From: a bacterium
GTDB taxonomy: Bacteria; UBP4; UBA4092; JAOAEQ01
NCBI GenBank assembly: GCA_026416715.1
Contig: JAOAEQ010000018.1
Span: forward strand, 12,358 to 76,357
Length of the DNA stretch: 64,000 bases
Direction: 5' to 3'
Within the stretch, counting starts at the first letter, position 1, and every line of letters starts with the position of its first letter. Below the pieces are notes generated by a model that worked only from the letters and a program-made list of their open reading frames with translations, was not told the origin of the DNA and ran no database searches. Shown in pieces: positions 1-64,000 of this stretch. Made by a program: the position numbers and the translations under genes.

Positions 1-303
<303 letters not shown>

Positions 304-412
304 TTATTCGGTAAACGAATACTTAAGTGGTATATCAGTTCTTAGGTTTGTTCCGTTAAAGCATTAAAAATCTTATCACGTTACGCGTATGCTTGTAAAC
401 TCAGTTCATAGC

Positions 413-447
413 GATATTCTTTTACCTTGAAATACTAAAAGAATATC
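413..447. repeat. Perfect 12-bp inverted repeat in the pyk-tyrS gap
   Basis: GATATTCTTTTA (413-424) pairs exactly with TAAAAGAATATC (436-447) around an 11-base loop. It lies in the 327-base gap between the pyk stop and the tyrS start. No T-run follows on either strand, so it is not a typical intrinsic terminator. It may be a processing or regulatory hairpin in the tyrS leader. No T-box specifier or antiterminator core was seen. Confidence 0.55.
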
Positions 448-582
448 TCTGCCGATAATGCTCAAACATTAAACATTGCGGTTTTTGAAAAAGAAGTTCA
501 CCCTAAAACCAGAATGGATAACCATACCGTTACCGACTGAACGGAGAAGAATTTTGGAATTTCGTTATTTCTTCTTGAGTAA

Positions 583-2049
583 TTACACGGTAAGTATACG
601 TATTAGGTTGGTCGTTCCCGGTTTACGAAGTGGAATTCCAGCGGTGATGATAATGGTATTACCCGATTTCGCTAATCCTAACGACTGGACTAACTGTTCT
701 GCTTTCGCGAACACAGCATCGGTATCCGGTAGATTCTCGCAGAAATACGCGTTGACTCCCCAAACTAATCCTAACCGATATAAAGTTTTCCGATTCGGCG
801 TGAGCGCGATAATTGGACAGGTCGGTCGGAATCGAGCGATTAACCGTGCGGTACTTCCGGATTCGGTTGGCGTAACTATCGCAGCCGCCTGTAACTGGTT
901 CGCTAGATTAAATACCGCAGAGCTAACCGATTCGGCTACTTCCCATTCAACTTTTTTATATTCGAGTTGTCCCGTTCTTTGATTCTTCAATTTTTCAGCT
1001 AAACTCATTCCCTGGCATTCGGCTATATCCGGCATTATGGTAGTTAATGATTTTTCGGTTCGTTGAGCGATTTCCGCCATTGTTCGCACGCATTCTACTG
1101 GATATTCTCCGACTGCAGTTTCCCCAGATAACATTACTGCATCAGTTCCATCAAGGATAGCATTAGCGATATCCGTCACTTCCGCTCGGGTAGGTCGCGG
1201 TTTATGCACCATGGATTCGAGCATCTGCGTTGCGGTGATAACCGGTTTTGCTCGCATATTACATTTTTGAATTATTGTTTTCTGGATTATCGGTACTTCT
1301 TGAAATGGCATCTCGATACCTAAATCGCCTCGAGCAACCATAATCCCATCAGCTATCTCCAGGATACTATCTATATTTTTCACCGCGTTCGGCTTCTCAA
1401 TTTTTGCGATGATCGGAACATCAGCATTTTGTGCAAGAATCAAATCTTTTAATTGCTTAATATCTTCAATAGATTGAACAAATGATAAAGCGATATAATC
1501 AACTTGATGCTGGATAGCGAAGGATAAATCCGATTTATCTTTCTCAGTTATCGCAGGAATGGATATGGTATCACTAACAACTGATAAACCTTTATTGGAT
1601 GAAAGTATCCCACCGTGAATAACCTTACAATGAATTTCAGTTTTGGTAACCTTCGTAACTTCTAGTTCAATATTCCCATCGTCAAGAAGAATTCGATCGT
1701 TAATGTGGATATATTCCGGGAGGGTAGGGTACGAAATGCTAACCCGATTTCTGTCACCTTCGATTCGTTCAGAGGTTAAAATAAAACTGGCGCCAGAGTT
1801 AAGTTCAACTGGTGTATGAATCTTCCCAATACGAAGTTTCGGCCCGCAAAGGTCAGCGATGATCGGTATCGGTATATCGAGTTCTTGAGCAATCTGACGG
1901 ATACTCTGTAACCGAGATAAATGCTCCGCTTGAGTTCCGTGCGAGAAATTCAATCGAGCGACATTCATACCAGATTGAATCATCTGACGGAGAATATCTC
2001 GTTTCTCAGATGCAGGGCCGATAGTGCAAACAATCTTAGTTCGTTTCAT
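583..2049 (-). CDS. pyk: Pyruvate kinase
   Basis: 488 residues, usual length for the type I enzyme without the extra C-terminal PEP-utiliser domain. It converts phosphoenolpyruvate and ADP to pyruvate and ATP in the last step of glycolysis. Seen: KRTKIVCTIGPAS at the N-terminus, ARLNFSHG at 31-38, the LCGPKLR substrate loop near 67-73, the active-site signature IIAKIEKPNAV with the catalytic lysine at 216, MVARGDLG at 237-244 with metal-binding Glu/Asp residues, and ATQMLESM at 273-280. The C-terminal allosteric domain is present with a GSTARLIARFRP stretch. The gene starts with ATG. Neighbours are a radical SAM gene 48 bases upstream and tyrS downstream. With apgM in the same window it supports an Embden-Meyerhof lower pathway. 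Confidence 0.97.
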   Translation of the reverse strand: MKRTKIVCTIGPASEKRDILRQMIQSGMNVARLNFSHGTQAEHLSRLQSIRQIAQELDIPIPIIADLCGPKLRIGKIHTPVELNSGASFILTSERIEGDRNRVSISYPTLPEYIHINDRILLDDGNIELEVTKVTKTEIHCKVIHGGILSSNKGLSVVSDTISIPAITEKDKSDLSFAIQHQVDYIALSFVQSIEDIKQLKDLILAQNADVPIIAKIEKPNAVKNIDSILEIADGIMVARGDLGIEMPFQEVPIIQKTIIQKCNMRAKPVITATQMLESMVHKPRPTRAEVTDIANAILDGTDAVMLSGETAVGEYPVECVRTMAEIAQRTEKSLTTIMPDIAECQGMSLAEKLKNQRTGQLEYKKVEWEVAESVSSAVFNLANQLQAAAIVTPTESGSTARLIARFRPTCPIIALTPNRKTLYRLGLVWGVNAYFCENLPDTDAVFAKAEQLVQSLGLAKSGNTIIITAGIPLRKPGTTNLIRILTV

Positions 2050-2097
2050 AAACCACTCATTAAACGGATTACACCAGGATTTCGCAGATGAACAGAA

Positions 2098-3147
2098 TCA
2101 TTTTTTCAAATAATTTTGTAAAACCTGAACAACCGATTGGAAATCAAGTCCAGACTGGAGATTCAATTCGCTAATCGTAATATTATAACAATGCAAGCAG
2201 TAATCTACCTTCGCTAAATGGTCGAACGCAGATTTAAATCCGTCTTTAACCGCATTTTTAACCGGCATCGTTCCAACCAGTTGATAGCAGGGATAAACAT
2301 CACCGTTACACTCGATATAGGCGAAATATTTTCCAGCATAGCATGGAATTAACGGTTCACTTTTATATTTCGGTAAATCTTCTGGATACAACCTTTCTTT
2401 GGTGTAACTTTTCCAATGGAGCGCTTGCAAAAAATTTTTATCAGAATAAAAAATTGGATATCCTTTTTTCTTATATTCAAGAATGTTACGAATTGCTTCG
2501 CGATATTTTTGTTCCGATTCTTTGGGAAGCGAAATTCGTTTTCCATCACTGGTTATTTTCGCTACGGCAATATTAAACGCAATAAAAATTCCTAACTGTT
2601 TAACTAGTTCTATTACTTCATCTAGATCGTTTAAGTTCTCATCCATCAAAGTATAGAAGATTAAGGTTCGAAGCCCAGCATTTTTAGTGACATCAATTGC
2701 ATGGAGAACCTGTTTGAAATTTCCTCGTCCACGGATATAATCATGTGTTTGTTCCGCTCCGTCGATGCTTAATATAACGATATCAACTTTCCCTTTAACT
2801 TGGTCAATCTTCCGTTCGAGTAATACTCCATTGGTACATAAACTCTGTTCTATTCCCTTTTGATGGATATAGTCAATGATATCGCCGATATCTTTCCGCA
2901 TTAACGGTTCGCCACCTTCAATCGTTATTCGACGGGTTCCGATCGATTTCAATTCATCTATGATTGTAAATACCTGGTCAGTAGTCAACTCATCTTTCTG
3001 GGTTATTCCATATGCACCATAACAATGGATACACCGCAGATTGCATTTACCGGTAATCGCCCAGTTCACAATTAACGGAATCCGTTTCCGCATTGTTTTC
3101 GCAGCAATAAGTTTAATTCCGTGCCCAATTTTTTTCGTGAGTGCCAT
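2098..3147 (-). CDS. Radical SAM protein with SPASM-like C-terminal cysteines
   Basis: 349 residues. The N-terminal half is a radical SAM core: CNLRCIHC gives the CX3CX2C ligands of the SAM-cleaving [4Fe-4S] cluster at C35, C39 and C42, and EGGEPL at 77-82 is the SAM-binding GGEP motif. The C-terminal part has C269, C280, C287 (NGDVYPC), C317 and C320, arranged like the auxiliary-cluster (SPASM/Twitch) region of peptide-modifying and related enzymes. The exact substrate cannot be told. No small precursor peptide gene was seen nearby, which argues against a simple peptide maturase. It sits 85 bases downstream of the DUF362 ferredoxin-like gene on the same strand, so the two may work together, the DUF362 protein perhaps supplying electrons. 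That link is inference. Confidence 0.85.
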   Translation of the reverse strand: MALTKKIGHGIKLIAAKTMRKRIPLIVNWAITGKCNLRCIHCYGAYGITQKDELTTDQVFTIIDELKSIGTRRITIEGGEPLMRKDIGDIIDYIHQKGIEQSLCTNGVLLERKIDQVKGKVDIVILSIDGAEQTHDYIRGRGNFKQVLHAIDVTKNAGLRTLIFYTLMDENLNDLDEVIELVKQLGIFIAFNIAVAKITSDGKRISLPKESEQKYREAIRNILEYKKKGYPIFYSDKNFLQALHWKSYTKERLYPEDLPKYKSEPLIPCYAGKYFAYIECNGDVYPCYQLVGTMPVKNAVKDGFKSAFDHLAKVDYCLHCYNITISELNLQSGLDFQSVVQVLQNYLKK

Positions 3148-3232
3148 AACTGTTATTTCAAATTGTGATACGTAAATGGTGTATTTGACGGATTTACGAC
3201 CAAGCTGTGATTACGATCTGGATTGAATATAG

Positions 3233-4399
3233 TTATTGTAAAACTTTGCTAGAGATTTTATAGAGCATTGATTTTCGCAGTTCGATACTACGATGGGGGC
3301 AAAATTCATGGCAGCAATAGCAGCGGATACATTTATCATAATCAATTACCGCTTTACCCTCAACTAAGGTAATAGCATTAACCGGACAACCTTGTTCGCA
3401 TATACCGCAGCCTATACATACTTTTTTTACAATAACCGGTTTCACTGAAAACGCAGTTTTAAATAATGGTTTAACCATCCGTTGAATTACACCGGAAAGA
3501 ATTAATCCATCACCTGCTCCGACTGTTTTTGGCATTTTGAAATTCGTTACCTTAACTTCGGAGAGTGAAACCCCATGGAGTTCGACGGTATCCAAATTTA
3601 ATAAATTGCGGGATATTGCTTCTTGAATCGTAGGTAACCTCCGACAATCTATACCAATAACATCACAGAATACTGCATCAACCGCATGCGGGTTTCGCGA
3701 AGCGATAATTACCCCAACTTCTTTCGGGTCGCCGGAACCAGGTCCATCCCCTTCCATACACGTTATTGCGTCTAGAAATGCGAGTTGCGGTTTAACACAG
3801 TCGCAGATATCAACTAGCATAGTAGCAAATCGATCGAGCGATTGCAGTTTCGCATGGTATCCGGCTTTTTCGAATCCGGGAATAAGACCGAACATATTTT
3901 TCACCGCCCCGGTGATATACGTAAATCCGTGGGTTTTCCCTTTTGCAACGGAAATCAGAACATCAGCATCAAGCGCTGGTTTCATTGCATTAAACTGCTT
4001 GATAAGTTTACCATCTTTATATGACACTGCAACGATGCTCGTATCATAATTTAACTCTGCCCCAATTTCGTTAGCTACATCGAGTATACCACATTTGGAA
4101 TATACCTGTTTCAACGCCGATTCTCGATACGGGACACCTGCATTCGGACTATCGCCAATAACAACCTTGGCGCCATAGTCTTTCAATGTCTTTGCTAACG
4201 CATAAACAAACGATGGATGGGTAGTAACGGCTTCTTCCGGTCTTGCAGCACGGAGAAGATTTAATTTTAAGAACACGCGCGTATCTTTTTGAATGATATC
4301 ACCTATTCCACCAAGTTCTTCAATACTTTCTTGCACCGCACGTAGCACGTTCTGCCGCTCGTAATTCTTACATTGTATCAACGAAACAATATTGTGCAT
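3233..4399 (-). CDS. DUF362 domain protein with C-terminal 2[4Fe-4S] ferredoxin
   Basis: 388 residues. Residues about 1-300 match the DUF362 family (LKLNLLRAARPEEAVTTHP, GDSPNAGV and a GKTHGFTYITGAVKNMFGLIPG-type core). The C-terminus has two bacterial ferredoxin motifs, C328/C331/C334/C338-P and C357/C360/C363/C367-P, so two [4Fe-4S] clusters are expected. The biochemical role of DUF362 is not established; family members are redox-linked and common in strict anaerobes. The protein looks cytoplasmic, with no signal peptide. The ATG start at 4399 agrees with the family. It is followed by the radical SAM gene, and the upstream deoxyhypusine-synthase-like gene ends 66 bases away, so co-transcription of 5677 to 2098 is possible. 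Confidence 0.88.
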   Translation of the reverse strand: MHNIVSLIQCKNYERQNVLRAVQESIEELGGIGDIIQKDTRVFLKLNLLRAARPEEAVTTHPSFVYALAKTLKDYGAKVVIGDSPNAGVPYRESALKQVYSKCGILDVANEIGAELNYDTSIVAVSYKDGKLIKQFNAMKPALDADVLISVAKGKTHGFTYITGAVKNMFGLIPGFEKAGYHAKLQSLDRFATMLVDICDCVKPQLAFLDAITCMEGDGPGSGDPKEVGVIIASRNPHAVDAVFCDVIGIDCRRLPTIQEAISRNLLNLDTVELHGVSLSEVKVTNFKMPKTVGAGDGLILSGVIQRMVKPLFKTAFSVKPVIVKKVCIGCGICEQGCPVNAITLVEGKAVIDYDKCIRCYCCHEFCPHRSIELRKSMLYKISSKVLQ

Positions 4400-4465
4400 A
4401 AAGAGAAGCTAGAGGTTAGCTATATCGTTTCTGCCACTGATGACATTTGACTTCTTATCGCTAAC

Positions 4466-5677
4466 TCAGATACCCCAAATATTTTTTGCTTGTTCAATAA
4501 TTTCACGGCCTAACTGTTTATTATGCGCAAAATATTCGCGCACCAATTTCCGCATATAATCCTGCCGTTTAAAATAGAGTTTTCGTAACGGCCGTTTTTT
4601 ATGGTTCGCTAATGCATAGTAAGTAAAGATGGGCAAGGCAACGGTTGCATCGAGATAACAAACTACTGCATCAGGTAATCGGTTCGGATCAACTTTGCCC
4701 CACGAAACCGCTTCATGCGGAGTCGCTCCGGATAATCCGCCGGTGTCAGGACGAGCATCAGTGATTTGAAAAAAGTAGTCCTGACCGACTTCTTTAATCC
4801 GGAGAACTTCCTGGATTTGCGGTTCAGTTTGCAACATAAAATTTTTCGGGCTCCCCCCGCCAATAAGGACAACCCCAGACTTGCCACCTGACCGTTTCGC
4901 TTCTAAAACAAACGAGGTCGTTTCATTAACATCTATTGACGGATTAATTCGGAGTTTATTCCCTTGTAATTCGACACCCGCGATATTCATTCCAATGGTC
5001 GAATCGCCCGGTGAACTCGTATATATCGGCACACCAGCGCGATATGCGGCCGCTAAAACAGAAACATCATTATTCCCACTTTTCCGTTCCCATTCCGCTG
5101 CATATCGTCCGAGCAAATAATAAAACTCTGCGGTACCCATTTCTTTTTGAAACTCCGGTTGAACCAGAATCGAACGGAGAATTTCATCCGTTTGCATCAA
5201 ACAATCAGTATATCCTAGGAGAACATCATAAATCCGAACTACATCATTTTTCCGCAGATCGGCATCATCAACCAAATGCGAGCCGACATGTAATGGTAGA
5301 TTAAATGCAAAATGGAGATCGTGATACATATTTGCGCCTGTCGAAACAATCCAGTCAACAAAACCCGCTTTAATCAACGGAATAATACAACTACACCCGA
5401 GCCCAGCTGGGGTTAATGCACCGGCTAAACTCATCCCAATCGTTACGTCCGGTTCTAACATTTTCTCAACGAAAAGTCTGCATCCCTCACGAAGTCGTGC
5501 CGCGTTATACGCGAGAAAAGTTTCATCAATTAACCTATTCAATTTCTCTTTTCCGGTTATCCCTTTTGGCATAATCCGTTTTCCAGAAAGATATATCTTC
5601 TTTCTCGGGCATTTTTTTTCTCTAAGCCAATCCGGTAACTCCGATAAATCTTCACGTAACCGATGGTCTCGTTTCAT
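4466..5677 (-). CDS. Deoxyhypusine-synthase-family protein (likely homospermidine synthase-type)
   Basis: 403 residues of the deoxyhypusine synthase family. The NAD-binding STGAN (112-116), the GMNIAG and GGGSPKN segments and the active-site HEAVSWGK are seen. The last contains lysine 328, equivalent to the enzyme-intermediate Lys329 of human DHS. In eukaryotes and archaea DHS transfers aminobutyl from spermidine to eIF5A. Bacteria lack eIF5A, and bacterial homologues have been linked to making sym-homospermidine from putrescine and spermidine. The intact lysine shows that the aminobutyl-transfer chemistry is likely kept. A strong Shine-Dalgarno AGGAGGT lies at 5691-5685 (minus), seven bases before the ATG. 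It lies 65 bases downstream of an ornithine/lysine decarboxylase-family gene, so polyamine synthesis is the best reading. The exact acceptor is inferred. Confidence 0.88.
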
Positions 5678-5742
5678 TGGTTCTACCTCCTAATAAAAAT
5701 AACTTAAAAACGAAAGGACGTTCTGTCATCCATCCGTTTGTT

Positions 5743-6861
5743 TTAATCTACGACGATTACTTTTGCTTTCGGGATACTATTAAATTCAGTAGCGCTAGCT
5801 ATAGAATAGGCGCCGATATTCTCAACATAGACAATATCATTAAACTCTAGTTCCGGTAAATCTTCACTTAGAGAAATAATATCAAACGAATCACAGGTCG
5901 GTCCGGCGAGCGTTGAAATTTGCGGATGCCCCCGTCGTAACACTTTATATTGATATTTACAATGGTCATACACGATACCCGATAATGCGCCGTATACGCC
6001 ATCATCTAAATAATACCAATGTTTATTCGCGCGAATCGATTTCCCGATAACTCGCATAATCAGCGTTCCGGAAGAACCGACTAAAATCCTGCCGGGTTCC
6101 GCAATGATTTGCACCGACGAATCAAAAAGTCGATCTAATTCTTTATTCAACCGTGGCGCCATTTGGTTAAATAAATCTTTCTCGTTATCAAAGTGTCGAA
6201 TCGGAAATCCGCCGCCGATATCCACAATTTCTAAGGGAATCTGTTTCAGTCGTGCATCTCGGATAATAATCGAGCTCATTTCAAATGCTTCAATATAATT
6301 TTCAATGTGAGTACATTGCGAGCCAACATGGAAACTTACCCCTGTCGGTTTCAACCCCAGTTTATGCGCTTTAATTAATAGCGGAATCGCATCCGCAGGT
6401 TCAACGCCGAATTTAACTGATAGTTCGACAATAGAACCAACGTTCGGAACCTTAATCCGCACTAACACTTTCGCTCCAGGACAATATTGCGCGATTTTTA
6501 ATAATTCATATTCCGAATCGAACGTCATTAGAGTAATTCCTTTTGATTTCGCATAGATTAACGCTTCCGGTCGTTTGACGGTATTAGCGAAAATCAATCG
6601 AGTAGGGGAAACTCCCGCAGCAAGAACCGATTCCATTTCCGCCTGCGAAGCGACATCAAAGCCAAGGTTTGCTCGAGCAAAAAACCGGATGATTTCCGGA
6701 TGCGAATTTGCTTTTACGGCATAATAGGGTTGAACCCGGGGGAGCAACATTCGAAATCGATTCACTTCTTTGCGCAAACGCGAACGGTTAATAACAAACA
6801 ATGGCGTACCGTATTTTTTCGCTAAGGTAGCTATTTGGGGTTTCGAACGGCTTATACTCAA
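5743..6861 (-). CDS. Fold-III PLP ornithine/lysine decarboxylase family protein
   Basis: 372 residues of the alanine-racemase-fold (group IV) decarboxylase family. Seen: YYAVKAN with the PLP lysine K50, HVGS at 178-181, the phosphate-binding GGGFP at 216-220, EPGR at 255-258, YLDDGVYG (substrate-contact region of ornithine decarboxylases) and CDSFD at 323-327 with the catalytic cysteine. It should decarboxylate ornithine (putrescine) or lysine (cadaverine). Diaminopimelate decarboxylase is less likely because the ODC-type DDGVYG and GPTCDSFD words are present. The start is TTG at 6861, with AAGGAG at 6880-6875 (13 bases upstream, rather far). The product would feed the neighbouring DHS-like enzyme. 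Confidence 0.87.
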   Translation of the reverse strand: MSISRSKPQIATLAKKYGTPLFVINRSRLRKEVNRFRMLLPRVQPYYAVKANSHPEIIRFFARANLGFDVASQAEMESVLAAGVSPTRLIFANTVKRPEALIYAKSKGITLMTFDSEYELLKIAQYCPGAKVLVRIKVPNVGSIVELSVKFGVEPADAIPLLIKAHKLGLKPTGVSFHVGSQCTHIENYIEAFEMSSIIIRDARLKQIPLEIVDIGGGFPIRHFDNEKDLFNQMAPRLNKELDRLFDSSVQIIAEPGRILVGSSGTLIMRVIGKSIRANKHWYYLDDGVYGALSGIVYDHCKYQYKVLRRGHPQISTLAGPTCDSFDIISLSEDLPELEFNDIVYVENIGAYSIASATEFNSIPKAKVIVVD

Positions 6862-6888
6862 TTTGGTTACGTCTCTCCTTCTTTAAAG

Positions 6889-6897
6889 ATTATACCA
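6889..6897 (-). promoter_or_regulatory. Extended -10 promoter element before the decarboxylase gene
   Basis: On the minus strand TGGTATAAT (6897 to 6889) is an extended -10 (TGn-TATAAT). A start near 6882 would give a roughly 20-base leader holding the AAGGAG ribosome site. No convincing -35 is visible, as is usual for extended -10 promoters. Confidence 0.4.
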
Positions 6898-7089
6898 AAT
6901 ATTGACAAGAGCGTGGCTGCGGGTAATGTTCTATTCTCGATATTATATGGTATTGCTTTAAGCCTACAACTTACTGACGTAAGATGATTATATATAGAAT
7001 ATCGTATCATATACTTTTATTTTCGTAAAGATACAAAACCGTTTTTAAGAAGAGAGGAATAACTATTGAGGAAATAGGAGCGTAACCTA

Positions 7090-8403
7090 TTACGCTAGTT
7101 CGGCGGAGCTAGTTCGAGTAGGATGGAAAACTAGAATCGGTGATTTTTTCTTCCGAACAACCTCTTCGGTAATAATACATTCCTTAATATCTTCGCGGGA
7201 AGGTAGTTCGAACATTATATCTAACATAACTTCTTCTAGAATCGCCCGTAACCCACGTGCTCCTGATCCGCGTTTAATCGCTTCTTTTGCGGTTGCATGC
7301 AATGCATCTTCGGTAAAGGTAAGCTTCACATTTTCCAGCTCAAATATTTTGGTATATTGTTTGATTAATGAGTTTTTAGGATAGGTTAAAACTTTTACTA
7401 GATCATCTTCATTTAACTCATGCACTACCGTTACTACCGGTAATCTGCCGATAAATTCCGGTATTAACCCGAATTTCAATAAATCTTCCGGCTGAACCGC
7501 AGACAATAGTTCACCCATTTTTTTCTCTTGTTTTGGTTTAACTGGTGCAACAAATCCGATGCGGCTGGTATTCAATCGTGCTTCAATAATTTTATCTAAT
7601 CCTACAAACGCGCCGCCGCAAATAAATAAAATATCAGCGGTATTCATTCGGATGTATTCCTGTTGCGGATGCTTACGTCCACCTTGCGGTGGAACATTCG
7701 CAATCGTTCCTTCGATAATTTTCAATAACGCTTGTTGAACCCCTTCACCCGAGACATCGCGGGTTATCGAGACATTCTCCGTCTTTTTAGCTATCTTATC
7801 AATTTCATCAATATAGACAATCCCTTTTTCCGCTTTTGCGACATCGTAATTGGCTACTTGCAATAGGCGCAGAAGAATATTCTCGACATCTTCACCAACA
7901 TATCCCGCTTCAGTTAAGGTAGTGGCATCTGCTATCGTAAACGGAACATGAAGAATTCGAGCTAACGTTTGCGCTAACAAAGTTTTACCGCTACCTGTGG
8001 GTCCAATAAGGAGGATATTACTTTTCTGAATCTCTATACCGTCAGCATTATTTTTCTGTTGAATACGATTGTAGTGGTTATACACAGCAACCGCCATCGC
8101 TTTTTTCGCTCGCTCCTGCCCAATAACATATTCATCTAGCACCGCTTTAATTTCCATCGGTTTGGGAACCGGAAAAGTTTCTGGCGATATCGATAGTGTT
8201 TTCTTATCAGAAGAAACAATAGCCTGGTCGAGCTGAAATTCAAAATCGCCGGTTTTACTTAATATCGTCGTACAGGCAAGAATACATTCATCACAGATGA
8301 ATACATTTGGGACATATGGTTGAGTTCCACCTGCAATGAGACGACGCACCTTATCCTGTGGTCTACCGCAAAAAGAACATTTTGCTTGATGAGAATTATT
8401 CAT
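7090..8403 (-). CDS. clpX: ATP-dependent protease unfoldase ClpX
   Basis: 437 residues. The N-terminal zinc-binding domain has C9, C12, C37 and C40. The AAA+ module has Walker A GPTGSGKT at 134-141, GYVGEDVE as pore-1 loop, the sensor/arginine regions, the [10 protein letters not shown] (RKH) loop that reads substrates, and RIGF, the IGF loop that docks on ClpP. It unfolds tagged proteins and feeds them to ClpP. It is the last gene of a tig-clpP-clpX cluster on the minus strand, the order known from many bacteria. Intact and ordinary. A 51-base gap separates it from clpP. Confidence 0.98.
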
Positions 8404-8454
8404 ACCCTATTAAACTTAAATCGATTTTGCAATCTTGGAGATAGTTAGAGAACT

Positions 8455-9039
8455 TTATTTTCTTTTTTCAATTACGTCATCAATTATTCCATATTCTTTC
8501 GCTTGTAATGCCGACATAAAGAAATCACGGTCAGTATCTTTTTGAATCTTTTCAAGCGGTTGTCCTGTATGTTTAACCAGAATTTCATTTACTCGCTCGC
8601 GAATCCGTAAAATTTCTTTCGTCTGAATATCGATATCAGTAGCTTGTCCTTGAACACCACCCATCGGTTGATGAATTAACACTCGGGCATGCGGTAAAGA
8701 AAACCGTTTCCCTTTAGTTCCAGCCGCAAGGAGTAATGCTGCCATTGACGCTGCTTGTCCCATACAGGTGGTAGAAATTTGAGGTTTCACAAACTGCATC
8801 GTATCGTAGATTGCTAGTCCAGCGGTAACTGAACCACCAGGACTATTGATATAGATATTAATATCTTTCTCCGGGTCTTCCGATTCAAGAAAAAGTAATT
8901 GGGCGATAACCAAATTTGCTACTTCATCGTCAATCGGCGTACCAATAAAAATAATCCGCTCTTTTAATAAACGGGAATAAATATCATACGCTCGTTCTCC
9001 CCGCGTAGATTGTTCAACTACAATGGGAACTAATGCCAT
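8455..9039 (-). CDS. clpP: ATP-dependent Clp protease proteolytic subunit ClpP
   Basis: 194 residues from the ATG at 9039. This start is chosen over an upstream in-frame start at 9066 because AAGGAG (9051-9046, minus) sits six bases before it and [10 protein letters not shown] is the usual mature N-terminus. The serine-protease triad is S98 (GQAASMA), H123 (LIHQP) and D172. NSPGGS at 65-70 forms the oxyanion region. It forms the tetradecameric peptidase chamber that degrades proteins unfolded by ClpX, encoded just downstream. Length and motifs are typical. Confidence 0.98.
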
Positions 9040-9155
9040 AGGTTTCTCCTTGCAAAAAAATCCCAAATCCCTAATTCATTGTTTTTAATAAATGTAATGT
9101 GATTTCTCTAAGGTGATCTCATATTCTATCGTTGTTCTTTCATATATCCATTCGC

Positions 9156-10469
9156 CTACTTCGGTAAAACTATCCTCGACCCAGCTAGTTCAACCTGAGC
9201 ATGGTCAATGAGAAATTGCAGAACCTTGTCTTCGCGAAGTTGGTCACGCAACCCGTCAATCCGTTTTTCATTGATTAGATATTCTTTATATTTAGCTGGT
9301 TCGATTTGGTTGTAGTTGGCAATATGGTTAATTTCCGCTTCAATTTCTTCATCGCTGACTGTTATCTTTTCAAGGTCAGCTATCGCTTCAAGAATGAATG
9401 ATGCCTTGACCTGTTTTTTAGCTATTTCGATGCTTTCTTCTTTAGCTTTTTCAACAGTCGTTCCTAACGATTCGTAACTTAACCCTGCTTGACGCAATCG
9501 TAACGATTGTCGACCTAGCAGATATTTGCTATATCGGTCAACCATAGAAGCTGGTAGCTCCATCGAAACTGATTGGACTAACTGGTCAATTATCTGTTGT
9601 TTCATTTTATGCAGTTGTTCCGCTTCTTTTTTATTTTTTAAATCGAGTTCGATTTTCTCTTTTAACTCTGCTAAACTATTATAGTTACCTACATCTTTCG
9701 CAAATTCATCATCAAGTGGCGGTAATTGTTTTCGCTTGATCTCACGGAGGGTAATAGTAAACACTGCGGTTTTACCCGCGAGTGCTTGGTTATGATGGTC
9801 TGTCGGATAGGTTACCGTCGCCGTGGTTACCGTTCCTGCCGGCTGATTAACTAAAACCGATTCGAATTCGGGAAACACTTCTTGTTTTCCCAGCTCAAAA
9901 AAATATCCTTTGGCACTGCTCCCGTTGAACTTCTTCTTATCAATAGTCCCTTCAAAATCGATGATCAGAAAATCGCCAGGTTGCGCATTGCGATCGATAA
10001 CCGGAATGAATTCTGCGTGTTGCTCCTGCAACTGTGATAAAACTTTATCCACTTCTTCTTCAGTAACTACCACTACTTCTTTTTTTACAGTCAACCCTTT
10101 ATAGTTAGTCACTTCAAATTCCGGTCTAACTTCAACGAGAATAGTTATCTGCACTGGATTATTCGGACTATCTTGTATTTCGGTTACCGTTGGTGAACTA
10201 ATTAAAGATAAATTTGCATCTTTAATCGCTTGCTCAACAGCGGTTGGTATTAGCTCTTCAACTGCTTGCTGACGAATGCGTTTTCCAAACCGAGTTTCCA
10301 GTATTTTTCGGGGAACGTGCCCAACTCGAAATCCCGGAACTTGAACAGATTTAGCCACTTCTTTATATACCGACTCAATCTTTGGGGTTAGTTCTTCCCC
10401 TGGAATTTCTATCTGTATCGATTTTTTACATTCTCCTAGGTTTTCAATCTTTAAAATTTTAACTTCCAT
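9156..10469 (-). CDS. tig: Trigger factor, ribosome-bound chaperone and prolyl isomerase
   Basis: 437 residues. The N-terminal ribosome-binding domain carries GFRVGHVP at 46-53, the loop that docks on ribosomal protein L23. A FKBP-type PPIase region follows (GDFLIIDFEGTID to about residue 245), then the helical C-terminal chaperone domain. It binds nascent chains at the exit tunnel. The ATG has an AAAGGAGA ribosome site 11 bases upstream. It heads the tig-clpP-clpX cluster, with the 541-base gap upstream probably holding its promoter. Confidence 0.97.
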   Translation of the reverse strand: MEVKILKIENLGECKKSIQIEIPGEELTPKIESVYKEVAKSVQVPGFRVGHVPRKILETRFGKRIRQQAVEELIPTAVEQAIKDANLSLISSPTVTEIQDSPNNPVQITILVEVRPEFEVTNYKGLTVKKEVVVVTEEEVDKVLSQLQEQHAEFIPVIDRNAQPGDFLIIDFEGTIDKKKFNGSSAKGYFFELGKQEVFPEFESVLVNQPAGTVTTATVTYPTDHHNQALAGKTAVFTITLREIKRKQLPPLDDEFAKDVGNYNSLAELKEKIELDLKNKKEAEQLHKMKQQIIDQLVQSVSMELPASMVDRYSKYLLGRQSLRLRQAGLSYESLGTTVEKAKEESIEIAKKQVKASFILEAIADLEKITVSDEEIEAEINHIANYNQIEPAKYKEYLINEKRIDGLRDQLREDKVLQFLIDHAQVELAGSRIVLPK

Positions 10470-11011
10470 GACAACAATAATCTCCTTTTTATCAAGTATT
10501 CAACGGGCACTCGAGTGGACATATTTGATGAATCTGATAGTTATATATATATTTTACCTGAAAATAGATACCATAATCAAATCACAGTTGAACTTTATCT
10601 GTGGTTGCAAACCGGTTAGGCTTAGTTGTGAAACTGTCAGCGGAAGTTTTCGGTGATAAACGGAGTTTTTTGTTAAAGTATTTGTTAAATGTTCGATTCG
10701 GTAAATCTCAACAATGCTTGGTAAATCTTGGAATAAGGTGAATGTGTAAGTTTGTCTGAGATAAAATCTGCTTCTCGTCAACTTATGAAAAAATAACATC
10801 CGGATAAGTGTCCAACGGAAGAGAAAAAAATGTTGATAAAATCATCCGAAAACTTAATGAAACATATCCTATCATCTTTTAGTTACCCATACGTGCGGAA
10901 CACCATCCTATTCTGTTAACTCCAGAAAAGAGAAATGATGCGACCGGAAAAGAAATTGTGGCACCAATTTTATGACGATGTCCTTTATCCGCATTCGTAA
11001 TGGTTTAGGTA
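10470..11011. other. Gene-free gap between apgM and tig
   Basis: 541 bases upstream of tig and downstream of apgM (both minus strand). No convincing open frame, tRNA arms or intrinsic terminator. AT-rich runs around 10540-10555 could hold -10 elements for tig, but no -35/-10 pair stands out. Otherwise I see nothing in it. Confidence 0.5.
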
Positions 11012-12226
11012 TTACGCGCCGAATTTTTTCAGTTTTAATGCATGCGCTAACAATAATGGCATAACTTCCATTGAATTAATTCTGCCTAATCCACCAAGAG
11101 TCGAAAATTCTATTTCGCTAAAAGATTGAACGCGATCTATCCGAGCAGTTTTCGCATGGAGTAGAAATGGAACGGGATGCCACGAATGCGATTTCAGCGA
11201 TGCGGGTGTTGAATGGTCGCCAGTAATTGCTAGTACATCGGGACGTAATGCTACAATTTCCGGTATAAGGTATTTATCCATATCTTCAATGACTTTTATT
11301 TTGTTTGTATAATTTCCATCTTCTCCATAAGAATCGGTTTTTTTGACATGGAAATAGAAAAAGTTGTATCGGGAATAATTCTCTTGCAATGTTTTTAATT
11401 CATCTTGCATAGTTTCGCCGGTTGGTATCACGGTCATTCCAACTAATTTCGCTAATCCACGATACATCGGATAAGTTGCAATAGCTGCTGCATTCAATTG
11501 ATATAATTCTGACATGCTTGGAATTTGCGGTTTTGATGCGAATCCGCGAAGGAGTATGCCGTTGGCAGGATGTTCATTTTTCAATATTTCCGTTGCATAA
11601 TGAATAAACTGATTGACCATAGTAGCGGTTCGTTCTGCTTCTGGGGCTGACGCCACAGCTGGTTTGGGTTTTACACCGATATTTTGCGGGTCGGTATCTG
11701 CTATTTCGCCGGAAAGTCCTTTCCCACGGAATATCACGACAAACCGATATTCCATTTCGGGTAGAACAAAAATTTGTACTCCGTCTATTTCCGGAATCGC
11801 AGTCTGTATCTTTCGACAAAGAGTTGCGCATGTTTCGGTTGGAATGCGGCCTGCACGACGGTCAGTAATTATACCCTCTGCATCTAACGAACAGAAATTT
11901 CCTCGCGTGGCTACATCACCGTCCATTAATTCAAATCCGATTCCTAAAGCGGAGAGAACCCCACGCCCAATTTGGTATGTTATAGGATCATATCCAAATA
12001 GGGATAAATGAGCTGGACCACTGCCCGGGGTTATACCAGGAGCTATCGGATCAGCTACTCCACAAACCGATTCTTTTGCCAACTTATCTAAATTTGGCGT
12101 ATATGCCGCTTCAACTTCAGTTTTCCCATCAACGATTGGAATTCCACCTATTCCGTCAACAACTAATAAAATAATTTTTGACTCGGTCTGAGTAACCAAT
12201 GATTGTAAAATATTTTGCCGTAGCAT
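11012..12226 (-). CDS. apgM: Cofactor-independent phosphoglycerate mutase, archaeal type (ApgM)
   Basis: 404 residues of the alkaline-phosphatase superfamily. VVDGIGG at 22-28 holds a metal-binding aspartate, TPGSGPAHLSLFGYDP (about 66-81) contains the serine that is phosphorylated, and ITGDHSTPA near the C-terminus supplies further metal ligands. It interconverts 3- and 2-phosphoglycerate in the cytoplasm without 2,3-bisphosphoglycerate. The ATG at 12226 has AAAGGAGAG upstream. Divergent from the rubrerythrin gene. This aPGAM form is widespread in archaea and in some anaerobic bacteria. Alternative members of the superfamily (such as phosphonopyruvate decarboxylase-named homologues) are the same family under an old name. 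Confidence 0.93.
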   Translation of the reverse strand: MLRQNILQSLVTQTESKIILLVVDGIGGIPIVDGKTEVEAAYTPNLDKLAKESVCGVADPIAPGITPGSGPAHLSLFGYDPITYQIGRGVLSALGIGFELMDGDVATRGNFCSLDAEGIITDRRAGRIPTETCATLCRKIQTAIPEIDGVQIFVLPEMEYRFVVIFRGKGLSGEIADTDPQNIGVKPKPAVASAPEAERTATMVNQFIHYATEILKNEHPANGILLRGFASKPQIPSMSELYQLNAAAIATYPMYRGLAKLVGMTVIPTGETMQDELKTLQENYSRYNFFYFHVKKTDSYGEDGNYTNKIKVIEDMDKYLIPEIVALRPDVLAITGDHSTPASLKSHSWHPVPFLLHAKTARIDRVQSFSEIEFSTLGGLGRINSMEVMPLLLAHALKLKKFGA

Positions 12227-12441
12227 ATATCTATCTCTCCTTTATTTTATTGATAACTTTATAACATAATTGTCATACCTATAAACATTAAGCTATATCG
12301 AAATCGGCTTTTAAAATGTCGTATTTTGTTACTTAAGTATATCAAAACATTGTCTTATGTAGCTATACATATGCAGGAGACATATAGGAATATCGCAAAT
12401 AGGTAACTCCATTAAAAAAGATAAAATTAGTCCGATTTTTC

Positions 12442-12470
12442 TTGATAGTTCCATTTTATTAAGGTATAAT
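12442..12470 (+). promoter_or_regulatory. Sigma70-type promoter of the rubrerythrin gene
   Basis: TTGATA (12442-12447), 17-base spacer, TATAAT (12465-12470). A second TATAAT lies at 12475-12480. The predicted start near 12477 gives a leader of about 40 bases with AAAGGAG at 12501-12507 before the ATG at 12518. Confidence 0.75.
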
Positions 12471-12517
12471 AGGATATAATCAATACAGTTTAACCTTAAG
12501 AAAGGAGTATACGAGCT

Positions 12518-13021
12518 ATGCGAAAAATGACGGAGAATAATCTTCACTCTGCTTTTGCAGGGGAAAGCCAAGCGCATATGCGCTATTTAATTTTTGCTGA
12601 CATAGCGGAACATGCTGGTCGACCAAATTTGGCGCGATTGTTTCGCGCAATTGCATTTGCAGAACAAGTCCATGCCACCAATCATTTGAAAGAGTTGAAA
12701 GGTATAGGAGATTCATCAGTAAATTTGCAGGAAGCGATATCTGGGGAGACGTTTGAGGTTGAGGAAATGTATCCGGCATATCAAGCGGTAGCGAAATTGC
12801 AGGAAGAAAAAGGAGCGGTTCGGTCAACAACCTGGGCATTAGAAGCGGAAAAAGTGCATGCGATTATGTATCGAGAAGCAAAACAAGCAATTGACCGAAA
12901 CGAAGATGCAGCTGTCGGAGATATCTATATTTGTTCCGTCTGTGGTTATACCGCTTCCGGAAAAGAAGTTGACGTCTGTCCGTTATGTGGTGCGAAAAAA
13001 GAAAAGTTTAAGAAATTCTAA
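12518..13021 (+). CDS. rbr: Rubrerythrin
   Basis: 167 residues. The four-helix diiron domain shows E16, the E49-x2-H52 pair (EQVH) and the E111-x2-H114 pair (EKVH) plus further helix glutamates. The C-terminal rubredoxin-like domain has C139-x2-C142 and C154-x2-C157 for one Fe(Cys)4 site. It reduces hydrogen peroxide with electrons from reduced rubredoxin/ferredoxin-type donors in the cytoplasm of anaerobes. It has its own strong promoter and ribosome site. The secreted CxxCH protein and the flavodiiron gene follow on the same strand, making a plausible oxidative-stress group. Confidence 0.96.
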   Translation: MRKMTENNLHSAFAGESQAHMRYLIFADIAEHAGRPNLARLFRAIAFAEQVHATNHLKELKGIGDSSVNLQEAISGETFEVEEMYPAYQAVAKLQEEKGAVRSTTWALEAEKVHAIMYREAKQAIDRNEDAAVGDIYICSVCGYTASGKEVDVCPLCGAKKEKFKKF

Positions 13022-13038
13022 CATGAGAATCTATTAGT

Positions 13039-14550
13039 ATGATAAATAACCTATTAGTCTTCTTTCTGTTGATCTCTATTCCCGTATGGGGTTACGGTTT
13101 TTCTAGCGGACCGCCGGATTATCGAACCGGTGCTCCAGGGGAGATGGACTGTCGCCAATGCCATACTTCATATCCGTTAAATTCGGGCGGTGGCATATTC
13201 CGCTTTGAAAATGTACCGAGTAGTTATGTAGGAAATGGTGTTTATCCGATAAATCTGCGTATTCTGCAGAGTGGTCAAACTCGGTGGGGTTTCGAGTTGA
13301 AATCAACCGCTGGAACGATTCTGGTTGCTGATACCGTAAACACGCAGTTATCCTCAGGTATATTCCTGAAACATACCGCTCCGGGAACGTTTGCGGGAAC
13401 AAGCAGTGGCGCAGTATGGTCATTTCATTGGCAAGCACCGAATGATACGACTACGACCGTTCTCTTTTATGCTGCAGGGAACGCCGCAAACAATAACGGG
13501 AATTCATTTGGTGATTATATTTATACTACCGTAGCAACCACGGTTCGTGCTGTTCCCATAACGTATGTCAACCAATATGGTTCGTTTACTTCAAGTAGTG
13601 ATACTACTCGGTGGTATTTCGAGAAATATGGCGATGCGATTAGTCCGGGAACATTGAGTTGGCTAAATAGTTTCGGGGGGCAAACCGGTGGTTTACTTAA
13701 GATAACGCAAACGCCGGGACAAAAAGCGAAATTAACGCAGATATTTACTGTAACCACCTCCGGTTGGTATACCGCACGAGCGAAATTCGCTACTGATATC
13801 GCCGATGTTTCCAAACAGCAGAAAGTATATTTATATCTTCAAGAGCTTGATAACAGCACAACAGTCGTAGCTACAGGGAATCAAGTTATTGCGTCAGGAA
13901 ACGGTGGATTCGGTCAAGCGAGTGTATGGCGTTTTGTAACCATTTCATTTTATGTGCAGAATACCGTTTTAGCGGTGCAAGCAGTGGGCATTAATCCTAG
14001 TGTAAGTGGAATAACCTGTGGATTATATATAGATGAAATCTGGGTTGCTAGCGGTGAGGTGATTTCGCATTCGACCGTATCGTTAGCAAACAGTAGTTTT
14101 GACAATGGAACTTCCGGCTGGCTATTAGAAATATATGGCGATGGTGTTGGAACCGGAATATGGAGTCAACTCGGCAGTTGGTATGGACATACTGGCGTTC
14201 TTTTCGGGACACAGACTGCCAGCGAAAAAGCGAAGTTGAGTCAATTTATCAGTCTGTCAAGTATAACGACTACTTTTGTTTCAGTTTGGGTATATAGCGG
14301 AGCGACCTCGTTTAACCAAACGCAGAAAGTATATCTTTATCTCTATAGCAATGATAACGCATATAATAAGGTGATTGAAAGCGGAAACGCAATATTGCAA
14401 CCGGGAAAATGGAACCCGAACCAATGGCGCCAAGTGCAGTTTGCCGTGGTTCCGAATACGCAACATAATGTTGTCCAAATCGTTAGTATTAACCCGGTGG
14501 GGAGACCGCCCGAATTAATTTTTTTTGATGAAATTATCCTGAGACAATAG
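13039..14550 (+). CDS. Secreted protein with one CxxCH motif and two repeated beta-domains
   Basis: 503 residues. A signal peptide (about 1-20) is followed by GPPDYRTGAPGEMDCRQCH, with C38, C41 and H42 forming a single haem-c-type CxxCH. This layout matches the choice-of-anchor-V/Reeler-like domain of secreted proteins in Bacteroidota and relatives, up to about residue 170. Two related segments follow (about 175-345 and 350-503). Each starts with an N-x-SF or YGSF strand and contains W-x-E-x-YGD, EKAKL- or QKAKL-type, QKVYLYL and DEI words, resembling jelly-roll/carbohydrate-binding modules. No Por sorting tail is obvious. The haem attachment and ligand are not proven. It begins 17 bases after the rubrerythrin gene with only a weak ribosome site. 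Confidence 0.75.
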   Translation: MINNLLVFFLLISIPVWGYGFSSGPPDYRTGAPGEMDCRQCHTSYPLNSGGGIFRFENVPSSYVGNGVYPINLRILQSGQTRWGFELKSTAGTILVADTVNTQLSSGIFLKHTAPGTFAGTSSGAVWSFHWQAPNDTTTTVLFYAAGNAANNNGNSFGDYIYTTVATTVRAVPITYVNQYGSFTSSSDTTRWYFEKYGDAISPGTLSWLNSFGGQTGGLLKITQTPGQKAKLTQIFTVTTSGWYTARAKFATDIADVSKQQKVYLYLQELDNSTTVVATGNQVIASGNGGFGQASVWRFVTISFYVQNTVLAVQAVGINPSVSGITCGLYIDEIWVASGEVISHSTVSLANSSFDNGTSGWLLEIYGDGVGTGIWSQLGSWYGHTGVLFGTQTASEKAKLSQFISLSSITTTFVSVWVYSGATSFNQTQKVYLYLYSNDNAYNKVIESGNAILQPGKWNPNQWRQVQFAVVPNTQHNVVQIVSINPVGRPPELIFFDEIILRQ

Positions 14551-14660
14551 AATAATAGAATATGGTCGAAACCAATATTTCAGCATAGATAACATAAGAT
14601 TAATAAATATACAAAAGAACATTACATTAAACGAATGGTTCTAACGAAAGGTAATTGAAT

Positions 14661-15845
14661 ATGGTACAACCAATTCAGATTCAATCAAATCTTTATTGGG
14701 TAGGCGCATTTAATCCAGAATTGCGCTGGTTTGATGTTGTTCTCTATACCCCGCATGGAACAACGTATAATTCCTATTTAATACTAGATGAAAAAGTAGC
14801 GTTAATCGAATTAGTGCATGCGAAATTTACCGATACTTTAATTGATAACATAACATCGATTATTGAGTTATCAAAGCTAGACTATATTATCGTTAATCAT
14901 ACCGAAATGGACCATACCGGTGCGCTATCTCAATTATTGGAATTAGCGCCGAACGTGCAGGTGGTTTCAACGAAAACCGCAGCGAATTTCCTAAAGAAAA
15001 TTGTTAATCGCGATTTCCATTCTCTTCCAGTAACAGATCAAAGTATCCTTGATTTAGGACAAAAGAAACTGAGGTTTATATCTGTTCCTTATTGGCATTG
15101 GCCTGATACAATGTTTACCTATCTCGTAGAAGATGCCATCTTATTCTCCTGTGATGGATTCGGCTGTCATTTCTGCGATGAACGGCTTTTCAACGATACC
15201 GTAGCTAATTTTGATGACGATTTCAAATATTATTACGACCATATCATGCGTCCTTTTAAACCGAAAATAGCTGCGGGAATTTCGAAAATCGCTGGGTTAG
15301 ATATAACAATGATTTGTCCAAGTCACGGACCGATACTGAGAAGCAACCCCGAGAAATATATCCAATTATATACCGATTGGACAAAAGAAGTGCCCCCATC
15401 GGCGAAAAAGAGGATAGCGATTTTCTATGTTTCTGCGTATGGAAATACCCGCAACATGGCAGAGGTAATTGCTGCGGAAATAAATCAATCTGGAACTATC
15501 GAAGCAAAACTTATCAATGCTAAAGAAGCGGAGGTAGAGTTGCTCCGGAACGAATTAGAATCCGCTGATGGTTTCTTATTTGGTTCTCCTACTTTTATGG
15601 GTGATGCTGTTAAACCTATTTGGGATATCATCTCATTACTTCCTACTGTTGCCGTTCGAGGGAAACCGGTTGCTGTTTTCGGGTCATTCGGTTGGAGCGG
15701 TGAAGCAATACATCTACTTGAAGATAGATTGAAAGGATTAAAAATGAACATTACGCTTCCGGGGTTAAAAATTCATTTTGTTCCGAATCGAACTGAGCTC
15801 GAGCAATGTCGTGATTTCGCAAAAGCGTTTATCGCTTCTCTCTGA
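14661..15845 (+). CDS. A-type flavodiiron protein (FprA family), O2/NO reductase
   Basis: 394 residues from the ATG at 14661. GAAAGG at 14646-14651 is nine bases upstream, so this is preferred to the TTG at 14655. The metallo-beta-lactamase-like domain has H80-x-E82-x-D84-H85, H146, D165 and H222, the full diiron ligand set. A flavodoxin domain follows from about 249 with the FMN loop around SAYGNTRN. It reduces O2 to water or NO to N2O in the cytoplasm using electrons from rubredoxin or ferredoxin-type partners. With rubrerythrin 1.6 kb upstream it suggests oxygen defence. Length and ligands are canonical. Confidence 0.96.
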   Translation: MVQPIQIQSNLYWVGAFNPELRWFDVVLYTPHGTTYNSYLILDEKVALIELVHAKFTDTLIDNITSIIELSKLDYIIVNHTEMDHTGALSQLLELAPNVQVVSTKTAANFLKKIVNRDFHSLPVTDQSILDLGQKKLRFISVPYWHWPDTMFTYLVEDAILFSCDGFGCHFCDERLFNDTVANFDDDFKYYYDHIMRPFKPKIAAGISKIAGLDITMICPSHGPILRSNPEKYIQLYTDWTKEVPPSAKKRIAIFYVSAYGNTRNMAEVIAAEINQSGTIEAKLINAKEAEVELLRNELESADGFLFGSPTFMGDAVKPIWDIISLLPTVAVRGKPVAVFGSFGWSGEAIHLLEDRLKGLKMNITLPGLKIHFVPNRTELEQCRDFAKAFIASL

Positions 15846-16085
15846 TTAACCTTTCCGTGGGGATAAATCATTTTCTTTAATCAACCGTTCAATCGCTGCC
15901 CAAGTGTCGTTTATTTTTTCTTTTGAAATATGACTCAATTCGATGACCAGATTATTAGCATGTTTATTGATAGCGTAATTCGGTTGAATAAGAAAATGCT
16001 GGCTCATAAGGATAGAATGCATTTCGTCAACTGGAATGAAATTTAAATGGAATGTTTTTCGTTCGATAATCTTATTCATATTCAT
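15846..16085 (-). CDS. Small hypothetical protein, 79 residues
   Basis: Not recognised. 79 residues, charged, no signal peptide or membrane segment, no cysteines. It begins seven bases after the HExxH gene on the same strand, so the two are probably co-transcribed. Its stop abuts the stop of the convergent flavodiiron gene (15845/15846). No clear ribosome site, consistent with coupling to the upstream gene. ATG at 16085, or two codons later. Confidence 0.55.
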   Translation of the reverse strand: MNMNKIIERKTFHLNFIPVDEMHSILMSQHFLIQPNYAINKHANNLVIELSHISKEKINDTWAAIERLIKENDLSPRKG

Positions 16086-16092
16086 AATAAAT

Positions 16093-16680
16093 TTATGCTA
16101 ACTTCGATCGTTCCAGTTCTCGGGTCAATTTCCGCAGTTTCCGAGCGATATCTTCCAATTCTTTGAACGTCCGTTCTTGTTTGGAATTATACAATCGAGA
16201 AAACCATTCGCCACTCTCTTTCGTTAACGGAAATACTTCTTCAAAACGCAATTGGGTAATGGTAATGTTTGGGACAGGATGGTTTTCCCGTTTCAGACGG
16301 CCATCAATCCAAACGTCCCATATCGCATGGACATAGGTATAGTACCGTTCATAGATACCGCCGGATTCATAATGCTGTTTGAAATATTCGTAATTGAATT
16401 GGAATCGTGGATTTAATTCATCGTAGGTATGGGTTAATTCATGCCATAATAAGCGCAGGAGTCCATCTTTAGTCGTATACGTTGGGGCTAAATGAAATTC
16501 GATCTCTTGCAGACCACGGTATCGCCATTTTTTACGCAGCGTATCTTTTTCAACCGCTTTATCAATAATCCAGTGTGGTTTTAAGGAATGGAGTGGCCGA
16601 TAATGATTTTTAATCTGTTGAATGGTTTCCGTAATCCATTGTTCGTCCTGCTCCGGATGGAATTCGATACCTAATGGCAT
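16093..16680 (-). CDS. Putative zinc metallopeptidase-like protein with HExxH
   Basis: 195 residues, not assigned to a named family. LLWHELTHTYDE at 77-88 gives the zinc-binding HExxH (H80, E81, H84) in a hydrophobic helix context, as in SprT-like and other gluzincin/minimal metallopeptidases. A third ligand could be in WDVWIDGR (around 145-152) but is not certain. The C-terminal 40 residues are highly charged and helical. No signal peptide, so probably cytoplasmic. Followed directly by the 79-residue gene and preceded by fmt on the same strand. Confidence 0.65.
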   Translation of the reverse strand: MPLGIEFHPEQDEQWITETIQQIKNHYRPLHSLKPHWIIDKAVEKDTLRKKWRYRGLQEIEFHLAPTYTTKDGLLRLLWHELTHTYDELNPRFQFNYEYFKQHYESGGIYERYYTYVHAIWDVWIDGRLKRENHPVPNITITQLRFEEVFPLTKESGEWFSRLYNSKQERTFKELEDIARKLRKLTRELERSKLA

Positions 16681-16717
16681 AATTCCAAGGCTCCTTTATG
16701 CAGGAAATCATAATTTA

Positions 16718-17668
16718 TTATACACCTAAATAGCTCCCTTCCGTCAACCGATATCCCCGTGCAAATTGAGCGGCGCTCATGATTTTCCCATTTTCCGGTT
16801 GAACCCGAAGAATCTGCACCGCAGTATTATTTCCTGTTTGCACGACAATTCCGCTCTCATCATGTTTGCCAACCAGAATAATTTTTCCTGCGGGCTCAGC
16901 TGGAGAACCAAGACCGACTTTGGCTAAATGAATCCGGAGCCGTTTTCCCTTTAGAAACGTAAACGCTCCTGGTGAAGGAGTTACGCCACGGATTAAATTA
17001 ACAATCTCTCCTGCGGGTTTATTCCAATCAATACGCCCATCAGTATTAGTTAGTTTCGGAGCGTAAGTAGCTTCCTGATGATTTTGCGGAATACGTGGTG
17101 CAATTCCCATTTCAATTGCGTTTAACGTTTTCTGGAGAAGCGATCCACCGAGTTGCGCTAGTTTAACCGATAAACTGCCAGCATTATCTTCCGGAAGTAT
17201 CGGAATTTTCTCCTGAAAAATGATATCTCCCTCATCCATATTCTCATTCATAAACATAGTTGTAACTCCAGTTTCTGTTTCCCCACGAATGAGTGCCCAT
17301 TGGATCGGAGCAGCACCACGATATTTCGGCAGAAGTGACCCATGAACATTCACGCAACCATATTTCGGGATTTGTAATAGGGTAGGGGGAAGAATTTTCC
17401 CATAAGCAACAACTACAATAATCTCCGGATGTAATTCCATAATATGGTTGATAAATGTTTCGGATTTAATTGATTCTGGTGTTTCAACCGGTAATTGATG
17501 CTGTTGTGCAAACTGTTTTACCGGAGAAGGATGCAATTTTAATCCACGACCATAAGGACGATCAGGTTGAGTTATAACCGAGATGACGTGCTGATTCGAT
17601 TGGATAATTGCGGCAAGAGAAGGAACCGCAAATGCTGATGTACCCAAGAAAATAATCCGCATAGACAT
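16718..17668 (-). CDS. fmt: Methionyl-tRNA formyltransferase
   Basis: 316 residues. Formylates initiator Met-tRNA with 10-formyl-THF. Seen: MRIIFLGTSAFAVPSL at the N-terminus, the folate/catalytic motif VNVHGSLLPKYRGAAP with N107 and H109, and D145 in NMDEGD, plus the C-terminal OB-like domain (about 205-316). Starts at ATG 17668, or the second methionine two codons later. It is 17 bases downstream of def, the common def-fmt pairing. Confidence 0.97.
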   Translation of the reverse strand: MSMRIIFLGTSAFAVPSLAAIIQSNQHVISVITQPDRPYGRGLKLHPSPVKQFAQQHQLPVETPESIKSETFINHIMELHPEIIVVVAYGKILPPTLLQIPKYGCVNVHGSLLPKYRGAAPIQWALIRGETETGVTTMFMNENMDEGDIIFQEKIPILPEDNAGSLSVKLAQLGGSLLQKTLNAIEMGIAPRIPQNHQEATYAPKLTNTDGRIDWNKPAGEIVNLIRGVTPSPGAFTFLKGKRLRIHLAKVGLGSPAEPAGKIILVGKHDESGIVVQTGNNTAVQILRVQPENGKIMSAAQFARGYRLTEGSYLGV

Positions 17669-17685
17669 AGCAAATATTATTATTC

Positions 17686-18225
17686 CTATGGTAATTTTTT
17701 GTGTTTTAACTTTGCTAAGGTTTCTTTTTTTAGTTTTTTCAATTTTCCCTCGATCATTTGTCGGTCAAATTGGCTCATTTTTTCAATAAACATAATTCCA
17801 TTAACATGGTCAATTTCATGTTGAAATATCCGCGCTAACAATTCTTTTACGTCCAATTCTATTTGCTTACCATTAAGGTCTAATGCGCATATCCCAATAG
17901 AGATTGCCCGTTCAACATTTCCTTCTATTTCCGGGAAACTCAAACATCCTTCTTTTAGCCAGTTCGTTTTGTGCGAATAATAAATTATTTTCGGATTAAT
18001 CAAGATAAAACGTTCTTTTTTTAACTGACCTCGAGAAGGGTCAACTACGACGATTTGATTATTGAACCCGACTTGATTTGCGGCGAGTCCAACTCCATCC
18101 AACGCATACATCGTTTCAAACATATCTTCAATCAACGCAATTTCTCTTCCGGTAATATTTTTAACGAGCGCAGTGGGTTTTTCTAGGATTGGATCTCCGT
18201 AATAATGAATTTTTAAAATCGCCAT
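17686..18225 (-). CDS. def: Peptide deformylase
   Basis: 179 residues from the ATG at 18225. An upstream in-frame start at 18327 would overlap the LpxL-like gene by 80 bases and adds a non-homologous tail, so it is rejected. Seen: GVGLAANQVG at 44-53, EGCLSFPE with metal ligand C94, and QHEIDH with H136 and H140 as the other ligands and E137 catalytic. It removes the N-formyl group from nascent proteins. No clear Shine-Dalgarno, and the preceding gene ends 22 bases upstream, so translation may be coupled. Confidence 0.97.
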   Translation of the reverse strand: MAILKIHYYGDPILEKPTALVKNITGREIALIEDMFETMYALDGVGLAANQVGFNNQIVVVDPSRGQLKKERFILINPKIIYYSHKTNWLKEGCLSFPEIEGNVERAISIGICALDLNGKQIELDVKELLARIFQHEIDHVNGIMFIEKMSQFDRQMIEGKLKKLKKETLAKLKHKKLP

Positions 18226-18247
18226 AATGTAATAATTGTAGCATATT

Positions 18248-19126
18248 TTATGTTGAGTTCGGTTGGGTTTTCCATCGCCTATGAAACCAGAAATATTGGT
18301 CTGGATATTTGCGGATATATGCCTCAAGTAATTTTGTTGCCGTTTGAGTTAACCGAAATATCTCGCTTTGTTCATCATGAGCTTCAGGATTTGGTAGCAG
18401 CGGTGGTTCAATATAAATGGTATGGTTCATATTGGATTCACGCACGATAAACATAGGTAAGATGGGGGTATTCGTTTTAACAGCAAATGCTGCTGCGCCA
18501 CGGAAAGTGCTTGCCGATTTCCCAAAAAAATCAACAAAGATTCCATGATTTCGCGCGTCTTGATCAATGAGAAAAGCGAGAAGATAATTATACCGTAATG
18601 CTTTTATCATATCGCGTGCTGCATATTTTTTGGTAATAACTTCCATCCCAACCTTTTTTCTATTCTCAATCACTAACGTGTTGACCACCGAATTTCGTAA
18701 TTCGCGAGCAAATACGATAACTTTATATTTCATTAACGTATGCACGGCACCCATTAATTCCCAATTATTGAAGTGGGCGGTGATGACAATTGCGCCTTTA
18801 TTTGCCTGTAAAACAGAATCTAAATGTTCTTTCCCATGAAAACCGATGTGTTGCCGAACATAATCTTGTTGTAACACAGGAAACCGGATAAATTCGATTA
18901 ATGTCATTCCAAAATTTTGATAGGTTCGTTTAGCAATATGTCGAATGTGCGTTTTCGATTTTTCCGCACCGAAAACAAATCGGAGATTTTCTAAGACAAC
19001 TCTTCTCCGAATCCGAAGTATCGAATAACACAAATCACCTAATCGTCGCCCGATAAACAATCCGCAAGAAAGCGGTAGAATTTGCAATAATTTTGCAATG
19101 AATGAATAAATGAGTTTTTGCACCAT
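18248..19126 (-). CDS. LpxL/HtrB-type lysophospholipid or lipid A acyltransferase
   Basis: 292 residues from the ATG at 19126; a TTG at 19141 would add five residues. Seen: a hydrophobic N-terminal anchor with RRLGDLCYSILRIRRRVV..NL, then the catalytic H-x4-E motif in TAHFNNWELMG, a FLIDQD segment and the FFG..ST..GAA..A pattern typical of the family. It transfers acyl chains to lipid A precursors or related glycolipids at the inner membrane. This supports an outer membrane with lipid A or similar lipid. No other lpx gene is in the window. Upstream of def-fmt on the same strand. Confidence 0.88.
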   Translation of the reverse strand: MVQKLIYSFIAKLLQILPLSCGLFIGRRLGDLCYSILRIRRRVVLENLRFVFGAEKSKTHIRHIAKRTYQNFGMTLIEFIRFPVLQQDYVRQHIGFHGKEHLDSVLQANKGAIVITAHFNNWELMGAVHTLMKYKVIVFARELRNSVVNTLVIENRKKVGMEVITKKYAARDMIKALRYNYLLAFLIDQDARNHGIFVDFFGKSASTFRGAAAFAVKTNTPILPMFIVRESNMNHTIYIEPPLLPNPEAHDEQSEIFRLTQTATKLLEAYIRKYPDQYFWFHRRWKTQPNST

Positions 19127-19188
19127 AATGTTAAGCAACAATGAGAATGAGTGGAATAGTTATTGTAGCATAAAAACCGGATAGAATC

Positions 19189-19217
19189 TTGACATAATTG
19201 CATTTTTAACGTAATAT
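19189..19217 (+). promoter_or_regulatory. Possible promoter of the Xer gene
   Basis: TTGACA (19189-19194) with TAATAT (19212-19217) at a 17-base spacing. A perfect TATAAT at 19215-19220 would need a 20-base spacer. The transcript would run through the dif-like palindrome before reaching the ATG at 19399. Confidence 0.45.
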
Positions 19218-19296
19218 AATTAGGGTATTTCAAGATGAAGCTATCATAACTTATTAAATTACAATATGTTATATAACACTAGCCTGAGCGTAACTT

Positions 19297-19324
19297 ATTG
19301 CGTTAAAGATATATTTAACGCAAT
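19297..19324. other. Candidate dif-like Xer recombination site (11-6-11 palindrome)
   Basis: ATTGCGTTAAA (19297-19307), GATATA (19308-19313) and TTTAACGCAAT (19314-19324) form two perfectly inverted 11-bp arms around a 6-bp centre, 28 bp in total. This is exactly the size and arm-centre-arm layout of bacterial dif sites. The left arm shares the TGCG core and terminal AA with the classic XerC arm, the right arm the TT and AAT ends, and the centre the TATA part. It lies 74 bases before a Xer-type recombinase gene, as known for single-recombinase systems such as XerS/difSL. It could alternatively be a plain regulatory hairpin. Confidence 0.5.
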
Positions 19325-19398
19325 TATGGGTGGGTTGCGCAACAACCTGTGATAGCAAAGATTTATCTCAAATATATAAGAAATAAGCGGTAAAAAGT

Positions 19399-20286
19399 AT
19401 GAGTAAGAGTCTGTTGAATTGTATAGAAGAGTTTAAATCTCATCTATCGGTAGAACGAAATCTTTCGCATAATACCGTTGCAGGTTATTCTCATGATTTA
19501 ATGAAGTTCACCGCTTTCATGTTATCTAAATATGGAAAAGAACCGCTCGTAACCGAAATTACCACGCAAGATATTCGGGATTTTCTTGCTTATTTACAAC
19601 AGAAACGACGGGTGAAAAGTTATGCGATATTTCGTAAAATTTCGTGTTTACGAACATTTTTCGCCTTTCTACTCAACGAAAAACACATAAAGATGAATCC
19701 GATGGAAACGATTCAAAGCCCGAAGCTAGCGAAAAAACTACCGGTGTATTTGACGCAAGATGAATTAAAAAAGCTACTTTCTGCTCCAAATATAAACGAC
19801 CCCATAGGCATTAGGGATTTAGCGATTTTAACCTTATTCAGCTATACAGGAATGCGATTAAGTGAACTGGTTCATTTGAATCTGCAAGATGTGAATTTAC
19901 AAGAGCGGTTTGTTCGCGTTATGGGTAAAGGGTCAAAAGAACGAATTATTCCTTTAGTTGCGCCTGTCATCAAGGTTTTAAGCGACTATCTGGATATTCG
20001 ACCATTCGTTGACAATGACGCATTATTTTTGAGTAGCTTGAAAAAAAGAATATCACCGCGAATGGTTCAGTATTTAGTCAATAAATATCGGATTAAAGCT
20101 GGCATTTCGCAGGAAAAGTTTAGTCCGCATAAACTTCGGCATACCTTTGCGACCATGCTGCATGGGAAAGATGTTGATTTGATTGATATTCAGGCACTTT
20201 TAGGTCATTCTTCTGTAGCTACCACCCAAATTTATACCCATACGAACCCTAAAAAACTTCAAAAAGCAGTTGAAAAATTGATATAA
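19399..20286 (+). CDS. XerC/XerD-family tyrosine recombinase
   Basis: 295 residues, full length for Xer. The N-terminal SAM-like core-binding domain spans about 1-95 and the catalytic domain about 110-295. Catalytic residues are all present: R153 (TGMRLSEL), K177 (GKGSKER), H244 and R247 (HKLRH), H270 (GHSS) and nucleophile Y279 (IYTHTNP). It would resolve chromosome dimers or act in site-specific integration. The housekeeping-length protein, the lack of phage genes and the adjacent palindrome favour a chromosome-dimer role. Whether a second Xer exists outside the window is unknown. Confidence 0.93.
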   Translation: MSKSLLNCIEEFKSHLSVERNLSHNTVAGYSHDLMKFTAFMLSKYGKEPLVTEITTQDIRDFLAYLQQKRRVKSYAIFRKISCLRTFFAFLLNEKHIKMNPMETIQSPKLAKKLPVYLTQDELKKLLSAPNINDPIGIRDLAILTLFSYTGMRLSELVHLNLQDVNLQERFVRVMGKGSKERIIPLVAPVIKVLSDYLDIRPFVDNDALFLSSLKKRISPRMVQYLVNKYRIKAGISQEKFSPHKLRHTFATMLHGKDVDLIDIQALLGHSSVATTQIYTHTNPKKLQKAVEKLI

Positions 20287-20439
20287 TATTTTAATAATAT
20301 CAATAGTTTATATTAATCTTACCGATATTTTTTATCTACAAAAAACGATGTTAAACTTGAAACGGTAAAGAACGAAACCGTTCGGTATCGTTGCGATCGA
20401 TCCTACCCTAAAACAGGAAACATTTCATTTCATTTTATT

Positions 20440-21717
20440 TTATTGAATGACAATTTGTGGGAAATACGGCTGGAGATATAATCGGTCAATTAATAATGTA
20501 ATATAGGGACTTACGGTAAATAATCGGCTGAATTGGGCATGCAGAACAAGTTGTGTATCTAACTTAGCTGATGCAAATTGGACATCGGTCAATACAACCT
20601 GAGCGCGATTATCCGCAGCTGCGGCTGATTTAGCAATGAGTTTGCCGAGCGCATACACTGCGAGTAAGGTATGGTAGCCTCGGTAGACGCCGTGAATCGG
20701 GAGGAGTGTTTTCCGAAATATCATATGCGTATAGTAGCGGCGTAAATAGTCTGCCAGTTCAGGAGATTGGATATCGAATCGGATTGGAGTGACCAGTTCC
20801 CATCTGATTTTTTTCCCGTCGGTTATCAGCGGAGAAATGGTTCCCCTACCCTTACGATATTTGAAATAGTTTTTGTAAAGGTTGAATACCAAGGCGAACC
20901 GATTCTGTTTCTGAGCAACAAATTCTATCCAAGTAATAAACGGAGCTAAATAGGCGCGAGACGTTTTTTTCGCTTTTTTGATTTTCAGCGCGATATCAAA
21001 AATATGTCGGAATTTTTCGAGTTGTAATTTATTCAATCCGCTAAGAACAGTTTCATTTGGTTTTTTATTTTCTTTTTGGGCAATGAGTTCAACCTGTTTT
21101 AAACTCACGCAAACGTTGATTAATATACTTCCGGCAATCAGAGCGGTTTCTAAGGAATATGCGGTATCATTCAATATCTGGAGTAAACACGATTCGAGCT
21201 GTTTATATTCTTGCCAAGATATGGTCATTCCGGAATACAGCGTTATTGGTTCGTCAATTTTTTCAATCCGATAGTGGTTGGGATATATTGTTTCGAGTTC
21301 AGTGATATGCTGGTCGAGAGTTGTTCCGAGTTGTTTACTGACCGCAGTACATGCAAATGATACGCCGACAACGATTCCATCCGGTGTTTTTACAAAATGG
21401 TACGGAAACTCTTTACATACCTGCGCTTTGGTATCGAAGCCGAATGAGACATGAATCTGGCATCGGTTATCAGGAAGTAAAAAGATACATGCCTGATTCT
21501 GAACTCGACTGAAGGTATACCGTTCTCCAGTGAGTAATGGTTTCGGTAGAAGTTGGAATAATTGGCGCGATGCGAGTTCCGGCTGTTTTTCAGTCCAATC
21601 TAACTCTATCAAACGTCTATACGAAGTATCATCAATGCCAATCAGCCAATTAGTTCGGCAGCATTGACCGCACTGGATGCATTGATATTTAACCGAGTTT
21701 GAGATAATATAGTTCAT
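20440..21717 (-). CDS. YkgJ-type cysteine-cluster protein
   Basis: 425 residues. The N-terminal third has YQCIQCGQCCR, DNRCQIH and AQVCKEFPYHF, the pattern of the YkgJ/zinc- or iron-chelating CxxCxxCC family also seen in FliB-like lysine N-methylases. The C-terminal 250 residues are helical and not recognised; the length fits FliB-like proteins more than small YkgJ domains. Substrate unknown. The start codon ATGA overlaps the stop of the 5-formyl-THF cyclo-ligase gene by four bases, so the two are translationally coupled on the minus strand. Convergent with the Xer gene. Confidence 0.72.
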   Translation of the reverse strand: MNYIISNSVKYQCIQCGQCCRTNWLIGIDDTSYRRLIELDWTEKQPELASRQLFQLLPKPLLTGERYTFSRVQNQACIFLLPDNRCQIHVSFGFDTKAQVCKEFPYHFVKTPDGIVVGVSFACTAVSKQLGTTLDQHITELETIYPNHYRIEKIDEPITLYSGMTISWQEYKQLESCLLQILNDTAYSLETALIAGSILINVCVSLKQVELIAQKENKKPNETVLSGLNKLQLEKFRHIFDIALKIKKAKKTSRAYLAPFITWIEFVAQKQNRFALVFNLYKNYFKYRKGRGTISPLITDGKKIRWELVTPIRFDIQSPELADYLRRYYTHMIFRKTLLPIHGVYRGYHTLLAVYALGKLIAKSAAAADNRAQVVLTDVQFASAKLDTQLVLHAQFSRLFTVSPYITLLIDRLYLQPYFPQIVIQ

Positions 21718-22301
21718 GTCCGTTTTGCCATACGGCAGTGGTAAATCGTATCTTCTGTGATAATGAGATGAACGGGAACGTCGGATTCTGTGCGTGGCAG
21801 GGTTTGAACAATCTGTTCTTTATATGCCAAACCGATAGTGGTTATCGTGGGTGAAAGAATTCGGAGGAAGTTATCGTAATATCCCCGTCCATGTCCGATA
21901 CGATTTCCGGAAATATCGAACGCGATCCCAGGAACAATAACCAGGTCTAATTCTTTCGGGTCGGCTAACCGTATACATTCTGGTTTCGGTTCTAATATGT
22001 TGTAGGTGTTCGGCGACAGATCTTGGTCAAAATCGACCAGTTCGCTTATCCATAGCGTGCGTTCCTGGGGACGAGTGAACGGAACGAAAACCTTTTTTTG
22101 ATATTCTAAAGAAAACTTGATTAGTTGATGCGTATATACTTCATTATTATAGGAGACGTAAAACAGTATCCGTTTTGCGCGCCGAAATTCTGATAAGGTA
22201 AATAAGCGAATCCCGATGTATTCACTCCGTTTAATCACTTCGTTCCAGGATAATGATTTTCGCCAGGCAAGTAATTGTTTTCGCAATTCACTTTTTTCCA
22301 T
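21714..22301 (-). CDS. 5-formyltetrahydrofolate cyclo-ligase family protein
   Basis: 195 residues. Seen: ELRKQLLAWRKSL at the N-terminus, LVIVPGIAFD and the signature NRIGHGRGYYDNFL at about 142-155, which binds ATP and folate. It converts 5-formyl-THF to 5,10-methenyl-THF with ATP, clearing an inhibitory folate. ATG at 22301. Overlaps the downstream YkgJ-type gene by four bases. Divergent from the beta-helix lipoprotein gene. Confidence 0.94.
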   Translation of the reverse strand: MEKSELRKQLLAWRKSLSWNEVIKRSEYIGIRLFTLSEFRRAKRILFYVSYNNEVYTHQLIKFSLEYQKKVFVPFTRPQERTLWISELVDFDQDLSPNTYNILEPKPECIRLADPKELDLVIVPGIAFDISGNRIGHGRGYYDNFLRILSPTITTIGLAYKEQIVQTLPRTESDVPVHLIITEDTIYHCRMAKRT

Positions 22302-22356
22302 AATCTATGTTACCCTATATTATTCAATTCCACATTCCAAATGGAAAAGACGACTC

Positions 22357-23202
22357 ATGCAATCGCTTAAATATATTACCATAGCATCAGTTCGTTTAGT
22401 GATATTTTTTAGTGGAGTGATATTGCTCATCGGTTGTGGAGAATTATTAGACAAGAAAACAGAGATTGTTACCGGTATTACAAGCGATACTGTTTGGGGT
22501 CGAGCGCAATCACCATATTTTCTCCGAGGAGATATTCTCATTCCAGCGCAGACAACGTTAACGATTGAACCCGGAGTCGTTGTTATGTTCAGCGGGAATA
22601 ATAAACTGAAAATAGAAGGAACCTTGATAGCGAACGGCGCAGCTTCAGCTCCAATTATATTTCGACAAGCCGGGAAATATTATATCTCCGGATACTATGG
22701 ACTAGTTTTTGCAAATAAATACTCGGGGAAGAAATCAATGATCTCGCATTGTCTTATTACGCAAGCGCGATTCGCGATATATTGCGATGGAGATTCGCCC
22801 GACATCAGTTATTGCATCATTACGGGGAACAATGTCGGAGTGCATTTGTGGAATAGCAATGCGGTCATTTCGCACAACCGCATCAGCGATAATATTGAAC
22901 ATGGAGTGTATATCGGCTCGATGCAACCTACGGTAACCGATAATCGAATCATCCATAATGGCAGCGGTATTATCTGCGCGTATGCGCCGAATCCGGTGAT
23001 TCGAAACAACGATATCTATGGAAATCGGGCATATGATTTCGTCTTGGCAAAAACGGAATCTGATATCATCGCAATCAATAACTGGTGGGGTAGCACTGAT
23101 GAAATGTTTATCCGAAAAAAGATTTTCGATAAACAGCACGATGGTTCTTTAGGAAATGTAATGATTATTCCACTATCGCAATCGTGTTTTCATCCAGAAT
23201 AA
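22357..23202 (+). CDS. Lipoprotein with right-handed parallel beta-helix
   Basis: 281 residues from the ATG at 22357. Upstream in-frame codons back to 22216 overlap the divergent folate gene and lack a signal, so they are rejected. The signal peptide ends in LLIGCG, a lipobox with C27 as the lipidated cysteine. Residues 60-260 have repeated I-x-x-N/C-x-I strands (SHCLITQA, SYCIITGN, SHNRISDN, TDNRIIHN, RNNDIYGN), as in NosD-like and pectate-lyase-like beta-helices, ending INNWWGS, a common cap. Surface-exposed or periplasmic. Carbohydrate binding is a guess. Confidence 0.82.
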   Translation: MQSLKYITIASVRLVIFFSGVILLIGCGELLDKKTEIVTGITSDTVWGRAQSPYFLRGDILIPAQTTLTIEPGVVVMFSGNNKLKIEGTLIANGAASAPIIFRQAGKYYISGYYGLVFANKYSGKKSMISHCLITQARFAIYCDGDSPDISYCIITGNNVGVHLWNSNAVISHNRISDNIEHGVYIGSMQPTVTDNRIIHNGSGIICAYAPNPVIRNNDIYGNRAYDFVLAKTESDIIAINNWWGSTDEMFIRKKIFDKQHDGSLGNVMIIPLSQSCFHPE

Positions 23203-23389
23203 CCGCAGGTCAATGCAGGGCAGAATTCCGCAGCGGAACGAGTACATTGCACCGGATGCAATTCGTTTTTTGCTTTCGGACATTGTATCGTTTCGAGTTG
23301 CAACGCAGGAGAATTTGCGGTTATCCCATCAGAGTGGAGTTTTGCCTTTTGTCCAGAATACCTATGTAATTTAAGATAAGGAGTGGTGA

Positions 23390-25585
23390 ATGATGAATAG
23401 AAAACAAAACTGGTTAGGGTTAATAAGTTTAGCTTGGGTGTTAGTTGCATCCGGATTTTCATTTTCTCAAGCTGCGTTCTGGCGATCGATAGAATCGGTA
23501 ACGGATAATACCGTTATGGATATGATGCCATCGATTACTTTCGATACCAGCGGAAACGTTCTGATTACTTGCCATGAAATCATTCCGAACCGTAAATATG
23601 ATATTTTCCTGTTCGAACAGAACGGAACCACTGGTTGGACTAAAACCAATTTAACCAATACCGATTTAATCAGCGATTATTATTCCGTGGTTCAATGCGA
23701 TTCGAACAATACTGTGCATGTTTTTTTCTTAAGTCGAGTATCAACTCGCAATAATCAGCTGTATTTGCATTATCTTTCACGAAGCAACGGGGTATGGTCT
23801 GCGGTAACCTGCCTTACGGAAACCAAACCGTGGAATGCGCCGGAATCAAAACCTGCGGTCGTAATTGATAACCGCGATACCATACATGTGGTATTCCATG
23901 ATGACAGTGGAAAATTGCTCTATCTCAAAAAAACTAAACACGGTTGGGAACCGTTGGTGCAAATTCCCACGGCAACCGATTCGATTAATTGGTCGCCAAC
24001 CATCGCGATTGATAACGATGACATCCTGCATATTGTTTACCTAGGAGGTGTAGATGCGCAGTATCGGTTAATGCATTTAACCCGAACTGAAGGAATTCGT
24101 AATCCGGTGTGGTCGAAAGCGGAAGAAATTGTACCGGCATATTGGCAGCCATGGCATCCGCATCTGGCGATTGCGCCGGACGGAACATTAACCGTAGTGT
24201 TTGCCTGTGATACACAACTCCAACAGAACATCGGTTGGATTCGAGGTACATCTGGTAAATGGCAGGAACCGGAACGAATTATGGTCAGTGAAGCGTGGTA
24301 TGATTTACCGAATATCGCCATAGATAGGAAGGGAACCGCATATCTGGTGTATCACGGTGGTCTTGGTGGAAATGAGGGACCGTATGAAATCTATTGTACA
24401 ACCAGGCTCGGTCATCAATGGATACCTGCGACCCGAATAACCAATAATAATATTTTTGAATATGCACCTACGATTGCGATTGATAAACGAGGGTACCTCC
24501 ATCTTGTTTGGTATGGATTCGATGGAATTGATACCGAAATATATTATACGAAAACCACTTTGCCCGTAGCCGAACTCGATTCTGCAACCAGAGCGCGATT
24601 CTTTTCCGAGCAACCACACTATACCGAATTCACCACGCATACCAAACGGGTTCTTCCGCCGGTAGATTTACAGTATATTCCTGCATGTGCAACTACGCTT
24701 ACGGGGAAAAGAATCTGTATCAGTCCGGGGCATGGTGGATTAGCGTATCTTTCTGAATATAAAATTGGTGCAACGTTATACCGAGAATCGGAAATGAATC
24801 TAAAAGTAGCGGAAGAACTCCGGAAATATTTAGAGACCGTTGGTGCGACGGTATATATGTGTCGAACAACGGATATTGATGTTCCGTTAGCTGAACGGCC
24901 GAAATTAGCTAATGAACAAAATTGCGATTTGTTTATTTCGGTGCATCATAATAGTTATGATTTTTACACCAACTATGTTTCATTCTATTTCCATGGAGAA
25001 CCGGAACGTGAACCGGTCAGTGTTGATTTATGCCGCTATTTAAGTCAGGAGTTAGCCGCGTTGATGAATATACCAAACCAAGGGGCGATGTCGGATTATT
25101 ATTCATATTGGAACGCTGGCTATGCCGAGCTTCGTGGGTTAAAAGGGAGACCGGGCGTGCTCGGTGAAGGGTCGCATTACTACTGTTTTACTGAAGAAGA
25201 GATGCTGCGCAACCTCGATTATCTGCGACGCGAAGCGTATGCATATTTTATTGCATTAGTGAAATATTTTTCCGCACCGCAACCGGTGGCAATCCTGCTC
25301 GAGCCGAATTCTGCGGTTCCGCTCCGCGAGTCCAGACCGCGAATAAGCATTCAACTCGATGACGGCGTTGCGGATACTGTTTATAAAATCATTCCGAGCA
25401 GTATTCAGATGAAACTGGATGGACAACCAGTGGTAGCCGCGTATCATTGGCGAGACGGGATATTAACCTATCAACCGAACGAAGCGTTAAGTCCAGGTGC
25501 TCATACCATCGAACTTCATTTCGCTAATTATGATAAAATCAATGCGAAATCAACGTTTACGTTCACCATTCTCTCCGAACCATAA
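23390..25585 (+). CDS. Secreted N-acetylmuramoyl-L-alanine amidase with N-terminal beta-propeller
   Basis: 731 residues. AAGGAG at 23378-23383 precedes two adjacent ATGs (23390, 23393). A signal peptide (about 1-29) is followed by a sialidase/kelch-like propeller (about 35-400) with repeated IAID..D/G..H..W/Y blades. From about 437 comes an Amidase_3 domain with zinc ligands in SPGHGG (H), YRESEMNL (E) and SVHHNS (H) and the catalytic glutamate in GEGSHYY. The last 100 residues look like an Ig-like/PKD-type module. It should cut the lactyl-peptide bond of peptidoglycan in the periplasm or outside the cell. The propeller may direct it to a target. Linking of propeller and amidase in one chain is unusual. 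Confidence 0.88.
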   Translation: MMNRKQNWLGLISLAWVLVASGFSFSQAAFWRSIESVTDNTVMDMMPSITFDTSGNVLITCHEIIPNRKYDIFLFEQNGTTGWTKTNLTNTDLISDYYSVVQCDSNNTVHVFFLSRVSTRNNQLYLHYLSRSNGVWSAVTCLTETKPWNAPESKPAVVIDNRDTIHVVFHDDSGKLLYLKKTKHGWEPLVQIPTATDSINWSPTIAIDNDDILHIVYLGGVDAQYRLMHLTRTEGIRNPVWSKAEEIVPAYWQPWHPHLAIAPDGTLTVVFACDTQLQQNIGWIRGTSGKWQEPERIMVSEAWYDLPNIAIDRKGTAYLVYHGGLGGNEGPYEIYCTTRLGHQWIPATRITNNNIFEYAPTIAIDKRGYLHLVWYGFDGIDTEIYYTKTTLPVAELDSATRARFFSEQPHYTEFTTHTKRVLPPVDLQYIPACATTLTGKRICISPGHGGLAYLSEYKIGATLYRESEMNLKVAEELRKYLETVGATVYMCRTTDIDVPLAERPKLANEQNCDLFISVHHNSYDFYTNYVSFYFHGEPEREPVSVDLCRYLSQELAALMNIPNQGAMSDYYSYWNAGYAELRGLKGRPGVLGEGSHYYCFTEEEMLRNLDYLRREAYAYFIALVKYFSAPQPVAILLEPNSAVPLRESRPRISIQLDDGVADTVYKIIPSSIQMKLDGQPVVAAYHWRDGILTYQPNEALSPGAHTIELHFANYDKINAKSTFTFTILSEP

Positions 25586-25596
25586 CCAAACAACTA

Positions 25597-25809
25597 TTAT
25601 GGTTCTAAATATTCATCGAGAATATGCGTTTGCAATTCGGTTATGGTAACTCCTGTAACGGTAACCGGTGCGATAGCGGTGTGATGGTCGAAGGTAACCG
25701 TATAGGTGTTTGGTTTGATATGCGGGATATCGTAATATCCATCCGGTGAACTTACTCCGACGTATTTGACTTCTCCATATTCTTTAACGTTAATAATCGC
25801 GTCCCAAAA
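25597..25809 (-). pseudogene. Remnant of a carboxypeptidase-regulatory-like surface protein
   Basis: An open stretch on the minus strand (stop TAA at 25599-25597, upstream in-frame TAG at 25812-25810) encodes about 70 residues with no start codon. The peptide has YGEVKYVGVSSPDGYYD, HIKPNTYTVTFD and VTVTGVTITELQ, the pattern of a carboxypeptidase-regulatory-like beta-sandwich at the C-terminus of a secreted protein. The rest of the gene is gone. It fills the gap between the amidase and B12-radical SAM genes. Confidence 0.6.
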
Positions 25810-25890
25810 CTAAAGAGCTTGCAGAGATAAAATGATTTTTATTATTTATTTTGGTATCTTAGGATTTTTATCCTATGGTATAATTATCGC

Positions 25891-27768
25891 GTGAAGAAAA
25901 TAATCTTTATCGAACCGAAATCTCCTGCATCGCATATCTTCAGTTTCGCAGCCATACCACGTCTCGGTAGTATTCTGTTAGCCACGATTCTTAAACAGAA
26001 GGGATACGATGTCCGAGTGTATATTGAAGATATGATACCAGTTGATTATTCGGACGTTGTTACCGCAGAGGTAATCGGAATCTCAACCATAACCTCAACC
26101 GCACCACGGGCTTATCTGATTGCGGATACCATTCGTAAGTTGAATCCCCATATCCCGATTGTGTTCGGCGGGTCACATCCATCTTTCCTCCCGGAAGAGG
26201 CATTAGCGCATGGCGATTATGTCGTTCGAGGTGAAGGCGAGCGAACGTTTTCTGAATTGATTGCTGCGTTAGAAACTAAGACGAACCTCGACTCTATCGC
26301 CGGTCTTTCTTACCGCATCGGAACCGAAGTCGTTCATACTCCAGCGCGACCGTTCCTAACGAACCTCGATGAAAATCCGATTATTGATTATTCGGTTATC
26401 CCGAATTGGAACCTGAACCGTAAACTGATTACCTTATCTACCTCGCGGGGCTGTCCATACCACTGTAAGTTTTGTTCCGTCATTCCGATGTTTGGCAATC
26501 GATATCGGTTCCATTCAATTGACCACGTCATCCGAGAGATAAAAACCTATCAGGGTATCGTTGGTCATATATTTTTTGCAGATGATAATTTTACCGCACT
26601 TAAAGAACGAACGAAAGCATTACTGCGGCAACTCCGCAAGGAAAACATCTCTATTGAATGGAGCGCACAGGTTCGTGCGGATACGGCGGATGATACAGAG
26701 TTACTTGATCTGATGCACCAAACCGGATGCTTTGCGGTGTTTATTGGATTCGAATCGATTAATCCGCAAACATTAGCGTATTATGATAAACACCAAACTA
26801 TACAAGATATTCGAAGAAGTATAGATGCTTTTCATCAAAGAAATATCTATATCCATGGGATGTTTGTTCTTGGTTCAGATTATGATACAGTTGATACGAT
26901 TCGCAAGACTACCAAATTCGCAAGAAAACTCGATATCGATTCCGTTCAATTCATGAACTTAACGCCTCTGCCGGGAACGCAAACCTATCAAGAACTCCGG
27001 GCGCAAAATCGAATTATCAATTTCGATTGGTCAAAATATGATGCGCACCATGTCGTCTTTGAACCGAACTTGATGACCGCGTATGAACTGCAACAGGAAA
27101 CGTATCGGGCAATGCGGAAATTTTATTCGTGGTGGTCAATCGTATCACGGGTGCTACGGTTCGACTTCTTCTATGCAGGGATAAAACTGTATGGGAAACG
27201 AACGATCCGAAAAGCCCGCAAATCACAGCGCGCATATTCTCTTGTTCTCAAACAAAAACTCCTAGAACAGAGAACTCGGTTGAAATCATATCTGCCGGAA
27301 TCATACAAGGTTAATCGCGTAGGGATTCCCGCAAATATGCTGGAAGGAAAATATCGGTCGTTTCTCCTAGCATATTTGAAGAAACTTGGCGTGAAGGTTA
27401 TCCTGGCGAACAGTGAACCGGAAACAAACCCTGCACAGACGCAACAACCATCGAGCATACCGCAAACCACCATCGCCCAAATTCAATCGGAGTTACTTCG
27501 ACTCAAAGATACCGTTGATATCGTCCTTGTGCCGTATATCAATGATTTAACGATTGTTACCGGCGAACTATGGAAAAAAAGAGATGCGCTCACGAAACTA
27601 TGGCTGCAAGAAGTTCGGAATACTCAGAAAACCGTTTATCTGGTTGTCGAACTGAACATCGAATCATTGGCGCAATCGTGTTCCGAACTCGGACTATTAC
27701 TCAAGAGAAAACTTCGTAAAGGACTTAAAGCATATCGTTACGCACAACCTTATTTGCAGACGCAATGA
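25891..27768 (+). CDS. B12-binding radical SAM protein with C-terminal extension
   Basis: 625 residues from a GTG. The N-terminal cobalamin-binding-like domain (about 1-140) includes GISTITSTAPRAY and VFGGSHPSFLPEEAL. The radical SAM core has CPYHCKFC with C188, C192 and C195, followed by a FFADDNF segment and GFES as in BchE/methyltransferase-type enzymes. After the core (about 420 onward) are about 200 extra residues with basic helices and a VDIVLVPYINDLT segment I do not recognise. It likely methylates or rearranges an unknown metabolite. TATAAT lies at 25879-25884, only seven bases before the GTG, so the mRNA might be leaderless or the true start slightly later. Followed by a hairpin-rich gap. 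Confidence 0.85.
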   Translation: MKKIIFIEPKSPASHIFSFAAIPRLGSILLATILKQKGYDVRVYIEDMIPVDYSDVVTAEVIGISTITSTAPRAYLIADTIRKLNPHIPIVFGGSHPSFLPEEALAHGDYVVRGEGERTFSELIAALETKTNLDSIAGLSYRIGTEVVHTPARPFLTNLDENPIIDYSVIPNWNLNRKLITLSTSRGCPYHCKFCSVIPMFGNRYRFHSIDHVIREIKTYQGIVGHIFFADDNFTALKERTKALLRQLRKENISIEWSAQVRADTADDTELLDLMHQTGCFAVFIGFESINPQTLAYYDKHQTIQDIRRSIDAFHQRNIYIHGMFVLGSDYDTVDTIRKTTKFARKLDIDSVQFMNLTPLPGTQTYQELRAQNRIINFDWSKYDAHHVVFEPNLMTAYELQQETYRAMRKFYSWWSIVSRVLRFDFFYAGIKLYGKRTIRKARKSQRAYSLVLKQKLLEQRTRLKSYLPESYKVNRVGIPANMLEGKYRSFLLAYLKKLGVKVILANSEPETNPAQTQQPSSIPQTTIAQIQSELLRLKDTVDIVLVPYINDLTIVTGELWKKRDALTKLWLQEVRNTQKTVYLVVELNIESLAQSCSELGLLLKRKLRKGLKAYRYAQPYLQTQ

Positions 27769-27835
27769 GTACTCTTGAAATCTTGTTCTATCGGATAATG
27801 AGAAGTTGGTAGCTTTGGTTCAGGGCGATTGGGAT

Positions 27836-28270
27836 TAGCCCAGCATGAAATGCTGCAACTTAGGTTGTGACCAAATCGTTAGTGCCGAATGACTCTTCCC
27901 GACCTTTAGGTCGGGGAGAGATGGTGGTACGGTTTGTCGGGCTTCAGCCCAGAACCCGTCATCGGTTTCATTCTGGGTTAAAACCCGTCGGCGCTGACCA
28001 TTCAATCGTCCCTGACGGGACTAGGGGATACGGTGGTTTCATCGTAACCGAGCCATGAATGGCTGAGCTAGAATTAATCATCCCTTCGGGATTAACCAGA
28101 AGTATAAACACGGAAGCAAAGCTTCCGAAAGACAGAGCGAAAGCAGAGTTTTTGCAGTCCAAAGCCCAGCATAAAATGCTGGGCTAATCCGCCTGTAGTA
28201 GCGCCGCCAGTTTGGCGGTAAACCATCAATCGCTTCCGAACGGCAAATCGTCCCGAAAAATTTTAGGACG
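27836..28270. repeat. Dense array of short hairpins (gap 1)
   Basis: The 570-base gap between the B12-radical SAM and alcohol dehydrogenase genes has about ten short stem-loops in 430 bases. Clear ones: CAGCAT/ATGCTG (27841-27855), CCCGACC/GGTCGGG (27898-27915), GGGC/GCCC (27939-27950), GGGTT/AACCC (27975-27986), GTCCC/GGGAC (28008-28021), AGCCAT/ATGGCT (28051-28064), ATCCC/GGGAT (28080-28092), CGGAAGC/GCTTCCG (28111-28127), a perfect 10-bp stem AGCCCAGCAT/ATGCTGGGCT (28163-28185) and CCGCCA/TGGCGG (28204-28218). Loops are mostly 2-4 bases, often A- or T-rich. Not a coding region and not a tandem repeat. Confidence 0.7.
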
Positions 28271-28340
28271 CGCAGGCAAAAGGTTTCGATTACGCATATG
28301 AAAATTGACCCTGAATCGTAAGGATATTCTCAGTGCAATT

Positions 28341-29339
28341 ATGCTCGCAATGGTATTACACCAAACAGCACCAATTGAATCCGCTCCGTTACTCTTGCAA
28401 GAGTTTCCCGTTCCCGAACCACGGCAGAATGAAATTAGGATTCGAGTTCATACTTGTGGAATTTGCCATACCGATTTACATTGTATCGAAGGTGAATTAC
28501 CCCCACCACAATTGCCGATAATTCCCGGTCATCAGATTGTCGGCGTAGTGGATAAAATCGGTGATTCTGTAAGCCGATTCAAATGTGGTGTTCGAGTCGG
28601 AGTGCCGTGGTTATATTCGACGTGCGGAACCTGTTGCTACTGTCAAATGGGTTCCGAAAATCTTTGCGATTCCGCCCAGTTCACCGGATTCAACGTTCAT
28701 GGTGGCTATGCGGAATATATGGTAGTTCCCGCAGAGTTCGCCTACCCGATACCGGAAACATTTTCGGATATCGAAGCTGCACCGCTGTTCTGCAGCGGAG
28801 TGATTGGATTTCGCGCGTTCAAATTGAGTAACATTCAACCGGGCGGAACTTTAGGATTATTTGGATTCGGTTCTTCCGCACATATCGTATTGCAAATCGC
28901 TAAATTATACCATTGCAAGGTGTTCGTATTTACCCGAAGTAAACAAAATCAAGAGTTCGCTAGAACACGTGGCGCTGATTGGGTTGGTCGAGCTGAAGAT
29001 ATCCCGCCAAGTTCGCTCGATAGTATCATCATTTTTGCGCCGGTAGGCACACTGGTTCAACCTGCATTGCGTGTTCTCAGAAAAGGCGGAACAGTCGCGT
29101 TAGCGGGGATCTATATGACGCCTATTCCGGAATTAGCATATCCCCTACTCTATCACGAACGAATGATTCGAACGGTAGCAAATAGCACGCGCACTGACGT
29201 TACCGATTTCCTTACGTTAGCTGCAGAAATTCCGATTAAACCACAAACTACCGTGTTTCCCTTAGCGCAAGCGAACCTTGCGTTATACCAACTCAAACAG
29301 AGTAGCATCCAAGGAACAGGGGTCTTGCAGATACCATAA
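28341..29339 (+). CDS. Zinc-dependent alcohol dehydrogenase family protein
   Basis: 332 residues from the ATG at 28341; the family N-terminus MxAMVL fits this better than the in-frame TTG at 28305. Catalytic zinc ligands are in CGICHTDLH (C42) and GHQ (H64). The structural zinc site is C95, C98, C101 and C109. A Rossmann GLFGFGSSAH (about 180-190) binds NAD(P). MDR/AdhA class, oxidising or reducing small alcohols and aldehydes; substrate not predictable. TAAGGA is 17 bases upstream, so initiation is not strong. It lies between the hairpin array and iorB. Confidence 0.9.
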   Translation: MLAMVLHQTAPIESAPLLLQEFPVPEPRQNEIRIRVHTCGICHTDLHCIEGELPPPQLPIIPGHQIVGVVDKIGDSVSRFKCGVRVGVPWLYSTCGTCCYCQMGSENLCDSAQFTGFNVHGGYAEYMVVPAEFAYPIPETFSDIEAAPLFCSGVIGFRAFKLSNIQPGGTLGLFGFGSSAHIVLQIAKLYHCKVFVFTRSKQNQEFARTRGADWVGRAEDIPPSSLDSIIIFAPVGTLVQPALRVLRKGGTVALAGIYMTPIPELAYPLLYHERMIRTVANSTRTDVTDFLTLAAEIPIKPQTTVFPLAQANLALYQLKQSSIQGTGVLQIP

Positions 29340-29441
29340 ATAGGATTAAGATTACCGTTCAGTATTTTTTTATGGTATACTTTTTTTGTTTACATGGAAA
29401 GAACCAATCTATCGTAATCTTAATAATAAGGAAACTAAACT

Positions 29442-30020
29442 ATGGAAACTACAAGCATATTGTTTGCCGGGGTCGGCGGGCAAGGAATTATTTTAGCGAG
29501 TCAAATTGTTGCGCAGGTAGCATTTTCAGTTGGGTATGTCGCAAAGGAAAGCGAAATTCATGGCATGGCGCAACGTGGCGGAAGTGTTGTCAGTCATGTT
29601 CGATTTGGAAAAGAGGTTTATTCGCCATTGATTCCTAAAGGGAATGCAGATTATCTCGTTGCGCTGGAAGCATTGGAAGGATTACGAAATATCGATTATG
29701 TAAAACCGACCGCAACCATCATTTTCAATACACGACGCGTTATCCCAGCGACCGCTAACCCGGGAAAAATACCGTATCCGGAAAATGTATTGCAGCAATT
29801 GATAAAATCAGGATTCCACACCATCGAGGTAAATGCATCGGGGCTGGCGCAGAATCTTGGCAGCCAGCGAGTTGAAAATATCATTCTCCTCGGTGCATTA
29901 TCCCGATTTCTTCTGTTTCCAGTGGAAGCATGGGAACGCGTTATCGCTTCAAATGTTCCGCCGAAAACTATCGAACTGAATCTCGCCGCTTTCGCTCAGG
30001 GTAGACTCGCTATACAGTGA
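29442..30020 (+). CDS. iorB: Indolepyruvate:ferredoxin oxidoreductase beta subunit (2-oxoacid oxidoreductase gamma-type)
   Basis: 192 residues, full length for IorB. Seen: FAGVGGQGIILASQI at 8-22 and the characteristic ESEIHGMAQRGGSVVSHVRFG around 37-57. With IorA it oxidises aryl-pyruvates from aromatic amino acids to aryl-acetyl-CoA, CO2 and reduced ferredoxin. AAGGAA precedes the ATG. The alpha subunit gene is not adjacent: iorA is 9 kb away on the minus strand, with the symporter and paaK genes in between. Confidence 0.92.
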   Translation: METTSILFAGVGGQGIILASQIVAQVAFSVGYVAKESEIHGMAQRGGSVVSHVRFGKEVYSPLIPKGNADYLVALEALEGLRNIDYVKPTATIIFNTRRVIPATANPGKIPYPENVLQQLIKSGFHTIEVNASGLAQNLGSQRVENIILLGALSRFLLFPVEAWERVIASNVPPKTIELNLAAFAQGRLAIQ

Positions 30021-30024
30021 GTTC

Positions 30025-30054
30025 CGATCAATCGTGAACCAATGATCGTGTTTT
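30025..30054 (+). terminator. Possible weak terminator after iorB
   Basis: CGATCA (30025-30030) pairs with TGATCG (30043-30048) around 12 bases, followed by TG and TTTT. It is five bases after the iorB stop and just before the symporter promoter. Short stem and short T-run make it weak. Confidence 0.4.
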
Positions 30055-30066
30055 ACCATTTTCTAC

Positions 30067-30095
30067 TTGACAAGAATTATGGCAACCATTATAAT
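30067..30095 (+). promoter_or_regulatory. Consensus sigma70-type promoter of the symporter operon
   Basis: TTGACA (30067-30072), exactly 17 bases, TATAAT (30090-30095): a full match to the housekeeping consensus. Expected start near 30102, giving a leader of about 59 bases to the small membrane-protein gene at 30161. Confidence 0.8.
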
Positions 30096-30124
30096 GTCAT
30101 ACCTTTCTTAATCAAAATAAATCA

Positions 30125-30142
30125 TTGGTACCGTTTGGTACC
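30125..30142 (+). repeat. Double TTGGTACC box in the symporter leader
   Basis: TTGGTACC occurs at 30125-30132 and 30135-30142, two bases apart, between the promoter and the ribosome site AAGGAGG (30146-30152). Each GGTACC is a palindrome and the two can also pair as a stem with a GTTT loop. It may be an operator or an RNA hairpin that occludes the ribosome site. Confidence 0.45.
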
Positions 30143-30160
30143 ACGAAGGAGGAAAAGGGT

Positions 30161-30325
30161 ATGCTTGGATTTGGCGATATCTGGGTGCTCGGTGCATATG
30201 TTCTCTGTATAGCGAGTACGGCACTCTGCGTTATTTATGGTTTAATGCATTGGAACGATGAAGAAGAAATGATGCCACCGACTCATCCGAAAGATGAAGA
30301 CCTCGAGTTTGAAGAAACCGTTTAA
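30161..30325 (+). CDS. Small membrane protein, symporter small accessory protein type
   Basis: 54 residues from the ATG at 30161, eight bases after a perfect AAGGAGG (30146-30152). One membrane segment (about 7-28, LGAYVLCIASTALCVIYGLM) then WN and an acidic tail. The pattern of LGFGD, one helix and YGLxxWN followed by an acidic tail fits the small accessory proteins encoded next to SSS symporters. It probably sits in the inner membrane with the following symporter. A longer start at 30125 is unlikely because it covers the repeat and lacks a ribosome site. Confidence 0.75.
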   Translation: MLGFGDIWVLGAYVLCIASTALCVIYGLMHWNDEEEMMPPTHPKDEDLEFEETV

Positions 30326-30386
30326 AATGAAGGGATATCATTTAATCCTATAACAATCTTGGGTGTAAACGAGGAGGAAGCGCAAA

Positions 30387-31967
30387 ATGAATTTCACTAT
30401 TTTAACCATAGTCGTTGGGGCGTATGTATTAATCGTAGCATATCTCGGTTGGCTAGGATACCGCAAGACGAAAAGTGCTGCGGATTATCTTGTTGCCGGT
30501 CGAGAAATTCATCCGGTGTTAATGGCATTAGCTTACGGCAGTACCTTTATCAGTACATCAGCAATCGTCGGATTCGGTGGTGCTGCCGGAATGTTTGGAA
30601 TGGGATTACTATGGTTAACGATGTTAAATATTTTTATGGGTATTTTTATTGCGTTTGTTTTTTTCGGTAAACCGACACGACGAATTGGTGCTCAACTCGA
30701 TGCGCATACCTTCCCTGAATTGTTAGGCAGACGATTCCAATCGAGATTCATTCAAGGTTTCGCTGGATTAACCATTGCGGTCTTAATGCCGTTATATGCC
30801 GCTGCAGTGATGATTGGCGGCGCGCGCTTCGTCGAAGTTCAACTGCATTTGAATTATCAAGTTGCATTGTTTGTTTTCGCTGCGGTCGTAGTCGCGTATG
30901 TCTTTTTCGGCGGATTAAAAGGTGTGGTATATACCGATGCATTTCAAGGTGGGTTAATGTTTGTTGGTATGTTGATTTTGTTAATCGCAACGTATTCGAA
31001 AGTGGGGTGGTTTAGTGCACATCAGGCGTTAACCGATTTAGCGGTGAAAGTTCCGCCACCATTAATCGAACAGGGACATCGCGGATGGACAGCGATGCCC
31101 TATTTTAATACACCACTGTGGTGGACGTTAGTTTCAACGATTATTATGGGTGTGGGTATTGGCGTTCTCGCCCAACCGCAACTCTGTGTCCGATATATGA
31201 CGGTGAAAAGTGGAAAAGAACTGAACCGAGCGCTGGTTCCTGGCGGGATATTCATTTTAATGATGACTGGAGTTGCGTTTGTCGTCGGTGCATTAACCAA
31301 CCTATATTTTTGGCAAACGCAAGGGAAAATATCGCTGGCGATGGTCATCGATGAAGTAACGAAAAAACCTAATATCGATAAAATAATACCGACCTATATC
31401 AGTATGGCGATGCCAGAATGGTTCGGTTACCTTTTCCTAGTCACATTACTCGCGGCGGCAATGTCAACGTTGAGCGGTCAATTCCATGCTATTGGAACTT
31501 CAATCGGACGCGACTTCTTCCAACAAGCGATTAATAAAGGAAAACATCAAGAACAAACGGTATTAATTGCCAAACTCGGGATATTTATCGCATTCGTTAT
31601 AACGGTAATCTTATCGTATAACCTTGGGGGAAGTATTATTGCCATTGCGACTTCGCTCTTTTTCGGAATGTGTGCGGTCGTATTTCTGCCGGCATATATT
31701 TCCGCATTATATTGGAAAAAAGCAACCCGAAAAGGTGTTATTGCGGGGATGGTTGTCGGGTTAATAGTTTGGGCGTTCTGGGTCTTCTTTATGCACGAAA
31801 AGGAATCAGCGGCGCTGCAGCTATGTAATTGGTTATTTAACAAACCGAGTCTCGTTACGAAAACCACTTGGGCGGTGGTTGACCCGATTGTTATTGCGTT
31901 ACCTATTTCTGCACTCGTAACTTATCTCGGTTCTTTAATTACCTATCGTAACGAAACCGCAAAATAA
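30387..31967 (+). CDS. Sodium:solute symporter (SSS family) 1
   Basis: 526 residues with about 13 hydrophobic helices, inner membrane. Seen: KSAADYLVAGREI in the first loop and FISTSAIVGFGGAAGMFG, the SSS family core region that forms the sodium and substrate site. GAGGAGG at 30371-30377 is nine bases before the ATG. Solute unknown; an aromatic or short organic acid is plausible from the IorB/PaaK neighbourhood. Preceded by a 54-residue membrane protein gene and followed by a 33-residue one. Confidence 0.92.
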   Translation: MNFTILTIVVGAYVLIVAYLGWLGYRKTKSAADYLVAGREIHPVLMALAYGSTFISTSAIVGFGGAAGMFGMGLLWLTMLNIFMGIFIAFVFFGKPTRRIGAQLDAHTFPELLGRRFQSRFIQGFAGLTIAVLMPLYAAAVMIGGARFVEVQLHLNYQVALFVFAAVVVAYVFFGGLKGVVYTDAFQGGLMFVGMLILLIATYSKVGWFSAHQALTDLAVKVPPPLIEQGHRGWTAMPYFNTPLWWTLVSTIIMGVGIGVLAQPQLCVRYMTVKSGKELNRALVPGGIFILMMTGVAFVVGALTNLYFWQTQGKISLAMVIDEVTKKPNIDKIIPTYISMAMPEWFGYLFLVTLLAAAMSTLSGQFHAIGTSIGRDFFQQAINKGKHQEQTVLIAKLGIFIAFVITVILSYNLGGSIIAIATSLFFGMCAVVFLPAYISALYWKKATRKGVIAGMVVGLIVWAFWVFFMHEKESAALQLCNWLFNKPSLVTKTTWAVVDPIVIALPISALVTYLGSLITYRNETAK

Positions 31968-31985
31968 CCAAATGAGGAGGTGTGT

Positions 31986-32087
31986 ATGTTCGGATTACCA
32001 ATAAGTACCTTTGTAACGTTTTTCATTATTTGCCCTTTTCTTATTCTAGCATGGTTGTTGTGGTGGGGCGTTAGTTTTAAAGAATAA
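31986..32087 (+). CDS. 33-residue membrane micro-protein before symporter 2
   Basis: ATG at 31986, stop at 32087, 33 codons: one hydrophobic helix (FVTFFIICPFLILAWLLWWG) with a short SFKE end. GAGGAGG at 31974-31980 is five bases upstream, a stronger ribosome site than most genes here. It lies 18 bases after symporter 1 and 61 before symporter 2. The position mirrors the 54-residue protein before symporter 1. Likely a small subunit of symporter 2. Too short for family assignment. Confidence 0.65.
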   Translation: MFGLPISTFVTFFIICPFLILAWLLWWGVSFKE

Positions 32088-32148
32088 TGATTCGGTCGAA
32101 AACCAAATTCAATCCCGTAACTATTTCGAATCAGAAAGGAACAATGAT

Positions 32149-33669
32149 ATGGTAAGTGTTGGTGGGTTAATAGTAATAGTGTTCTATTTTGTACTTTTGC
32201 TTTTCATTGGAGCAGCAGCGAGCGCTAAAATTAAAACGTCGTCAGATTATCTTGTTGCAGGGAGAACATTAGGATTCTGGATGTTCGTTATGCTCGTTCT
32301 CGGTTCCGTGGTTAGCGGAATGACCTTGTTAGGGGTTGCCGGTTTGGGAAGTACTGGCGGCTGGCCAACCTTCTGGGAACAATTATTCGTTCCGTTAACG
32401 TGCGGTGTGATGATTATTTTATACGGATATAAAATCTATCAAGTATGTCAGAAAAATAACTTTCATACGGTACAGGATTATCTCGCCTATCGGTTTGAAA
32501 GCCCGAAAGCGGTTCGGTCAATCGCCTCATTAGCCGTGGTGGTAACTTCGTTAATCTATTTAGTCGGTCAATACGATGCAATTTCAATCGTTCTGCGATC
32601 TATTTTAAATATTACGCAAATACAAGCATTACTGCTCGGTGTATTTATCGTGGTAATTTATGTATTACTGGGTGGACTCTATGCGGTCGCATGGACTAAC
32701 CTATTTCAGGGGATTATCATCATTATTGGAGTATTGATAATGGCTCCGCTGGTTATCAATGCCGCTGGTGGTTTAACCGTTATCAATCAGACTTTGGCAG
32801 CTAAAGACCCGAATTTAGTCCAAATTGCTTTTCCACAAGCGCCACCGTATGCAAAATATGCTGTTTTTACTCCGCTATTCATTATCTCGTGGTTTTTCTT
32901 ATTAGCGTTCGGGCTTGGTTCGGCTCCACATATTATAAACAACGTTATTGCGGTTAAAGATAAAAAACTGTTCCGCTGGTCGCCGTTGGTTATCGTAGGG
33001 TTATATTTAATCATTATGTATTTAATAAAAATCACTGGGATGGCGGTCGGTACATTGGTTGAAACGGGAAAACTCACGTTAACGCGACCGGACGATGCGT
33101 TTATAGCCGGCGTTAGATATGCAATGCCAAGCGAATTCGTATGGTCGTTTTTTGCAGTGGTGGTTCTCGCCGCAGTAATGTCAACTACCGATCGACTCCT
33201 TTTAGTAATCGGATCAGCGTTTGGTTGGGATTTCTATAAACAACTATTTAATAAAGATGCTACCCATAAACAGATTACTCTGGTGAGTCGCATTGCGGTT
33301 CTCGTATTCGGAACTATAAGCTTTGTCCTCGCTTTAATGCGAACTGACCAACTGCTCGCTTGGTTAATCTGGATGGGAATAGGAATTATGTTATCAACGT
33401 TTGTTACCCCAATATTATTTGGTTTGTATTGGAAAGGGGCAACGAAACAAGGAGCAATTTGGTCGATGATTGCTGGGTTCGTGAGTGCGTTTATTTTCGG
33501 TGGAATTCATCAATGGGTGAAAAAATTGCCGATGCATTATAGTTTCTATAGTTTCGTTATATCAATTGTGGTTATGCTTGTCGTAAGTTTATTAACGAAA
33601 AAACCTTCAAAAGAACTACTCGATGCATCGTTAACCGGCGGATTTATTCGTGGTAAAAATAATCAATAA
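32149..33669 (+). CDS. Sodium:solute symporter (SSS family) 2
   Basis: 506 residues, about 13 membrane helices. Seen: KTSSDYLVAGRTLGFW, VVSGMTLLGVAGLGSTGGW and LGGLYAVAWTNLFQGIIII typical of PutP/PanF-like SSS members. AAAGGA at 32135-32140 precedes the ATG at 32149. It differs clearly from symporter 1, so this is not a recent tandem copy. Probably co-transcribed from the promoter at 30067 and followed by the porin gene. Confidence 0.92.
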   Translation: MVSVGGLIVIVFYFVLLLFIGAAASAKIKTSSDYLVAGRTLGFWMFVMLVLGSVVSGMTLLGVAGLGSTGGWPTFWEQLFVPLTCGVMIILYGYKIYQVCQKNNFHTVQDYLAYRFESPKAVRSIASLAVVVTSLIYLVGQYDAISIVLRSILNITQIQALLLGVFIVVIYVLLGGLYAVAWTNLFQGIIIIIGVLIMAPLVINAAGGLTVINQTLAAKDPNLVQIAFPQAPPYAKYAVFTPLFIISWFFLLAFGLGSAPHIINNVIAVKDKKLFRWSPLVIVGLYLIIMYLIKITGMAVGTLVETGKLTLTRPDDAFIAGVRYAMPSEFVWSFFAVVVLAAVMSTTDRLLLVIGSAFGWDFYKQLFNKDATHKQITLVSRIAVLVFGTISFVLALMRTDQLLAWLIWMGIGIMLSTFVTPILFGLYWKGATKQGAIWSMIAGFVSAFIFGGIHQWVKKLPMHYSFYSFVISIVVMLVVSLLTKKPSKELLDASLTGGFIRGKNNQ

Positions 33670-33749
33670 ATTTATGAGAGAAAGGCAGGTGAACTATACA
33701 ATCCTAGTTTAGTAGATACATGGCGATTAACAGGAGGATTTAATTTAAT

Positions 33750-35063
33750 ATGAAAAAAATGCTAGTTATTTTCATTGGAGCATTAGTTGTTAGCGGATGG
33801 TTTGCAACTGCGGTGATGGCAGAAGATAGTTCGAATTTAAAATATGGGTTAGACATTCGTTTGCGGCAAGAATATTTGATCAATGTTTTAGATCTCCGCG
33901 ACGGTGTCGGTAAGGATGATAACTATCTTCGATTGAAAATATCACCTTGGGCGAAATACAATTTCAATAACGATGTTAGTATGATGTTAAAGCTTACCTC
34001 GGAACCGCGATATTTCTTTTCATCCGGTGATGTAGGTAAAGGAAAAGAGATTACGAACGAAGAAATTGTGATTGATAACCTTTACCTAGATGTTAAAGAT
34101 GCGTTTGGCGCGCCGCTGGATTTACGAATCGGTCGCCAAGATTTCTTAGGAACCTATGGTGAAGGATTCGTGATTATGGATGGAACGCCGGGCGATGGCT
34201 CAAAAACCTTCTATTTCAACGCATTGAAATCGACGTGGAAAATCAATAAGAATAATTCGCTCGATCTCGTGTATATCAATAACTGGCACGAAGACCATTT
34301 GCCCGTAGTCAATGACCAGCAGATTGCTACGAATAACTCTGATGAATCCGGTATCGTTCTCTACGGGAAGAATAAACTGAACGATAAAGTTACGTTAGAA
34401 CCATACTACATCTGGAAACGAGAAGGAGGATATGGGACAACCCCAACGCTCAAACTCCATACATTTGGCGCGCGTGGCGTGTATGTTCCTGTCCCGTGGA
34501 AATTCCGAGCGGAACTTGCCGGTCAAATTGGTGATTATGATGATAGCAATATTGACCGAGAAGGTATCGGTGGCTATTTCATTGCAGGTAGAAAGTTTAA
34601 CGACGTTTGTTTAACTCCAGAAATAAATCTTGGATATTACTACCTATCCGGTGACGATCCGACTACCACCGATGTTGAAGCTTGGGATCCGATATTTTCG
34701 CGCTGGCCTTGGCTGAGTGAACTCTATGTTTTTACGCTCGCAAAAGAAACGAAAACTGTTGCCTATTGGACTAATTTGCAAACGTACCGGGCGAGTGTAA
34801 AACTCGATCTTTCCCCGAAAACAAATCTCAGTCTCTGCTATAGCTATCTCTTAGCAAACGAAAATGTTAATGGGTCAATGTTTTCCGCAGATGGTAAAGT
34901 TCGTGGACATCTACCGCAGATTCAGTTGAATCATAAGTTCAATAAAAGTCTTGATGGATATATCATTGTTGAGGAGCTGTTCCCCGGTAGTTTCTATGCA
35001 GATAACTCGCAAGACCACGCGTGGTTTTTCCGCTGGCAGTTGCAGTATAAATTTTCTTCGTAA
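33750..35063 (+). CDS. Outer-membrane porin-like beta-barrel (alginate-export-type)
   Basis: 437 residues. A signal peptide (cleavage after VMA, about residue 24) is followed by alternating amphipathic strands throughout, with LRIGRQDFLGTYGEGFVIMDG in the middle and a C-terminal aromatic strand WFFRWQLQYKFSS. This matches alginate-export/OprB-like porins. It would let a substrate cross the outer membrane for the two symporters. AGGAGG precedes the ATG. A strong terminator follows at 35089. Confidence 0.8.
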   Translation: MKKMLVIFIGALVVSGWFATAVMAEDSSNLKYGLDIRLRQEYLINVLDLRDGVGKDDNYLRLKISPWAKYNFNNDVSMMLKLTSEPRYFFSSGDVGKGKEITNEEIVIDNLYLDVKDAFGAPLDLRIGRQDFLGTYGEGFVIMDGTPGDGSKTFYFNALKSTWKINKNNSLDLVYINNWHEDHLPVVNDQQIATNNSDESGIVLYGKNKLNDKVTLEPYYIWKREGGYGTTPTLKLHTFGARGVYVPVPWKFRAELAGQIGDYDDSNIDREGIGGYFIAGRKFNDVCLTPEINLGYYYLSGDDPTTTDVEAWDPIFSRWPWLSELYVFTLAKETKTVAYWTNLQTYRASVKLDLSPKTNLSLCYSYLLANENVNGSMFSADGKVRGHLPQIQLNHKFNKSLDGYIIVEELFPGSFYADNSQDHAWFFRWQLQYKFSS

Positions 35064-35088
35064 AAGAGTACATTGTTGATACGAAGGG

Positions 35089-35128
35089 GGATGCATTGGC
35101 ACGGTAGAAGACAATGCATCCTTTTTTT
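35089..35128 (+). terminator. Intrinsic terminator after the porin gene
   Basis: GGATGCATTG (35089-35098) pairs perfectly with CAATGCATCC (35112-35121) around a 13-base loop, followed directly by seven Ts (35122-35128). It ends the symporter-porin operon before the paaK promoter. Confidence 0.9.
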
Positions 35129-35147
35129 ATCGAACTATTTTTGGGGT

Positions 35148-35176
35148 TTGATTATTGCAGTTGAATATTGTATAAT
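35148..35176 (+). promoter_or_regulatory. Sigma70-type promoter of the paaK-ACT operon
   Basis: TTGATT (35148-35153), 17-base spacer, TATAAT (35171-35176). Expected start near 35183, about 53 bases before the first paaK ATG. Lies just after the terminator, so the paaK genes form a separate transcription unit. Confidence 0.7.
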
Positions 35177-35235
35177 GAAATGCATCATACGATGTTTTGG
35201 TAACAGTTATCATTTTAACAGAAAGAAGGTTCGGT

Positions 35236-36528
35236 ATGTATTGGCAAAAGGAACTAGAAACTATTGACCGGAAAAAGCTGGAAAAACTTCAACTTGAACG
35301 GCTGAAACAGACGGTTAAACGAGTCTATGAAAAAGTCCCATTTTATCGCGCAAAACTAGCAAAAAAAGGGATTAAACCTAGCGATATTAAATCGTTAAAA
35401 GATATCAAGAAACTTCCGTTTACCACGAACGATGATTTACGGACTACGTATCCAACCGGATTATTAGCGGTTCCCTATTCAGAAGTTGTTCGGCTCCATA
35501 CCTCAAGCGGAACCACTGGTAAACCGAAAGCTATCTTTTTTACCTACAACGATATTCAACAAGCTGCAGAACTCATCGCCCGATGTTTAGTTATGACCGG
35601 TATGAAGAAGAATGATGTTTTGCAAAATATGATGACCTATGGGTTATTTACCGGCGCTCTGGTTATGCACTATGGAGCTGAAAAAGTCGGGATCCTTGTT
35701 ATCCCCGCAGGACCAGGTAATACTGACCGACAGATTCAGTTGATGCAAGATTTTAAAACTACTGCAATTCATATCACGCCAAGTTTCGCTCTATATCTCT
35801 CAGATGTTTTAGAGAAAAAAGGAATCAATCCTAAAAAAGATTTATGGTTAAAGAAAGCGTTCGTCGGTGCAGAACCGTATTCAGAAGAAACCCGACGTAA
35901 AATCGAACAAGCGTTGAGTATCGAGGTATATAATTCCTATGGTTTATCGGAAATGAATGGACCGGGAGTAGCATTTGAATGTGAAGAGAAAAACGGTATG
36001 CATCTTTGGGAAGATAATTTTTATATTGAACTCATCGACCCGAAAACCGGCGATTATGTTCCCGAAGGAAAACAAGGTGAATTAATTTTGACCACGCTAT
36101 GCCGAGAAGGAATGCCGTTATTACGATATCGAACTCGGGATATTACCTCAGTCATTTCGGAAAAATGCAAATGCGGTAGAACGCATCGGCGGATAACCCG
36201 AATTGCCGGACGAACGGATGATATGTTTATCATTCGTGGAGTAAATATTTTCCCGCAGCAGATTGAACGCATTCTGATGAGTGTTAAAGGCGTAGCGAAA
36301 AATTATCTGATAGTACTCGATGCGTTAGACGAAATCACTATTAAAGTTGAGATAGAAAAAAGTTTATTCGATGGGAAAGTTGAACATCTGGTTGCATTAC
36401 GGCAAACATTGATTGACAAACTGAAGTCAGAAATCATCGTTACTCCGAAAATCGAACTCGCCGAACCTGGTACCTTACCGATTAGTGAAGGGAAAGCGAA
36501 ACGGGTTATTGATAAGCGAACGTTGTAG
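35236..36528 (+). CDS. paaK: Phenylacetate-CoA ligase family protein 1
   Basis: 430 residues from the ATG at 35236; the in-frame ATG at 35197 gives a non-homologous extra 13 residues and overlaps the leader. Adenylate-forming enzyme: [12 protein letters not shown] at 88-99 is the AMP/ATP loop, NSYGLSEMNGPG the A5-type motif, LILTTLCREGMPLLRYRTRD and GRTDDMFIIRGVNIFPQQIE the C-terminal hinge region. It activates aryl-acetates to CoA thioesters with ATP. In anaerobes with IorAB it may act on phenylacetate or indole-acetate from amino acids. Followed by an ACT gene. Confidence 0.93.
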   Translation: MYWQKELETIDRKKLEKLQLERLKQTVKRVYEKVPFYRAKLAKKGIKPSDIKSLKDIKKLPFTTNDDLRTTYPTGLLAVPYSEVVRLHTSSGTTGKPKAIFFTYNDIQQAAELIARCLVMTGMKKNDVLQNMMTYGLFTGALVMHYGAEKVGILVIPAGPGNTDRQIQLMQDFKTTAIHITPSFALYLSDVLEKKGINPKKDLWLKKAFVGAEPYSEETRRKIEQALSIEVYNSYGLSEMNGPGVAFECEEKNGMHLWEDNFYIELIDPKTGDYVPEGKQGELILTTLCREGMPLLRYRTRDITSVISEKCKCGRTHRRITRIAGRTDDMFIIRGVNIFPQQIERILMSVKGVAKNYLIVLDALDEITIKVEIEKSLFDGKVEHLVALRQTLIDKLKSEIIVTPKIELAEPGTLPISEGKAKRVIDKRTL

Positions 36529-36573
36529 CGTAAATCATTTTCAGGATTATTTCCGAAAGGAGCATGGTGTATT

Positions 36574-37014
36574 ATGGGAATTCAACAAATATCGGTTTTT
36601 GCCGAGAATAAACCGGGAAAATTGGAAAAAATAACTCGGATATTGGCCGAAAATAACATAAATATTCTTGCGATTAGTATTGCCAGTTCAGATGCATTTG
36701 GCGTACTGAAATTTGTAGTTGATGATACGAAAAAAGCTCTCAAAGCATTGCAAAATAAAGGAATGACCGTATCGCTCGAAGAGGTTCTGGCAATTGAAAT
36801 GGTAGATAAACCTGGCGGATTACATCAGATCGCGGAATTTTTTTCCCGAAATAAACTAAATATCGAAAATGCGCATGTCTTGGTTCTGGATACGCGAAAA
36901 CGAGCGTATCTTCTGGTTGAAGGCGTTGACGTTCAACTCGCTAAAAAATTATTGAAAAAAGCAAACATTCCATTTTATCAAGGGAAATTAACTTCAGGGA
37001 GGAAGAAAAAATGA
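36574..37014 (+). CDS. Tandem ACT-domain protein 1
   Basis: 146 residues, two ACT domains (about 1-68 and 70-138), each beta-alpha-beta with an xKPGxL/GGL turn (NKPGKLEKI and DKPGGLHQI). ACT domains bind amino acids and control enzymes allosterically. Such proteins are commonly encoded next to phenylacetate-CoA ligases, so it probably senses an aromatic amino acid and regulates PaaK or the operon. Its stop overlaps the start of the second paaK gene by four bases (ATGA). Confidence 0.88.
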
Positions 37015-38309
37015 TCTGGAATCGTGAAGCCGAATGTATGTCGGCAAGACAACGGCAGGAACTACAACTAGAGCGACTCCGCACTATTGTTACATATGCC
37101 TATGAACGCGTTCCCTATTATCGGAAACGGTTTGCAGCAGCGAAAGTTAAACCAGCGGATATTAAAACCCTCAAAGATATCGAGAAACTTCCTTTGACGA
37201 GTAAAGATGATTTACGGGAAGTATACCCGTTCGGGATGTTTGCGGTTCCGTTGTCCGAGATTGTGGAAATTCATACTTCTTCGGGAACAACTGGCACTCC
37301 GATTGTTGCCGGATATACGCGTGGAGATATCGAGTTATGGAGCGAAGTGATGGCCCGAACTTTGACGATGGCAGGAACAAAAAAAGATGATATTGTTCAG
37401 AACGGATATGGCTACGGTTTATTTACTGGCGGACTTGGCGTGCATTATGGTGCGCAGAAAATCGGGGCTACCGTCATTCCGATTTCTGCTGGGAATACTA
37501 AACGACAACTGCAGGTTATGCGTGATTTCGGGTCAACCATATTAACCTGTACACCGTCGTATACGCTCTATTTAGCAGAAGTCGCTGAAGAAGAAGGGAT
37601 TGATTTAAAGAAATTGAAGTTAAAATCCGGTTGCTTCGGTGCAGAAATGTGGACAGAACGAATGCGCGAAGAAATTGAAAAGCGGTTTCATTTAACCGCA
37701 TTGAATATTTACGGACTAACTGAAATCATCGGACCCGGGGTATCGCAAGAGTGTCCGGAGAAAAGTGGATTGCATATTTTTGAAGACCATTTTTATCCAG
37801 AGATCATTTCGCCGGAAACGTTAGAAGTGTTACCGGAAGGGAAAAAAGGCGAATTGGTATTGACTACCTTAACTCGGGAAGGTATGCCTATGATTCGTTT
37901 CCGGACGAAAGATATTACGCAATTAAAATCTGGAACATGTGCTTGTGGTCGAACCCTGATAAAAATGGATCGAGTTACCGGTCGGTCGGATGATATGCTA
38001 AAAATCCGTGGTGTGATTGTTTTCCCTTCGCAGATTGAAAAAGCACTGCTCGAAATTAAAGGAGTCGAACCGCACTATCAAATTATCATAACGCGCCCGC
38101 ATAACCTTGACGAACTGGAGATTCAAGTTGAAGCGACGAAATCATTATTTTCAGATGAAATCAAGCATCTGGAAGAAGTCCGAAATAGAATTGAACAGCA
38201 TATCGAAGATTCGATTGGAATTCGGGTAAAAGTAACTTTAGTCGAACCAAAAACTTTACCACGAAGTGAAGGAAAAGCGAAACGGGTTATCGATAAACGG
38301 CAATTGTAA
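37011..38309 (+). CDS. paaK: Phenylacetate-CoA ligase family protein 2
   Basis: 432 residues. Same layout as the first copy: [16 protein letters not shown] at 88-103, [32 protein letters not shown] and [20 protein letters not shown]. Clearly paralogous to copy 1 but well diverged, so the duplication is old and the two may prefer different aryl acids. Translation is coupled to the ACT gene by the ATGA overlap at 37011-37014. Confidence 0.93.
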
Positions 38310-38389
38310 TGAAACGACAGTAACTTGTTGTTTAACTTCTTTCAATCTATAGGAATAACATGATTCAATGAATGAGGAGGCTGATAGCT

Positions 38390-38821
38390 ATGAAAGTCAA
38401 ACAGATTTCGATTTTTCTTGAAAATAAAAAAGGACGATTACTTGAAGTACTTAATGTTCTTGCCCAAGCGAAAATCAATATTCGCGCGTTATCCATCGCC
38501 GATACGTCTGATTTCGGCATTTTACGATTGATTGTTCCAAACCCGGATAAAGCGAAACAAGTTCTCGAGAAAGCAAAATTTCGCGTCGCGGAAACCGATG
38601 TCATTGCAGTAGGTGTTCCGGATAAACCAGGCGGATTAGCGTCAGTGTTAGAAGTGTTCAATCGAGCAGATTTAAACGTTGAATATCTCTATGCATTTGT
38701 TGCAAAAAGTGGTGAGAAAGCAGTAGTGGTTATTCGCACCGAGAACATTGCTGATGGAATTAAAGCGTTGCAAAAGGCGCAGATGACCGTTCTATCGGCA
38801 AAAGAAGTTTATTCTCTTTAA
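38390..38821 (+). CDS. Tandem ACT-domain protein 2
   Basis: 143 residues from the ATG at 38390, nine bases after GAGGAGG (38374-38380); the in-frame start at 38372 overlaps that site and is rejected. Two ACT domains with LENKKGRLLEVL and PDKPGGLASVLEV turns. Homologous to the first ACT gene, completing a duplicated paaK-ACT-paaK-ACT module. Convergent with iorA, with 47 bases between stops. Confidence 0.88.
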   Translation: MKVKQISIFLENKKGRLLEVLNVLAQAKINIRALSIADTSDFGILRLIVPNPDKAKQVLEKAKFRVAETDVIAVGVPDKPGGLASVLEVFNRADLNVEYLYAFVAKSGEKAVVVIRTENIADGIKALQKAQMTVLSAKEVYSL

Positions 38822-38868
38822 TGCGCGTAGTACCTTTATAGATTTATTTTTTAATACGAACCCACAAT

Positions 38869-40437
38869 TTATCTTTTCGATTTTCGGGTGAGCAGAACGC
38901 ACGGACGTCGTGCAATAATCACGTGAGTTCCAGCAGCATTCAGTTTCTCAACTAAAACCGCTTTTGTTTTCTTAGCATCGAATGGGTCAACGACTTCAAC
39001 CGAACTCGCTCCGCAGGATTTACATAAATCTTCCAGAACAATTTTGCCCCCTGCTTCACCTTTAGCAGTTATTCCGGTTAATGGAGTCGGTTGGTGGCCA
39101 GTCATAGCAACAGAATCGTTATCCATAATAATAACCGTTATATTCGCCTGATTATATACTGCGCTGATTAACGCTGGAATCCCCGCGTGGATGAACGTTG
39201 AATCGCCGATAATCGCTGCGATTTTGGTATATCCTTGCTTCGCGATTCCTGCGGCTTTGCTGATACTTGCGCCCATACACAAACATGTATCCATTGCCGA
39301 TAATGGCGGATTTGCTCCGAGTGTATAACAGCCGATATCACCGGTTATAAACGTTGGTTGTGCTTCATTCAACGCTTTATATAATTCTCGATGCCCGCAC
39401 CCAGGACAGAGTACCGGCGGACGAACCGGTAACGATTTTTTGATTGTTTCTATATTAGGGTTCACCTGCATTCCACCAAGATTTTTAGCTATTGCATCCG
39501 GACCGAGTTCCCCTACTCGATTCAATTCGCCGGAGAGTTTCCCTTTAACATGTTTTGCATATCGACGCGTGAGCTCTTCAACAAACGGTTCACCTTCTTC
39601 AAGAACCCAGACCTCATCTAAACCCGTAACGAACTCAGCGATTAATTTCTCCGCAAATGGATAATACCCTATTTTTAAGAACGCATAATCGCGGGCAAAC
39701 TCTTTGGCATAGTGATATGTAATTCCGCAGGCGATAATCCCTTTATTCTGATGGATGGATTTGGTGGTGATATTTAATCCCGCAGATTCACCCCATTGGA
39801 CTAACTGTGGTTGTTTAGCGATAAGCTCTTGATGCAATCGAATAACATTGCTCGGAATAGCGAGCATATGACCCGGGTCTTTTTCTAACGATGGTGGGTT
39901 TGGTTTGCGAGGAATCCCGATTTCTACAGGAGATAACCCATGCGAAACTCGGGTAAGACTGCGAACCATAACCGGCAGTTTTATTTGTTCAGATAAATCA
40001 AATGCGGCGATAACCATATCTTTTGCTTCTTGCGCATCACTCGGCTCGAAACACGGGATTTTGGCAAACTGCGCGTAAAACCGTGAATCTTGTTCATTTT
40101 GTGACGAATATGCACCGGGATCATCAGCAACCACAATAACCAATCCACCTTTAACCGTTAGATATGGAATAGTTATCAGCGCATCGGAAGCAACATTAAG
40201 TCCGACATGCTTCATCGAACAAAGCGCCCGTTTACCAGCATACGATGCACCAATCGCGTTTTCGAGAGCAATCTTTTCGTTAGCTTCCCAGTTTATCACC
40301 GCATCGCTATGTTTTGCCAAATATTCAAGGATTTCCGTTGCCGGAGTTCCCGGATAACTTCCGGCATACGAAATACCTGCTTCGATCGCACCTCGACCAA
40401 TCGCTTCATTCCCCAATAAAAGCTCTTTTGTAGCCAT
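38869..40437 (-). CDS. iorA: Indolepyruvate:ferredoxin oxidoreductase alpha subunit lacking the C-terminal ferredoxin domain
   Basis: 522 residues. Seen: the N-terminal pyrimidine domain with LLLGNEAIGRGAIEAG and SYPGTPATEI, CPGCGHREL at about 344-352, and the TPP-binding segment from GDS (411-413) to the asparagine of MDN (440). IorA proteins typically run to about 600-650 residues with two C-terminal [4Fe-4S] motifs. This one stops after VIIARRPCVLLTRKSKR, and neither the 47 bases to the next gene nor other frames encode the cysteines. It decarboxylates aryl-pyruvates via TPP. Electrons would have to leave by another route, or the subunit is part of a variant complex. Its partner iorB is at 29442 on the other strand. 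Confidence 0.9.
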   Translation of the reverse strand: MATKELLLGNEAIGRGAIEAGISYAGSYPGTPATEILEYLAKHSDAVINWEANEKIALENAIGASYAGKRALCSMKHVGLNVASDALITIPYLTVKGGLVIVVADDPGAYSSQNEQDSRFYAQFAKIPCFEPSDAQEAKDMVIAAFDLSEQIKLPVMVRSLTRVSHGLSPVEIGIPRKPNPPSLEKDPGHMLAIPSNVIRLHQELIAKQPQLVQWGESAGLNITTKSIHQNKGIIACGITYHYAKEFARDYAFLKIGYYPFAEKLIAEFVTGLDEVWVLEEGEPFVEELTRRYAKHVKGKLSGELNRVGELGPDAIAKNLGGMQVNPNIETIKKSLPVRPPVLCPGCGHRELYKALNEAQPTFITGDIGCYTLGANPPLSAMDTCLCMGASISKAAGIAKQGYTKIAAIIGDSTFIHAGIPALISAVYNQANITVIIMDNDSVAMTGHQPTPLTGITAKGEAGGKIVLEDLCKSCGASSVEVVDPFDAKKTKAVLVEKLNAAGTHVIIARRPCVLLTRKSKR

Positions 40438-40538
40438 AATTGATAACTCCTATTTTTCAACGTTGCACCACTTAACTATAGTGGTTGGATACATCATGTT
40501 TAACACAACGGTTCACCTCGAGTTTTAACTCAGACAAA

Positions 40539-41816
40539 TTACCCGCCCATTTTTTCAAGTAGTAGTTCTAGTTCAAACGATTCATTCTGTAATCCGAGCG
40601 CCTGGTATTGGATATCCAGTGTCTGCTGGATTTTCTTACTCACCTGTTCTTTAATCCGGTCAAATATTTTCTGCGCACCGAATATATCGGTATGCGGAAG
40701 AATCGCTAAATGTTCATTTACCCGATATTCGGTTAAAATGTCAGTATCACGAAAAGTCTGCATGAATATCGTAGCGATTTCTTTCCAAATCTTTTGCGCC
40801 TGCGCTAATCCGAACCGTTCAACCAGAAACTGTGGATTTTTAACCTTAAATCGAATGAGAGTTGACGGATAGTTATATCTCGTGCAACGACGCACTTCCT
40901 GTTTCAGCATTTCCCGAAATTCATCGAGCGTATAATATCCGGTTTCTTTCTGAATTGTTTTCATTAGTTCGGACGTCGGTAATACACCTTGTTTTGCACT
41001 CTCAATACCAGCTTGCGTAATCGTATATCCATTGATTTCAACAACCAGCGCGGTTTCCGGCGTAAATCGTTTACCGCAATAGAAACACAAACAATCATAG
41101 TTTACGAGTGTGAATTGGTGCAAACACTCGTTGCATTTGAATTGACCGGAATCAGTACTAGCCGAGATAGTAATTGACTTGCATTTCGGGCAGATTTCGC
41201 GGAAATTTATCTGAGCATACTTACAAAACGGACAAAGATGCACTTTATCCAGAAGATTCCGTGACAGGAGAAACATCGCGGATAACGAATCGAGAAACGC
41301 GATTTCATCTGCATCCGGCGCATTTAACAGCGCAGAAACTAACGGGAACGTATAGCCGACTCGCGATTGATAGTCCATCATTGGATTAAGATGGTAATTC
41401 GGTCGAGTTTCTAGATAGCGGAGTAACAAGATTTCATTCGGATTATCGAGCGGAAACATCTTCTGATAGAGATTGACTTTTTTTGCGAGTTCAAGTCCGG
41501 CGCGGAGTTTCTGTGCCATTAACTGTGGTGTGCTTGAAATAAAAATTGTTTCATCAATCAATCCGCTAACTTCGATTAGTTCACGTTCGGCAACGAGATA
41601 TATCGGCTTTAAAAATAGTTCCTTCTCTTCTCGTAATTCTAATATATCAGTTACTGCAATTTGTTCGTTAGTCACGTAATAAACAATAACATCTGCGGCG
41701 AATAACTCGACGAACGGAACTTTTTCTCCGTAACAGATTTGCGCATCTTTTATTTCTCGAAATAATTCTTTTCGGATTAAGTTTTGGTTTTCGGCAATAA
41801 CATAGATATATGGCAT
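40539..41816 (-). CDS. Zinc-ribbon (TackOD1-like) signalling protein with degenerate GGDEF-like domain
   Basis: 425 residues. About 1-115 resembles a receiver fold that has lost its aspartates. Residues 155-250 have GYTFPLVSALLNAP, then C195-x2-C198, C209-x2-C212, C228-x2-C231 and C242/C244/C247, the spacing of a TackOD1-like zinc-ribbon output domain. The last 150 residues have the length and strand pattern of a GGDEF domain but lack the GGDEF motif (TEYRVNEHLAILPH at that place). Probably a signalling adaptor without cyclase activity. Not in an obvious operon; iorA begins 101 bases downstream. Start ATG at 41816. Confidence 0.65.
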   Translation of the reverse strand: MPYIYVIAENQNLIRKELFREIKDAQICYGEKVPFVELFAADVIVYYVTNEQIAVTDILELREEKELFLKPIYLVAERELIEVSGLIDETIFISSTPQLMAQKLRAGLELAKKVNLYQKMFPLDNPNEILLLRYLETRPNYHLNPMMDYQSRVGYTFPLVSALLNAPDADEIAFLDSLSAMFLLSRNLLDKVHLCPFCKYAQINFREICPKCKSITISASTDSGQFKCNECLHQFTLVNYDCLCFYCGKRFTPETALVVEINGYTITQAGIESAKQGVLPTSELMKTIQKETGYYTLDEFREMLKQEVRRCTRYNYPSTLIRFKVKNPQFLVERFGLAQAQKIWKEIATIFMQTFRDTDILTEYRVNEHLAILPHTDIFGAQKIFDRIKEQVSKKIQQTLDIQYQALGLQNESFELELLLEKMGG

Positions 41817-41985
41817 AACCGATTACTCCTAATGCAACAGAAAAATAAATAATGATAAATTGTATCCTAATAAGATATACTCATGCAAACTGCTGAGTAT
41901 AACCCTGTGCTTGAGCTCGAGAAAACGAGTTGATGCAGAATTATACATAGGGGGTTAACCTAGAATCTCCTGAACTAAGCTTGAG

Positions 41986-42786
41986 TTAGCTAACGGAGTT
42001 AAGCAATCGCATAGCGTTTCCATACAAAATCATCTGTTCAAACGTAGGGTCGAGTGATAGTGATTTTAGCAGGTGCAATGTTTTTTTCTGGTCAGTCCAA
42101 GGTGAATCGGTACCGAATAGGATATATTCATGTGGATGATTCACTATGATACGTTTCGCTTGTTCGAACTCCAGAAAATCGAGTGCAAACGAGATTTCCA
42201 TATAGAGCGGTTTACCGACGAGTAAGCATTCGACATTATCCCAATCTTTCCAGGCGCCAAGATGCGAGCAGATTAGTTTTAACTCCGGTACGCGAGATAG
42301 AACATTCAGGATTTTTTCCGGGTCGGCTTTTCTAATAAATGGAAAAGCAAAATCAAATCCGGTATGTGAGAGCAAAATAAGGTTTGCCGTAGCAATGTGC
42401 TCGTATATCGGGAACATTTTTTCGTCATCTAGGTTGAACTCTTGATAGTACGGATGAAATTTAATTCCTTTAAACCCAGCATCTTTGATCATTTTGATAT
42501 TATCCGCATACTTTGGATCATCCGGATGAAACGATGGAAACGGAATAATCCGATCAGATGCGATTGATTTCGACCAATTCAAGATCGACCTAAACTGGTT
42601 CGGTTTCGTTGCAATCGAACAGATGATACTTTTTTCTATGCCGGTTTTATCCATTGATTCCAGCAAAGCAGAAATCGTTCCTTGATGAAATGCAGGAATA
42701 TTTCCTTGTTTTGTCAGATGCTCCATAGCCCGCTGGGCAAGTGTATCCGGAAATGCGTGCGTATGAAAATCAATAATAGCGGTCAT
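41986..42786 (-). CDS. Amidohydrolase-2 family metal-dependent hydrolase
   Basis: 266 residues. IIDFHTHAFP gives H8 and H10, GIKFHPYYQEF the lysine/histidine region, LLSHTGFDF and LICSHLGAW further histidines and FGTDSPW the catalytic aspartate, the order of the TIM-barrel amidohydrolase-2 family (decarboxylases or hydrolases such as ACMSD relatives). Cytoplasmic. Substrate unknown. The HD-GYP gene ends 88 bases upstream on the same strand. Confidence 0.88.
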   Translation of the reverse strand: MTAIIDFHTHAFPDTLAQRAMEHLTKQGNIPAFHQGTISALLESMDKTGIEKSIICSIATKPNQFRSILNWSKSIASDRIIPFPSFHPDDPKYADNIKMIKDAGFKGIKFHPYYQEFNLDDEKMFPIYEHIATANLILLSHTGFDFAFPFIRKADPEKILNVLSRVPELKLICSHLGAWKDWDNVECLLVGKPLYMEISFALDFLEFEQAKRIIVNHPHEYILFGTDSPWTDQKKTLHLLKSLSLDPTFEQMILYGNAMRLLNSVS

Positions 42787-42873
42787 AATTCCCTCTTGCT
42801 ATTGCATAGTCCGTCTTTTACCTTGAAGAATTCAGTTATACCTTGGCAGAGTTCTAAACTTTAGGGTTAAAAA

Positions 42874-45486
42874 TTAATCGAAAATAAATCCTTTTTCAAA
42901 AACAGTTATGCACGCACGGACGACTTCCGGAGCATATAGGATTCCGCTATTTCGTTTAATTTCATCTAATGCGGTTTCAATTCCGAGTGCCGGACGATAC
43001 GGTCGATGCGTAGTCATCGCTTCAACCACATCCGCAACCGCAATGATTTTCGCTTCGAGAACAATCTGGTCGCTGGTGAGTTTGTTCGGATATCCAGAAC
43101 CGTTAAGTCGTTCGTGATGTTGATATACCGCTTGCGCTACTGGCCAAGGAAATTCGATTTCTTTCAAAATATCATAAGCACCTTGTGGATGCGTTTTAAT
43201 CAGTTCAAATTCGAGTGCGGTTAATTGCGTTGGTTTAGTTAGGATTTCCGCCGGAATATAGATTTTTCCAATATCGTGAACGGTAGCAGCGATTCGAATT
43301 CCTTCAATAGTATCTGAGGGCAGATTCATTTCCGTAGCAATAGCACGCGCGAGATTCGCTACTCGCCGTTGATGTCCAGCGGTATATGGGTCGCGCAGCT
43401 CAGTCGCTGACGCTAACGCACGAATCGTTCCTGCCATTGCACGGCGGAGTTTCCCGAAACTCCGATCAAGTTCTTCTTTCGCTTGTTTTTCAGCAGTTAT
43501 ATCAATCCAATATCCGATAACTTCAACCGGATTACCTTGATTATCTTTAATCACGCGCGCTTCATCCCGCAGCCAGCGGTAAGTTCCGTTTTCGTGCTGA
43601 AACCGATATTCAAGAACAATATGTCCTGTAGATAATAAGTTCGCTAATTCATGTCGTACCTGCGGATAATCTTCCGAATGAACCCGATTTCGCCAGAAAT
43701 CGGGTTCGATAATGAACTCACCTGCAGCATACCCAAGTAAATCTATTACATTTTCACTCACGAACGTTACTTGGCGCTCTTCACCAACTGAATAGGAATA
43801 AATAACTACTGGCGCTTCCGAAACTAGATATTTCAATCGTTCTTGCGTTGATTTCGCTTTTTCTTCTGCAGTTTTTCGATCGGTAATATCGTTCAAGAAA
43901 CCGATAATCTGACTCGGAGTTCCTGAATGATCTCGGATAATTCGTGCTTCATCATATACCCAGCGATAGCTTCCATTTTTATGCCGAAATCGGTATTCGC
44001 AACGGAATATCCCTTGGTCTAAAAATCGGTTATATTTCTGTTCGACCAAAGGATAATCATCCGGATGGATTCGCGATTTCCAAAATTCTCTTTCTCGATA
44101 ATATTCTTGCGAAGTATATCCAAATATATCCAGCAAATTATCGCTGATAAAAGCATTACGGGCAATACCTTGTTCAAATTGTTCCGCATAAATAACCGCT
44201 GGACTCGAGGATAGGAAAAATTGCAACTGTTGTTCTGCGGTTCTTAATTTTTCTTCAGCGAGTTTGCGCTCGGTCATATCCACACCGAGAATAAAAAAAC
44301 CTATAACTTCGCCGGTCTCGCCAAAATGCGGGATATAATCAATGCTAATTTCACGCTTTCCGATTTTCAGCTCGATAGTAGAATCATAATGTGCCGGGAT
44401 GCCGGATAATACCTGCTGGATATACGGTTCGATTCGTGAATAAACCTCCGGTTTCCAGACTTCGCGCATCGATTTTCCGAGCATATCGTTTTTAGTCAAT
44501 CCATACCAAGTTTCATAGGTTTTATTAACAAATTGATAGCGAACGTTACGGTCTACATAAGCAATTATTCCGCTGATACCGTCGGTAATCATCTGAAGTT
44601 GGGTTGCAATTCGACTCACTTCTAAAGTTCGTTGGGCAACAAGTCGTTCTAATTGCGTTCGTTGCGTGAGCAGAAAATATAGGTAACTGAAGGAGAGCAA
44701 TAAAAACACCAAACTTAATCCTCGCATTATCCAAACACGTTTAAATACCAGTGCATTCCAACCAGCACGTGGAATTCCTGCTAATTCCCAATATCCGCCC
44801 GGCAGTTCAATTTTGCTGATAACCGGGTTCTTGTCAAACACCAACGGATTTCCGGCAAAAACTTTACCGGTATGACGACGGAAAGCATAATAATTTGGAT
44901 GATTCGCTTCACCGAATTGCGCTTCTTCGAGTAAATTAGTTATATCGACTCCTATAGTCACGAAGCCCCAGAATCGTTCATTCCGGAAAATCGCTAATAT
45001 ACCAATAATCCCGAAACCGCCGTTCCAATCCTCAAACGGACCGCTGATAACTACTTTACGGGAACGTAGCGCACGGAGTGCATCTGCGCGGAGTTCCGAT
45101 GGCGAATCAGAGAATAGGTTTTTTCCAAGCAGAAGCTCATTTCCAAACAGCGGGTAAACATAACGATTGATTCCGTTCGGCGCAACCGAAATCACACGGA
45201 TACCCTTGAGATTTGCTGAGAGTTTTGCAAGATACTGGTTAATATTCTCGTTAAGATGTTGTTCTGATTGTTGCGATTCGATAAACGCTTTAAGCGAATA
45301 GAGTGTAGCGATTTTATTTTCCAGCGCGCGAGTTAACAGAAAACTATGGTTAACCAGCTCGCTATAGACATACTCGCGTTCCAATGCGAGCAGATGCGCT
45401 CGATAGAATAGTGAAATTGCCCAGAGCGCTCCGCCGAGAATAATCGCCAGAATAATTAATGCTGGTTTCGGTTTAATTCGGGTCAT
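42874..45486 (-). CDS. Membrane CHASE-like/triple-PAS/HD-GYP signalling protein
   Basis: 870 residues. Membrane helix at 9-28, a periplasmic CHASE-like sensor (about 30-250, with RVISVAPNGINRYVYP and WGFVTIGVDITNLL), a second helix at 252-273, then PAS domains at about 295-410, 420-540 and 548-670, each ending in a D-I/M-T-E/D-K/R PAC motif. The C-terminal HD-GYP domain has H705, H737-D738-xGK, H790-H791-E and NGSGYP (794-800), where N replaces the usual D of DGxGYP. It likely hydrolyses cyclic di-GMP in response to a periplasmic signal. Monocistronic or with the amidohydrolase gene downstream. Confidence 0.92.
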   Translation of the reverse strand: MTRIKPKPALIILAIILGGALWAISLFYRAHLLALEREYVYSELVNHSFLLTRALENKIATLYSLKAFIESQQSEQHLNENINQYLAKLSANLKGIRVISVAPNGINRYVYPLFGNELLLGKNLFSDSPSELRADALRALRSRKVVISGPFEDWNGGFGIIGILAIFRNERFWGFVTIGVDITNLLEEAQFGEANHPNYYAFRRHTGKVFAGNPLVFDKNPVISKIELPGGYWELAGIPRAGWNALVFKRVWIMRGLSLVFLLLSFSYLYFLLTQRTQLERLVAQRTLEVSRIATQLQMITDGISGIIAYVDRNVRYQFVNKTYETWYGLTKNDMLGKSMREVWKPEVYSRIEPYIQQVLSGIPAHYDSTIELKIGKREISIDYIPHFGETGEVIGFFILGVDMTERKLAEEKLRTAEQQLQFFLSSSPAVIYAEQFEQGIARNAFISDNLLDIFGYTSQEYYREREFWKSRIHPDDYPLVEQKYNRFLDQGIFRCEYRFRHKNGSYRWVYDEARIIRDHSGTPSQIIGFLNDITDRKTAEEKAKSTQERLKYLVSEAPVVIYSYSVGEERQVTFVSENVIDLLGYAAGEFIIEPDFWRNRVHSEDYPQVRHELANLLSTGHIVLEYRFQHENGTYRWLRDEARVIKDNQGNPVEVIGYWIDITAEKQAKEELDRSFGKLRRAMAGTIRALASATELRDPYTAGHQRRVANLARAIATEMNLPSDTIEGIRIAATVHDIGKIYIPAEILTKPTQLTALEFELIKTHPQGAYDILKEIEFPWPVAQAVYQHHERLNGSGYPNKLTSDQIVLEAKIIAVADVVEAMTTHRPYRPALGIETALDEIKRNSGILYAPEVVRACITVFEKGFIFD

Positions 45487-45649
45487 AGAGGATATATATT
45501 CTACAATAAATAATATAAAAAGAGAAGTTTCGTGATATAAAAAGTAAACTTGGAATTACTTGATTTCTGTTTGTGCAGGAATGATATCAGCCGCAAAACC
45601 TCACCTCTCTTTTAAAACTGCGTTAGCCAAGCTACCGCAATTTTAAAAA

Positions 45650-45970
45650 TGAACCATGGTAATTACCGAAACGAACATTCATTCGTCCTTAACCGGACTA
45701 GTTATTCTGGTATTATCAATTGCATACCCAAGCATGAATGGCAGAACGAGATGTAATTCTCACGTTGGGATAAACCAGAATCCCTGTTTCTGACGATTGA
45801 ATTTAGCCCAATATGGACTGCTGGAAAATCAGGTCGAAACAAAAATCCAGTCCCGTTAGGGACGAATGAATCAAGAGAAAATACTGCGGATTGCAGGAAC
45901 CCTGCTTTCGCTGTGGTTCATTTGGAAACTGAGCTTCCGCAGTCCAACGCATGGCGTAAAATCATCTGCG
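45650..45970. repeat. Hairpin-rich gap 2, degenerate
   Basis: The 558-base gap between the HD-GYP gene (minus) and the first TPR gene (plus) has no gene. It holds short stems with the same words as gap 1: GTCC/GGAC (45685-45698), GTCCC/GGGAC around GTTA (45850-45863), and the phrase TTTAGCCCAATATGGACTGC, a decayed look-alike of TTAGCCCAGCATGAAATGCT in gap 1. Other stems are imperfect, so the array looks older. Confidence 0.5.
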
Positions 45971-45981
45971 GTAATTTTAAC

Positions 45982-46010
45982 TTGACAAATGAATCAAATA
46001 GTATTATTGT
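45982..46010 (+). promoter_or_regulatory. Likely promoter of the first TPR gene
   Basis: TTGACA (45982-45987), 17 bases, TATTGT (46005-46010). Expected start near 46017, about 29 bases before the ATG at 46046. Confidence 0.55.
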
Positions 46011-46045
46011 TAAAAGAGCAAACTATTGCAATGATTTAGTAACGT

Positions 46046-47170
46046 ATGGCGATATTTAAACGCAAATTCATGGAAATAAACGATCCGTGGGTATATATCA
46101 ATCAGGGCATCGCGAAACTGAAACAAGGCGAATTCGGGTCGGCAATTGAACTGTTCTCAAAAGCGATCAATTTGAATCCGCGCTTAGCGAGCGGATATAA
46201 AAATCGTGGGATAACCTATGCGAAAGTAAAAGATTATAAATCGGCGATTACTGATTTCTCGAAAGTCATTGAACTCAATCCGAGCGATGCTACCGCCTAT
46301 TTCCATCGCGCTAGTGCCTATTTCAGTTTAGGAGAATTCGATCAAGCGCTGCGAGACCTAAACCGCACAATCGTCATTGACCCGCAATATGCTGATGCGT
46401 ATACCTTGCGCGGATTTACCTACGATAAACTCGGCGCCTTTGATTCGGCAATCGCAGATTATACGAAAGCTATTGAACTAAATCCGGATAATGCAGATGC
46501 CTATTCCGGTCGCGGAATTAACCACGATGCGCTAGGCGAATATGCACTGGCAATTGCTGATTTTACTCAAGCGATTGAAAAAAACCCGAATAATGCACAC
46601 AATTATTTCAATCGCGGACGAACGTATATTATGCTCGGTGAATATGACCTGGCGATACTCGATTTCTTAAAAGCACTTGAATTACATCCCCAGTATCCGT
46701 ATGCCTATTATTATCGCGGAAACGCCTATCGGTTAAAAGGTGCATATTATAAAGCACTAGAAGATTATAATCGAGCGTTGGAATTAATGCCATATCATGC
46801 GCTAACGTATTGTAATCGAGGACATGCACATACTGCCATCGGCGAGTTTGACCAGGCAATAGCTGATTTCACTAAAGCTATCGAACTGAACGCGCAACTC
46901 GCAGATGCTTATGACGGTCGTGGCACCGCATATCGGCATAAAGGACTGTATGTTTTGGCAATCGCTGACCATAATCGAGCGCTGGAAATTAATTCCCACT
47001 GCGTTACCGCATATTATCATAAAGCGTTATCGTGCGAAAAAATGGGACAGCGAATTGAAGCGTTATTTGCATATCAAGCGTTCATTCAATTTGCCCCTGA
47101 ATATCTGATTGACCAGATTAATTATGCGAAACAACGCATTACTGAATTACAGCAAGCAGAAACCCTATAA
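46046..47170 (+). CDS. TPR protein, ten tandem repeats
   Basis: 374 residues, almost entirely ten 34-residue tetratricopeptide repeats with the A-x-A-Y-x-x-RG, G-x-Y/F-x-x-AI-x-D-x-x-K-AIELNP pattern. TPR solenoids mediate protein binding. No signal peptide or enzymatic domain. No clear ribosome site before the ATG; an internal ATG at 46070 is possible. The similar TPR gene at 48529 and the broken beta-helix gene between them suggest an accessory cluster of repeat proteins. Confidence 0.88.
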   Translation: MAIFKRKFMEINDPWVYINQGIAKLKQGEFGSAIELFSKAINLNPRLASGYKNRGITYAKVKDYKSAITDFSKVIELNPSDATAYFHRASAYFSLGEFDQALRDLNRTIVIDPQYADAYTLRGFTYDKLGAFDSAIADYTKAIELNPDNADAYSGRGINHDALGEYALAIADFTQAIEKNPNNAHNYFNRGRTYIMLGEYDLAILDFLKALELHPQYPYAYYYRGNAYRLKGAYYKALEDYNRALELMPYHALTYCNRGHAHTAIGEFDQAIADFTKAIELNAQLADAYDGRGTAYRHKGLYVLAIADHNRALEINSHCVTAYYHKALSCEKMGQRIEALFAYQAFIQFAPEYLIDQINYAKQRITELQQAETL

Positions 47171-47203
47171 CTTTATTTTTTAATCGAAAGGAGAAAACAA
47201 ACT

Positions 47204-48427
47204 ATGCAACCATCAAAACTATTCATCGTAACGATACGGATGCTAGTACTCCGCTCATTAAGTAGTAGCGCAGGATTAACTGATATTGCCTATTCACCAT
47301 TCACGATGAACCGTTCTGGGTCGTATATCCTAGTTGGTGATATTACCGTAGCGCAAAACTAGTATGGAATATACATCCAAAGTAGTAATGTAACGATTGA
47401 TTTAAATGGTCATACCCTTTTGGGTGCTGGAACTTCTACCGGTTCGATGGGTAGCGGAATTTATGCGACTTCTACATCACATAATATTACAGTTAAAAAT
47501 GGAACGGTGTGCGATTTTTATAGTCAAGGGGTTCAGTTATGGGGCAGCAATAACCGAGTTATCCACGTTAATGCTATTAGAAATGGAAATATCGGTTTAA
47601 ACACTAAAGATAATAGCACGATTATCGAGTGTATTGCTGCAGAAAATGGGTCGTATGGATTTTATATCGGATATAATTGTACCCTGCGAGGAAATAATGC
47701 GTTTCAAAATAAAAATCACGGGATTAACACCGATAGCTGTTGCACGATAATCAACAACACGTCTTCTGATAATCAGGTTCACGGGATCCTTGCTGGGATA
47801 GGGTCAGTGGTTATTGGAAATACCGTTTCCAATAATTCCGGCACTGGAATACTTGCTAGGAGCGGCAGTACCGTTATCAATAATAGCGCCTATCGAAACA
47901 ACAAGTATGGGATTTATGCTGAATATTACGGCAACGTAATCGGGAACAATACTTATAATAATGGTAAATCTGGTATTTATGTTGGTTCCGGAAGCGCAGC
48001 AATTAATAATGTCAGTAATAACAATACGAATCACGGAATTTATGCTGTTGTTCATTGTATGATTGTAGGGAATATGTGTCATCAAGGGGTTATCAACCAC
48101 AGTTGGTGCAGGAATTTATATTGGTAACTACGATTGTGTGATTGAAGATAATGTTTGTATAGGAAACGATTATGGATTACAAATTAGTTTTTCTGGAAAC
48201 TACTATGCACGGAATAAATTTTCTGCTAATACCACGAACTTAAGTGTTGCTGCCGGAAATACCGCTGGTACTGACGATAATGGTAACATTTCATTCTATT
48301 ACAACTCATTCTATTACAACAATCAACTGATAGAACTGCAACTCGTGGGAATCCAGTTATTGCCGATCAACCGTGTATGTGAATATCCTCGGAAACAAAT
48401 GCTCCGCTGGTAGTTTTTTATATTTAA
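47204..48427 (+). pseudogene. Broken NosD-like parallel beta-helix protein
   Basis: From the ATG at 47204 (after GAAAGGAG) a frame encodes SPFTMNRSGSYILVGDI, then hits an amber TAG at 47360-47362 and continues in the same frame with IDLNGHTLLG and many N-x-x-GI-x-V strands. Near a GGGG run at 48086-48089 the reading must shift by one base to continue (VGAGIYIGNYDCVIEDN). Near 48320 it shifts again to GNPVIADQPC and, after a TGA, ISSETNAP to 48427. At least one stop and two shifts make this a decaying gene, or several sequencing errors. Intact relatives are secreted beta-helix proteins. Confidence 0.8.
48291..48320 (+). repeat. 15-bp tandem duplication inside the beta-helix pseudogene
   Basis: TCATTCTATTACAAC at 48291-48305 is repeated exactly at 48306-48320, adding SFYYN twice. 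It lies just before one of the frame breaks, which fits slippage. Confidence 0.85.
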
Positions 48428-48528
48428 CCTAGTAATAAACTATTCTGCGGAGCGTAAGCCCACAGGTTAAGGATTAAACTGTGGTAAATGCTTCACAAAT
48501 CAAAATTTTTTGCAAGAAAGGAACTGAA

Positions 48529-49539
48529 ATGACTACTTCTGAAGAAAAACCGAATGAACAAACAGAGAAACTTATCGCTGATCTGACCGAGCTGATTGCG
48601 GAGAATCCCGCGAATACTGCTGCATATATCCAACGGGGTGTAGCGTTCACTAAATGCAGTAAATATCGCGAAGCGCTCGATGATTTTAATCACGCTATTG
48701 AGCTAACCCCGGAATCGGCTACAATTTTAAATCCTGCATTATCTGCTGTACATACAATGCTTGGATTAGATTACGCACAGGAAAATAAGTTTGAATTAGC
48801 CATTACGGAATACACGAAAGCGATTGTCATTAATCCGCAGTCGGTTGAAGCGTATCTCAATCGTGGCGTGGCGTTGCTGTATCAAGAAGATTATGACTCT
48901 GCAATTGCTGATTTCAGCAAAACAATTGAATTGAATCCCGAATCTACAACTGGATATTTCCATCGGGCTACTGCCTACGTTATTCAGGAACAATATCCGA
49001 ATGCTATCGCTGACTATACCAAAGTCATAGAACTTGATATTGCTAATGCAGAAGCATATTTCGAACGCGGTATCGCATATACAAGATGCAACCAACTAGA
49101 TAACGCGATTGCGGATTTTACGCAATTCATTCAATTGCTGCCTAACGATGTGCGCGGATATATGAATCGCGGAATTGCCTATTCAAATTGTGGCGAGTAC
49201 TCGCGAGCGTTAGCGGATTTAAACCATGCGCTCTCGCTTGACCCGAACCTAGCGGAATACATCAAACCCGGCATTGCGGCGATGCATACACTCCGTGCAA
49301 TACATTATGAGAAAACCGGAGATGTAGAATCCGCTATTTCTGAATTGAACCTTGCGCTTCAATTCAGCCCCGAAATCGCTCAAGCATATCTCAATAAAGC
49401 GGTTTTATTAGATAAACACGGCAGAACAAGCGATGCAATTACCGCATATCAGGATTTTTTAGCCCATGCGGATAAGCAACATACTGATTTAATTGAATTC
49501 GCTACCCAGCGGATAAACGAACTGAAACAGATACAATAA
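48529..49539 (+). CDS. TPR protein, about eight repeats
   Basis: 336 residues from the ATG at 48529, six bases after AAAGGA (48517-48522); the upstream GTG at 48481 is rejected. About eight tetratricopeptide repeats. Two of them (around residues 60-110 and 240-290) carry an extra eight-residue insert (LNPALSAV and YIKPGIAA regions) that repeats in register, hinting at an internal duplication of a four-repeat unit. Cytoplasmic adaptor. Related to but not identical with the TPR protein at 46046. Confidence 0.88.
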   Translation: MTTSEEKPNEQTEKLIADLTELIAENPANTAAYIQRGVAFTKCSKYREALDDFNHAIELTPESATILNPALSAVHTMLGLDYAQENKFELAITEYTKAIVINPQSVEAYLNRGVALLYQEDYDSAIADFSKTIELNPESTTGYFHRATAYVIQEQYPNAIADYTKVIELDIANAEAYFERGIAYTRCNQLDNAIADFTQFIQLLPNDVRGYMNRGIAYSNCGEYSRALADLNHALSLDPNLAEYIKPGIAAMHTLRAIHYEKTGDVESAISELNLALQFSPEIAQAYLNKAVLLDKHGRTSDAITAYQDFLAHADKQHTDLIEFATQRINELKQIQ

Positions 49540-49715
49540 CGCTTGTATAGAGATATGCGACGTGGTAAGCTTTACCGCTGGGGTGATGAATTTTAGTTTA
49601 TCTTGAAGGCTGAATCGAAGAAAAGTCTTTTTCACTGCGAAAGTTCCGCTTTCGCTTTATTGTTTGGAAGTTTTGCATACGAATAGATTTAAAGTTGTTT
49701 AAGCAAGTTTGAACC

Positions 49716-49748
49716 AAAAAAACACAGCGAGAGCAGAAATCTCGCTGT
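49716..49748 (-). terminator. Intrinsic terminator for minus-strand transcripts
   Basis: ACAGCGAG (49724-49731) and CTCGCTGT (49741-49748) form a perfect 8-bp stem with a 9-base loop. Read on the minus strand the stem is followed by G and seven Ts (49722-49716). It lies about 450 bases past the receiver gene and could end the hydrogenase transcript. Transcripts on the plus strand meet only a short T-run. Confidence 0.6.
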
Positions 49749-49851
49749 TTACGTCAATTTTGTCTTGATTCAGTCGGCTATAGTGGATTAGCTTTTTATT
49801 TCCAACCTGATTCCGCAGCATTCTATACTGGCTAAATTCAATTTTCTATTA

Positions 49852-50180
49852 CCCCAAACGGGGCTTCTTGTTAATCCCGAAGGGAGGATTGCATCCAGCA
49901 TAGCTAGCTATTCATAGCTGGAACTATTGGATAGTCTCCCGAGTTTTAACTCAGGGAATATAAACTCAATCTCTTTGGTTTTTAACCTAGAACAACCGCA
50001 TGCTCATTCAAAATGAAGCCACTCATATCAAGAATATATCGAATCCAAACCTCAAGGTCAGTGCTAGCTATTTCGCCACCTGCAAAACCTATAATAACAG
50101 TATGCCATTCTAGACTGCTTTAACAGGTGGGGTTGCTTCCTGAAAACATGTCGGAACGGGTTTTAGCTAAAAATTAATAC
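49852..50180. repeat. Hairpin-rich gap 3
   Basis: The 657-base gap between the second TPR gene and the receiver gene holds no gene. Stems: CCCC/GGGG around AAAC (49852-49863), TCCC/GGGA around GAA plus A (49875-49885), AGCTAT/ATAGCT (49906-49919), CCAGC/GCTGG (49895-49921), CCCGAGTT/AACTC-GGG with one bulge (49938-49956) and GGTT/AACC near 49977-49986. The type matches gap 1. The last part to 50180 has only weak, degenerate stems. Confidence 0.55.
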
Positions 50181-50196
50181 CTCTTCAGGAGTAAAG

Positions 50197-50583
50197 TTAT
50201 TTCCGAATATTTTCTTCAATAGTTTTTAGCAATAATTCTGGCTTAATCGGCTTCTCTAACACTACGTTAACCGGCAGCCAATCTTCATCAGGTTCGAATC
50301 CAAACGGTAGGTTCATTTCCCGCCGAATCCCGGTTATCATCACTACGGGGATATCTTTTGTATCGCTATCCGCTTTCAGACTGCGAGCAATATCGAATCC
50401 TTCAGTCTTATGCGTCATCATTACGTCTAGCAAGATTAAATCTGGTTTCTCAGACTTCGCCCGCTGATATCCATCTTGCCCATTATCTGCAGAAATAACT
50501 TGATAATCTTTCGCTTCAAGCAGTGTCGAGATAGCTTCAATAAACGAAGCATCGTCATCAACAATGAGAATTTTATTACCCAT
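50197..50583 (-). CDS. Stand-alone response-regulator receiver protein
   Basis: 128 residues, one REC domain and nothing else. D10 and D11 bind Mg, D53 is the phosphoryl acceptor (LLDVMM), T84 and K111 complete the site. AGGAGG precedes the ATG at 50583. It lies 37 bases after hydC1 on the same strand, at the end of the hydrogenase gene run, whose first gene is a histidine kinase. It may be the partner of that kinase or act by protein contacts. No output domain is present. Confidence 0.93.
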   Translation of the reverse strand: MGNKILIVDDDASFIEAISTLLEAKDYQVISADNGQDGYQRAKSEKPDLILLDVMMTHKTEGFDIARSLKADSDTKDIPVVMITGIRREMNLPFGFEPDEDWLPVNVVLEKPIKPELLLKTIEENIRK

Positions 50584-50620
50584 AATTTCCTCCTGAAATT
50601 AAATGATATATTATTGTACT

Positions 50621-51172
50621 CTATTTCGATGATTGATTTATGTTTTTTAATCTTATTTCTTGCTTGCGATATTTATCAATAAGCGCACTAACCTTTTCTG
50701 GTAACATACGAACATATACAGTATCATTTATCTGCAATACCGGCGATAATCCACAACAACCAAGACAACGGGTGATATTTAAACTAAATAGTCCGTCCGG
50801 GGTAGTATCCCCTACACCGATGTTAAGTTTCTCCTTCAACTTATCTAAAATTCGCGCACCACCAGCAACGTAACATGCGGTTCCTTTACAGATGGAAATT
50901 TGATATTTCCCCTTCGGTTTCAATGAAAAAAAATTATAAAATGTTACCATTCCATATATATGCGCTGTCGGAACTTCTAACTGCTCTGCAATAAAATCTA
51001 TCGCTTCTTGCGGAATGTACCCGAATAACGTCTGGGTCTTATGCAAAATGTCCATCAATTTACCGTGTTCGGCACGTTCTACTTGTTTACTGGTTAAATA
51101 TTTTCCTAACAATTTCATATTCTTTTTAAACTGTACATTTTGTTGTGCTTCTCTACCGTTACCCTTACTCAT
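50621..51172 (-). CDS. hydC: [FeFe]-hydrogenase subunit HydC1 (NuoE-like)
   Basis: 183 residues from the ATG at 51172, which follows GAGGGGG closely. An in-frame upstream start at 51313 would overlap hydA1 and is rejected. A thioredoxin-like [2Fe-2S] domain with C95-x4-C100 and C136-x3-C140, as in NuoE and HndA. It relays electrons in NADH-linked hydrogenases with HydA and HydB. The N-terminus is about 15 residues longer than the second copy. Nineteen bases downstream of hydA1. Confidence 0.93.
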   Translation of the reverse strand: MSKGNGREAQQNVQFKKNMKLLGKYLTSKQVERAEHGKLMDILHKTQTLFGYIPQEAIDFIAEQLEVPTAHIYGMVTFYNFFSLKPKGKYQISICKGTACYVAGGARILDKLKEKLNIGVGDTTPDGLFSLNITRCLGCCGLSPVLQINDTVYVRMLPEKVSALIDKYRKQEIRLKNINQSSK

Positions 51173-51191
51173 TATTTCCCCCTCTTCTGCT

Positions 51192-52976
51192 TTAGGTAAT
51201 GCTAAAAGTTTGTGGTTTTTTAGGAGCAACACCTTTCGGTGTCCGTTTTTGATAGTGAGTATGCAATAACTGATGCGATTTATGACTAAGCGGTTTTTCC
51301 AAAAATTCGGCATAAAGTTTTAAAATCTGCGGGTTTAAATGTGCTTTTCGAATCGGTTTATTTCGATCGATTGTATAAAGTCCTTCAGCACGTTTAGCAT
51401 AAATACTTTTCTCCATTACCTTCGAAGTATCACGAGGTATAGGTTGTCCTCCCCCACCTAAACATCCGCCGGGACATGCCATAATTTCAATAAAATGATA
51501 CGATTTATTTTCCTTTTCAACTTCGGTCAATAACCGATGCGCATTGAGTAATCCATACGCTACCGCAACCCGAACTTTGTTCCCATCGATATCCAACTCA
51601 GTTTCTTTAATCCCATCAAATCCGCGAACGACAGTGAAATCTACCTTATCAAGATTTTTTTGGGTAATTAATTCATAGGCCGTGCGTAACGCTGCTTCCA
51701 TAACTCCTCCGGTTGCACCGAATATTGGTGCAGCTCCAGTTGATTCACCTAATTCATTATCAAATTCCGATTCCGGTAAATTCGTGAACTGAATCCCCGC
51801 TTGTTGTATCATGTTAATTAACTCCCGAGTTGTTAATACTGCATCGACATCTTGGAATCCGCTTGAGTTCATCTCCTCCCGGCTCGCTTCATACTTTTTC
51901 GCAGTGCATGGCATAATACTAACACTAAATATTTTTGATGGGTCTATTCCAATTTTTTGCGCATAGTATGTTTTAATCAGCGCCCCTAACATCTGTTGCG
52001 GAGATTTACAACTCGATAGATGGTCTAATAACCGCGGATGAAAATGTTCACAGAATTTTATCCACCCGGGACTGCAGGACGTTATTAACGGTAGTTTACC
52101 TTTATTGCAAATTCGCTGAACTAATTCGTTTGCTTCCTCTACAACGGTTAAATCTGCTGAAAACTGCGTATCGAAAACCACATCGAATCCGAGCATCCGT
52201 AATGCGGTTACCGTTTGTTTGGTCATATCTACCCCAGGTTCTAATCCAAATCCTTCTCCAATTGCCACCCGAACCGCAGGCGCAATTTGCACGATAACTT
52301 TTTTCTCCGGGTCTGAAAGTGCATTCCAAACCTGTTCCGTAGCGTCGCGTTCCGTCAGTGCTCCCGTCGGACAGAAATTAACGCACTGCCCGCAATTAGC
52401 ACAAACGGTTTTTGCAAGTGGAATTTGATATGCGGTTGCAACTGTAGTCTTAAATCCGCGATTGATAAATGAAAGAGTATTTACTCCTTGGATTTCAGAG
52501 CAGGCACGTATACACTTTCCACATAATATACATTTATTCGGGTCTCGGATTAATGCTGGTGAAGAAGTATCTTGTGAAAATTCGAGCCGGTCACCTTCAA
52601 ATCTTAATTCTTTGATACCAATATCTTTCGCTAATTCCTGTAATTCGCATAGTTGGTTCTTTTCACATAGTTGACACTCTTTCGGATGCGCATCTAACAA
52701 AAGTTCGAGTAATACTTTCCGCGCTTCTCGAATTGCCGCAGAATTCGTCTGCACCATCATTCCTTCTGCAACCAACGTATTACACGAGACCGGATAATTT
52801 TTCATTCCTGCAACTTCAACGACACAAATCCGACATGCACCTACCGCACTTAATTTCGGATGGTAGCATAACCGCGGGATATGAATCCCAATACTATCAG
52901 CTGCTTGCATGATCGTATAATCTTTGGGTACTGTAACTTTTATTCCGTCTATAGTTAAAGTAACTTGCTGATTCAT
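51192..52976 (-). CDS. hydA: [FeFe]-hydrogenase catalytic subunit HydA1
   Basis: 594 residues, the NuoG-like modular type of trimeric bifurcating hydrogenases. Fe-S sites: [2Fe-2S] C37, C48, C51, C65; the His-ligated cluster H97, C101, C104, C110; two [4Fe-4S] C149/152/155/159 and C192/195/198/202. H-cluster motifs: TSCSPGW (299-305), MPCTAKK (355-361) and MACPGGC followed by GGGGQP (499-512), so C301, C357, C501 and C505 are present. The residue after C301 is serine where classic enzymes have the proton-relay cysteine (TSCCPxW). It should take up or evolve H2 in the cytoplasm. Downstream of the hydB1 fusion with six bases between. Confidence 0.95.
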   Translation of the reverse strand: MNQQVTLTIDGIKVTVPKDYTIMQAADSIGIHIPRLCYHPKLSAVGACRICVVEVAGMKNYPVSCNTLVAEGMMVQTNSAAIREARKVLLELLLDAHPKECQLCEKNQLCELQELAKDIGIKELRFEGDRLEFSQDTSSPALIRDPNKCILCGKCIRACSEIQGVNTLSFINRGFKTTVATAYQIPLAKTVCANCGQCVNFCPTGALTERDATEQVWNALSDPEKKVIVQIAPAVRVAIGEGFGLEPGVDMTKQTVTALRMLGFDVVFDTQFSADLTVVEEANELVQRICNKGKLPLITSCSPGWIKFCEHFHPRLLDHLSSCKSPQQMLGALIKTYYAQKIGIDPSKIFSVSIMPCTAKKYEASREEMNSSGFQDVDAVLTTRELINMIQQAGIQFTNLPESEFDNELGESTGAAPIFGATGGVMEAALRTAYELITQKNLDKVDFTVVRGFDGIKETELDIDGNKVRVAVAYGLLNAHRLLTEVEKENKSYHFIEIMACPGGCLGGGGQPIPRDTSKVMEKSIYAKRAEGLYTIDRNKPIRKAHLNPQILKLYAEFLEKPLSHKSHQLLHTHYQKRTPKGVAPKKPQTFSIT

Positions 52977-52982
52977 ATTCGA

Positions 52983-55900
52983 TTATTTGTTCTCCTTTCT
53001 ATCGCACCGCAGGCAGCGGTTCGCTTCAAACATCGCTGCTGCTCGAGTATATCCTCTGATAACTTCATTAAAATTATTTTTCCGATTCTGAATCGCTATC
53101 TTTCCATACGACGGACGATAACATTCTTTTACTTCCGCTGCCGGATCGAAATAAGCGACTTCTTTACGTTCGCCTTTAATGACAAACCGATTCTCCACTA
53201 AATTTTCCTTCCGTAAATAACGAGCTATTGATATCGCACCCTGTTCACCGTCGGATATAGCTTCTATAACGGTTCCAGCACTGCGAACCACATCTCCACC
53301 AGCGAATACACCGGGAATATTCGTCTCGAAGGTTCGTGGATTAATTTTGATGCATCCAGTCTCATCTACAGTCAATCCGATTGTTTTTGCTAAGTTATCC
53401 ACATCAGGTTGTGCTCCAATAGCGCTGATAACTAAATCTACTGGAAATGATATGATTTCTTCAGTAGCAATTGGTTTTCGCCGCCCGCTTAAATCGAATT
53501 CACCGGGTCTCATTTTTACGCACTGAATCTGCGTTACTTTACCTGACTCCCCTTTGATTGAAATCGGATTTAAATAAAAATGGAATGTGACTCCTTCCTG
53601 TTCTGCTTCGCTGATTTCATCTGGTATTGCAGGCATATCCTCTTTAGCCCGGCGATAAATGATTTTTACTTCTTCTGCGCCAAGTCGGATCGCGGTTCGC
53701 GCAGCATCTATTGCCGCATTTCCTCCTCCGATAACCGCAACTTTTTTACCGGCGAGTGAAATGCTCTTTTTTCCAATCCCATTTAAGTTCACTTGTTTCA
53801 AGAAACTTAATGAACTGAGAATCCCTTGTAAATTGCTACCTTCAATCTTTAACGGGACTTCTTTCCACGCACCGACCGCTAAATAAATCGCTTGAAATCC
53901 TTGCCGTTTCAGTTGGTCGAATGTAATATCTTTACCAACCGTTATCCCGGTTTTTATTCTTACGCCAATATTTTTGATTCGCTGGATATCATTTTGAATC
54001 ACGTCTCGCGGCAGCCGATATTTTGGAATCCCAAGCGTCATCATTCCACCGGGAATTTTCTCGGATTCAAATATCGTTACCGGATACCCCCGAATCGCTA
54101 AATGATATGCACAAGCTAATCCAGCTGGTCCGCTTCCAACTACGGCGACCTTCTCCGGATATCTATGTTTCGATTTATTAATTACTTTCAAATTAGTTCT
54201 TGCCGCATAATCTGCTGCAAATCGTTTTAAGAACATAATTGCTATCGGTTCATCGACTTTGCTACGACGACAGTTCGATTCACAGGGATGGTGGCAAATC
54301 CGTCCGCAAACTGACGGTAATGGATTACGATCGAAAATTGTCCGGAAACTTTCAGCAAATTTCCCTTCTCGAATATACCCAATATATTGTGGAATATCAA
54401 TATTGACCGGACAAGTATGTTGACACGGGGAAACGAACATCTCGCCACAAACTGCTGCTGGACATTTTCGTTCTTGAATATGCGCTTCATATTCCGACCG
54501 GAAATAGCGAATGGTTGATAAAACCGGATTCGGCGCGGTTTGTCCTAATCCGCATAATGCCGTCTTTTGAATCACATTACCTAATAGCTGTAGTTTTTCA
54601 ATATCGCCTTCTTGTCCTTGCCCAGAAGTAATACGAGTTAAAATTTCGAGCATACGTCGCGTTCCTTCACGACAGGGAGTGCATTTCCCACAGGACTCTT
54701 CAACCGTGAATTCTAGAAAGAACTTTGCCACATCAACCATGCAATCTTTCTCATCCATTACAATCATTCCACCAGAACCCATAATCGAGCCAGCGGTCAT
54801 TAACGAATCGTAATCAATTGGCGTATTTAAATACTGGACCGGTAAACAACCACCAGACGGTCCACCAGTTTGCACTGCTTTAAATTTATTTCCATTTTTA
54901 ATCCCACCACCAATATCAAAAATAACTTCGCCAATTGACGTTCCCATTGGAACTTCTACCAACCCTGTATTTTTAACTTTTCCAGCAAGTGCAAACACCT
55001 TCGTTCCTTTACTCTTTTCTGTGCCTATAGAAGCAAAATATTGCCAGCCATCAAGTAGCACTACCGGGATATTTGCCCAGGTTTCAACGTTATTGATTAA
55101 CGTCGGCTTTCCGCATAAACCTGAAACTGACGGATACGGTGGTCTGGTTCTCGGCATACCCCGCATACCTTCAATCGAATGAATTAAAGCGGTTTCTTCA
55201 CCGCAAACGAACGCACCTGCTCCAAGCACGACTTCTATATCAAATGAAAAATCTGTTCCTAAAATATTGTTCCCTAAAAAATTTAACGCTCGTGCTTGTT
55301 GCAATGCATTATGTAACCGTTCGACTGCTAACGGATATTCTGCACGGATATACACAATACCAAGATTTGCTCCCACTGCATAGCCGCCAATCGTCATCGC
55401 TTCTATAACCGAGAACGGATCACCTTCGATAATTCCGCGATCCATAAACGCACCAGGGTCACCTTCGTCCGCATTGCAGATGACATATTTTTCCTCCGAT
55501 TTCTGTTCCGAAACAAATTTCCACTTTAATCCGGTCGGAAATCCGCCGCCACCACGGCCTCGAAGACCGGATTTGATGATTTCTTCAATAACCTGTTCCG
55601 GTTTGTAATTTGCTAAAACTTTTGCAAGTGATTCATATCCGCGAACTGCCAAATAATCATCAATTCGTTCCGGATCTATCACGCCACAGTTTCGTAACGC
55701 CATTCTTTTTTGTTTGGTAAAATAATCAATATCACCAAAAATATAATGCGATTTATCGGTTAACAGATCTTTACTCATCCGTTCATATCCTGGTTTTTCT
55801 TTCGGAGAAGGAACATTATTTTTGACTAAATGGTCAATAACAATTTGTCGCGCTTTTTTTGCATCAACATTCTCATATTTGAACGGAATTTTGCCAAATT

Positions 55901-56147
55901 GAAGCACTTCTACCGTCGGTTCTAAATGACATCTCCCAACACAACCTTTTTTCCCAATATAGACATCCTTAATTTTCCGCTTTTTAATCTCCTGATGTAA
56001 AATATCCCAAACGATTTTAGAACCAGCAGCAATTTCGCAGGTCGACATTCCGACATTGATTCGGGTTGTTGCAGTCCATCGAGACAAATTCGTATGAATC
56101 GCTTCCTGTTTCTTTTTCTTTAATACTTTCAACGGATTACTACCCAT
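52983..56147 (-). CDS. hydB: HydB1: HndB-like/NuoF/GltD triple fusion flavoprotein
   Basis: 1054 residues. About 1-110: thioredoxin-like HndB domain (C37, C69, C73). 130-550: NuoF/HydB with the FMN and NADH sites GLRGRGGGGFPTGLKW (195-209) and NADEGDPGAFMDR, an SLBB domain and the [4Fe-4S] site C486/C489/C492 and C532. The C-terminal ferredoxin domain of ordinary HydB is missing. In its place 560-1054 is a GltD/NfnB-like module: Cys-rich N-terminus (C562, C567, C575, C579; C614, C618, C622, C626), FAD motif VVGSGPAGLACA (669-680), NAD(P) motif VIGGGNAAIDAA (805-816) and YRRAKEDMPA, the GltD NADPH-site pattern. Predicted to link H2, ferredoxin and NADH with NADPH. The reaction is inferred. Confidence 0.9.
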   Translation of the reverse strand: MGSNPLKVLKKKKQEAIHTNLSRWTATTRINVGMSTCEIAAGSKIVWDILHQEIKKRKIKDVYIGKKGCVGRCHLEPTVEVLQFGKIPFKYENVDAKKARQIVIDHLVKNNVPSPKEKPGYERMSKDLLTDKSHYIFGDIDYFTKQKRMALRNCGVIDPERIDDYLAVRGYESLAKVLANYKPEQVIEEIIKSGLRGRGGGGFPTGLKWKFVSEQKSEEKYVICNADEGDPGAFMDRGIIEGDPFSVIEAMTIGGYAVGANLGIVYIRAEYPLAVERLHNALQQARALNFLGNNILGTDFSFDIEVVLGAGAFVCGEETALIHSIEGMRGMPRTRPPYPSVSGLCGKPTLINNVETWANIPVVLLDGWQYFASIGTEKSKGTKVFALAGKVKNTGLVEVPMGTSIGEVIFDIGGGIKNGNKFKAVQTGGPSGGCLPVQYLNTPIDYDSLMTAGSIMGSGGMIVMDEKDCMVDVAKFFLEFTVEESCGKCTPCREGTRRMLEILTRITSGQGQEGDIEKLQLLGNVIQKTALCGLGQTAPNPVLSTIRYFRSEYEAHIQERKCPAAVCGEMFVSPCQHTCPVNIDIPQYIGYIREGKFAESFRTIFDRNPLPSVCGRICHHPCESNCRRSKVDEPIAIMFLKRFAADYAARTNLKVINKSKHRYPEKVAVVGSGPAGLACAYHLAIRGYPVTIFESEKIPGGMMTLGIPKYRLPRDVIQNDIQRIKNIGVRIKTGITVGKDITFDQLKRQGFQAIYLAVGAWKEVPLKIEGSNLQGILSSLSFLKQVNLNGIGKKSISLAGKKVAVIGGGNAAIDAARTAIRLGAEEVKIIYRRAKEDMPAIPDEISEAEQEGVTFHFYLNPISIKGESGKVTQIQCVKMRPGEFDLSGRRKPIATEEIISFPVDLVISAIGAQPDVDNLAKTIGLTVDETGCIKINPRTFETNIPGVFAGGDVVRSAGTVIEAISDGEQGAISIARYLRKENLVENRFVIKGERKEVAYFDPAAEVKECYRPSYGKIAIQNRKNNFNEVIRGYTRAAAMFEANRCLRCDRKENK

Positions 56148-56410
56148 GGTTTACTTTTCTCCTTAAGAATAGCGTATAATTATAGCGTTAGGGATTCTGG
56201 TTTAAAATCGAATTTGATGAAAACCACTTCGTTCTTAATTCAGACTCCCTCAATAAACCTAAATTTTGCAATCTACAAATACCCATTTCAACCGAAGTAT
56301 CTGTCCCGTCTGAACCTATTTGGAATAATTCGGTTGATATCATTCTGGCGCAAGTTGAAAATCTAACCAGGAAACTTTGTTCCTATTACAACCTAATGGA
56401 ATATTCGGGA
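56148..56410. other. Gap between hydE and hydB1, likely second promoter
   Basis: 263 bases without a gene. On the minus strand TATAAT (56184 to 56179) and AAGGAG ahead of the hydB1 ATG suggest an own promoter, but no good -35 is seen. Short degenerate stems (for example AGGAAA/TTTGTTCCT near 56371-56382) resemble the hairpin words of the other gaps. The gap separates the hydrogenase-2/maturase genes from the hydrogenase-1 genes. Confidence 0.4.
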
Positions 56411-57463
56411 TTATTTCCTAGTTATTGTTATGGTATCTCCAATAGAATAATCAATATATCTGCCGATAGAATTGGCAAGAGATTCCATCCAGAAACCAGA
56501 GGCACCGACCGGGCCTTCGACACATCGCTTACCTGGATATATTTCATAATATTTCCGATACGGAAACGGGGTAAAATTCAGCATCAATACATTCGCACCA
56601 GATTTCAATCCTTCAATTCGATAGTCGTGTCCTAAACTGCCTAATGCGGTTGTCGCCGGAATATTTGGATATTTCGTTACAATACGAGTTATTGCAATTG
56701 TCTTTAACGTCAATAACGCATCCCCGTTTATTTCATTCGCTAGTTCTGTTCCAGGATGCGAAATAAACGGTCCGATTCCAATCATATCGAGTCCTTCTTG
56801 CTTAAAAAAAAGGATATCGTTAGCGATGGTTTCAAGTGTTTGTCCTTTTAATCCAATAATATTTCCGGAACCAGTCTGATACCCAAGTTGCTTTAATTGT
56901 TTTATACATCGAAACCGATTCTCAAAACTCATTCCAGGATGCAGTGTTTGATATAGCTCTGGATCCGAAGTTTCAATTTTCAGCAGATATCGGTCTGCAC
57001 CAGCTTCCCGCCATAGGCGATATTCCGCATAGCTTCTCTCTCCGACTGATAAAGTTACCGCTATGGTAAACTTCGCTTTTATTTCCGCGATAATTTCACT
57101 CAACCAATCAGGATTGAGATCATTATCTTCACCAGATTGTAGTACAACAGTTTTAATTCCAGCTCGCACTACTTGTTCTACACTATTAAGGATTTCATGC
57201 TTCGATAACCGATACCGTTTGATTCGGGAATTTTTTCTATTTAATCCGCAGTAACAACAGGCGTTGCGACAATAATTTGAGAACTCGATAATCCCACGAA
57301 TAAGAATCCCATCCCCTACATATTCTTTTCGAACCTTATCTGCGAAGTTAAATAAAGCTTCTAGTTCAGATTCTGCTTTCAACGAAAGAAGAGAGATAAT
57401 ATCTTCTTGTTCAGGGAAATATTTAGAATATACAATAGATAAAATTTCGTCAATCTTAGACAT
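56411..57463 (-). CDS. hydE: [FeFe]-hydrogenase maturase HydE
   Basis: 350 residues from the ATG at 57463, which overlaps the hydG stop by eight bases; an ATG at 57493 would add ten residues. Radical SAM core with YCRNACCYCG (CX3CX2C), SGED, GLKGQTLETIANDI and PGTELA segments of the HydE/BioB-like family. HydE acts on the Fe(Cys)(CO)2CN synthon in building the H-cluster dithiomethylamine site. Together with HydG and HydF it matures HydA. Only HydE and HydG are in the window. Confidence 0.94.
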   Translation of the reverse strand: MSKIDEILSIVYSKYFPEQEDIISLLSLKAESELEALFNFADKVRKEYVGDGILIRGIIEFSNYCRNACCYCGLNRKNSRIKRYRLSKHEILNSVEQVVRAGIKTVVLQSGEDNDLNPDWLSEIIAEIKAKFTIAVTLSVGERSYAEYRLWREAGADRYLLKIETSDPELYQTLHPGMSFENRFRCIKQLKQLGYQTGSGNIIGLKGQTLETIANDILFFKQEGLDMIGIGPFISHPGTELANEINGDALLTLKTIAITRIVTKYPNIPATTALGSLGHDYRIEGLKSGANVLMLNFTPFPYRKYYEIYPGKRCVEGPVGASGFWMESLANSIGRYIDYSIGDTITITRK

Positions 57464-58850
57464 ATGTATCTCGAATTCCACGATTAATTTCATCGAAAAA
57501 CGCAGCTAACTGTTTCTGTTCACGATCAGTTAAACAAGTTTTCATCTGTTCAATGAGTTTATATCCTTCAGTTCGAACATTATCAGAAGCAAAATCATCC
57601 AGATACTCTTTAAGCGTTATTAACGCATTAATACTGCATTTGCCTTTAATTGTTCCAGGTTTTGCTAACGCCATAAAAGTTTCTCCGGTTCGTTCTTTTC
57701 GATAGCAAGCAGCACAAAAACTCGGGATATATTTCTGCTGAATTAACGACCCGATAACTTCATCGAGAGTACGATGATCACTAACCGCAAACTGTGGGTC
57801 ACTGAAATATTCTTTCTCTTGTGAAGTATATCCACCGGGAGCAGTATTCGATTCTGCACTAATTTGTGATACTCCGAGATTCACTAGTTCATCCCGGAGT
57901 TGCGGCGTTTCCCGAGTGGATAAAATGATTCCGGTATAAGGGACTGAGAGCCGAAGAATCGCCACGAGTTTCTTGAAATCCGTATCAGCAACTCGATACG
58001 GAATGTGTTCAGTAAACTCGACACCGGGTGCAGGTTCAATCCTCGGAACTGAAATAGTGTGCGGCCCAACATTGAACTTGTTCTCAAGCGCTTCGATATG
58101 CATTAACATCGCTAAGGTATCGAACCGATAATCATAAAGACCATAGAGAACTCCAATACCGACATCGTCTATGCCAGCTGCAAAAGCGCGGTCAATTGCT
58201 TCAATTCGATTATTCGGGTCACTTTTCGGTCCTTTCGGATGTACGTAACGATAGGTTGGCTCATGATAGGTTTCTTGAAAAATTTGGTAGGTGCCAATGC
58301 CAGCCGATTTTAACTGTTTAAATTCATCGACGGTCAACGGAGCACAGTTGATATTTACTCGCCGAATCTTATGTGGACCAACAGAAACAGAATATACCGC
58401 GTTAATCGCATTAATATAATAATCTATTAACGACCATTCTCCAGCTGGTTTTGCTTCTCCAGCTACAAGAAGAATTCGTTTATGTCCACGGTTTAATAAC
58501 CACTCAACTTGTTGTTTGATTTCATCTTGAGATAACGCTTTCCGTTTAACCAGTTTATTTTCCGAATTAAAGCCACAATACCGACATGCGTTTGCGCAGT
58601 AATTACTTATATATAAAGGAGCAAATAAAACAATCCGTTTTCCATAAATTGCATTTTTAACCCAAGCAGCGGTCTCAAAAATCTTTTGGATATCTTCTGG
58701 CGTTTCGACCGCCAATAAGGTAGCAGTTTCAGATAATGATAAGCGTTGTAATGATTTTGCTTTTTGCAAAATCGCATCTACTTCACCTGAGGTAACCGGT
58801 TTTGAGTTCGTTAGTAATTCTTCAATTTTAGCTTCGTTAATATACTTCAT
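57456..58850 (-). CDS. hydG: [FeFe]-hydrogenase maturase HydG, tyrosine lyase
   Basis: 464 residues, usual length. Radical SAM site YCANACRYCG (C85, C89, C92) and the HydG-specific C-terminal CX2CX22C (CAACYRKERTGETFM to GKC) that holds the auxiliary cluster and dangler iron. It cleaves tyrosine to p-cresol, CO and cyanide and supplies the diatomic ligands of the H-cluster. Closest relatives by motif are HydG rather than ThiH because of the CX2CX22C. Overlaps hydE and follows hydC2 by 30 bases. Confidence 0.95.
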   Translation of the reverse strand: MKYINEAKIEELLTNSKPVTSGEVDAILQKAKSLQRLSLSETATLLAVETPEDIQKIFETAAWVKNAIYGKRIVLFAPLYISNYCANACRYCGFNSENKLVKRKALSQDEIKQQVEWLLNRGHKRILLVAGEAKPAGEWSLIDYYINAINAVYSVSVGPHKIRRVNINCAPLTVDEFKQLKSAGIGTYQIFQETYHEPTYRYVHPKGPKSDPNNRIEAIDRAFAAGIDDVGIGVLYGLYDYRFDTLAMLMHIEALENKFNVGPHTISVPRIEPAPGVEFTEHIPYRVADTDFKKLVAILRLSVPYTGIILSTRETPQLRDELVNLGVSQISAESNTAPGGYTSQEKEYFSDPQFAVSDHRTLDEVIGSLIQQKYIPSFCAACYRKERTGETFMALAKPGTIKGKCSINALITLKEYLDDFASDNVRTEGYKLIEQMKTCLTDREQKQLAAFFDEINRGIRDTYV

Positions 58851-58880
58851 AGTTGGTTACAAAATTTAAAAACCAAAATA

Positions 58881-59384
58881 TTATTTATCAGCAAGTTTTC
58901 TATAATATTTGATAATTTCTATCACCTTTTTCGGGGTTAACGAACCATATATTTTATCTTCAACCATAATAACTGGAGCTATACCGCAAGCGCCAAGACA
59001 TCGGGCTGATTGCAATGTAAACAATCTATCCTCAGTAGTTTCTCCCAGAGGAACTTGAAGATTGTCTTGAAGAGTATTTAAAATATCCTGTGCACCTTTG
59101 ATATAACACGCTGTTCCTAAACAAACTGATACTCGATATTTCCCACGTGGTTTCAGGTTGAAATAATGATAAAATGTGGCAACACCCCAAATATGCGCTG
59201 TAGGGATATTCATTTGCAATGCAATTGCATCCATAACTTCTTGTGATAGATATCCATATAACTCCTGCGCTCTATGCAAGATGGCAATGAGATACGATTC
59301 TGGATGTTCTTGCTTTTTTACTGCGTCAATAAATTGAAGTAGTTCTGATAAATCTACTGTGGTTTTCACTTTCGATCCTGTCAT
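58881..59384 (-). CDS. hydC: [FeFe]-hydrogenase subunit HydC2 (NuoE-like)
   Basis: 167 residues with C88-x4-C93 and C129-x3-C133 for one [2Fe-2S] cluster in a thioredoxin-like fold. GAGGAG is six bases before the ATG. Paralogue of HydC1. Encoded 14 bases after hydA2 and followed by hydG on the same strand. Confidence 0.94.
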   Translation of the reverse strand: MTGSKVKTTVDLSELLQFIDAVKKQEHPESYLIAILHRAQELYGYLSQEVMDAIALQMNIPTAHIWGVATFYHYFNLKPRGKYRVSVCLGTACYIKGAQDILNTLQDNLQVPLGETTEDRLFTLQSARCLGACGIAPVIMVEDKIYGSLTPKKVIEIIKYYRKLADK

Positions 59385-59398
59385 CAGTTGCTCCTCTA

Positions 59399-61183
59399 TT
59401 ATCGTAACGTAAGTTGATGCGGAATAATGCCAACAGGTTTTTTCGCTTTATAATGGGTATGGAGTAACTTATGGGCTAATGGACTCAATGGACGACCAAG
59501 ATATTTCTTATATATCCGTTGAATATCAGGGTTTTCATAACTTCGTCGAATTGTTTTCGCTCGGTCAATCTGGTATAACGCTTCGGCTCGTTTCTGTAAG
59601 CAGGATTCATCTAACGGAATAGAATTGATTCCCGCATAAGGTTGCCCTCCCCCACCGATACATCCTCCGGGACAACCCATAATTTCTATGAAATGATACC
59701 TCGTAGGGTCAGAACGAACAATTTCTAATAATGCATTTGCGTTTCCTAACCCATGGGCTACAGCAACGCGAATTTCTTTATTATCCAACATTAACTTCCC
59801 TTCTTTTATTCCTTGAAATCCACGCAATTCATCAAATTCTATGTCTAATAATGTTTCTCCGAGATAAAGTTCATAAGCGGTTCGCAGTGCGGATTCCATA
59901 ACCCCGCCAGTGGTTCCAAAAATTGTCCCTCCACCCGATGAAATACCCAGTGGTTCATCGAATTCTTCCGGTTCTAAATCGAGAAAATCTATCCCAGCTG
60001 ATTGAATCATCCACGCTATTTCACGAGTGGTAACCACGATGTCAACTCCTTTTAATCCGTTTATCATCAATTCCGGTCGTTCTGCTTCATATTTTTTTGC
60101 CGTACAACACATCACTGCTACACTTAATATCTTTTTCGGATCAACTTTAATTTTTTCGGCAAAATAAGTCCTGATAAGCGCTCCTATCATTGACATCGGT
60201 GATTTACAGGTTGAAACATTATCAATTAAATCCGGATAAAATTGTTCCATACATTTCATCCACGCACTTGAACATGAAGTTATCATCGGAAGTTTTCCTT
60301 GACCTTGAATTCGTTCAATAAATTCACTCGCTTCTTCCATAATAGTTAAATCCGCACCAAGCTGGGTGTCGAACACATAATCAAACCCTAAACGATGTAA
60401 CGCCGCAACCAGCTCTCCTTGCAGAGAAGTTCCTGGCGGTAACCCAAAAGCTTCTCCAATTGAAGCGCGAACTGAAGGAGCAAATTGCACCACTTTAATC
60501 AAATTCGGATCGTTGAGTTTTTTAAACAATTCTTGAGTATAATTGCGTTCCACAAATGCTGCTGTAGGACAAACATTGATACATTGTCCGCATGTTGTAC
60601 AAACCGTTTCTGTAAAAGGAAGATTATATGCCGGCATAACCACCGTTTGAAAACCACGATATGCATAATTCAATGCATTAATTTTTTGGATTTCGGAACA
60701 TATCCGAACACACCGGCCACAGAGTATGCATTTATTGGGGTCACGGATTACTGACGGTGACGATAAATCTTTATCATACTGTTTCTTTTCACCGACGAAA
60801 TGTCGGTTTCGAATTCCCATAATCGAAGCTAACCGTTGTAATTCACAATTCCCGTCCCGTTCACAGGTATGGCAATCTTCCGGATGGTTATCGAGAATTA
60901 ATTCAATAATATCGCGGCGCGCCCGACGAAGTTCATCGGTGTTCGTCCAGATTTTCATTCCGTCTGCAACGGGATACGCACATGAAGCTACATACGTCTT
61001 CATTCCTTCAATCTGAACAATACACACCCGACAAGCTCCTTCGATAGATAATCGTGGATGATAACACAAGCGCGGGATACGAAACCCAAGTTTATCCGCC
61101 GCCTGCATAATTGTCTGATTACTCTCAACTTTATACGGTTTGCCGTTGAAATAAATCGTAATATACTGCTTATTCTTTTTCAT
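59399..61183 (-). CDS. hydA: HydA2: divergent [FeFe]-hydrogenase catalytic-type subunit
   Basis: 594 residues, same modular Fe-S architecture as HydA1 ([2Fe-2S], His-ligated cluster, two [4Fe-4S]). The H-cluster cysteines are kept (C304, C360, C504, C508), but surrounding residues differ: TSCSSAW (302-308) instead of TSCCPxW, MCCTAKK (358-364) instead of MPCxxK, and MGCPGGC (502-508) instead of MACPGGC. The C-terminal PLSPLAHKLLHTHY tail is shared with HydA1. It likely still carries an H-cluster, with altered activity, oxygen response or direction, or a sensory role. Belongs to the hydB2-hydA2-hydC2 set. Confidence 0.92.
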   Translation of the reverse strand: MKKNKQYITIYFNGKPYKVESNQTIMQAADKLGFRIPRLCYHPRLSIEGACRVCIVQIEGMKTYVASCAYPVADGMKIWTNTDELRRARRDIIELILDNHPEDCHTCERDGNCELQRLASIMGIRNRHFVGEKKQYDKDLSSPSVIRDPNKCILCGRCVRICSEIQKINALNYAYRGFQTVVMPAYNLPFTETVCTTCGQCINVCPTAAFVERNYTQELFKKLNDPNLIKVVQFAPSVRASIGEAFGLPPGTSLQGELVAALHRLGFDYVFDTQLGADLTIMEEASEFIERIQGQGKLPMITSCSSAWMKCMEQFYPDLIDNVSTCKSPMSMIGALIRTYFAEKIKVDPKKILSVAVMCCTAKKYEAERPELMINGLKGVDIVVTTREIAWMIQSAGIDFLDLEPEEFDEPLGISSGGGTIFGTTGGVMESALRTAYELYLGETLLDIEFDELRGFQGIKEGKLMLDNKEIRVAVAHGLGNANALLEIVRSDPTRYHFIEIMGCPGGCIGGGGQPYAGINSIPLDESCLQKRAEALYQIDRAKTIRRSYENPDIQRIYKKYLGRPLSPLAHKLLHTHYKAKKPVGIIPHQLTLR

Positions 61184-61195
61184 AGCAATATTTCG

Positions 61196-62992
61196 TTATA
61201 CCTTTGTGATAGCGTTAAAATTGCAGGTGTTGTAACATAACCCGCATTTGATACATTTGCTTTGGTCAATCACATGCCGTTGTTTCGCACTGCCGGAAAT
61301 CGCAGCGGTTGGGCATACTCTTTTACAGGCAGTGCAACCGGTACAGTTTTCGGTTATTGTATAGGTTAAAAGTGAAGGGCAAAAATGCGCCCGACATTTT
61401 TTATCTCGAATATGTTCTTCATATTCGTTCCGAAAATGTTTAATGGTACTTAATACCGGGTTTGGGCCTGATTGGCCTAACCCACATAACGAGGCTTTTT
61501 TAATCATTGTTCCGAGACGCTCTAATTTTTCAATATCTCCTTCCACGCCTTTACCTTCTGTAATGCGTTCGAGAATTTCTAACATTCGTTTTGTCCCTTC
61601 GCGACATGGTGTGCATTTTCCGCAGGACTCGTTTTGCGTAAATTCTAAAAAATATCGCGCGACGTTAACCATACACGAATCTTCATCAATAACTATCATT
61701 CCACCGGAGCCCATAATTGAACCAGCTTGAATTAAAGATTCATAATCGATTTGGGTATCAAGATAGCTTTCGGGTATGCATCCTCCTGAAGGGCCTCCGG
61801 TTTGGACCGCTTTAAACTTCTTATTATTTGGAATGCCACCACCAATATCATAGATGATACTACGTAACGTTGTTCCCATTGGCACCTCAACTAATCCGGT
61901 ATTATTTATTTTCCCAGCTAATGCAAACACTTTAGTTCCTTTGCTTTTTTCAGTGCCGATTGAGCTGAACCATTTTGCTCCATCGAGGATAATCACAGGT
62001 ATATTCGCCCAAGTCTCGACGTTATTGATTAAAGTCGGTTTGTCAAATAATCCTTGTACGGAAGGATATGGCGGACGGGGACGGGGCATCCCCCGATGTC
62101 CTTCAATCGAATGGATTAATGCGGTCTCTTCACCGCAGACATAAGCACCAGCACCTAATCGAATCTCTAAATCGAAAGAAAAATTTGACCCTAAAATGTT
62201 TTTCCCTAAAAATCCTTCGTTGCGCGCTGATTCAATTGCTAATTCCAACCGTTTAATCGCTAACGGATACTCCGCACGAATATAGATATACCCTTGCCTC
62301 GAATTGATAGCATACGCTCCGATAATCATACCTTCCAAAATCGAATGTGGATCTCCTTCAATCATACTACGGTCCATAAATGCACCAGGGTCTCCTTCAT
62401 CCGCATTACAAATAACATATTTAATTTCATCCGCTTCTTTTGCAGTTAATTCCCATTTGAGACCAGTCAAAAAACCTGCTCCGCCACGACCTCGTAAACC
62501 GGATTTTTTCACCTCTGCTATCACCTGTTCAGGAGTCATCTCGGTGAGAACTTTCCCTAATGCTTCATACCCTCGCAGGGCGAGGTAATCGTCTATACTT
62601 TCAGGATCAATAATCCCACAATTCCGCAATGCGATACGCATTTGCTTTCCAAAAAAATGTACGTCACCAAAGATACGGTAGAATCGATTGAATAGATGGT
62701 CTTCATCGACAACCAACCGACTCACCGGTTTTCCTTTAACCAAATGTTCCTCAATAATTTTCGGAATGTCCTTTTCAGTTACCGCTCCATAAATGGTATA
62801 CCCTGGATTGACTATCATTATCGGTCCTTTTTCACACATACCCAAACAACCAGATAAACAGATTTGAACTTTTTCTTTCAATCCATGTTTCGTTAATGCC
62901 TGATCTAGGATTTGCGTTAATTCTTTTACCCGCTTATGAATACAACTCGGTCCATCACACAGGGTAATAACATATTTTTTTATTTTCGCCAT
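61196..62992 (-). CDS. hydB: [FeFe]-hydrogenase subunit HydB2 (NADH/FMN subunit)
   Basis: 598 residues from the ATG at 62992, downstream of a GGTGG-type ribosome site; an upstream ATG at 63025 would overlap the HndB-like gene. N-terminal thioredoxin-like [2Fe-2S] (C12, C17, C45, C49, C53 region), FMN/NADH site GLRGRGGAGF (165-174) and NADEGDPGAFMDR, SLBB, CGKCTPCREGT [4Fe-4S], and a C-terminal 2[4Fe-4S] ferredoxin (CTGCTACKRVCP, CIKCGLCYNTCN). This is the ordinary HydB layout, unlike HydB1. Electrons pass between NADH, ferredoxin and HydA2. Twelve bases before hydA2. Confidence 0.95.
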   Translation of the reverse strand: MAKIKKYVITLCDGPSCIHKRVKELTQILDQALTKHGLKEKVQICLSGCLGMCEKGPIMIVNPGYTIYGAVTEKDIPKIIEEHLVKGKPVSRLVVDEDHLFNRFYRIFGDVHFFGKQMRIALRNCGIIDPESIDDYLALRGYEALGKVLTEMTPEQVIAEVKKSGLRGRGGAGFLTGLKWELTAKEADEIKYVICNADEGDPGAFMDRSMIEGDPHSILEGMIIGAYAINSRQGYIYIRAEYPLAIKRLELAIESARNEGFLGKNILGSNFSFDLEIRLGAGAYVCGEETALIHSIEGHRGMPRPRPPYPSVQGLFDKPTLINNVETWANIPVIILDGAKWFSSIGTEKSKGTKVFALAGKINNTGLVEVPMGTTLRSIIYDIGGGIPNNKKFKAVQTGGPSGGCIPESYLDTQIDYESLIQAGSIMGSGGMIVIDEDSCMVNVARYFLEFTQNESCGKCTPCREGTKRMLEILERITEGKGVEGDIEKLERLGTMIKKASLCGLGQSGPNPVLSTIKHFRNEYEEHIRDKKCRAHFCPSLLTYTITENCTGCTACKRVCPTAAISGSAKQRHVIDQSKCIKCGLCYNTCNFNAITKV

Positions 62993-63009
62993 GTCTTGGT
63001 TCCCACCTT

Positions 63010-63366
63010 TTATCGAATAACCCAATCTTCAATAATATCACCTTTTTTTATATGTCGTTCGATAATTTCTTTTGCCATTTCTTTAGTTACTTTACCGTAT
63101 TTAACAGGAATTTTACCTTCTTCAACTACCTCTACCGTCGGTTCGAGATTGCATCTGCCAGCACAACCTTTTTGACTTAAATAAACGTCAGTTAATCCGC
63201 TTTGAATCGCGTGTTGAAAAACTTCCATAACCTCTTTTGAACCAGCGGCAATTTCACATGTCGCCATGCCAACATAAATTCGTTTGGTTGATAAATACCC
63301 TTTACTGATAATTCGATTTATTGCTTGTGCCCGTTTCTTTTTAACTATGTCTAATGGCGTTACCAT
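63010..63366 (-). CDS. HndB-like thioredoxin-fold subunit of hydrogenase 2
   Basis: 118 residues, homologous to the first 110 residues of HydB1 (both have MxTCEIAAGSK and GCxGRCxLEPTVEV). C37, C68 and C72 are the only cysteines, so binding of a [2Fe-2S] cluster is uncertain. Equivalent small subunits occur as HndB or HydD in hydrogenase operons of Desulfovibrio and Acetobacterium. The ATG is one base after the stop of the sensor-kinase gene. Confidence 0.88.
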   Translation of the reverse strand: MVTPLDIVKKKRAQAINRIISKGYLSTKRIYVGMATCEIAAGSKEVMEVFQHAIQSGLTDVYLSQKGCAGRCNLEPTVEVVEEGKIPVKYGKVTKEMAKEIIERHIKKGDIIEDWVIR

Positions 63367-63367
63367 A

Positions 63368-63979
63368 TTAATTCCCTCTTTCTAATTGAAAAATAAAAGC
63401 GTTTCCGTTCTCTCGCGATTCTGCCCAGATTACGCCACCATGCTGTTCGACAATCTGTTTCGCAATAAACAAACCTAACCCAGTTCCTTGCGTCTTCTTA
63501 CTCTCCGGAGAACTTAAACGGGAAAATTTCTTAAATAGTTTCTCTTTTTCTTCCGGAGTAAACGGTCTGCCATCATTATAAACTTCAATTTGGTAATGAC
63601 CGTTTAACAGTCTTGCTGATAAAACGATTTTACCATTCGGAATCCCGTATTTAATAGCATTACCAATGAGATTATTCGTTACGATTAATAATAAGTCTTT
63701 ATCACCAACAACGATAATACCCGGTTCGATTTGATTGAGTATGTGTATATTCTTTTCACTAGCTAATTTAGCAAATTCTTCAATCGAAAAATCGATTATT
63801 TCCTCTTTCAACATTATTTTCCTCTTATGAACCAGCATCTCACCTTTTTCGATTCTACTTAAATTCAGGAAATTTTTTACGGTTGAAGCAAAGTAGTCTA
63901 AATGACGAACCACTGAATCTAATGCTTTACGCTGTTGAAAATTGATCATACCTAAAAATCCATCTCGCACTGAATATGC
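63368..63979 (-). CDS. Sensor histidine kinase, C-terminal part, cut by contig edge
   Basis: Open to the right end of real sequence at 63981. The window keeps the end of the dimerisation helix (LNLSRIEKGEM) and the ATPase domain: NNLIGNAIKYG (N box), VYNDGRPF (G1), FKKFSR (F box) and GTGLGLFIAKQIVEQHGG (G2). The phospho-accepting histidine would be just outside. An apparent start at 63970 (GTG) is internal to the frame and not real. It precedes the HndB-like gene with no gap, as in acetogen hydrogenase operons, and may sense redox or H2 state with HydA2 or with the receiver protein at 50197. Confidence 0.9.
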   Translation of the reverse strand, partial: AYSVRDGFLGMINFQQRKALDSVVRHLDYFASTVKNFLNLSRIEKGEMLVHKRKIMLKEEIIDFSIEEFAKLASEKNIHILNQIEPGIIVVGDKDLLLIVTNNLIGNAIKYGIPNGKIVLSARLLNGHYQIEVYNDGRPFTPEEKEKLFKKFSRLSSPESKKTQGTGLGLFIAKQIVEQHGGVIWAESRENGNAFIFQLERGN

Positions 63980-63981
63980 AC

Positions 63982-64000
63982 CTGTCTCTTATACACATCT
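63982..64000. other. Sequencing adapter (Tn5/Nextera mosaic end) at the contig end
   Basis: The last 19 bases, CTGTCTCTTATACACATCT, are the mosaic-end sequence of Tn5-based library kits. They are not genomic. The genome sequence should be taken to end at 63981. Confidence 0.95.

Follow-up and report, generated by a model that had tools for sequence, protein, structure and literature searches.

The question raised by this locus, which lies in a window of 64,000 nucleotides (the whole stretch of DNA that was analysed), is which electron carriers a HydABC-type [FeFe]-hydrogenase would serve when the C-terminal ferredoxin module of its HydB subunit is exchanged for a GltD module. The original prediction, made from the letters of the window, held that such an enzyme could couple H2, NADH, NADPH and ferredoxin in one complex.

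A single frame joins HydB to GltD

The gene is one uninterrupted frame, running from an ATG at 56147, with a clear Shine-Dalgarno sequence upstream, to a stop at 52983; the plus strand at 52983..56147 is full of stops. The domains of its product bear out the prediction of HndB-like, NuoF/HydB and GltD-like parts within one protein:

52983..56147, minus strand: HydB-GltD fusion, 3165-base uninterrupted frame, 1054 aa
Residues 1-125: HndB-like domain
Residues about 130-567: NuoF/HydB core with the FMN/NADH site, B1 and the B2/Zn site
Residues 192-361: Complex1_51K (Pfam)
Between Complex1_51K and NADH_4Fe-4S: SLBB (Pfam)
Residues 472-556: NADH_4Fe-4S (Pfam)
Residues 563-651: Fer4_20 dicluster (Pfam)
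Residues 666-967: Pyr_redox_2 (Pfam); FAD/NADPH domain, 666-980
Residues 1044-1048: C-terminal RCLRC

Across the core, up to the joint, the fusion is 62% identical to the ordinary HydB encoded nearby (P0004, 61196..63025). That neighbour contains a Fer4 domain, whereas the fusion gives no Pfam match to the Fer4 family and carries Fer4_20 instead, as foreseen for a HydB whose ferredoxin module has been swapped for the Cys-rich domain of GltD. The N-terminal 125 residues are 47% identical to the product of the HndB gene that stands by itself in the ordinary operon nearby (P0007), also the closest match to this domain outside the fusion's own clade; they contain three Cys, at a place where most other fusions carry a four-Cys domain. 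A frameshift or assembly artefact is excluded as the origin of the fusion, since the same full-length frame recurs in many independent assemblies.

The fusion heads a compact hydrogenase operon

The fusion is the first gene of an operon in the order B-A-C, which sits next to maturase genes and a second, ordinary hydABC operon:

51192..52976, minus strand: HydA, [FeFe]-hydrogenase catalytic subunit, 594 aa (NF040763, 881 bits; TIGR02512, 527 bits)
50621..51172, minus strand: HydC, thioredoxin-like [2Fe-2S] subunit, 183 aa (PF01257)
56411..57493, minus strand: HydE, H-cluster radical SAM maturase (TIGR03956, 330 bits, cut-off 254.6)
57456..58850, minus strand: HydG, H-cluster radical SAM maturase (TIGR03955, 522 bits, cut-off 312)
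58881..59384, minus strand: HydC2, ordinary hydABC operon
59399..61183, minus strand: HydA2, ordinary hydABC operon
61196..63025, minus strand: HydB2, ordinary hydABC operon, keeping the C-terminal 2x[4Fe-4S] ferredoxin domain
63010..63366, minus strand: separate HndB-like gene (P0007), ordinary operon

The stop of the fusion is separated by 6 bases from the ATG of HydA at 52976, and the end of HydA by 19 bases from the likely start of HydC, which we place at the ATG at 51172, with its purine-rich ribosome site, rather than at 51313; the three genes thus form one tight operon. Within it, no NfnA-type partner and no extra ferredoxin gene was found. HydE and HydG lie upstream of the fusion and HydF is encoded elsewhere in the genome. 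HydA has the P1, P2 and P3 motifs of group A [FeFe]-hydrogenases (TSCSPGW in P1, MPCTAKKYE in P2, MACPGGCLGGGGQ, and MACPGGC in P3), and TSCSPGW, MPCTAKK and MACPGGC occur likewise in A. woodii HydA1 (7q4v_A). The idea of a degenerate HydA, which arose when TSCSPGW was first taken for a lost ligand, was dropped because the A. woodii protein carries the identical motif.

The genome contains exactly two [FeFe]-hydrogenases, the fusion-linked one and the ordinary one, and a separate ferredoxin-type HydABC is kept in its relatives as well. HydA2 (59399-61183) deviates at the H-cluster, with TSCSSAW in P1 (Pro to Ser), MCCTAKK in P2 (Pro to Cys) and GISSGGG for GESTGAA, and judged by these motifs its activity may be altered. 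Elsewhere in the genome, an NfnAB pair stands beside folD (L118, G000:C1:152500-158500), so that an additional enzyme connects NADPH, NADH and ferredoxin; a further locus (L119, G000:C36:8500-18500) holds an Hdr/Mvh-type [NiFe] cluster in which a diverged NuoF-like protein of 597 aa with altered FMN loops adjoins an HdrA-like protein. In the window itself, adjacent frames at 47420-48127 and 48138-48413, between two TPR genes, resemble one split beta-helix repeat protein, possibly a frameshift or pseudogene.

Cofactor sites are complete on both sides of the joint

Core residues were assigned from the A. mobile numbers given in PMC8880783 and PMC9304861, shifted by an offset of 31. All FMN/NADH residues are in place (K208, F211, N225, E228, F313, E318), as are the FMN-loop motifs AFM (233-235), GAGAF (309-313) and GGPSG (428-432), which are described as marks of bifurcating HydB (PMC8880783). 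The B1 ligands are C486/489/492/532, and the B2/Zn set is complete (C469, T507, H556, C562, C567). The first Cys after C567 is C575, already part of the GltD module, in which homology assigns C575, C626, C1045 and C1048 to the distal cluster and C579, C618, C622 and K641 to the proximal one. The C-terminal RCLRC is the counterpart of the N-terminal Cys pair of NfnB, relocated as in StnC; K641 aligns with the Lys170 ligand of StnC and R711 with its Arg239. The FAD-binding GxGxxG is present, and Y831-R832-R833 forms the YRR motif, a sign of NADP(H) use in NfnB and DsrL-2 (PMC7596348). The GltD part accordingly fits an FAD/NADPH site by its GxGxxG, YRR and R711, and the protein as a whole has the two flavin and pyridine-nucleotide sites (FMN plus FAD) and the many Fe-S ligands that the original prediction read from it.

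These features are widely conserved. The sequence H-x5-C-x4-C runs straight into the PCxxxCP of Fer4_20 in all 39 distinct fusions; AFM is found in 37, GAGAF in 36 and GGPSG in 38 of these. YRRxxxxMPA, the nucleotide-binding motif whose loss in relatives would have spoken against the prediction, is likewise kept in 37 of the 39. In the 34 fusions that were aligned, every assigned Fe-S ligand is invariant, together with K641 and R711, the exception being C37 in the N-terminal domain. Three relatives have NADH_4Fe-4S and GltD without the FMN domain (L044, L126, L127); C567 is absent from all three, and the other three B2/Zn ligands are kept by two of them and by the third not at all. The loss of C567 in these proteins indicates that the complete B2/Zn set goes with the FMN core. 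By its Lys ligand, permuted Cys pair and YRR motif, the GltD half is of the StnC type, not of the bifurcating NfnB type.

An AlphaFold2 model of the fusion, built with 39 aligned sequences, has a pLDDT of 88.4 and a pTM of 0.83. Its VIA-align matches, a list dominated by the NuoF half and saying little on the GltD half, include 9bp5_B (Z 59.5), 8oh5_B (StnB; Z 53.9) and 9n5u_B (Z 48.7). For the latter two the aligned ranges run past the core to residue 637, which brings part of their ferredoxin domain onto Fer4_20 of the fusion.

The fusion is widespread and changes partners

Full-length homologues were found in independent assemblies, as the original prediction had proposed to check. A genome scan recovered fusions 64-69% identical to that of the window from assemblies of Elusimicrobiota, Firestoneibacteriota and Auribacterota (L001-L007, L009), each with HydA next and then HydC where the contig is long enough; more distant fusions occur in Thermodesulfobacteriota (L008) and Latescibacterota (L010). 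In a sample drawn outwards from the window's genome, 47 of 386 bacterial genomes encode a NuoF-GltD fusion, and HydA with an H-cluster domain adjoins about half of the 39 distinct ones.

Other fusions keep different company. A genome of the same phylum as the window (G001) encodes a fusion 48% identical to the window's (L086, G001:C79:4000-19000), followed by a NuoG-like subunit and the small and large subunits of a [NiFe]-hydrogenase, with HydA not next. In G022 the fusion lies inside a complex I operon, where nuoA, B, C, D and G adjoin it (L089, G022:C36:1-12000), and the same fusion recurs in a genome of the same family (L113, G169); this context suggests a complex I that takes in electrons from NADH and from NADPH alike. 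In G002 the fusion adjoins an Hdr-like Fe-S protein, and in the Thermodesulfobacteriota locus (L008, 532-5505) genes that by eye resemble MetV and MetF come after NuoE and the fusion, a hint of a methylene-THF reductase complex linked to NAD(P)H. Of the FMN-less proteins, one adjoins HydA (L044) and another has nuoD on one side and a nuoG-like gene on the other, within a complex I operon (L127, G012:C34:24000-31000), as if NuoF had there been replaced by GltD.

In a tree of NuoF domains, the ten fusions of the window's clade form one fully supported clade, whose nearest kin are ordinary HydB from the window's genome and from Endomicrobia. A single origin of all fusions by their NuoF half was rejected (AU p 0.0047, with labels picked after seeing the data); the GltD halves are compatible with one origin. 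This pattern fits an exit module that may have been exchanged repeatedly at one joint.

NADP(H) may stand in for ferredoxin

The sequence itself shows the fusion, a full set of cofactor ligands, the absence of the ferredoxin domain and the operon with HydA and HydC. Our preferred reading, held with moderate confidence, is that the fusion serves as beta subunit in a second bifurcating HydABC of the Bfu type, one linked to NADP(H), in which NADP(H) replaces ferredoxin and the FAD does not bifurcate. HydA, HydC and the fusion would form one complex. The unchanged FMN core, with B1 and the B2/Zn site, would handle NAD(H), and the ferredoxin domain with B3/B4, the low-potential exit, would be replaced by GltD, a path of two [4Fe-4S] clusters, FAD and NADP(H) that electrons would enter from the B1/B2 region. 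The GltD FAD would then only transfer electrons, and transfer to NAD and NADP would be gated, as bifurcation or confurcation, with ferredoxin left unused. The most likely reaction would be 2 H2 + NAD+ + NADP+ <-> NADH + NADPH + 2 H+, in which NADPH, at about -370 mV in cells, would be the partner of lower potential and NADH, at about -280 mV, that of higher potential.

The expected coupling of four carriers in one complex is thus retained in part. H2 is supported by the intact H-cluster motifs of HydA and the presence of HydE, HydG and HydF, NADH by the full set of FMN/NADH residues, and NADPH by the YRR motif and the FAD site; the enzyme probably exchanges electrons between these three, and we infer a transhydrogenase-hydrogenase role for the complex. 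The ferredoxin part of the claim is not supported: the C-terminal domain of HydB, which carries B3/B4, docks ferredoxin (PMC9304861, PMC8880783), and it is this domain that is missing, which makes ferredoxin an unlikely substrate.

Several considerations count against the preferred reading. The HydB of S. wolfei, which also lacks B3/B4, does not bifurcate and belongs to an ordinary NADH hydrogenase (PMC5626996), a precedent by which an enzyme that has lost the ferredoxin domain may no longer bifurcate. When H2 pressure is low, the energetics calculation indicates that NADH is enough by itself to drive H2 formation, so that energetics do not demand gating; the B2 site may hold a structural zinc rather than an electron carrier, a point on which PMC8880783 and PMC10482914 differ; and the HndB-like domain, with its three Cys, departs from the standard four-Cys B5 domain. 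A rival to the preferred reading is a non-bifurcating two-nucleotide hydrogenase, in which FMN/NAD and FAD/NADP would both be fed through a shared B1 wire, each by its own potential. The S. wolfei enzyme fits this arrangement, as does the occurrence of GltD right behind NADH_4Fe-4S without an FMN domain, next to HydA or in a complex I operon, for in such proteins GltD is wired up with no FMN core present. We nevertheless consider it unlikely, if worth serious attention: nearly all 39 fusions retain AFM, GAGAF, GGPSG and the complete B2/Zn set, non-bifurcating HydB reportedly lacks the B2 His (PMC9304861), and an ungated enzyme would leak NADPH to NAD+ and waste the NADPH pool.

A different division of labour, in which the GltD FAD would be a second true bifurcating flavin, follows the proposal of Zheng and Huang (2024) for fusions of this type (PMC11406978). 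If ferredoxin still reacted at the distal GltD cluster, the enzyme would have the four substrates of the original prediction. R711 conserves the R201 that tunes the bifurcating FAD of NfnB, and the distal cluster of NfnB reduces ferredoxin (PMC10482914, PMC8097209). StnC has the same Arg, yet its FAD is reported as non-bifurcating, its GltD passing electrons between NADPH and the HydBC core (PMC10482914); the fusion shares with StnC, and not with NfnB, the Lys in place of Glu at the proximal cluster and the C-terminal Cys pair, its operon has neither an NfnA-type partner nor an extra ferredoxin gene, and electrons from the HydB core probably enter at the distal cluster. Because the hallmarks of a bifurcating FMN are kept, the ferredoxin domain is gone and the GltD is of the StnC type, NADP(H) is favoured over a second bifurcating FAD, which we hold to be quite improbable. 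The presence of both nucleotide sites on one chain, and the transhydrogenase activity of the Stn complexes, built from the same modules (PMC7483475), could also point to an enzyme with NADPH as donor that works mainly as an NADH/NADPH transhydrogenase and uses HydA as an overflow valve. This is very unlikely: the same tight operon encodes a complete HydA, the genome already has nfnAB for transhydrogenation, and Stn depends on the ferredoxin domain that the fusion lacks.

Consequences of the proposed NADP(H) exit

If NADPH replaces ferredoxin, as in the preferred reading, H2 could be made from NADH plus NADPH, or NADPH from H2 without ferredoxin. With NADH at -280 mV, NADPH at -370 mV and ferredoxin at -500 mV, the computed ceiling of H2 is about 3 Pa when NADH is the sole donor, up to about 100 Pa when NADH and NADPH are used 1:1 and about 15,600 Pa when ferredoxin joins NADH. 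In the Bfu-type bifurcating enzymes tested in the cited literature, the low-potential partner is ferredoxin; a natural swap of the ferredoxin domain for an NADPH module at one joint would be a test of what the FMN/Fe-S core needs for bifurcation. More tentatively, and in our view doubtful as a generalization, NuoF-GltD fusions could be a general plug-in that turns the ferredoxin exit of Bfu enzymes into an NADP(H) exit, a gated NAD/NADP core set on [FeFe]- and [NiFe]-hydrogenases, complex I, HdrA-like proteins and MetF, with NADPH as the low-potential partner. Given how widely the fusions occur and how their partners vary, surveys that demand the ferredoxin domain (IPR017896) seem to have overlooked a common branch.

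Comparison with known systems

Several known systems share parts of this enzyme. HydABC of group A3 (A. woodii, T. kivui, T. maritima) has HydA, HydC, the FMN core, B1 and B2/Zn in common with it, but ends in the B3/B4 ferredoxin domain and has no FAD or NADPH site. The 'glutamate synthase-linked' group A2 of HydDB (PMC5037454) resembles it in that a GltD protein adjoins HydA; membership was rejected because the A2 rule places a GltD without NuoF downstream of HydA, whereas here NuoF and GltD are one upstream protein and HydC is what follows HydA. NfnB of NfnAB shares the GltD fold, the FAD Arg and YRR, but has a Glu at the proximal cluster and an N-terminal Cys pair, neither of which is found in the fusion (K641, C1045/C1048), and needs NfnA. 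StnABC, or Nfn-Bfu, of Sporomusa ovata (PMC7483475, PMC10482914) combines a HydBC-type core with a GltD whose Lys ligand, permuted C-terminal Cys pair and FAD Arg all recur in the fusion as K641, RCLRC and R711; it differs in that its GltD is joined to a NuoG-like subunit, its StnB retains the ferredoxin domain and an H-cluster is lacking, and a Stn-type enzyme was ruled out since its GltD sits on another subunit. Of the features that define the Bfu family (Schut 2022), the fusion has FMN, B1 and the B2 His/Cys set, and the [2Fe-2S] HydC corresponds to BfuC, but the B3/B4 ferredoxin domain (IPR017896) is absent.

The architecture itself was already reported in 2024, in a paper whose tree covers 2,610 BfuABC sequences, and by its domain order the window gene joins that known kind. 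Zheng and Huang (mSystems; PMC11406978) named it sub-type I BfuB in Hydrogenedentota, with the B3/B4 domain replaced by DPD_II (= Fer4_20) and a C-terminal FAD/NAD(P) domain, listed relatives in Spirochaetota, Pseudomonadota, Planctomycetota, Verrucomicrobiota, Kiritimatiellota and Thermodesulfobacteriota, and postulated the FAD as a possible second bifurcation centre, stating that more studies are required. The fusion has exactly this succession of core, DPD_II and FAD/NAD(P) domain, and by the published description sub-type I BfuABC is also alike in its partner BfuA with an H-cluster and in its patchy spread over phyla; it often has a separate BfuD gene, whereas the window's fusion bears an HndB/BfuD-like N-terminus with three Cys and stands in the order B-A-C. 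To this known kind the present analysis adds the HndB-like N-terminus of the window's clade, the residue-level case for a StnC-like, NADP-linked GltD, the complete B2/Zn set tied to the FMN core, and the non-[FeFe] partners of the fusion.
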